From contig OX422195.1 in assembly GCA_949130485.1 (NCBI GenBank), forward strand, positions 250,881 to 314,880: 64,000 nucleotides of DNA, read 5' to 3'. Numbering within the stretch: the first letter of the stretch is position 1; each line of letters begins with the position of its first letter. Positions 1 through 64,000 of the stretch are shown piece after piece. The notes under the pieces were generated by a model. That model did not search any database. It saw only the letters and a list, made by a program, of their open reading frames with translations, and had not been told where the DNA came from. A program made the position numbers and the translations under genes. The DNA is from Agelas oroides. Its lineage: Eukaryota; Porifera; Demospongiae; Agelasida; Agelasidae.

Positions 1-3000
1 CTGCAGCCTCTGATACCTTCCAGAAAGCTCCTGGTGCGGAGGTCAAGAGCAAATCCCTGGAGGATGAGGGGCAGGTGAGCCAGACCGTCTAGGGGGGAGG
101 GATGATGCTAGACTTACAATCTATAGTTGAGAGGAAGCGAAGTCGGATATCCTCCCCTGTTTTGTGCAAGTTGAACAACTGCGTATGTAGTATGTAGCCT
201 CGTTCCCAGGCCTCCCCCGCGCTCTTCCGCTTCCGTGTATTATTATACTGAACACAAACCGAAGAACGAAAATGGGGGAGGCCTGGGAACGAGGCTATGT
301 AGCATGTATGGCAACTTATTAAGTCTGATGGGTGATACTTGCATGGGACAAACAAGTTCTCACAGACAGCAGAAGGCGTCTCTCACCATGTTGCCTTTGT
401 GTTGCCTTTGGGGGCTACGTAGAGGGGTGCTTAGGTGGGTGATGTGCTTGGGTCACCACCAGGCCCCTTCCTTTGTTGGTGCCGAGGTTTTATCAGGGTG
501 AAAGTTCATTGTTCCATTGTTGATATTGCTTTCTTGAACAGCTGGCAAAAACAGACGGCTCGGGTTAGCTAGCTAAGTGGGAGGTTCATATTTGGTGTAA
601 ACAAGCTAAGCTAAATACTGTAAACACATAAACATTATCTCGTGTTTATCGGCAAGCACTTTTTCCCAAGTTACACAATGATAAAGAATGCTTCCTGGGA
701 GGTAGGAATGCTGTGATAGATTCATTGGCCCCTCCCTCTCTCCACCCCCTCTCCTGCAGTCATACATACGCAAGCAAATTCAGGCCATTGATGGAGATAC
801 CAGCCTAGACGAAACTGAGCGTACAAGACGAAAACAGGTTTGACCACTTCCTCTATTGATAAATAAACAATTTTCAAATGAATATGTTCACTATTCATAG
901 AGCTACTATCTTATTCATGCTGCTGACTTGTCGCTGACAGTAGCATATATGTTTGTGTGGGGGGTGTGTTATCACATGACTTGCACTAATAGTACTAGGG
1001 CAGCTGTTATCACATACACACATGTACAGTGGACATACACAAGTATTGTACGGTCATTTCACACCTGCTCACATACACATGCCGTACACACGCCATTAGA
1101 ACCTGCTGCGACTATCATTTGGCAGTGCTAGTGCAGGGATGAGTCCAGAGGCGACACTGCAACCACATAGCCTACCCTCCAGTGTGTCTGACGCGCTAGA
1201 GGCAATGGTCGGAGGTGGGCTTGACGATCTCACACTGGAGGATATTGACCCCAGTAACCTCACTGACGAACCTCCAGAGGTGAGGGTGTGTGTGTGTGTG
1301 TGTGGGGGGGTTGGTATACATGTGCCACACATGTTACTATATCACCTCGGTCTCACCAGATGTTGAGTGCTGGCATCCTGGGTCACTCACCTGTGGCACA
1401 AGGGTTCTTCCAGTCCTACCAGCCACAGATGTCTGCCTCCTACCCCTACTCAACCCCCCTTGGACCCCTCTCTCCCTTTGCTGCAGTGTCTGGAAGCCTA
1501 CCAGTAAGATACCAGTATCTGCCCTCCTTATTCTCCTCACCCCTCACACTGCCACCTCTCCACCCCTCACACTCACACTGTCACCTCTCCACCCCCTTAC
1601 CCTTCACACTGCCACCTCTCCATCCCTCACACTCACACTGCCACCTCTCCACCCCCTCACTCACACTGCCACCTCTCCATCCCCTCACCCCTCACACTGC
1701 CACCTCTCCACCCCCTCACTCACACTGCCACCTCTCCATCCCCTCACTCACACTGCCACCTCTCCATCCCCTCACCCCTCACACTGCCACCTCTCCACCC
1801 CCTCACTCACACTGCCACCTCTCCATCCCTCACACTCACACTGCCACCTCTGCACCCCCTTATCCCTCACACTGGCACCTCTCCATCCCCTCATCCCTCA
1901 CCCCTCACACTGCCACCTCTCCACCCCCTCACACTCACACTGCCACCTCCACCCCCTTACCCTTCACACTGCCACCTCTCCATCCCCTCATCCCTCACCC
2001 CTCACACTGCCACCTCTCCATCCTCTCACCCCAGAGTTCTGGTCCCGGTCCCCTACAACACGTGCAGACTGTCGGCCCTGGCATTGGCTTCACCTCCACC
2101 TCCCCCCTCCCCCAGTCCACAGGCACACCATCACCCTTCCACTACGGGCCGGCCCATAGATACACCATGGCTCAGGTGGTCACACACACCTCTCAGAACA
2201 GAGCCCCTGGTTCTCCCACTAAACCCTCCCCCATGGTAAGAGTGCATGCGAGCTGCATAGGACTATCTTGGCTGCATTCCAAGTCCTCATTCCAATAAAT
2301 AATGTTTTAATTTCTTTTCTTTTTTTTTCCCCAGACGCAGGCAGCAATGGGATCACCCAGTGAAAAGACAGAGTTGGCTGCTCTAAGGGAGGAACTGAGA
2401 CAAACTAAGGCCCACCTCGCCTCTTGGCATGAGTCATGGAAGCAGGCAAAGCAGGCGTGTGACGCATGGAAGAGAGAGGCGGAGGAGGCCAACAGCAGGA
2501 TGAGGATGGAGAGGGAGAGTGCCGGACGGAGAATAGAAGAGGTGTGTGTGGGTGGGTGGATTTAGGCATGAATTAAAGGATGTGGGTGGATTACAAGCAT
2601 GCCTTGGTTAATCAGAACACAGGAATGGCTCTTAACTTCGTATAAATAAATACACATCCATTATTTCCTCCTGAATTATGAACACCTCTAGACAAGTGTT
2701 TGGTCCCAAGGGGTGTCTTTAATGTAGAAGAGGAGGAGAGAATGGTATTTGTGTGGGGAGACCTGCATGGCAGTGGTGTGTTCTTCCTCCTGCACAGCTG
2801 GAGGGGAAGGTGCTGGAGTTGGAAGCTCAACTGAGACAGGCACACATGCATGGTCCTCTACAGACGCTGGTAGAGGGGACAGACGTGGGCTCTCTTTCAC
2901 TGTCCCGCCTCGAACAAGTGCAGCTACAGATCAGAGACGACTTGGAGAGAGTGGAGGCGGTGAGTCTGAGAGAGAAAGAAAATTTGATAACAATTCACAC

Positions 3001-3278
3001 AGTCTAGCAGTTTCACATTGAAATCTGTGCACAACTCACTTACTGTTGATTGAAGCAATCTCCCTCTCTTCCCTCTCCTCTCTCATTTTCAGAATATCCG
3101 GCACCGGCGTGCTACGCTATGTTTCCAATGCAAAGAGTTCCCGCGCTGTGTGCTAACGCAGCCCTGCCAGCACTGTGTACTCTGTGAACAGTGCATGGAT
3201 AAAATGGGGAAGGACGCCCGTTGCCCCTATTGTAATGAGAGAATAACACAACGTGGTACTGTTATCCTACCAGTGTAG
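1..3278 (+). CDS. UNK: Unkempt-like RING finger protein, C-terminal part (5' end outside window)
   Basis: Eight exons fit one frame: 1(3)-74, 760-837, 1151-1279, 1360-1503, 2035-2235, 2335-2541, 2798-2959, 3093-3278 (stop 3276-3278), giving about 392 visible residues. The layout is a low-complexity Ser/Pro/Gln region, then a coiled coil (exons 2335-2541 and 2798-2959) containing a W-x-E-S-W-K-Q-A-K-Q-A-C-D-A-W-K-R-E-A run, then a C-terminal RING: C-x2-C, C-x-H-x3-C-x2-C and a final C-P-Y-C. Coiled coil plus terminal RING with a QACDAW motif is what I recall of Unkempt, an RNA-binding translational regulator with N-terminal CCCH fingers; those fingers would lie left of the window. The start of exon 3 is the least certain boundary (the acceptor lacks a good pyrimidine tract). 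Family assignment is from memory; another RING/coiled-coil protein is possible. Confidence 0.7.
197..298. repeat. Foldback (palindromic) repeat, 'agcctcgttcccaggc' family
   Basis: Left arm reads agcctcgttcccaggcc and the right arm is its reverse complement, ggcctgggaacgagg, with a roughly 65-bp loop. It lies in an intron of the Unkempt-like gene. The same arm recurs across the window (6221-6414, 13875-14345, 37559-37612, 43411-43466, 44318-44360, 51882-52180), so it is a dispersed family and not a local accident. Confidence 0.75.
1540..2030. repeat. CT-rich minisatellite in Unkempt-like intron
   Basis: Irregular tandem units built on 'cactgccacctctccaccccctcact' type blocks fill the intron and end directly at the acceptor of the exon starting at 2035. 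Reading frames stay open through it only because the unit lacks stops. It is not coding, because splice sites at 1503/1504 and 2034/2035 keep the frame. Confidence 0.85.
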
Positions 3279-3838
3279 CCCCAAGCTACACACTTAGTCT
3301 CTAGAATGAAAACTATTTGTAGTCCATTTTAGACCTTCATCTAGGACGCTAGGAGTCTTTATTATTGCTCGTCGATCATATGTGTATCCCTGAGCCGTCT
3401 GGCTCCAATTTTTTTTACGAGAGTTGCTTTGTGGCAGTACCACCAGGCATATATCTTTATGTGCATATAGGGTTTAATAGCTTTATCAAACAGGAGACAC
3501 CAGTTTTATCAGTTTCGTTATTGCGTTATCATTTGTCTGCTTTTGTACCCACGGTGTTATGCTGGTGGCCCTGACAGTTTATAGTATCTGTCTATCATTA
3601 TTGAATGACTAGGACTCTATATAGGGAAGAATTTCATATCTCATGTAAATAGCTAAAGCACTTTTATTATTAATATGGTGCACACACGCACCTTATATCA
3701 GAAATTTATGACGTGTTATTGTTGTACATGTTGACTTCAGTCACAACAGAAATTTATTAAAAATAGCAGTGTGATAATTTGACAGTTTTCAACCCGGATG
3801 AAATTGTGAATCAGTGAGTGTTGATAGTTCAGTGAGTG
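3279..3838. other. Convergent 3' region between Unkempt-like and Ecdysoneless genes
   Basis: No coding potential. It should hold both 3' UTRs. A minus-strand AATAAA lies at 3753-3758. I saw no canonical plus-strand AATAAA for the Unkempt-like gene. Confidence 0.6.
3753..3758 (-). terminator. Poly(A) signal AATAAA for Ecdysoneless
   Basis: Reverse complement of tttatt, 81 bp downstream of the Ecdysoneless stop codon, a normal position for a cleavage signal. Confidence 0.55.
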
Positions 3839-8006
<4,168 letters not shown>

Positions 8007-8122
8007 TGCAACGTTGCAACGTGGGCGATATGTTAAGGGACTTTCCCCAATGTGTACTTAGTTTAGCTACAAGTGCAATCTGATTGGTCAAAAATGACGT
8101 AATACGTAAAAATAGTTTGGTA

Positions 8123-8130
8123 TTGCATCA
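8123..8130 (+). promoter_or_regulatory. CARE/AARE-type site (TTGCATCA)
   Basis: Exact match to the C/EBP-ATF composite core that ATF4-C/EBP dimers bind in vertebrate stress genes. It lies 400 bp upstream of an ATF4-like start, which would allow autoregulation. One 8-mer can occur by chance. Confidence 0.4.
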
Positions 8131-8287
8131 GCCTCTCAAGCTCAGTAGTTATAATGCGGAGTGACCAGTTTTTAGCCAGTTGCGTGGAATGTCCTCTCTG
8201 TGATAACAGCCTGACGCGATCGAAGCAGTTGTTAGAATTTAAGCATAGTTACGAGTGATCTGCTTCTACCATCTGTATAGTTGAAAG

Positions 8288-8299
8288 ATGGCACAGTAG
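8288..8299 (+). promoter_or_regulatory. uORF1 of ATF4-like mRNA (three codons plus stop)
   Basis: ATG GCA CAG TAG. A three-codon uORF in this position corresponds in size and order to the re-initiation-permissive uORF1 of vertebrate ATF4 mRNA. The next uORF starts 67 nt after its stop. Confidence 0.6.
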
Positions 8300-8366
8300 A
8301 TCCCAGGGAACGGGTGCTTTCGCGCTGCCGCCCAGTCGCCTAACACTACAGTCTAATTTGTTCATC

Positions 8367-8563
8367 ATGGGGTAAGAGCAAATGCTTTAAGCAATAGATC
8401 TTTGAAAGCCATTATGTCCATAATTTCACTGTCTCGATGCTGCGTTCTTTTCTTTCTCCCCTACAGGTGTTCCCACTTAAAATCCAATTTAATGTCCTTG
8501 TTTGGACACGAGACAAAGCATCATGAACGGTTCTCCGAGCCCTCCTTTGGCTGTTCCGGATAG
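8367..8563 (+). promoter_or_regulatory. uORF2 of ATF4-like mRNA, spliced, overlapping the main start
   Basis: ATG at 8367, donor after 8371, acceptor before 8467 (95-nt intron), reading on to TAG at 8561-8563: 33 codons. It overlaps the main ORF (start 8523) by 41 nt in a different frame, as the inhibitory uORF2 of vertebrate ATF4 does. A second in-frame ATG lies at 8492. If the intron were retained, the 8367 ATG would read ATG GGG TAA, but an ATG at 8414 would open into the same frame, so an overlapping uORF exists in either form. Confidence 0.65.
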
Positions 8564-9444
8564 CCAGTCCTCTTACTGCAGTGATGTCGCCGCCCTGTCT
8601 GGGTATGGCTTCCCTCTGTTCGAAGAGCCCTTAGGGTTGATGAAGGCCACTAGGCCGACGCCACTGGAAGGAGACACTGCCCAGCTACTGGGAGCCAGTT
8701 TTGGTACGTTCAGTGCTTACCTAACACAATATTTACGTGTTTGACTGGGCACACTTGATTCTTTTACCTACAGATCTCCTTCCTGATGCAAACTACCTGG
8801 CTCTTGAGCAGGACTGGATGACACAATTACAGCCCATCCCCCTGCTGACCCCCGACGAGCAAGCTGGAGATATAATGAGTGTCTTCTACACAACTAGCTC
8901 TCAGGGTTTCTCCGGTCTTCCAACCCCCGACTCCAGCCTTCCCCCTTCCCCTGACTCCACTTACTTTTCCGAGGACGCTGAGTTCAATGAGATGATGTCC
9001 TCCTTCCTTGATGAAGGGGAGGCCCCCCAGTTCTCTCCCAATCAGCTGGGCACTCCAGTCACCCCTCTGTCATACTCCTATCCACAGCAGTATGACTCTG
9101 AGCTGCCGATAGCACCAGTTGGAAATAATCCTGGTAGTATTCGAGACATGCTTAAGGTAGAACCAGAATCTCCCCCTTCCTCACTGGCTTTCTCTGATGA
9201 GAAGCCACGTCCCAAACGAAGATTGACTCAGTCAGTGCGCAAAGAACGAAAAAAACAGCAGAATAAGTCGGCAGCGCTACGATATAGGCAAAGAAAGAAA
9301 GGGGAAAAGGAAGACTCACAGGTCAAATTGCAGGATCTAGAGCTAAAGAACTCTGAACTGAAGGAGAGGGTGAAGTCTCTTCATAATGAAATTGACTATT
9401 TGAAGCAGCTTTGGTTGGAGGTACGTACGCAAGGCAAAGCGTAG
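8523..9444 (+). CDS. ATF4: ATF4/ATF5-like bZIP transcription factor
   Basis: Two coding exons, 8523-8703 and 8774-9444 (stop 9442-9444), giving 283 residues. The start is the first ATG in the main frame; an upstream in-frame TTG is not used. The N-terminal two thirds is acidic and Ser/Pro-rich, typical of an activation domain, with a TPDSS-LPPSPDS cluster resembling phosphodegron context. The bZIP occupies roughly residues 208-275: a basic region with N-K-S-A-A-L-R-Y-R-Q-R-K-K (from residue 224; ATF4 has the closely similar NKTAATRYRQKKR), then a leucine zipper, then a short L-W-L-E-V-R tail matching the ATF4 C-terminus. ATF4 is the integrated-stress-response activator, induced at translation through uORFs; matching uORFs are present here. 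ATF4 versus ATF5 cannot be separated by eye; it may be pro-orthologous to both. Convergent with VPS35L. Confidence 0.88.
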
Positions 9445-9736
9445 AAAGCAGTAACTGGCCTGTCTTCCAGTCATACATGTCTTGTTATATTGTGGATGTT
9501 TGTAGCCCCGAGTTATATCACACCTCAAAACATATATTTATACCCAATTTCTGTCAACCAACCTTTTCTAAGTTAATTTTAAATTGTGTGTTTGGCTTAA
9601 ATTTCTATCATCTGTCTCAATGGTTTCTTGTACTATCAAAATTAATAATTCTTTTTTGACAAAACTGACACACGTCCAACAGAGAATGCACAGCCATAAT
9701 ACACATGTACATTTGCCCTAACAGCCATATCAAACC
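9445..9736. other. Convergent 3' region, ATF4-like and VPS35L
   Basis: AT-rich, no coding signal. It must contain both 3' UTR ends. I saw no canonical AATAAA on either strand. Confidence 0.5.
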
Positions 9737-12700
9737 TCAGACAGTTAACTTCTCGGCTAAACTTTTGTGGCGGGAAGCCACAGAGGCATGAAACTGCACC
9801 TGGGTGTACACAACAAAGCTATCAATGATAATACACCCTGGAATGCTGGTAATTAATGGCTCGTTAAAGACCACATGTGATCATGTGACTACTACACTCA
9901 GCAAAACAATGCTATCAGTCTGCCCACAAGAGACAAACACGCCAGTGCAAGATCAGCAGTGGTCAGGACTTATCTATTACTCTAAATCAGGCCCATTCCC
10001 AGGCTCTTCCTGGGGTTCGTCGCACACACTGCAGTACAATAAGCCACCCACCCCTCCCCCCTCCCCCTTCCCCCCCTCCCCCTTCCCCCCCTCCCCCCCT
10101 TCCCCCCCTCCCCCCCTTCCCCCCCTCCCCCCCTTCCCCCCCTCCCCCCCTTCCCCCCCTCCCCCTTCCCCTCCTCCCCCCCTTCCCCCCCTCCCCCCCT
10201 TCCCCCCCTCCCCCCCTTCCCCCCCTCCCCCCCTTCCCCCCCTCCCCCTTCCCCTCCTCCCCCCCTTCCCCCCCTCCCCCCACCTCCACCATTCCAAACT
10301 CTTCCTTACCAGTAGCTTTTGGTCTACCATGTCATGTTTGTGTGCCAGTGTCCAGAGGTTTACTAGCAGTGTGGAGATATTAGTGTCCTCTGAAATATCA
10401 GCATGAGCCAACAGCCTGGGGGCGGGGGAGGGGAGAGGGGGGAAGGGTGTATGTGTGGTCCAGTATTGCTTTGGAATGTGGGTATTATTACCTTGCAAAG
10501 AGTCCCAGAGCTAGCAAAGCTCGTCTACGCAGCAACTAGAGAAAAAGATGGAATGGTGAGAATGTGGTTGTTTGCCAAACAATACCTTTACTAAGGCATT
10601 AGCCTCACTGAAGCTAAGGCACATACTGTCGATAAACAATACCTTTACTAAGGCATTAGCCTCACTGAAGCTAAGGCACATACTGTCGATAAACAATAGC
10701 TTTACTAAGAAATACTGTTGCTAAATGGTACCGGATACTGTTCCTATGTGCAGTTGCTAAGGGATACTGTTGCTAACATGCTGTTGTTAAGGGATACTGT
10801 TGCTAAGGGATATTGTTTCTAAGGGATACTGCTGCTAAGATATACTGTTGCTAATGTACTGTTGCTAAGGGATACTGTTGCCAAGGGATACCTCATCAGA
10901 TGTTGTGAGAGACCTCATATGTTCCAAGATCTGTTCCAGCAGTGTATGCACAATTTTAGAGACCTCAGCTACCAGTTTACGATCCCCAGCATACAGGCTA
11001 TCATTGGAGTCCACTGTGGAGGAAGAAGACTGGAGATGGGGTTTCAAGAAGCCTTTTAATTAGCGTCCACCCTTAGCTGCCATGCATACCAACCACCACT
11101 CAAGTCAGGCCAGCAGAAGCCATATGTTAGAGACAACAAAATAACACTGGCACTTGAAATTATTTTTTTTAGGTCAAATCTGATAGATATTCCTGCCAAA
11201 AATAGCAGTTATGATGTCATAGGGCAGCCTGCTGGCTCCTTATCAACCACAGACAATGAATAGCCGCACATTAAAATTAATTTTTATACTGGTCTACAGG
11301 AAATGCTAATTAAACTCTGTTAAGAACACTACCACCTAGTCAGGCATGTGGTTGACTGACAGGATCTTGCACACTCCACTCACCTCTACTGATCCCGTAT
11401 AGATATCTTTCCTGTAGGGAAAAATAAGAGTATTTTCCTGACCAATCAGAATGGCGGGGGCATGTGACCACACCCACCTGGCAGGCCGCTGATAGCAAAG
11501 AGGTAGTGTTCATAAACACTTTGATTTTGTAGTCAGAGTTACTGCTCCTGTAGAAAGAGTCCCATACCGAGACCAGTATGGGAATGAGACAAATGCATAC
11601 ATTGTAACTCTATAATATTATGTTGTTATGTAACCTGCATAGGTGTGCTATCTATTGCTAAAGGCTGACCATGGATATTCTTGTATGCCGTTCAACAGTC
11701 CCCTCAACAAATACAGCACCTCATGGTCTGGGTTGTCCTGAGGGAGAGGAGGGAGGGGAGAGGGAGAGATGAAGGGTGAGAGAGAGGGAGGGGAGGGAGG
11801 GGGAGAGGGAGAGGAGGGATGGGGAGAGGGAGAGGGAGAGATGAAAGGTGAGAGAGAGGGGGAGGAGGGACCATTCTTGAATAAGGAACATGATATTCAC
11901 TAAAAAGCTATTGGGCATTCAGCTCAGTTCTATTTCCACCTCCTTTCCATTGATGTACAACAATACAAACTGAATAGCCACGCTATTGGCTAATGCACTC
12001 CACAGACAATTAAAATAGGGACAGACATTGGCACTCACCGGGATGACGAGGAGGGTAGATAGAAAGGTGTTCAGGTAAGTGGCCATGAACGGCTCTGTTG
12101 ACAACCGCTTTCTGTCAATCTCTGGAACAGCCACGCAGGTATAGAGAAAGAGAAATATGATTGAGGGAGGGCAGCCACATACCCAGGCCATTGTCAAAGG
12201 AGGAAAGTGCCCTGGGCACGAGGCTAGAAAGAGGGACGCATGGAGAAGGATGTAATACCTACCAATGTTCTGAGGCACATCCTTGAGGGAGTTGATGGCA
12301 GCTTTGAAGAAAGCGTCACCTGATGAGAGGAAAGAGAGTATTGGCAGTCAGATGAGATGGATAATAAACACACACAAGCAGCCCTAGATTCACACATGTT
12401 GATAGACACCCTAGCCAAGTAGCAAAACTCCCCCCTCTTTAGGATATAACCAAATATGGTCATAAGATATAGCCAAAGGGACACAAAACGTAAACAGTAA
12501 TGTTTAAACTGTGTTCACCTTGAGAGAGGGCTCCATTAGCAATGGCCACTCTACCCGAGATCAAGTACAGGCTGAGTCGAGAGAGAATGTTCTCCAGAGA
12601 AGGGATCGTGATGAAACAGTAGGCGGCACATGCACGCACAAAGGCAGCTGTCTTCCGAGTGTGGTTGCCCTTCACAACCTGTCTCGTCTCCATGGCCAGC

Positions 12701-15700
12701 CAGTTTACACTCTGTGAACACAAGCCACCATATCTCAGAGAGTTAATCATATCACATGACTCAGGGGGCAGGATCACATGCAAAACCCATGTTATGTGAT
12801 CTATCGCAAAATCACATGACTCAGAAGGGGGTGGGGCTCACATGGACAAGGTAGATGAGCACAATATCCAGATTTGAGAAATTTGCTCTCGCCTCCACGT
12901 AGAGACTCAGCTGCTGTTCAAAGTCTCGACCAAAGCTGATCTGAGAAACAAAAAAACAAAGAAGCTCCCAGCTTGTTTCCACTGGACTGTTACCACCACA
13001 CCCCACCTTCTGTAGGAAGCCACAAATGAGTTCACTGGTCTGCCTGCGTTCATCTATCAGACTCAAGGCACTAGAACAAGGGATACACGTCTTGTGTTAA
13101 TCTACCGAGCTATACGCATACACCACACTGTTTCTGCAATACATTCTGTATGTATGTATGTACCAAGCTGTACCCCAGGTCTCATGACTTACTTGAGCGA
13201 GTCGTGTAGCACTTTACAGAGGTACATCATTGCATTTATGATTATTGGATCACTGGTTTCCCCAGACTGATGGCTGTGGAGGGAAGGAGAGGGGAGGGGA
13301 GAGGAGGAGAGTGGAGGGGGGTGAGAGGGGAGGGAGGGGGATGAGAGGGGAAGGGAGAAAGCACACACACCCTCACATATGTGACTTACACAGTGAAGGC
13401 TCTGATCACGTTCATGCAGACCTCCACTTTAATGTGTTCTTTCTGGAACAAGTCGATAAACGGAAGAAACTTGTCCTGTGAGACACAAGATACGAAGAGT
13501 GCACTGTAAACCTCAGTAAACTCTAGTATACCACTGACCGCGGAGAAGAGTGCACTGTAAACTCTAGTATACTACTGACCATGGAGAAGAGTGCACTGTA
13601 AACCTCAGTAAACTCTAGCATACCACTGACCATGGAGAAGAGTACACTGTAAACCTCAGTAAACTCTAGTATACCACTGACCGCGGAGAAGAGTGCACTG
13701 TAAACCTCAGTAAACTCTAGTATACCACTGACCGTGGAGAAGAGTGCACTGTAAACCTCAGTAAACTCTAGTGTACCACTGACCATGGAGAAGAGTGCAC
13801 TGTAAACCTCAGTAAACTCTAGTATACAACTGACCATGGAGAAGAGTGCACTGTAAACTCTAGCGTACCACTGACCTAGCCTCGTCCCCAGGCCCCACCC
13901 AAAAATCGGGAAAGGGGCCTGGTGTCACTTGCAAACTTTCTCGTATGTGCTGAGTCAGCATATTATGTAAGAATTACATGCCTTACGTGATCACGTGGTA
14001 GCCAGCTACTGTTGACGATGGCATTACAGAGGAGATGAACAGATCTTGCTACGGAGTGACTACAGACAAATCCTGTGAGGCAAGAGTAGTAGCCTAGCAT
14101 GCGTAACTACGCTCTAAGTTTCTGAAATTCGATGTTTATGAAAAGTCTGCTTGCCTCGTTCCCATTTTCAAATGGTCTTGGAACGAGTCTACTACTTTCA
14201 CGTGTCAAGAATTTAGTAATTGGTAATGGGCGAACGTGATTCCTCTACTCCAAACGAAGACTGCTGACACAGCACATACGGGAATTTTTGCAAGTAACAC
14301 CAGGCCCCTTTCCCGAGTTTTGGGTGGGGTCTGGGGACGAGGCTACCACTGACCATGGAGAAGAGTGCACTGTAAACTCTAGTATACCACTGACCATGGA
14401 GAAGAGTGCAGAAAAGTCTGTCATGTGGCCGATGACTTTGTTCACGATTGAGACGAGGTTGGGATAGTGGGATTCGAATGCTCGATCAGGGGTCATGTGC
14501 TTGATGATGTCATCAATTAATGTGTTCACCTCTCTTTTCTAGTGTTTGGGGGCAGAGTGGAGTTGGAGGAGTAGAGAGGAGGAAGGAGGAAGGAGTGACG
14601 ATGGTCAGGACTCCAGGAAAAGTAACTTACTGTAAAATGTTTGGCCACATATTCAATCCACACTTGAGTGCACGCAATGTACTCCTGGAGGGAGAGGGGG
14701 GGGAGAGGGGGGAGAGAGGGGGGGAGGGAGGGGGGGAGGGAGGGGGGTGAGAGGGGGGAGAGAGGGGGGAGAGAGGGGAGGAGAGAGAGGGGGGAGAGAG
14801 GGGGGAGAGAGGGAGGAGAGAGGGGGGAGAGAGGGGGAGGAGTAGCCTCACTCCCTGGGCTCTTCAGGGGGAAAGGGGCCCTGGCAAGGAGGCTAGGGAA
14901 AAATGGGACGGATGAAGGAAAGCAGAAGGGGAAATATTAGCCTTGTTTCTGGCCCCTTTAGGATAAGAGAGGCCAAGGGGAGACAGGAGGGGGACAGTGA
15001 ACCCTAGTGATACAAGCAAACAAGTACACACAACACAAAGCTGATGGTACTACCACTCACAGGTGGGCTCCTGAACTTGACAACAGACTTCCAAACCTGA
15101 GGACAACACACCATTATAGTCATGAGCAGGAAACTCTAGCTACCATAATTGTCTTCTCACTGTGTTTAGTAGGGGTAGCCTGTCCTTCTGAGGCGGGTCG
15201 GCCAGCACCACACAGTTGCCTAGCGACACATATAACTTGTACTATAGTATGTGTGTACAGTTGGGTGGGGGGTGGGGAGGAGGGTGGGGGGGTGGGGAGG
15301 GAAAGGTGGGAGAGAGGGAATGGATGAACACTTCACTGGGTGCGTGAGCCACCTCCCACCTTCGGTAGTCCGGTTTCCTCGCAGTCTTTTATCATCTCAG
15401 CAAACAGCATAGCCCTCTGGGAGATGAACTCAGGCTTGAAACTGTTCACCACCGCATTCAACACCAGTGCACTGGAATGGAATGGAAACATGGGTAGTAA
15501 CAGTGGAATGGAATGGGAAGTACAACTGATCAGTGCTACACATACCTGCAAACATTTTCTTTGACTTTACTCAAAACCTCCTCCAGCACACGCTGCACAT
15601 GAAACGCAGAAAGGTAGGTACATATCACCCTCCACCCCCCCCCCCTCTCCACACACACATCACCTTAAGTCCCCACACATCATCCCCTACTTTGTATTTT

Positions 15701-18231
15701 CCTCTTCCAGCCCCATCCCAGCGGCCCCATCCCAGCGGCCCCATCCCAGCGGCCCCATCCCAGCTGTCCCATCCCAGCGGTCCCATCCCAGTGGTCCCAT
15801 CCCAGCGGCCCCACTCCAGCGGTCCTATCCCAGTGGTCCCATCCCAGCGGCCCCATCCCAGCGGCCCCACCCCAGTGGTCCCATCCCAGCCACCCACCTC
15901 AGGGGCCTGGTGTGCTATGCACTGCAGTATCCACTCCACAGCTGGTACAAAGAGGTGGAGATAGGCCGGGAGGTCCAACCGCTGGACTGCAAGGGTGTTC
16001 TGAACATTGTCTGAGTTCAGCTGGGAGGGAGAAAGAGGGAAAGAGGACCAGACAGAGAAGCAGTGAACATGCAGTGATGACACACACACACACACACACA
16101 CACCTGTGACAATGTGGTGAGGTAGTCGGTAAAGTTTGGCATGAGGTGTGTGGTGGTTTCCGGGGCAACAGCCATACCGACTCGACAGAGGTAGGCCCGG
16201 GCATACGCAGCAACCAGTGGGTCCCCAATCCCTCTCACCATTTTGGTAAGTCGGATGAGTGCCTGTGTGTACTCCCGGTCAGTGAGAAAGCTATAGCATT
16301 TCAAGATGGCCGTCTCTACAAGGCTGGGGAAGGTTAGGGAAAAACAAAACAGGTGTGTGTGTGGGTGTGGGAGGGGGGGGGGGGGGGGGAGGGGTTGGAG
16401 AGATGAGATGTGGATACAATCTGGGGATAAGCTCTCGGATGGAGGCAATCTTGAAAAACCAGTTGCGACAGGTCTCCTTGCCAGACTCGGGGACTTGGTC
16501 AGATGTAAAGTCCTCTGTAACCATGACAACCAAAGGAAAAAGCAAACATTAAAATCATTATTTAGAGTTCTTGTTTGCATGAGAAGAAGACGACTGTTTG
16601 GATGGCATGGAAGAGAGTTGGCTACGTGTGAACATGTGACCCCCAAAGCAGCTGCACAAGTCACAATAAGGTGCCTGTTGAGATCTGACTGGGGTCAAAA
16701 CGTAAACAGTGTACCTGGTAACATGACTGGCTTTGTGGTGCCTGGAGGGGCGTAGGTTGACTTCCTGAAAATGCGCTCAAACACCAAATGCCCTAGAGGG
16801 AGGTGGGGGGTGAAGGAGTAAGGGGGTGAGGGAGTGAGGGGTGAGGGAGTGAGGGGATGGGAGAGGTGGGGGTGAAGGAGTGAGAGGATGGCTAACGTAC
16901 CAAAGTTGTCCAGGATATCGGTGATGAGCACAAACTTGCTTGGATAGAACTGGATCACAGACGTGTCCGCTAGTAGTTTTGAACACTGCAGGGGTTGGAG
17001 CAGGCATTCAGTGGATAGTGGTGAGCAATGGTTACATACACACAACACAAGCTGGGTAAGACCTGTATTGCAATTTTGAGGGCTCTGACTCGCTGGTCAC
17101 TTCCCCAGGCTGACATGAGTGCACGATTGAGATCATCAATCTTCTTGACGTAGTCTCGCTGGCTGAGGTTCAATGTCTCCTTCACGGAGCCTTCTTCCAG
17201 GTCGTCCAGCTGCTCCAGCCGGTGACGCACCTTGTCCCCAACAGCTGCCTGTGCCTTTGTCTCCACTGAAGAGAGAGAGGGAGGTGGAAAGGGGGAGGGG
17301 CATGAAGAGGGGAGGGAAGGAGAGGAAGGGCATTACTGCAAGGAAAGAGCTTGGGTGTTTGGACTGCTCCAACTTACACTTTTCTCTCTCTTCTTCCGAT
17401 AAGAAGCTCTACATGTGTAAATAAAATTTAGTATAACAAACACACACACACACATATACACACAACTTACGGTAGTGATCGGAATTTTTTCTGATGTGGT
17501 ATATGAACTAAGAATGGTGGTACGCTTTGCACTCCAGGGTTCAAAGGTCACATCTTGAATTCCTTTAGCCTCCTAAAGGACAGGCAGACAATCAGTGACT
17601 ATTGCCGTCTAGTGAAACTCAGCGATCTCTAGCAGTACCTTTTCTCTTGGTAATCTTCCAAACCCGCTTTGGCTGGCCTCAGCAGCTGCAGCGGAGAGGG
17701 GGTCCAGGAGGGCATCGGAGAGAGGATCGGTGGAGGGCGGGAGGGACAGAGGGTCGCTGATGGGAGGGGCAGAGAGAGGATCCCCAGAGAGGGGATCAGG
17801 AGCTGGGGAGGTTAGCGACTCTTTTGCTGATTTCTTTCCTGGCTTGACCTGCTTCACGGTAGCTGGCTCAAGTGCCTGTGGTCACGTGATAAAATAAAAG
17901 ATCACGTGATATAGAATGGAAGCCTTACAGTTAGACTAATACAGTATAGTGTGCAGCAATGCAGAAAGCCATACAAGGCTTAGCTCCCCTCTCCCTCTGC
18001 TACTGAATGACAGCTGTACAGTCAGCAATCAACTAACCGTCACGAGGGCGGACAGCGGGTGGTGATCGCAGTCCTCGATGGGCGGGGTCAACCGCTTCCG
18101 CTCCAACTCGTAATCGCGGGAGCGAGGTCTCCTGCAAAACGGACAAACAAAAATCACCTCGCTCACCTCTCCTGCACGGAGGAAGCATGCTGCAGCAGCA
18201 AAACTCACCACCTGAAATCCACAGTGGCCAT
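9737..18231 (-). CDS. VPS35L: VPS35L (Retriever/Commander subunit) homologue, complete
   Basis: Thirty-one exons (minus order): 18231-18209, 18131-18038, 17875-17639, 17572-17471, 17408-17378, 17265-17063, 16985-16901, 16792-16715, 16514-16418, 16323-16104, 16020-15898, 15592-15546, 15471-15360, 15241-15161, 15096-15061, 14684-14631, 14538-14395, 13475-13390, 13273-13193, 13070-13007, 12940-12842, 12711-12519, 12319-12263, 12121-12039, 11737-11670, 11547-11478, 11411-11384, 11013-10892, 10535-10492, 10415-10310, 9799-9737. Total 2931 nt, 976 residues (human 963), with no phase break. Landmarks: FEPWSAKR near residue 120, [120 protein letters not shown] and [14 protein letters not shown]35L forms Retriever with VPS26C and VPS29 and recycles cargo from endosomes through SNX17. 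The short last exon (20 residues) fits by splice sites and phase but is only weakly similar to the family, so the exact C-terminus is uncertain. Confidence 0.95.
10057..10281. repeat. C-rich/G-rich tandem repeat in last VPS35L intron
   Basis: Units of cccccctccccccctt run about 225 bp. On the VPS35L sense strand this is dense G5-G6 tracts separated by AA or A, a strong potential for G-quadruplexes in the pre-mRNA. The repeat follows the donor at 10309. Confidence 0.95.
10576..10890. repeat. 67-bp duplication followed by 'gttgctaagggatact' repeats
   Basis: A roughly 67-bp segment ending in cgataaacaata is duplicated at 10572-10700. It is followed by short degenerate repeats of gttgctaagggatact up to the donor side of the VPS35L exon ending at 10892. 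Confidence 0.8.
13490..14405. repeat. 51-bp minisatellite carrying copies of a VPS35L splice donor, split by an insertion
   Basis: About seven units of 51 bp occupy 13490-13875 and the last copies are at 14341-14405. The unit contains gaccatggagaagagtgca, which on the minus strand is the 3' end of the real VPS35L exon 14538-14395 (coding ALFSM) plus its donor GTCAGT. Each unit therefore repeats the exon end and donor. The interval 13875-14345 is a foldback insertion. Confidence 0.85.
13875..14345. mobile_element. Foldback/MITE-like insertion with inverted ends
   Basis: Begins ctagcctcgtccccaggccccacccaaaa and ends with the inverse, gggtggggtctggggacgaggcta; inner segments are also inverted repeats (gtcacttgcaaa / tttgcaagtaac, tcgtatgtgctgagtcag / ctgacacagcacatacg). 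It interrupts the 51-bp minisatellite. No transposase ORF, so it is non-autonomous. Confidence 0.75.
14686..14840. repeat. Purine tract (pyrimidine on sense strand) at VPS35L acceptor
   Basis: GGGAGA-type repeat directly upstream (in the sense direction) of the acceptor of the VPS35L exon starting at 14684. It forms a polypyrimidine tract over 150 nt long. Confidence 0.9.
15700..15897. repeat. 14-bp minisatellite at VPS35L donor
   Basis: About 13 units of cccatcccagcggc with substitutions. On the sense strand it starts immediately at the donor GTGGGT of the VPS35L exon ending at 15898. Confidence 0.85.
17883..17908. promoter_or_regulatory. Pair of CACGTG E-boxes in VPS35L intron 2
   Basis: Two palindromic CACGTG cores exactly 20 bp apart (17883-17888 and 17903-17908), in contexts gtCACGTGat and atCACGTGat, close to the CLEAR element bound by MITF/TFE factors at lysosomal and endosomal genes. 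Suggestive only. Confidence 0.35.
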
Positions 18232-18383
18232 TTTTCCACAGACACATGACAAAAGGTTAAAGGTCAAATGTCGAGTGGGCTGGGCACTCTCATGTAAACA
18301 ATGTTCGCTTGAGTCATAGATAATACATACCGTAGTATAGTATCTATGCTTGAGTTGATCGCTGATCTGGCCGGTCCGATGCG
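18232..18383. promoter_or_regulatory. Short divergent promoter, VPS35L and SH2-membrane gene
   Basis: Only 152 bp separate the two start codons. It contains a perfect direct repeat AGGTTA-A-AGGTCA (18254-18266), a DR1 nuclear-receptor half-site pair. No TATA box seen. Confidence 0.5.
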
Positions 18384-20527
18384 ATGGCGGAGGAGGAAGA
18401 GAGGAATGAGCAGCTCAGGAAGCAGGGGTAAGCCTTACACCCCATAGCACACGTGCCCACGTGACTAGACTAGTGTATAAAGTAGTATTGTGAGAAAAGG
18501 ATACTCTATTGGTCTCATGGTACACGGTACGTAGCTGTCATATGATTGGTTCCTTCACATATGCACACGTGTATGGCAGGTGGTTTCTTGGTGAGGTATC
18601 TAACGATGCTGCAGCCTCCATTCTCAAAGCCAGTGACCAATCAAATGTATTCGTGGTCTACAGTAGTGCCGACACAGGCGGCTACACGCTCTCAGCCAGG
18701 TAGGACGTTAGCACGAGTGTCGTGCCCAGACCTGCACATGTTACTCCTTTACAAGAAATAGACATCACAACTGACCTCTTTCCATTTTTTCTCTTCTCCC
18801 TCTCTTCGCCCTCTCTCTCTTCTTCCTTTCCCTCTCCTCCTCTTGTTTTCCTCTCCATCGCACACATGCAGGTTTCATATAGAGGGCGTGGAGGAAGACC
18901 TCATTGAATACTTGCAAATCAGCAAAACTGAAGACGGCAAGTTCCAACTTTCTGGACAGGTCAGCAAAAAGAAGAGGACATGAGCAGTAGTGGCAGAAAC
19001 GTTCTCATTAACTGCAGGAATATGGTGTTTCCCCCTCTGTATAGTTTTAGCCACAAAAGCCTGTAATGGGGGCGTGGTCTGAAGTGGGCATGGTCTAAAG
19101 TGGTTGGGTGGGTGTGGTGTGGGTGGGAGTGGATGAAGCTATTGGTTCACTCCCTGCAGAGTGTGGTGTGTGATGATGTCATTGAGGTGGTGAACTACTA
19201 TATCGTCTCCTCGGACCCCCCACTCACCCCGGCCCTCGGCAAGAGCTTTGAGACCCAGATCAGCATCCCAGATGAGCCGCCAGACTACGACAATGCAAAT
19301 AGAGTCTTGAAGGTGAAGAGAGACAAGCTAGTATAATAACCAATGAGCTCAGCGTCTTCCCTTCCTCCTCTTTCCAGCCGGATATTGCTCCCTTACCAAA
19401 TATTACAGGTGTGACGGTAGAAATTCCAACAGAAGGTCAGTCTGCCTAATTCCCTTCCCTCCACCCACTTCCTCCTCCCCTACTCCATCCACTGTTGCTC
19501 CTCTTCTTCCAGCCAAAACAGGTAGTTTATCTCCAACCAGCTCGATGCGACATGGCCGCAGGCACAGACACCACTATGCAGATGCTCCTGAGTACATCCA
19601 CAGAAGCCACTGGTATCGCTACCCCGATCATTCCTGTTGCCATCCTAAGAACTGTTTCCATGCCTGTTGCCACCGACCAACCTACTGGAATGGATACAGG
19701 TGAGATCTCGATGTCTACCACATGATTCTGTAGACGCATTTCCCCTGAGGTACAAGGCTAACAGCTCTGTAATGCAAGCATTGCCTGGAGAACTAATTGA
19801 ACCTAATCTAAGCCCTTCTGTTTCCGGAAGCGTTTAAAAAAAATTCTGCATTTGTTTCCAGAAGCAAAATAGAATTATATACCTGTTCCCAGGCTCTGCC
19901 CACAGGTTTTGTCATGTACAGTAGTCTGCAAAAGTTGAGAAGGATCCTGGGAATGAGCCTGGGAATGAGCCTGGGAATGAACCTGGGAATGAACCTGGGA
20001 ATGAGCCTGGGAATGAGCCTGGGAATGAGCCTGGGAATGAACCTGGGAATGAACCTGGGAATGAGCCTGGGAATGAGCCTGGGAATGAGCCTGGGAATGA
20101 GCCTGGGAATGAATCTGGGAATGTTGAGCCTGGGAATGAGCCTGGGAATGAACCTGGGAATGAGCCTGGGAATGAACCTGGGAATGAACCTGGGAATGAA
20201 CCTGGGAATGAACCTGGGAATGAACCTGGGAATGAGCCTGGGAATGAGCCTGGGAATGAACCTGGGAATGAACCTGGGAATGAGCCTGGGAATGTGCCTG
20301 GAAACGAGTTGCAGGAAATGATGGTCAATCGATTGCCTGCTCCTCTGTTTTTCTCCAGAGAGGTGCCCTCCCGGGCGTGGTACAATCCCTCCCGCTCTGG
20401 CCCCCTGAGAGTGATTGGACTGTTATTGTTCTGGATTGTCTGTGGCCTCTGTTTTGGCTGTGTCAAGTTCTGCATATGCTGCTGTCAGTTTTGCTTATAT
20501 ATCTGCTTCTCTGAGGAGAGTTGGTAG
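18384..20527 (+). CDS. Small membrane-anchored protein with a degenerate SH2 domain
   Basis: Seven exons: 18384-18427, 18580-18699, 18872-18959, 19160-19312, 19378-19435, 19513-19699, 20359-20527 (stop 20525-20527), giving 272 residues with all phases consistent. Residues 15-112 read as an SH2 domain: G-W-F-L-G-E-V start, F39-V-V-Y42-S-S in place of F-L-V-R-E-S, G-Y-T-L-S-A-R-F, K-T-E-D-G-K-F-Q-L and D-V-I-E-V-V-N-Y-Y. The invariant arginine of strand B (betaB5) is Y42, and the usual histidine of strand D aligns with Y68. Then come a PPxY motif (124-127) whose tyrosine also starts a YxN motif (127-129), a His/Arg/Cys-rich segment (about 165-215), and a C-terminal hydrophobic helix (about 233-252) in a Cys-rich tail with nine cysteines, plausible for palmitoylation. 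I do not recognise an orthologue. An alternative ATG at 18379 is in another frame. Inferred role: membrane adaptor. Confidence 0.82.
19943..20305. repeat. 12-bp minisatellite, unit gcctgggaatga
   Basis: About 29 units of (g/a)(g/a)cctgggaatga in the last intron of the SH2-membrane gene. The unit equals the arm of the dispersed foldback family (gcctgggaatgagg), and an inverted partner, ttcccaggctctgccc, lies just upstream at about 19886. Confidence 0.95.
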
Positions 20528-20586
20528 ACCGACCCACACAACGGAGTAAGTTTGACCAGGAGAACACTGGGCTGATGAAACTTTAT

Positions 20587-20762
20587 TGATGTACTCCCTC
20601 CTCTCCTCTCTCCCACCTTTATTGGTGTACTCCCTCCTCTCCTCTCTCCCACCTTTATTGGTGTACTCCCTCCTCTCCTCTCTCCCACCTATATTGATGT
20701 ACTCCCTCCTCTCCTCTCTCCCACCTATATTGATGTACTCCCTCCTCTCCTCTCTCCCACCT
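20587..20762. repeat. 36-bp minisatellite in SH2-membrane gene 3' flank
   Basis: Five units of tattg(a/g)tgtactccctcct... (36 bp) begin about 60 bp after the stop codon, so they probably lie in the 3' UTR. Confidence 0.9.
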
Positions 20763-21065
20763 ACACATACACAGCAGGACAAATGGCCAAAGAGAAAACA
20801 CCTTCTCCAATTTCAATTTTATTACACATACCAATTTCATTGTTTGTGTATGAGTGTGAGAAACTATTTTTTTGTGAATGCTCACTACTTGGTTGAGCCC
20901 CGCCCTCTCAATGTAATCCTCTAGCCCCGCCCCCTTTTGTTCACTACTTGGCTGCCTAGCTTGTGCTGAGAACATCTATAGCGATCAACACGTGGCTGAG
21001 CCCCGCCCTCTCAATGCTGGTATAATTAATCTTGCAATCCTCGAGCCCCGCCCCCTTTTGTTCAA

Positions 21066-21307
21066 ATGCTAGAAGCAGGGAGCAGCCTCGCTATGGGTAC
21101 GAACGAAGGATGGCCAGAAGCGTTCGGTTTCTCTGTCTCTGGGGACGGTCCTGTATTGATCAGCGCCGTGGAGGAGGACGGCTCGGCTCAGCAGGCAGGT
21201 CTGCAGACTGGAGACGTCATCGTGGAGCTAGACGGAGTGAACGTGGAGCAATGGACGAGGGAGGAGGTAGGGTGGATAAGCCGGATGTAATATTTATGTT
21301 GCAGTGA

Positions 21308-21376
<69 letters not shown>

Positions 21377-24300
21377 ATGGACAGGGCTAGATGTTCCACG
21401 AAGGTGCCTCCAAGTCTGGTGGTTATGTCGAGGGTGCGCAAGTTTGAACTCCCTCGGGGGCCTGAGGGGGGCTTTGGGATCACTCTCCGAGGGGATTGTC
21501 CTGTGTTCATACGCTCTGTGGACTTCCACAGTCCAGCGAGGGCAGCTGGCATGAAATCTGGAGACCTACTGTTGGAGGTGAATGGAGACAGTGTAAGGTA
21601 CAGCACCCTCATCTTCAAGTCTCCCTCTAGTTAATGAAGAAACCCTCTCAATAACCAAGTCCTTGCTTAGCTTCTCATCCAGGTTTAATATAGTGTGGGT
21701 GATGGTCTTGGAACGAGGCTATCTAGGGTTTTGATTGGCTAATGACCAGTTACAACGAGATAGTGTAACAATACTCAGGAGCATATCCGGGCCCCACCCA
21801 GTATTGCAAACAATTGAAACTGAGTTACTGTGTAAGAGTCCATTTGCTGTCATACCTAAGGTTCTGCTCCAAGCTGGAGGTACTTGAACTGTTGAAGAGG
21901 ACAGGAAGGGTTCTCCAGCTCACAGTGATCGCTGGGGGCCTGTTGTCCACCCCCCTCCCACCCCCACACCCTCCCCGGGGCAAAGTAGAAATGAGGTACC
22001 AGAAGGCAAGGGCTTTTCACAGCAAGGCAAGTCTCAGGTGTAATTGATGTCAGCATGACGATGTCTACATAAAATACTTTCCTCCCTCCTCCCCCATCTC
22101 CCCCATCTCCCCCATCTCCTTCCTCTACCCCTTCTGCCCCTTGTCCCCCCCCCACACACACTCTCTCCCCTCCTCCCTTCCTCCCCTCCTCCCTCCTCCT
22201 CTCCTCCTCTCCCCTCCTCCTCTCCTCCTCTCTCCCCTCCTCTCTTCCCTCCTCCCTTCCTCCTCCTCCCTCCTCCCTTCTCCTCCCTTCCTCCTCCTCT
22301 CTTCCCTCCTCCCTTCCTCCTCCTCCCTCCTCCCTTCTCCTCCCTTCCTCCTCCTCTCTCCTCTCCTCCTCTCCCCTCCTCCCTTCCTCCCCTCCTCCCT
22401 CTCCCCTCCTCCCTTCTCCTCCCTTCCTCCTCCTCTCTCCCCTCCTCCCTTCCTCCTCCTCCTCAGGTCAACTACTACTTGCTAGATGACAACACAAAGA
22501 AGTCTCACCTGCTCACTCTCCTGCGGTTGTACGCAAGAGATCGTGACATCAATATTCTTGGAAGCTCCCTGGACGTGCTTCTGGAGACACCCATTGAAAG
22601 GAGGCTGCTTGCAGACATAAGGTGAGGAGGGAGGAGAAGGGGGGGGGGGGGGGGGGGGGGGAAGGGAGGTAACATCAACCACCGAGTGACAAATATGTTC
22701 CCTCCCCTTCTCTCCCTAGGACGTTCATCCATCCACAACATCATACTCGTTTTGATGCTCTGGTCTCATTCACCACTTCCAACTCAACCCGGAGGAGTGC
22801 ATCACATGACATGCCACGCCCCCTGTCCTCCATGGGTAGGTACAGGTCCAGCTTGCCAAACCTTGCTGCAGTTGGCACAAGAGCTGAGAGGTACATGAAC
22901 CACAGCTATATAGACACAAGCTGTGGGGCTTATGTATCCTCGTTCCCCTCCCAGGTATGTCCATGTGGATCGTGGGCATGGTGGGTTCGGGTTCACCCTT
23001 AGTGGCAATGCCCCTGTTTTTATCCGATCCGTGGATCCCCGGGGGGCAGCTGCAAGAGCAGGACTTCAACCAGGAGACCAGATTATGGAGCTGAATGGAT
23101 TGAATGTCAGGTCTGTCTGTGTCTCTATACACCAGTCTGTGTGTTGCCAGAAAGTATTGAGCTATCTACATTTCACCAACTCCTCTCAGGAATGCGACCC
23201 ACTCCCACGTTGTCCGGCTGCTGAAGGGCAGTGGTACACGCCCCTTCCTCCTCATCTCCTCTTCTCAGGGGAGAGGAGGAAGAAGAAGTAGTGCTACGTC
23301 TCTTGTGTCCTCCAGTTTAGGGGGAGGAGGGAGAAGGGCCAGCACTTCATCCCTCATGTCTCCCAGCAACATCAGAGAAAACTCAACAGCCTTTAAGGAA
23401 AAGGTAACAAGCACCGGGAGCTTATGAACCGCCACGAGCACCGGGAGCTTATGAACCGCCACGAGCACCGGGAGCTTATGAACCGCCACGAGCACCGGGA
23501 GCTTATGAACCGCCACGAGCACCGGGAGCTTATGAACCGCCACGAGCACCGGGAGCTTATGAACCGCCACGAGCACCGGGAGCTTATGAACCGCCACGGT
23601 GAATACAAGCACTAGTCGGTGCCCAGACCCTGTCACACATGGGGGTGTGGACGGCTGTGCACAAGAAAGGGCGTGGCCTTCACATGGTCTCATGCCCAGC
23701 TGTCCACATCCCATGTGGGACAGGGTTAATTAGGTCCGGGCACATGACCACCATTTTTTTAATCTTATCCCTTTTCTTTGTATTTGGCTAATGGATCCCA
23801 TCTTCTGTGGCTAACTGTCCATTTTGTGTTTGTCACCAGATGGAGCAGGTACTGCTGCAGGAAGAGCGGCAGCAGGTCGTCCAGCAGCTGACCCAGTTCT
23901 CCCAAGACAAGTAAGGTCATGTGACCTCACATGATTCGCAAATGGCATTACTCAATTTATACCATAATTGCAGGGACCTCCCCTCACTGGTGCAGGGGCT
24001 GGGGACGGTGCTGGATGACCCTAATAAGATGGTGTTGTTCCATTACATTTGCCAGCTGCTGCCAGAGGAGGCCCAAATAGAGTTTGACCGTGTTGCCGCC
24101 ACAATGCTCACTGGAGGTGTGTGTGTGTGTGTGTGGAGGTGGGAAGGGAGGACAGATGAGTTGAGGCGGACAGACAGACCAACAACAACACACAATAGCT
24201 ACCCACTTAACTACCTTTACCCCTCCTCCTCCCCCCTTCCTCCTCCTCCCCTCTTCCTCCCTTCCTCCTCCTCCCCTACTTCCCTTCCCCCTCTCCTCAA

Positions 24301-27300
24301 CACACACACCCTCAGCTCCTGACGTGATCAAATCGTCTAGTGCATCGGAACCAATGGGTGACCTTCTCTATCGTGTGCAGGGTGGCCGGCTACCCGTGGA
24401 AGGTACCAATGCATGTGTCCTCACATGATCTACAATGATATCACCTGGCCAACACATTACTGGTGATGTCATACTTACTTCACTACTGCAGTGCCATTGT
24501 CGTCTAGACATGTTGCCACCCACCACTTCCAGCCAGTTGGAGGGGGTGGGGCTGGGATGGTGGGCGGGGCAGTGGTGCAGCTGCAAGACACAGCCATAGG
24601 TACTGATGTCATTATGGTAGTATGTAGGACACTTGTGTCATAATGATGTCACCCCAGGTGAAACCTTTACACTGCTGGATACTCCAATTCGCCACGTCGG
24701 TCACCCTGCACAAGAGGAAGGTAAAATGAATGCTCTTTTTCTCTCCATCTCCTCCCTGCCTCCAGGCCTCCCTTCCCCGTTCCTTGCTCATGTTACTGAT
24801 CAATGATATCCCACTCTTTATTAATGCCCTATCCTTCTTGCACGTCAAATAGACTTTGCTACCACCTCTCCCCCTTTCTCCCCCTCCCCCTCTCACAGGA
24901 TCACCAGAAGGGGGAGGGGGAGATGTGCAAGGCCGAGAGACACTCAGTGCAGACGAGAGGAAAGTGCTGAGGGTCAAACGAGAGAGCCTTGAGAAGACGC
25001 CAGTGGGACAGGACCTGACAGAACTGCTTGGTGGGGGGACACCGAGGAGAAAACCGTCCAAAGAACCCCTGAGTATGTTGATGCCTTGTCTCATTTCCAG
25101 ACTCTCAACACACAAAGCTTCTGAAAGGGTTGGGCACGAGACCAGTTAATGGCTGCACTGTTAATCTGTGTGTTTTGTTAATACCCTCTTCTCCACTTCA
25201 GACCAGGGGATGGCTACCCCCAACGCTGCAGCCCCCAATACCTCCTTTGCTTCCACTCCTGGCACCATTCCCCTCCCCCCTAACCCTCCCCCCACTCCCC
25301 AGGGGGGTGTGGGTGGAGTTCCTATCCCCCCTCCTCCCCCTCCCTGTCTCCCCGGCACCACCGGCACACAGTCACGCCTCAAGAGAGTCAACTGGGAGAA
25401 GATTCATGACACCGAGGGAACGATATGGAGAGAGGTGAGGTCTGCGTCCAATTCCATTCCACTGCCGGGGGGGGTGTAGTTGTTGCTGAATAAACAGTGC
25501 ATGTACAAGTTGAGGTGTTTGTAGCCGGGATGGTTCCCATATCTCATGTTTCCATTCCATTGTACAGTTGAGTGGTTTGGAGGAAGCGCTAGAATACTGT
25601 GAACTTGAGAAGCAGTTTGCGAACCAGCTGACAAAAGATGGTTAGCAAGGGTTTGACTGTGCCTAGACTCATTCCCCATTTTATTTGGTATGTCTTCTTC
25701 CTCAATCTCCTCTTTGTACAGCTGGCAAAGCTCGGAAGAGCAAGCACCCCAGTGTTCTGGAGCCAAAAAAATCCTACAATATCGGTGAGTTGTTCTTGTT
25801 GCTTGCAGTACATACTTTTGCCAAGCAATTCATGGCTCCTTTAACCTCCTCTTCCTTCTCCTCCTCTTCTTCCTTCTCCTCCTCCTCCTCTTCCTTCTCC
25901 TCCTCTTCCTTCTCCTCCTCCTCCTCTTCCTTCTCCTCCTCCTCCTTTTCCTCCTCCTCCTCCTCCTCCTCCTCCTCTTCCTTCTCCTCCTCCTCTTCCT
26001 CTTCCTCCTCTTCCTTCTCCTCCTCCTCCTCCTCTTCTTCCTTCTCCTCCTCCTCTTCTTCCTTCTCCTCCTCCTCCTCTTCCTCCTCTTCCTTCTCCTC
26101 CTCCTCCTCTTCCTCCTCCTCCTCTTCCTTCTCCTCCTCCTCCTCTTCCTCCTCTTCCTTCTCCTCCTCCTTCTCCTCCTCCTCCAGCCATCCTCCTGGG
26201 GCACTTGAAGCTGCCATTTGAGAGAATTCGTGAGGCCATCTTGGCATGTGACGACACAGTACTGTCAGAGCAGCACTTTAGACAGTTGGAGACCTTCGCT
26301 CCCAACAAGAAGGAGGTAGGAGGTAGTGTAGAGATGCAGGAGACTCTAGAAACACAGACACTTACACACAAGATGTGTGCCATCTTCCATTGTCCAGTGC
26401 CTGGGTTTTGCTCGCTACTACGACAACCCATCAGTTCTCAGCCTGCCAGACAGGTTTTCGTGTGAGGTAAGCTTGGTTGATGGATTGATCGATTGATTGA
26501 TCGATTGATTGATTGATTGATCGATCGATTGATTGATTGATCGATCGATTGATTGATTGATTGATCGATCGATTGATTGATTCAAGTGGTCTGCTGATCT
26601 CTAGATGAGCACTATTCCCTGCTATCGTGAGCGTCTGAGAGCAATGATTTTTCGTATGCACTTTAGTGAAAAAGTGGATGAGATAAAACCAGTAAGTCTT
26701 GTTACGTGATGTAACAGTGTTGACATAATGAGAGTTGACATACTGGATGATGCTCACAATCTGACAGGACCTGGAGGCCATCAGTCTGGCGTCCGTGCAG
26801 CTGCAAACGAGCAAGTCTTTCAAGAGGGTGCTGGAGATTGTCCTAGCCGTGGGAAACCACATGAACGCTGGCAATATTAGGGTCGGTGGCGCTGTAGGTT
26901 TCAGGATCACCTTCCTAACACAGGCAAGATATTCCAACTGGGATGAAGGAGGGAGGATTGAAATTTCTTCTTCCTTCCCTTCTCTTCCCCCTTCTCCTCT
27001 TCTCCCCTCACAGTTAAAAGCTCTCCGTACGTCAGACAATCGCTCATCCCTTCTGCAATTTCTGGCGGAGACAGTGGAGAGGAAGTTCCCTCAGGCTCTG
27101 GATTTTACCACAGACCTTAGCTACACCAGCAGGGCAGCCAGGGGTGAGTGAGAGAGGGAGGGAGTAAGGAAGGGAGGGAAGAGAGGGAGGGAAACTGTAT
27201 GTATGAATTGTTTGCTCCCACTCTAGTGTCAGGGCGGACCCTGGAGGTGGAGCTCAATGAACTAACCCAGGGGCTCACTGTAAGTGGGTAGGACACCATC

Positions 27301-28912
27301 TTGTCTCAGCGCTGTAATGTAGATGGCTAGTCTAGCCTCACTGAGGTAGTTCCACTGGTTTAGTCTACACCCACAAACAGTTTGGGGGGTATGTAATTAG
27401 TGTTGTTGTACATGCATTAGTTGCTTGCGCAGTTTTGTGAGGGAGATATTAGCGGAGCTTTGTTGCTAGTATAGTGATAATCTTACGTCACATGCAGCGT
27501 GAAAAAACAAAAAGTTGCTTAAAAAAGAGAGAAATTTTCACCTGATGTTTTCCCCTTACAGAACATTCGTAGGGACATTTGTGAGATAGGCTCCCAAGAG
27601 AAGCTTCCTGGTGATCTCTTTGAGGAGGTCATGACTGTATCCATAGCAACAAGACTCATCCACTATACATACATACTTGTTCAATACACATATGGAGAGG
27701 ATCGTGAGGGGGGCTGGTGGTTGTCCAGTTGTTGTAGCTCAGTGGTAGAACACCAGGAGCCCTGGGTTCAATACATGGCAGCTGCTGACCAATCACCTTC
27801 CTCTATTTTTACCTCAAATGTCTTTATGGTTACTATTTCAGAGAAAGTGTATCATAAAACAGTCGTCTTGTCCTTAACGTTGCCCCCCAGTCCTTTCTCT
27901 CTGAGGCGGAGATGCGGATGGCAGACCTGCTGCGTCTACACAGCCGCATGAAACAGGAATACCATAAGGTGGTGAAGTTTTTTGGGGAAGACCCTGCAAA
28001 GATGAGGATTGATGACTTTTTTGGTACCTTTACTGCTTTCATCACTGATTTTGAGGTGAGAACTTTACAAAACGGAACCTACCGTATGCCAGTTGTGTTT
28101 GCAATATGAAATGCACTCCCCTCCCCAAACAGAAAGCTGTACAAGACAACAAGCATGCTCGGGAAGAGCAGGTACTCAAAGAGAAGAGGGTGAAGGAGAA
28201 GGAAGAGCTTGCTAGGAAAAGGGGGTCACAGAAAACTTCCTCTCGGGTGATGACCAGCACGTCTGAGAAGCAGGTAGACCTCCGAGGAGAACTAGAGGCA
28301 TGGCAGTCGAGAACCATTGATGTGTCCTCGCTGGAGAGACCCAAGAGACGCTTGGGAAGTTCTCCTGAACAGAAAGACTTCCGCCACATCCTCAGGCAAC
28401 CCGATCACTCAAGAAAGGAGAGAGGGAGGGAGAAGGTGGAGGAGAGAAGGAGGGAGAAGGTGGAGGAGAGAAGGAGGGAGAAGGTGGAGGAGAGAAGGAG
28501 GGAGAAGGTGGAGGAGAGAAGGAGTGAGGTGGAGAGAGGAAGGATGAAGGTGGAGGAGAGGAGTGAGGTGGAGAGAGGAAGGATGAAGGTGGAGGAGAGA
28601 AGGAGTGAGGTGGAGAGAGGAAGGATGAAGGTGGAGGAGAGGAGTGAGGTGGAGAGAGGAAGGATGAAGGTGGAGGAGAGGAGTGAGGTTGAGAGAGGAA
28701 GGATGAAGGTGGAGGAGAGGAGTGAGGTGGAGAGAGGAAGGATGAAGGTGGAAAGAGGGAGAGAAAAGGTGGAGAGAGGAAGAGAGACAAAGGAGTGGAG
28801 AGAGATGGGGAGAGGGAAGAAGGCAGTGAGAGTAGAAAGACCAATATGGACCAGAACTGCCGACAATCACAGCATCAATGAACTGGACTTTGACTCAGAA
28901 ACTCAGTTCTAA
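21066..28912 (+). CDS. GRID2IP: Delphilin-type formin (PDZ, harmonin-N, FH1, FH2)
   Basis: Twenty-five exons: 21066-21266, 21374-21597, 21861-22026, 22467-22621, 22720-22890, 22955-23110, 23190-23403, 23840-23910, 23974-24116, 24316-24402, 24492-24599, 24658-24720, 24899-25072, 25202-25434, 25568-25640, 25722-25784, 26188-26315, 26398-26466, 26605-26691, 26768-26923, 27014-27143, 27227-27279, 27562-27636, 27891-28055, 28133-28912. 1314 residues, all phases consistent. Order: PDZ1 (about 18-65), PDZ2 (about 88-175), harmonin-N-like helices (LLRLYARDRDINILGSSLD), PDZ3 (VHVDRGHGGFGFTLSG), second harmonin-N-like block (LPSLVQGLGTVLDDPNK), linker, short FH1 (PIPPPPPPCLP), FH2 from LKRVNWEKI through VLEIVLAVGNHMNAGN, then a charged repetitive tail. 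Delphilin links a glutamate receptor to actin in vertebrates; a sponge-grade animal would use it otherwise. There is one more N-terminal PDZ than in the vertebrate long form I recall. Introns after 22026 and 26923 use GC donors. No clear upstream exon, but a longer 5' end cannot be excluded. Confidence 0.9.
21307..21373. repeat. (CA)n ending in the acceptor of Delphilin exon 2
   Basis: Pure CA run whose last CAG is the acceptor. Confidence 0.95.
22085..22466. repeat. CT-rich tract at acceptor of Delphilin exon 4
   Basis: About 380 nt of tcc/ctc/ccct repeats on the sense strand, running uninterrupted into the acceptor cctcag at 22461-22466. Confidence 0.95.
23404..23600. repeat. 27-bp minisatellite at a Delphilin donor
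   Basis: Seven nearly identical units of 27 bp (core agcaccgggagcttatgaac) begin directly after the donor of the exon ending at 23403. The 27-bp period keeps frames open on both strands, but the next exon joins in phase only if this is intronic. Confidence 0.95.
25850..26187. repeat. (TCC)n tract at acceptor of Delphilin FH2 exon
   Basis: About 330 nt of TCC/TTC triplets on the sense strand, ending in the acceptor ctccag at 26182-26187. Confidence 0.95.
26474..26583. repeat. (GATT/GATC)n tetranucleotide repeat
   Basis: Tetranucleotide array of gatt with gatc variants, in the intron between exons ending 26466 and starting 26605. Confidence 0.95.
27731..27776 (+). repeat. tRNA-derived fragment (SINE remnant) in Delphilin intron
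   Basis: A box-A-like tagctcagtgg (27735-27745) followed by aacacc and a box-B-like ggttcaatac (27765-27774), with the anticodon arm missing. Looks like the head of a tRNA-derived SINE or a decayed tRNA pseudogene; too short for a functional tRNA. Confidence 0.5.
28430..28800 (+). repeat. Coding tandem repeat in Delphilin C-terminal tail
   Basis: Units of gagagaaggagggagaaggtgga and gtggagagaggaaggatgaag encode R-E-K-V-E-E-R and S-E-V-E-R-G-R-M-K-V-E-E-R repeats, a highly charged, probably helical tail inside the last exon. Confidence 0.9.
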
Positions 28913-29499
28913 TTAACTGACATGTCCTTTTGTGAAATGAAAAATGTAGCACAGTTTCAGCTTGATCGTGCCAGGTGAAAAAAGGGGAAGAAAATGTGCC
29001 CAGGGTCCTAGCTTGGCTAGTTGAACCTGCCAGTACCACGACTCAGCCTCATACCCAGGATTGGTGAGAGTTGGGTATGAGGCCACACAAAACACTGCAC
29101 AAGCGGTAGTCTCATTCGCCTCGTAGCAAACATTTCTCCATTTCCTGCTCTGCCGGAGAAATCAGTTTTGTTTGCAGGTATAATTGACCAGTTTTCCCAC
29201 CAGACTGAGTGTCCATTCATTAACTGAAATCTCATTAAGAAGTTTTGTTTTTTTCAGCTTCCAATATGACCACCAAAGGTGCACATAACGAAGCTAATTG
29301 TCCTTGGAATCATAAAGTGTGTCTAACAATAACAGAGAAAAAAATGGACACAAACAAGAGACAGAAAATGATAAAAATAACATTTCCACTCGAAGTCATA
29401 CGTGTGTGTACATTAGTAGCTACAGAAGCACAATCTACACAAGCATGTCATGTGACATGTAAGTGTTAAAGTACAATTTTGGACATAATTTCTAGTGGT
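28913..29499. other. Convergent 3' region, Delphilin and G-alpha
   Basis: No coding potential. A short foldback (cctcataccca at 29046 and its inverse near 29081) is the only structure. No canonical AATAAA on either strand close to the stops. Confidence 0.5.
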
Positions 29500-34435
<4,936 letters not shown>

Positions 34436-35105
34436 ATTGAAGACCTACCAGCCCAACCACACAAACAAACAGTCCTTCTGAGTGAGGGAAAAGTGTGTAA
34501 GGGGATCACAAGCAAGGAAATTTAAAACCTCTATTATTTCACATTTATCTTTATAGTTATAAGCATGTCTCCTACACCAGACCCTTTATCACTCACAATA
34601 TGTAACGCTAGTAGCTTACAGCAAACACCTCGCCCTCGGGCAACAGACAAATGGCTGACGAGAAAATGGGTCAATTTTGTTCAACGCAGGCGCGGAACTT
34701 TTGCTGTACCCACCAAAATGATTTTATGGCTTGCTCACCTGCTTTAGAGTGGCTTCGAATGGCGTTAGGCAGGGGTAACCGACTGCAAAGCAGACTCACG
34801 CACACAACCACCTTCGGAATCTGCGAACAAGGAACACCCGTATTGAAAGAATACGGAGATGTACGGAAGAGCATCCGGTATAAGAGCCACAAGCATCACG
34901 TGACCTTAAGCCGACTGGCCTGGGACTGTATATAGCCGCTGTGTCTGTACATCACTACATGTGAGTCTGTACCGAAAACGTAAGCTCCAAGGATAAATTT
35001 GTACTGCAGAAATTGACCTATAGTTCTTTAAACTTCCCTGAAATTAATTCTGGTGTCTCCCTCCCTACCCACTCAAGGTAGACTTTTGATCACCCCAAAG
35101 AAACT
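34436..35105. promoter_or_regulatory. Divergent 5' region, G-alpha and Kelch-like genes
   Basis: No conserved coding segment; leaders and promoters of both genes should lie here. No clear TATA or CCAAT box. A 5' non-coding exon for the Kelch-like gene cannot be excluded. Confidence 0.45.
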
Positions 35106-36827
35106 ATGGCAGAGAAGGACATGGAGGTTAAGCCACAAGAGACACCTTCTGAGTGCAAACCTTTCCTCTCTAATTTTGGCAGGGATATTCTGCGTCGTGT
35201 TCACTCTCTTCGATGTCACAGAAAGCTGTGTGATGTCGTGTTGCGAGCAGGAGGCCAGGAGATCCACACACACCGGGCCATCCTTGCCGCCTGTAGCTCC
35301 TACTTTCTGGCCATGTTCACTCATGAGTTGCGAGAGAGGGAGCAAGAAGTGGTGGACATTAAGGACATGAACCCAGGAATTCTCTCAAGCCTGGTTGATT
35401 TTGCTTACACTGGGGAGATCGACATCACTGTCGAGAATGTACAGGAGGTCTTGTCAGCCGCCTCGCTCTTGCAGATCGTACAAGTCCAAGACATCTGCTG
35501 CGACTTTCTCAAGAAGCAGTTGGATGCTACAAACTGTTTGGGAATTAAAAACTTTGCAGAAGCCAACGGGTGTTCACAGCTCTCATTTTTAATTGATTCG
35601 TTCGCAAGACAGCACTTTCAGGAGGTAGTATTAGGGAGTGAATTTCTGAACAACAGTTGGGAGAATATCGTCACCCTCATCTCCAGCAGCGACCTGAATG
35701 TCAAGAAAGAGGAGGAGGTGTACATGGCTGTGCTGCAGTGGGTGAAGCAAGACCCGACAGAGAGGGGACAGCATCTCTCCTGCCTCCTCAACCAGGTGCG
35801 GCTGCCGATGCTCTCTGTCCCCTTCCTCATGCAGGAGGTGGATAATGAGCCACTCATCAAACAGTGCGCTGGGTGCCGAGACCTCCTGGATGAAGCCAAG
35901 AGATACCACCTGCTACCCATACATAGAGATCTGCGGTCCACGAACACCAGATTTATCCCACGCAAGTCGACTGTTGGTACCCTGTTTGCCGTTGGGGGGA
36001 AGGAATCGTCAGAGAGTATCACCCGTTCTGTTGAAACCTACTGCTTTCTGGAGGATAAGTGGAAAGAGGCAACCGGGATGATTGTGCGAAGACAGCAGCT
36101 GGGGGTTGGTGTGTTAGATGGCAAGGTGTATGCCGTTGGGGGGTCAGATGGTTCTCTACGGCTCAGCAGCGCCGAGTGCTTTGATCCGGCCACCAACTTT
36201 TGGTCGTTTGTGGCACCTATGAGCACGTGTCGCTCGGGGGTGGGCGTTGGGGTGCTAGGAGGAGCCATGTATGCAGCTGGAGGGTACGATGGTCGCTCAT
36301 GTCTCAACACAGTGGAGCGTTTCGACCTCGATAAAAACCTCTGGAGTCCAGTAGCACAGATGAGTACTCGGCGAAGCTTCCCTGGAATTGCTGTCTTTGA
36401 CGGACGGATTTATATTTTTGGTGGAAATGATGGCACCTCTTTTTTGAATGTTGTCGAGTCCTATGATCCGCACATCAACCGCTGGTGCACCCTGACCCCT
36501 TTGGGAAAACCGAGAGCTGGTATCGGAGTCTCAGTTCTTGGACAACAGATATTTGTTGCCGGGGGTAATGATGGTACATCAAGGCTCGATTCGGTTGAGT
36601 TTCTCGACATCCGTAGTAATAAGTGGCACTCGGCTGCCAGGATGACCTCGTGCCGGGATGGTGTCTGTCTCTGTACACTTGGCTCACACCTTATGGCGGT
36701 TGGAGGCATCAATGGACCCTCTTACCTGAAATCTGCTGAGGTTTATGACCCTGTCAACAATACGTGGGAAGTAGTTGCCTCAATGGAGACCTGTAGAGCC
36801 GCTGCCGGCATTGCCATTGTCCCCTGA
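35106..36827 (+). CDS. Kelch-like protein (BTB-BACK-Kelch), intronless
   Basis: Single exon of 573 residues, a usual KLHL length. BTB domain about residues 38-140 (H-R-K-L-C-D-V-V-L-R, H-R-A-I-L-A-A-C-S-S-Y-F), BACK about 145-250 (C-L-G-I-K-N-F-A-E with later V-L-Q-W-V), and six Kelch blades about 288-573, each with the G-G doublet and Y/W positions (AVGG, AAGG, FGGNDG, AGGNDG, AVGGINGPSYL). KLHL proteins bind CUL3 through BTB-BACK and present substrates bound on the propeller for ubiquitylation. The subfamily is not certain; blade spacing resembles KLHL1/4/5 or KLHL17/20. It is the only intron-free gene among very intron-rich neighbours, so a retrocopy origin is possible, although it is fully intact. 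Confidence 0.96.
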   Translation: MAEKDMEVKPQETPSECKPFLSNFGRDILRRVHSLRCHRKLCDVVLRAGGQEIHTHRAILAACSSYFLAMFTHELREREQEVVDIKDMNPGILSSLVDFAYTGEIDITVENVQEVLSAASLLQIVQVQDICCDFLKKQLDATNCLGIKNFAEANGCSQLSFLIDSFARQHFQEVVLGSEFLNNSWENIVTLISSSDLNVKKEEEVYMAVLQWVKQDPTERGQHLSCLLNQVRLPMLSVPFLMQEVDNEPLIKQCAGCRDLLDEAKRYHLLPIHRDLRSTNTRFIPRKSTVGTLFAVGGKESSESITRSVETYCFLEDKWKEATGMIVRRQQLGVGVLDGKVYAVGGSDGSLRLSSAECFDPATNFWSFVAPMSTCRSGVGVGVLGGAMYAAGGYDGRSCLNTVERFDLDKNLWSPVAQMSTRRSFPGIAVFDGRIYIFGGNDGTSFLNVVESYDPHINRWCTLTPLGKPRAGIGVSVLGQQIFVAGGNDGTSRLDSVEFLDIRSNKWHSAARMTSCRDGVCLCTLGSHLMAVGGINGPSYLKSAEVYDPVNNTWEVVASMETCRAAAGIAIVP

Positions 36828-37128
36828 CCATGAAAACTGCGTGTTTACTTGTAATGTTTTTTGTTGATTTTGGCATGCAGGTTTCCTCAAAGGTTCGGGT
36901 TGTCATTTCCTCAAAGTTCAATTGATAAGCTAATAGACTCCGGAGTATTCACATGTTTGCTGTTTTTGTCTGTTTCTAAAGAGACTTTGTTCTTGAAATG
37001 AGCGTTTGTTTTTTGAATTTGAATTACAATCACCACACTGTATCATGTCATCTGAAAAATTGAATTATACATTGCTCAAACAGGAGTGTGTGGTTAGGTT
37101 ATGCAATGCGCACAGGGGCAGAAGAACA

Positions 37129-37345
37129 GAGACAGGGACAGGGGGACAAGGACAGGTACAGGTGGACAAGGACAGGGACAGGTGGACAAGGGCAGGGACA
37201 GGTGGAGGGACAGGTGGACAAGGGCAGGGACAGGTGGACAAGGGCGGGGACAGGTGGACAAGGACGGGGACAGGTGGACAAGGACAGGGACAGGTGGACA
37301 AGGACAGGGACAGAAGAACAGAGACAAAGACAGGTGGACAAGGGC
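37129..37345. repeat. Minisatellite, units of acagggacaggtggacaagg
   Basis: About eleven degenerate units of 18-20 bp built on gacaggtggacaagg. Confidence 0.9.
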
Positions 37346-37638
37346 AAGCAACATACATTAGTCCAGCCAAGCAGCATGCATGTCATCATACTAACATAGT
37401 TTGAAAGCCAGAGCTGTGAATGCAATCTGCAACACTGTAGATTGGGGGTGGCTTGTGACCAAGTGGTACGCAAGTGCATTTCTCTGTGGAACAAAGTCCG
37501 TGATTCTTAGGTAAAGCATTTCTTTACCATCAGAAGAATGGTCTCCAGGATGAAAGTAGGCTCAGTCCCCGGGCTCCTTCAGTTACAGTAGGAGGAGCCC
37601 GGGAACAAGGCTAGGAGGAGGAGGTAAAAATGAACAGC

Positions 37639-37644
37639 TTTATT
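37639..37644 (-). terminator. Poly(A) signal AATAAA for multi-helix membrane gene
   Basis: Reverse complement of tttatt, 106 bp past the stop codon of the minus-strand membrane protein gene. Confidence 0.5.
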
Positions 37645-37749
37645 GCATTCTTCGAAATGATAACCGAATCTGTACAGAAAATTATAAAGAAAATTCTCAT
37701 CCTACACCCACCACCACCATTTGCTAAAAAGAGCAGCTGTTCATTTCAT

Positions 37750-37991
37750 TCACAGAATCCTGAGGTTAGCGTAGTCTCCCACCATGATGAGACAGAAGCT
37801 GAGGACGCCGATACTGCCCAGGAGAGTGCTGGCTGTGCTGGAGGCAAACTGTGGGAGGAGGGCATTGGGGAGGATGTAGAGGAGGAGGTAGGTGACTGAG
37901 AGTTTCAGTTGTCTCCCCGTCCAGAGGTAGTAGAGGAAGATGGCCTGGCCAGGGATGGAGGCTGCCAGGCATAGCAGCTCCATGCCACGAG

Positions 37992-38025
<34 letters not shown>

Positions 38026-41000
38026 ATGTGTGCGTGCATGCGTGCGTGTGTGTGCGTGCGTGCGTGCATGCATGTGTGTGTGTGTGACCTACTCGGTTCA
38101 ACAAGAGTAAAAACCATAATTTTCACCAGCAAGAAAGAGTTTCGGAGCTCGTTCCATCATAATTGGCACTCGTGGGAGGATGAGCACTGTAGCAATGCAG
38201 TAGAGTGCTGTGACTGAGGCGAGGAGGCTTGGTGCTAGGAAGAGAGTGTTGGTAGGAGGTAGGAGGAAGGAGTCTGGTTGGGCCAGGAGGAACACACACG
38301 AGGAGAGGACAATCTGGGGAGGAGAGAGGTGGAGGGGGGGGGGGGGTGAGGAGAGTGAGGAAGGTGAAGGGATGAGGAAGGTGAAGGGATGAGGAAGGTG
38401 AGGGGTGAGAGGGGTGAGGGGGAGTTGAGATTGTGACTGGTGTTACAAGCGGCAGCTCACAGACACTTCCAGCTGAGAGTGGAGGGGACTGAGGAGGGAG
38501 AGGAGGAAGAAGAGGAGGCAGCAACAGTTGGCCATTAAAGGAAGGTAGGGCTGGTCACGAGAGTAGTGCTGGGAGTGAGGGAGAAGCTGAAGTCTGTAGC
38601 TTGTCAGGGTTACAGCAGAGTGTGTCACTCACCATCTTGGCTCTGAAGGTGGACGCAATGGCAGCCGTGGTGAGCATGAAGAGCTTGGTGCAGGGGAGAG
38701 AATGAGAGGAGACCCAGGACGTCCCTGAAGGAAGGGGGGATGGTGGAGAGGGCAGAAGGGGAGGAGGGGGAAAGAAGGAGGGAATGCACGGTAGCTTTAG
38801 TTACACAACAACATATAGAATTATACACACAGGGTGTGTACTGTCGAGGAATGGTGGTCCACTCCGTGTAGAGGGACAGTACAAAACTCGCCAAGAACAA
38901 AAGGAACCTGCAGAACAAGTGATAGTAACCATGACAACCACACCATACACTAATCTACATCTGTTATTAGCCAGAACAGATATTCTCCTCACAGAAGTAC
39001 GTCCAGTGGCTGTCCGCCATGCTTGGCACAGTAGGCCCTTCCTAGGAGTGTAGCTGTAGTAGAACAGGCAACTGCATAGAGAAGGCCGTGAAGAGAGGCG
39101 GGGAAGGAGTGGACCAGCTGTGCATGTGTGGAGAAGGAAGGGAGGGAAGAGGAGACACAGTGACTATGGCAACACTATACGTCCACGGGGAGGGGGACAT
39201 GACAGCACTTGACTTGTTGTAAGCCACTTACCACGATAGCAGCTAGTACCCCCAGCAGTGCTCCCAGGAGGCAGGCAGTTGTGATGATGAGGAGAGGACG
39301 TGAGTTGGTAGCCAGTGCACACAGGACAGCCAAGGTGGCTAAAAATGTTAGCCAGATCACCAAGTTGCTCCTGTGTGGGAGGTACATGTGGAGGAGTAAG
39401 GAAGAAGAGGGAGGTGGGTGAGGGGGTGAGGGGGTGAGAGGGAGAGATGGAGGAGGGAAGGTGAGGGGGGAGAGGAAGGAGGGGATTACTTATGTTGCTA
39501 TGGTTACCATGCAGCTAGAATGATGTCATCTAGCAGGGGAGGGATGTCACCACCTCCTCCTTCAGCCACCACCACATTCAAAGACTGTATCAGCTGTAAG
39601 AACGAGGATAACTATCAACATTTACACTGTAGTCACATCTCCCTCCTCCCTCCCTTCTTCTCTCCCCCCCCTTCTCCTTCTCTCCCTAGGCCTAGAGAAG
39701 CATGTGGTCTCAATGTAGAAGTCACAGTAAGTCTGCTACCACGTGTCACACAGCAATACCAAACGCCCATCCACTTAGCTCTGCATGTTCTCTGTGGGCA
39801 TACACACACCTCTTTGAGGTTGAACTCTGGCTGCAGAATTGTCAGCAGCATAGTCATGACAAACAGTCCAGGAGGGAGGTAGCCAAGCAGGGCAGCCTTG
39901 TCCCTCGGGTGAGCAAGAGCAAGACCGTGGTTCAAAAATACTCCTACTACTGCCAAGACGGTGGCTGTGGGAGGGGAGAGAGAAGGAGAGAAGAGGGAGA
40001 GGGAGGGAGAGGGAGGAAGGAGAGAGGAGAGAGACGGAGAGGGAGGGGGGAGGGGAGAGGGAAGGAGAGAAGGAGAGGGAGAGGGAGGGAGAGGGAGGAA
40101 GGAGAGAGGAGAGGGAGAGGGAGGGGGGAGGGGAGAGAGAGGGAGAGGGAGGGAGAGAGAGGAAGGAGAGAGGAAAGAGACGGAGAATGAGGGAGGGAGA
40201 GGAAGGAGAGAGGAAAGAGACGGAGAGGGAGGGAGGGGAAAGAAGTAAGTTTTGGCTATCTGTAACATCTGATGTGTTTTCCCTCACCAACAAGGTTGGC
40301 AGTGGAGGGAAGGTGATGCGTCAGAGAGGCCCAGAGAGGAGAAAGTACAGAGTCCACAGAGAGGAGAAGGCCGACCAATAGGAGACCTGAGTAGATGAGG
40401 ACCTGAGGAGAGATGGAAAAAGGGGGGGAAGAGAAAGAGGGCAAAGAAGGATTACAGTTTCACAATACATTCTCCCCCTTCTCCTCTTCCTCCACTCCTT
40501 CCTCCCTCTCTTCCTTACCCTCCAAGGGAGGGAGGGAGGTGGGGAAGGGGAGGGAGGGAGGGAGGGGAGTAAGGAAGGAAGGGCCTCACCTGGCTTTGTG
40601 AGAGGGAGGAGGACTGGCCCTCAAAGACCATCACCCTCAACAGAACAAAGGAAACTAGAAAGACAGAGACAACTGTTGTGAGGGTGGAGGGGATGGAGGT
40701 GGGCAGGGAAGAGGGGAGGAGGAGAGAGAGTTTCGTCAAGTGAAGACAGATGCTTAGAAGACAAGCGTTCAGAGACATATGTCCGACCGAGTGTAGCCTG
40801 GAATGTCAGTGTGCAAAGGGGGAGGAGAGCCAGGTTAGTTGTTCCTTTCTCAGTGCAGCACACCGTGCTCACACTGACCTCCAAAAGAGGACAACGGCAG
40901 CAGTCCCTGTTGCCATGGCAACATAAGGTGGGTACACCCCATCCCAACTCAGCAAGTACTCACAAAATACAAACACTGTGGGAGGGTGGAGAGAGGGAGG

Positions 41001-44000
41001 GTGGAGAGAGGGAGGGTGGAGAGAGGGAGGGTGGAGAGAGGGAGGGTGGAGAGAGGGAGGGAGAAAAGGATAAATGGCAGTAGGGAGGGGGTTTCATGTG
41101 CATGCTTAGCCTAGAACTTTCAACATTCTACTTCACTACCCTCTCTCCCACTCTTCCCTCCTCCTCACCCGTGCAATAGATGGCCCACAGCTGTGAGCTC
41201 ATTTTCCTCCAGAGTAGTACCATGGCAACAACGGCCATGGCCAGCCCCCACAGCACCAGCTGCACCATGCTCAGGGGGAGAGACAGGAAGGAAAAATAGT
41301 GGCTACAGCACAGTCAAGGAAGAAATTGAAGAGTACACATGTAGCCCTGAACCCAGGGCCCCGCCCAACTTTTTGTCACTTGCAGTATACAACAGAAAGC
41401 TGAGGAGGGACCTTGTGATCAAAGTTTAATTGACCCTACATGAAAACGCAGCCTGTTAAGGATACGAGATTGACCAGGGTAGCAGCGTGAATGCAGCAGT
41501 GTAGAGCAGTGCTAGGGCTATGGAGAGGGTAATGGTGGAGTGGGAGGAGGGGGCATGTTCGATGGCAGATACCAGCCCCAGCTGAGTGTAGAGGGTTGGG
41601 ATGAGAAGGAGGGGGAGGAAGGAAGGGCGGGAAGTGTAGACCAGCATGGAGAACAGAGCCTGCAGAGTATGAAAAGAGAATCACAACTGCGGTCACCCCA
41701 TTCCATTCCAAAAGACTTCATTCTATTCCAGCAGACCACATTCCATTCCAATTAACTCCATTCCAGTAAATTCCATTCCATTCCAGCAGATGAGAAAGAT
41801 TACTTACAAGTACAATTACTCCTGATATCCAGCGGATGATCTGTACCGGTCTTGGACCAAGACCTGGAAGAATGAGGGCCATAGCTTATGAGTGCTACAA
41901 ATGTTCATAAGCTCATGCTGTGATTGTAGGATGTATGATGTGTGCATGTGTACATACCCATCCAGTGGAAGAGGCCTTGTGCTTCCAACAGCGTCAACAG
42001 AAATGGAGGACCAACGACAAAGAGTCCCAGAGTCTGTGGGAGAATAAAAATACCATATAAGGGCATACACAAGGGCGTATGAGTGAAACAAAGTCATCGA
42101 TCAAGAAAGCCTAACAGGGTAGTCTATCGAGCTAGAGGTGAACCATGTATCTTCCCAGAGAGGCCACACACGTACCATCATACTGTGTAGTGAAGGGGTG
42201 TAGTTAATGGCCACGTAGAGCAAGGCAGGTACACACAACTCAAGCACAATGTAGATCCACGCCACGGCTCTGTGCTGGATCAGCCCTGAGCAGCAGGGGA
42301 CATTCACAACTCTTGACATCAATACATCCCCCCAAAACAGCATAAGATCAAGGGTGCATCAACTCATCATCCAATGGCCCAATAAAGCCCTTGACAAGTT
42401 GTACAATATCTCAAGAATGTGCAAAGTTAGACAGGCTGCGAACAACAATAGCCTCGTCCCCAGGCCCCTCTGTCAGGGGGGAGGGGCTGTGAACAGCGAT
42501 AGTGTGTACAGTGGACATGGATCTCTGATTGCGATCTCACCGGTGTTGGTGGGTGTTTGGGGTTTGGCGAAGGAGGACTGGAGGGGAGTCACGTATAGAC
42601 TGATAGCTACCAGGCTGGGGATAGAAAGACAAGCACTTAGCCACTCAAACACCATCACTCTCACCACTCAAACACCATCATCCTCACCACTCACACACCA
42701 TCATCCTCACCACTTAAACACCATCACCCCCACTACTCACATACCATCATCCTCACCACTCACACACCATCATCCTCACCACTCACATACCATCACCCTC
42801 ACTACTCACACACCATCATCCTCACCACTCACACCATCACTCTCATCATCCTCACCACTCACACACCACCATCCTCACCACTTAACACCATCACCCTCCA
42901 TCCCCTCACAACTCACCCAGCAATGCAAACAGCGTAGGGGAGCACACTCCCAAACAGCATCCCACATATCCATGTTACCATGGTAACAGAGAGTGCAGGG
43001 TACAAATAAAACATTAGTCGCTCTACAAGCTGTGTATATGTGTGTGTGGGGGGAGGGGGGGAGGGGGGGAGGAAGGGGTGAGGGGGAAGGCAACTCTAGT
43101 TTTGTGAGGTTGTGTGAGGGATGGTGGTAGTGGCGGGAAATTTGTTATAAATTGTCTCACAATAATGAATCTTGGGTCCTGATTTCTGAATTCTTCATTT
43201 TGCAACCACCACCAGATACCTGTAAATAGAGAAAGTTTACGCAGTGTATTGAAGTCAAGCGAGTGTCCCTCTCTGCACTTACTGGACAAAGCGATGAACA
43301 CATGAAACAGCATGAACAGGGGGAGATTGAGAACTGACCGCCTGGTGGTAGAGTGGTAAGTGGGTATAGAAATTCATAAAACAGCAGTTGGCCTCAATGT
43401 ATGAGGTTAGCTAGCCTCGTTCCCAGGCCCGAAGAGGAGGAGGAGAAGGCCTGGGAACGAGGCTAGAGGTTAGCCAACCATATCAGTGGCACCATGCAGT
43501 ATACGTTCAGGACCTCCAGCACAAAGCTGAGGGCTATGGTGAATGCCATGGCACTGCAGAGAGGAAGAGGGTGTGAAGTAACTTGAGGATGAGAGACCAG
43601 TGTGGGGAAACATACGGCCACTTGAGTCCCATTGATCTCGTGATCAGAGCCACCAGAATACCTATTATAGTCACTCCCACCATACTAGCAAACGTGTGTG
43701 CATATGTAGGGAGGATGATACTTATATTGTTGGCTTTCACAAGAGCGCATAAGAACGGGCGGCTAGAGTAAGAGCGTGTAACTACGTAAAATTCGAAACC
43801 GGTCGGAATTTACCACCAGTACTAAAAATAGTAACACGCCCTGCGCATGCTGCGTTGACATAAGCCATTATGCATTGTTGCTAAGCACGCATGTGACCGT
43901 GTGTTCTATTTATAGTACAGTTCAATAATTTTGCCCGGACTATGGGCTTCTATTGGAGTTACACGCTCTTACTCTAGCCGCCCGTTCTTATGCGCTCTTG

Positions 44001-44750
44001 CTTTCATTGTGTCTGAAAATAAGGTCTAGGAAAGTAAATAGAGTAGGTCTGTGAGTGAGGTCTGTGGTGGTCAGCGACTCACAGTTTCCCAGTGACAGTG
44101 CTAACAAGCAGGGCTCCAGGAAGAAACCCCACCCACATCCGGAGGTTGTAACGAAAGGGTCCATCCTCATACCACACTGGGATCTTCCTCAGAGCTTGTG
44201 GCATCAGGTGGTGCTCGGAGGGGAACGAAGCCTGCACGTGGGCCTAGGGAGGAAGGAAGCGGGAGGGAGGAGGAAGCGGGAGGGAGAGAGTTCAAGGGCT
44301 GATTTTGACAGTTGCAGTAGCCTCGTTCCCAGGGCCCCTCCGGCCTGGGAATGAGGCTAGCACACTAGGTGGTGGTATCACTAGCCACACCCCATTTCTG
44401 CAAAGAGTCGTGTAGCCAGCAAGTCTGATTAGGTTCAGCCATCAAAGGTGCCGCCATGTCTATTCATTATGCACCCCTCGTCTCGCAAAGTCAGACTCCC
44501 ACACAAAATGCGAGAATCTGGCTTTGCGAGACGAATGCACCTCTTGTAGGGGTAAACACATTACTAGGAATCCTCCACAGCTGACAGGAGTCTCAAGTAT
44601 GCGGATGATGAGCTCAGATGATGATTGTAAAGTCTCAATCTGGCTGATGTAACTCAAGAGTAACACAACCCCTTGCAGCTAACTCCTGCATACCTGCTGT
44701 CCCGCGCCAGCTTGCTGTTGTGCAGTTGCAGCACTCGCTCTCTGTGACAT
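37750..44750 (-). CDS. Large polytopic membrane protein (about 25 helices), family not recognised
   Basis: Twenty-four exons (minus order): 44750-44694, 44243-44083, 43684-43616, 43553-43479, 43341-43283, 43219-43161, 43029-42917, 42614-42541, 42285-42176, 42033-41958, 41863-41808, 41659-41466, 41269-41169, 40975-40879, 40797-40590, 40402-40288, 39964-39810, 39593-39508, 39370-39232, 39117-38993, 38907-38831, 38724-38633, 38313-38127, 37991-37750. 2727 nt, 908 residues, every junction in phase. After a soluble N-terminal 60 residues (IPVWYEDGPFRYNLRMW), the protein is almost continuous hydrophobic helices to the end, roughly 25, with short loops and two longer polar loops (WLQNEEFRNQDPRF near residue 150; AEGGGGDIPPLLDD near 610). 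No catalytic or transporter signature I know is visible. The fit of 24 exons argues strongly that it is real. Boundaries of the exon 38907-38831 are the weakest. It could be a transporter or a scaffold of the ER/endosome. Confidence 0.82.
39965..40245. repeat. Purine tract (sense-strand pyrimidine) at membrane-gene acceptor
   Basis: About 280 bp of gagaggga(a)gga repeats; on the minus (sense) strand it is an uninterrupted CT tract ending at the acceptor of the exon starting at 39964. Confidence 0.95.
40980..41062. repeat. 15-bp purine minisatellite at membrane-gene acceptor
   Basis: Five units of gagagagggagggtg, again a sense-strand pyrimidine tract beside an acceptor (exon start 40975). 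Confidence 0.9.
42650..42905. repeat. Minisatellite 'accactcacacaccatcatcctc'
   Basis: About eleven degenerate 20-23 bp units in the intron between exons 43029-42917 and 42614-42541 of the membrane gene. Confidence 0.85.
43411..43466. repeat. Foldback element, near-perfect hairpin
   Basis: ctagcctcgttcccaggcc, a short purine loop, then ggcctgggaacgaggctag. The cleanest copy of the family: 19-nt arms around an 18-nt loop. Confidence 0.9.
43741..43999. mobile_element. 259-bp MITE with 43-bp perfect terminal inverted repeats
   Basis: Bases 43741-43783 and 43957-43999 are perfect reverse complements (ends aagagcgcataagaacgggc / gcccgttcttatgcgctctt). Flanks are gctttcac (43733-43740) and gctttcat (44000-44007), an 8-bp target-site duplication with one change, as hAT-type elements produce. 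No ORF. It lies in intron 2 of the multi-helix membrane gene. Confidence 0.92.
44477..44534. repeat. Short palindrome 'ctcgtctcgcaaagtcaga'
   Basis: Left arm 44477-44495 and right arm 44517-44534 (tctggctttgcgagacga) are near-perfect inverse copies around a 21-bp loop. The sequence tcttgtgaagtcagactctcacac at about 55850 resembles part of it. Confidence 0.7.
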
Positions 44751-45250
44751 GCTCAAGTTGCCCAATTTCCGGAGTGGGACGGAACGATTACGTTAATTTC
44801 CGGGACAATTACGGTTTACGGAACTTAGCACACGTGTATATAGCCAGGATTTCCATTAACGACAGTACGTTAGCATCCGTATGCAATACAGTGATTTATA
44901 TGGTTAGGGTGTGGTTAGGGTTGGGTTAGGGCTGGTATAAATACAGTATAACATACGGATGCTAACGTACTGTCGTTAACGGCTTGTTGTGAAGTTGAAG
45001 AGTGAAAAATGTGGTCGTCTTACAGAGCCAGGCTCTCAGTCTCTCAGTCTGTGAGACTAAAAATGTGGAAGGCCTGGTATAACAAAGCTATAAGTCTTTA
45101 TGCCCAGACAGCTGGGTTTGAAAGCTTCAAATAATGTAACCATGCATGCTTTCAGCTCATGCATAAAAGAATTTGGTTAAAAAAATAAAATAAAGTGGCA
45201 ATGTATTCTGGTTGTGACAAAAATGAATGATTTACTGCCAGCTACTTTGT
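44751..45250. other. Intergenic region with inverted-repeat element
   Basis: Promoter side of the multi-helix membrane gene and 3' side of SLC38A10. Contains the 44853-44982 element. No gene seen. Confidence 0.55.
44853..44982. mobile_element. 130-bp inverted-repeat element with telomere-like loop
   Basis: 31-bp arms (44853-44883 and 44952-44982) match as reverse complements with one mismatch. The loop contains ggttagggtgtggttagg and gttgggttagggctgg, that is, four TTAGGG-like motifs on the plus strand. Confidence 0.85.
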
Positions 45251-48200
45251 TCAAGTCTCTTCTTTGATGATATTCTTCAATTCTCTTGACGGTCTTCTTC
45301 CCTCTTCTCTTCCTAGACTGGCAGTAGCTGTGGCAGAATCTTTGTGTTGGTTAGTCTCCCCCTCAACCATACTCACATTTCCTGCGTTTGTTTTTGTAGC
45401 CAGGACTTCTTCGTTCTCAGCTGCTTCTGATTTCTGCTTCACGGTCTCAGGCTGTAAATTCTTTGCCGCTTCTTTATGCTCAGCAGCATCTTGTGAGGTG
45501 TTTTTCGGCAATACCGCCGCTTGCATCTCATCTGTCTGCCTGGGTGAATTTTCTCTGGGATTGCTATTCACCTTATGATCACCACGGACATCTGGCTCTT
45601 TCCTATCACCAACTCCAGGTTCTTCCTGCACTTTCCCCTCCACGTCCCTAACCTCCCTTTTAGCTTTATGGTCTTGTGTTAGAACACTACTAGTTGGAAC
45701 AGCATTCGCATCTTGAGGATTGTTTGTATTTGGACTTTGTAACTTGTCACTGATGTCAGCTGTGTGCTCTTCATTTGTGGCTTGCTTCAGTTGGAGAGTT
45801 TGGGGGACTTTGTTTCCTGGGGGATTTTGTTGTGGATTAAGCGGTTCAAGTTTTTCTGCTGGTACCTCCTGCTGCTGTGGTTGTTGCTGGTCTTTCACTG
45901 GAGCCAGACTTCTGTCTCCACCATTATTCACAGTCTGCTTGTGATCACCCACAGTCTGTTGCTGATCACCCACAGTCTGCTGCTGATCACCCACAGTCTG
46001 ATGCTGATCACCCACAGTCTGATGCTGATCACCCACAGTCTGATGTTGATCACCCACAGTCTGATGCTGATCACTGTGACCTTGTTCCTGTTGTCCAGCC
46101 CCTGGTAAAGGGGTCTGTTGCTCCTGATGCTGCTGTTGCTCCATGCCTTTCTGCCACTCTTTCAGTTGCCTGTTCTCACCCTCCACCTTCTCTAGTCGCT
46201 CATGCAGTGCATTCACCTGCTGCTGGATATTTTGATGCACTTCATTACCTTTCTCCTCCCCTCCTCCTCTTTCCTTGCTGTCCAATTTCTCCCCTTTACC
46301 ACCTTCAACCCCTGCATTTTCTCGTCCTTTATCCCCCGCCTTCTCTCCTCCTTCCTTCTCTCTGCCTCCATCATGCTTATCAGGGGCTTGGGGGTGTGGC
46401 AGCTCACGTCTCTTCTCTCCTGTCTCATCTACTTTACCTCCAGGTTCCTCAACCTGCTTCTTCACACCAGGGACAACATTAGCCAACGAAGGTAGCTCTG
46501 CCACACCCTGCTTTGAGTCATGGGAGGGCTTGGGTTTGGGTCCGGGTCCTGCTTCCACCTCTCCTCCTTCTGACTGTGTTCCCAGGACCACGATTGTACT
46601 TAGCAAGAACACACATACTCCAAGCACCAACACAACCTGAACAAGCCAGAATCAAAAAGATAAACACAACTGCAAGTTATGGAGCTAGTACGACAAACAT
46701 TGATACCACCAATTTACTGGTTTAGTAAGTGTTCCCTTGCAGTTTAGTAGCTGATGGATCCTCACAGCCTGTATTGATAACAGACACTAAGACCCTCACA
46801 GTGGATCCTCACAGCCTGTATTGATAACAGACACTAAGACCCTCACAGTGGATCCTCACAGCCTGTATTGATAACAGACACTAAGACCCTCACAGTGGAT
46901 CCTCACAGCCTGTATTGATAACAGACACTAAGACCCTCACAGTGGATCCTCACAGCCTGTATTGATAACAGACACTAAGACCCTCACAGTGGATCCTCAC
47001 AGCCTGTATTGATAACAGACACTAAGACCCTCACAGTGCTCATCTGTTTTGACATTTGCACAGAGTATTAAACCAGGCTAGTCAAGAAAACCTCATAAAC
47101 TGCAAAGAATGGCACAAGACCAGGTCGTTCAACAGCTGAACAAGACATTCCCTCAAGTTCTCACCCTTGCTCGATTGCGGTACTCAGCATTGGGTCTGGC
47201 CATGTAGAGGAAGATAGAGGAGGGAAAGATGTAGCAAATAAGAGATCCCATTGTGGCCCCCGTCAGTGCCAGCACTGTCTCCACTACATGTGCAGAAATA
47301 TACAATGGCCAATGAAGTTACCACATCACCCAACAGGCTACTTGTATATGCAAACACTGTGTGATGGACTCTCATTGCTGTTAGATACGGCTGCTTGCTA
47401 TGGTTTAATCTGTGTGGCATGGTGGCACTCAGTTCTCCTAAGTGTGCTCATACATTCTTACCACTATGTAGTGAATGTGAGCTGCAATATGTGGGTATAG
47501 TGTCCCAAACTGACCGTGGGGGATGAGTATGGCAATGGTGAGGGTAGTGGCAATGATGGCAGCAGTGATACAAAGGAAGCGTCTCTGAGGAATGGGCTCT
47601 GCCACATGCAGCTCAGGATCCATTGAAGACTGAGAGGGAGAGAGAGAGAGGGAGAGAGAGAGGAGGAGAGAGGGAGAGAGAGAGGAGGGGGGGAGGGGGG
47701 GCAAAGGCTGATAACATTGTCTCAAACTATTACTTCCTCCACTTAACAAAAAGTTAATCTGTGCATTTCATATGACTCATGCTGTTTTGTGTTTCGTATA
47801 ACCTTTGAGAAGAAGAGGGAGTTGATACTGACTCGGCAGGGAAAGATCATCAGAGGGAAGCTAACCACGACAGAGATGGCAAAAGCTAAGGAGGAGGGAG
47901 AAATGGATGCAGTATAGGAAGGTAGAAGGAGGAGAGAGAGAGAGGGACGGATGGAAGCAATTATGGAGGAGGAAGAGGGGGAACACAGTGCTCCTTCATG
48001 ACAAAGACTGGACATAACATCAGCTCACCAAAACGAGTGCATTGTGAGATGAAATTCATAGCAAAGTTGGACAAAATATCTCCCTTCACACCATCAGTGT
48101 AGAAAGTCACATACCCAAATAAGGCAACCTAGGAGGACAGAGACGGCAGGGTGATCTCTAAGCCTTATGTAGTGGACTCACCTAACAAAGCGTCCTACCA

Positions 48201-49962
48201 TTCCATAACCAATGCCAACCATGCCAATGGCCCCATTGATGACAGTGGACATCAAACGAGGAGTGACATCGGGGAGGGCACCGTAGATCACAAACAATTG
48301 CCTGTATGGTAGAGAGTTCCAAGGAGATAATGGCTCTACACACAGGCCTCTTGGAGGAGAAAGCCTTTCTCCTTCTTGGAAACAATGCTAGAGAGATCAT
48401 GGTTGAAGAAGAGGGAGGTGGGGACTTTTTTCAACCAGGATCATCCCCTACCACCAGCACATTGACACAAAAAGAGGTGAGGTTTGCAGCATGGTGTGGC
48501 TGCTGTGTTTAGCTACACACATACGCGTGGCATGCAAACGCGAGGGAGAAGATGGGAAGACATTTCATCATTCCTTGCCATCTCCACCAGTTGACTTCTG
48601 ACCACGAAGACCATTGTGTGAAGTTGGTGAGAGAGAGAATAACCAACTGTGTGTGTGTGTGTGTGTGTGTGAAGGGGTTAAGCACGCATGACACATAGTT
48701 CCAAGACCTCATCTAGTGTGGATATCGCTTCCAGTATGACTGTGTGTAATACTGAAAGTGATCCGCACTGGGGTTGGGTCTGGGACGGAGAGACTAGCAT
48801 AACTTCCAGCAAGGCGAGGCACAGACGGAAGGCTCTACACAAAGTGAAGCTGTACATACTTGCACGATGAGGGTGCAGTAGAAGACGAGGGAGCAGACGC
48901 TGATGTTGCTGAGACTGTTTATGTTCCTGAGGAGGGAGAGGGGGAATGCCACCAGCAAGGCCAACAGCAGCAACACCACCGCACGGAGGACACTCGGAGA
49001 CTACCAAAGGAAGATGAAACAGTGTCCTCTCAATGTCAGTGTCCTCAAATATTGTGGGAGGCATTCTGTAGGTTACTTGCTTACCCACTGTAGTCCTGTT
49101 GCCTGGGCAACAATGGGTGGGGCCAGATCACCAATAATGACAAAGAATGCTACGCATGTGCCTATATTCAGTCCAATTACACTGTGCATGTGTGTGTGTG
49201 TGTGTGTAAGTGGGGAATGAAGTACAGTAGAGTATGGCAGAGGATGATAGAGCAAAGGAGCATGTACCTTAATTCAACACTCAGTTTCCCAACATTGCCA
49301 AACACTGCCAGTGCTGTTATAGAAGAGAAAATCAACTCAACTCAAAATGAGCTCGATTATAGGCCAAAGAGGAACATGCAGGCACATGAACCATGAAACA
49401 GATTGTAGGACACACACTTACCGAGGGACTCAAACGAGTATTTGGACTTCACGTGTGCTGCTTTCAATACCATCTTACAGGACCAGATAGTCAGTGTGGC
49501 ACTAACGAAGAGGAGCAACCCCCCTAATAGTATTCCACACTGAAGTGTGTGAGGGGGAGAGAACGGTTTACTTTACAGGACAGGGTCATAGCACATGCAG
49601 CGGTTTGGCCACTACATTTTTTTTACTGTGAACCTTTTAATGCTTAAAGGCTGCTGTGTGCCTACGTGCTGTGTGCTTATGCATGTGACTTTGGCCGCAC
49701 CACCTTTAAACAGCGTGCTATGGCCCTGCTTTAAAAATAATTATCACAGCTTATGAAGTATGTTTCATTGTGGCACTACAGCACTACTGTAGCTGGACAT
49801 GCTTTTTTAATGGTCTATTTAACACACTGCAGCTGCTTGTACCTGGTTACCCAGGTTATACACAAGTACCTCCTTGAAGCAGTAGGGCATGGCCAGGATG
49901 GAGACACCCACGATGCTGTTGCCCAGGTTTATCATTGGGCGAATGGCTGATGGTCCCTTCAT
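45251..49962 (-). CDS. SLC38A10: SLC38A10-like amino-acid transporter with long C-terminal tail
   Basis: Twelve exons (minus order): 49962-49870, 49539-49422, 49313-49268, 49181-49085, 49000-48860, 48646-48525, 48301-48199, 48128-48029, 47885-47803, 47629-47515, 47283-47165, 46636-45251. 2523 nt, 840 residues, phases consistent. An 11-helix AA-transporter fold occupies about residues 10-405: N-L-G-N-S-I-V-G-V-S-I-L-A-M-P-Y-C-F-K-E in TM1, F-F-V-I-I-G-D-L, C-L-P-I-F-S-L-A-F-A-C-H-A, F-P-L-M-I-F-P-C-R, and V-E-T-V-L-A-L-T-G-A-T-M-G-S-L-I-C close to the human SLC38A10 sequence. The last exon encodes TM11 and a 430-residue hydrophilic, probably disordered tail, also a feature of SLC38A10. The tail holds seven tandem G-D-Q-H-Q-T-V-like heptapeptides and a coiled coil (HERLEKVEGENRQLKEW). 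Family role: neutral amino-acid transport/sensing in ER/Golgi. Start is the first ATG after the last upstream acceptor-like site; a 5' exon is not excluded. Confidence 0.93.
45930..46075 (-). repeat. 21-bp coding repeat (heptapeptide GDQHQTV)
   Basis: Seven 21-bp units inside the last SLC38A10 exon encode G-D-Q-(H/Q)-Q-T-V. The in-frame length and the absence of stops suggest selection or tolerance for copy-number change. Confidence 0.95.
46752..47038. repeat. 47-bp minisatellite in SLC38A10 intron
   Basis: Six virtually identical 47-bp units (core cctcacagcctgtattgata), indicating recent expansion. Confidence 0.95.
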
Positions 49963-50222
49963 TGTGCTCAAGGCAACTGCTGCACAGTACAAACATACAA
50001 ACAAAAGATGAAAAGGGGGCGTGGCATTAATAAGTATTAATAACCGTGAAAATGTTAATCGCACGTGACTTTATCAACGACGATGTGGTTTAACTTGTAA
50101 ACTTTTAAGCTTTTTCCACTCTTTGAAGATCATCTATTTTTACAGTTTAATTTCTGTCAGCCTCGAGAGGATACGATCCGCCATACCCGCTCCCGGGAAG
50201 CGAAAAGGGTGCGAGGAAGAAG
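49963..50222. promoter_or_regulatory. Divergent promoter, SLC38A10 and coiled-coil gene
   Basis: 260 bp between the two start codons. Contains one CACGTG E-box (50062-50067, context cgCACGTGac). No TATA box. Confidence 0.5.

Positions 50223-64000
<13,778 letters not shown>

Follow-up and report, generated by a model that had tools for sequence, protein, structure and literature searches.

The window analysed here, a 64,000-nucleotide stretch of DNA, contains an orthologue of ATF4, very probably from a demosponge, and its leader likely operates in the manner of the ATF4 switch of other animals. A three-codon upstream open reading frame (uORF1) is followed by a second one (uORF2) that overlaps the main coding sequence out of frame. 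A demosponge case would mean either that the ATF4 switch goes back to the base of animals or that it originated repeatedly. Less expected is the neighbourhood of the gene: ATF4 shares its promoter with ecdysoneless (ECD), and this promoter can be aligned in a second species. The ATF4–ECD pair may represent an early feedback circuit within the integrated stress response, and one that is open to test.

The ATF4 gene and its host

The main ORF lies on the plus strand in two coding parts, 8523-8703 and 8774-9444, separated by an intron (8704-8773) across which both the frame and the homology run on; spliced, it has 283 codons. The second part holds the bZIP domain (PF00170, 7.9e-11), and the best PDB match of the latter is ATF-4 (1e-10), the next family being ATF-2 (9.7e-5). 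A 10-sequence profile, scored against the 7998 candidates with the most shared words, matched 64 proteins. Seven of the rows carry a source name, and three names are informative: ATF-5 (Clarias), ATF4b (Anarrhichthys) and activating transcription factor of chaperone-like (Ornithodoros). Judged by homology, the window gene is an ATF4/5 orthologue; the ATF4-like identity proposed in the first-pass annotation is borne out by the PDB match and by these names. All 13 metazoan bZIP families predate the sponge/eumetazoan divergence, according to the available part of PMC4736632. The same genome encodes a diverged second ATF4-like bZIP (L027, G000:C1:10842698-10842895), which matches protein P0007 at 2.0e-6 and in PDB is closest to ATF-2 (5.8e-4), followed by ATF-4 (1.7e-3).

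Just upstream of 8493 a stop closes the main frame, and from there to the ORF the sole AUG is 8523. Among 65 ATF4-like proteins, we chose 18 relatives with a readable N-terminus (17 because they contain [AP]VPD, one by eye), and the start methionine is aligned in all of them; in P0007, P0032 and P0038 the aligned methionine is internal, with more in-frame sequence ahead. The contigs that encode P0007, P0024, P0026 and P0027 resemble transcripts, as the reading frame continues through the position of the intron. Position 8523 is very likely the real main start on these alignments. Since the start methionine is aligned throughout, the 33-codon uORF2 truly overlaps the main ORF. In the overlapped stretch (8523-8563) the residues VPD are invariant in 18 of the 18 relatives; we set this invariance aside as evidence for dual coding because 17 of these proteins had been picked for [AP]VPD.

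Near the end of the gene, TACGTACG at 9422-9429 is a four-base tandem duplication that shifts the ATF4 frame. The tail reads RTQGKA and a stop in the window versus RKAKRRKQ in P0001 and P0003, and a tail of the RKAKRRKQ type persists in another frame. The duplication may be a polymorphism or an assembly error.

The nature of the host can be read from contig C141 (22,436 bp), which is a mitochondrial genome. Pfam recognizes cox2, atp6, cox3, cob and ATP synthase subunit c (PF00137, 2.6e-13), and further frames read as putative atp8, nad4, nad6, nad3, nad4L, nad1 and cox1. TGA encodes tryptophan, and ARAGORN finds 23 tRNA genes over three pieces of the contig. Mitochondrial atp9 together with a gene order like that of C141 is a demosponge hallmark. 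From its mitochondrial genome the host is very probably a demosponge, in agreement with the sponge-grade animal that had been supposed. The cox1 frame of C141 is broken by a putative intron-type ORF (L023 3931-6733).

The genome also encodes eIF2alpha (PF07541, 1.7e-5), the Ser51 site being held by an upstream exon, and a GCN2-type gene recognized by its C-terminal domain (PF12745, 2.1e-10). Part of the GCN2 locus consists of N letters, and the kinase domain was not seen in the stretches that were read; by eye, the exons upstream of the C-terminal domain resemble other parts of GCN2. A published study reportedly deals with the unfolded protein response in a calcareous sponge.

The leader and its counterparts in other animals

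All the elements listed by the first-pass annotation are present in the sequence, with exact coordinates, although its inventory of uORFs missed the upstream AUGs (uAUGs) at 8154 and 8189 and an in-frame AUG at 8492. On the plus strand, uORF1 (ATGGCACAGTAG, 8288-8299) encodes MAQ followed by a stop, with A at -3 and G at +4: the short first uORF (two to four codons) in good context that characterizes an ATF4-type leader is found in the genomic sequence. The uORF2 AUG follows the uORF1 stop after 67 nt, again with A at -3 and G at +4. The frame of uORF2 comprises 33 codons plus stop and is divided between 8367-8371 (ATGGG) and 8467-8563 by a predicted leader intron of 95 nt (8372-8466, GTAAGA...CCTACAG). 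It overlaps the main ORF out of frame by 41 nt, which supplies, likewise in genomic sequence, the overlapping second uORF in good context of an ATF4-type leader. After splicing, the distance from the uORF2 AUG to the main AUG is 61 nt. The main AUG itself has A at -3 and A at +4.

Splice sites were scored with an ad hoc matrix based on the general metazoan consensus and ranked within the window: the donor at 8372 is in the top 1.8% of GTs and the acceptor at 8466 in the top 0.17% of AGs. In unspliced RNA, AUG 8414 opens a frame of 49 codons that runs to the same stop at 8563, and an overlap of the uORF2 type with the main ORF persists through AUGs 8414 and 8492. The absence of the leader intron, together with that of any upstream-initiated overlap, had been put forward as a reason to reject the switch; we discarded the condition on the intron, as the overlap persists without it.

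The AUG at 8492 is in the frame of uORF2 and in weak context. Further upstream on the plus strand there are two extra uORFs: one of 34 codons (8154-8258), which would be part of the message only if transcription starts far enough upstream, and an open frame of four codons, MSSL and a stop (8189-8203). A TATAAT at 8150-8155 is overlapped by the former; if it is used, transcription would start near 8175-8185 and uAUG 8154 would lie outside the message. The predicted secondary structure of the leader at 8180-8371 is no better than that of shuffles (z 0.47). In silico folding of the spliced leader pairs 8360-8371 (the uORF2 AUG region) with 8467-8528 (the main AUG region), probably by chance.

Paired ATF4 uORFs have been described in insects, a mite, Aplysia, Hydra and vertebrates, with a uORF1 of 2-3 residues followed by an overlapping uORF2 (Hiraishi et al. 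2014, PMC4176352). The pair is claimed there to be conserved across all metazoa except nematoda; sponge, Porifera, Amphimedon and Trichoplax are absent from the main text of that article. The sponge leader resembles that of mammalian ATF4, in which a uORF1 of three codons plus stop precedes a uORF2 in good context that overlaps out of frame (PMC12839439, available part). Human uORF2 is longer, with 60 codons, 27 of them overlapping by the count of the same article, versus 33 plus stop and 41 nt in the sponge. Unlike the mammalian leader, the sponge leader has a second in-frame AUG in uORF2 and extra uAUGs upstream. The available text of PMC4176352 reports a comparable extra upstream uORF and second in-frame uORF2 AUG in arthropods; this second AUG is in weak context in the sponge and in strong context in insects, a difference that counts against the switch.

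Other uORF-controlled ATF4-type bZIP genes are induced when initiation is impaired: C. elegans atf-4 (PMC8857226) and Drosophila crc and Xrp1 (PMC12816580, PMC13268129). Their control was tested with reporters. Both crc and one isoform of Xrp1 have a uORF2 that extends into the main ORF (PMC12816580, PMC13268129, available parts). No publication on sponge ATF4 uORFs was among the matches listed in our literature search, subscription papers and preprints lying outside its scope.

The first-pass annotation would have dated the switch to the base of animals, provided that the organism is a sponge-grade animal. The dating is less new than it appeared, the Hydra pair having been published (PMC4176352, available part). 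The sponge ATF4 leader is probably a modest extension of the age of the known paired-uORF switch, and would take it to the animal root if it is ancestral. Sponges might instead have gained a working switch by a parallel origin, without inheriting it from the animal ancestor, which we think unlikely. The encoded peptides differ from those of other phyla (here we have the word of the first-pass annotation alone), short uORFs arise easily in shuffled sequence, and the fungal GCN4 leader is analogous, according to the available part of PMC4176352; however, the gene, the order of the uORFs and their similar sizes all agree with Hydra and bilaterians.

Proposed operation of the leader

The leader is probably a working ATF4-type switch, as its sequence and the gene downstream of it suggest. 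Ribosomes would translate the three-codon uORF1 and then resume scanning. With plentiful ternary complex they would re-initiate at uORF2 (AUG 8367, backed by 8492 in frame) and terminate within the main ORF, yielding little ATF4. Once eIF2alpha is phosphorylated at Ser51, re-loading would be slow, uORF2 would be bypassed and the main AUG at 8523 would be used. uORF2 would be doubly guarded by its two AUGs, 8367 and 8492, and the overlap would be kept, through 8414 and 8492, even if the leader intron is retained. We infer the transcription start upstream of 8288, the 8371/8467 splice, re-initiation and the response to stress. In addition to the weak context of AUG 8492, the uAUGs at 8154 and 8189 count against this scheme, as they could disturb the order of uORFs. 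Delayed re-initiation is under revision in mammals too (PMC12839439, available part). A pattern search for relatives' DNA gave 88 and 147 matches in genome and viral contigs, none of them confirmed, and the relatives' protein records contain no leader sequence at the uORFs.

To gauge how readily the arrangement arises by chance, three starts were assumed (8131, 8180 and 8260), and for each of them the spliced leader was put through 20,000 dinucleotide shuffles. An overlapping out-of-frame uORF of any kind appears in 43-50% of shuffles, and a uORF of at most five codons ahead of an overlap in 15-29%. The bare arrangement, exactly three codons and then an overlap, is found in 3.3-7.6%; it is not rare by itself, a point on which the first-pass annotation overstated its case. 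When strong context is required of the short uORF as well as of the overlapping one, a criterion adopted once the sequence was known, ~0.2% of shuffles qualify. Taken by itself the arrangement is suggestive, and it is the downstream gene that gives it weight.

The ease with which overlapping uORFs arise, and the smaller share of shuffles with a short uORF ahead of them, speak for another scheme in which the overlapping uORF2 alone represses, stress relieves repression by leaky scanning past 8367 and 8492, and uORF1 is incidental. A single uORF can reportedly be enough for stress resistance in human genes. We nevertheless doubt this scheme and would be rather surprised if it held: in its size and its strong context uORF1 is like the ATF4 uORF1s known to permit re-initiation, and the strong context at 8367 disfavours leaky scanning. 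Re-initiation after uORF1 is the reading that we prefer. That the uORFs arose by chance and regulate nothing, or that a start further downstream leaves them out of the mature leader, is quite improbable despite the frequency of the bare arrangement in shuffles, given the two strong uAUG contexts found together, the strong predicted intron inside the leader, and the orthology with ATF4, the leaders of which are regulatory wherever studied among the papers cited.

A promoter shared with ecdysoneless

The divergent neighbour of ATF4 is ECD. Its first coding exon (ECD/SGT1) is on the minus strand at 7812-8006, with the start codon at 8004-8006 and an approximate inner end. This exon alone matches profile positions 1-57 of PF07093 with an E value of 0.032, and three exon pieces joined by eye match the same family with an E value of 5.6e-35. 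The two genes are arranged head-to-head: the start codons of ECD (8006) and uORF1 (8288) are 282 bases apart.

Three candidate sites lie between them on the plus strand: a reverse CCAAT box (ATTGG, 8083-8087), a CRE/ATF-like TGACGTAA (8095-8102) and TTGCATCA (8123-8130), a C/EBP-ATF composite that is CARE-like. Within the window TGACGTAA occurs twice against 0.67 expected, and TTGCATCA twice against 2.6 expected, that is, without over-representation. The other copy of TTGCATCA (8784-8791, minus strand) falls within the ATF4 coding exon. By themselves, such motifs would be weak evidence.

A comparison with the ECD homologue P0018 adds to this. The protein is 77% identical across 59% of the ECD query, and its 90-residue N-terminal extension reads antisense through the ATF4–ECD intergenic region. 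A codon-aware alignment to window positions 8231-8020 scored 57.0, whereas 60 mononucleotide shuffles averaged 17.7 and reached 26.0 at most. Counting compatible letters, which is not identity, is itself favoured by the alignment and leaves window-gap columns uncounted, the promoter core at 8080-8135 agrees at 50 of 56 positions (4 mismatches, 2 gaps), the leader side at 79 of 96 (14 gaps) and the ECD side at 43 of 60 (15 gaps). Eight of eight positions are compatible for the CCAAT box (8081-8088, 10 bits) and likewise for TGACGTAA and TTGCATCA (12 bits each); a CARE-like site is present in the promoter, and the sequence of one relative is compatible with it, though not necessarily identical. 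The uAUGs at 8154 and 8189 are also compatible with P0018, the alignment with which ends short of uORF1.

The longest contig is given as 10667 for both the ECD homologue P0017 and the ATF4 homologue P0003, which suggests ATF4–ECD linkage in a second species; in this comparison of nine ECD homologues, with the longest contig visible for each record, the other eight gave no agreement. The first-pass annotation had noted CARE-like and CRE-like sites upstream of ATF4 and proposed that the gene could regulate itself. The sites are indeed present, and compatible with the P0018 promoter. The idea of self-regulation must reckon with a promoter that the divergent ECD gene shares.

ECD acts as a brake on PERK in mammals: p-PERK and p-eIF2alpha rise when it is depleted, and its overexpression lowers p-PERK, p-eIF2alpha and ATF4 (PMC5574048, available part). 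ECD mRNA goes up on ER stress, less so in PERK-knockout cells, while ECD protein falls (same source). The orthologue of mammalian ECD adjoins ATF4 here, a linkage of which the available part of PMC5574048 makes no mention. We tentatively propose, as a possibility with the balance clearly against it, that ATF4 and ECD form a conserved head-to-head pair in demosponges under one CCAAT/CRE/CARE promoter. Stress would raise both mRNAs; ATF4 would be translated at once via the uORF switch, and ECD on recovery of translation, after which the pathway would be shut off. If this is true, a single promoter would drive both an effector and its off-switch, and the integrated stress response would here show feedback in an early form.

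A CARE check on asparagine synthetase found no first exon visible in the two stretches examined. The Asn_synthase domain (PF00733) has 19 matches, all on one contig of the same genome (G000:C7, ~3.36-3.90 Mb and 6.31 Mb), many of them clustered and some with stop codons; it looks as if the gene had multiplied there.
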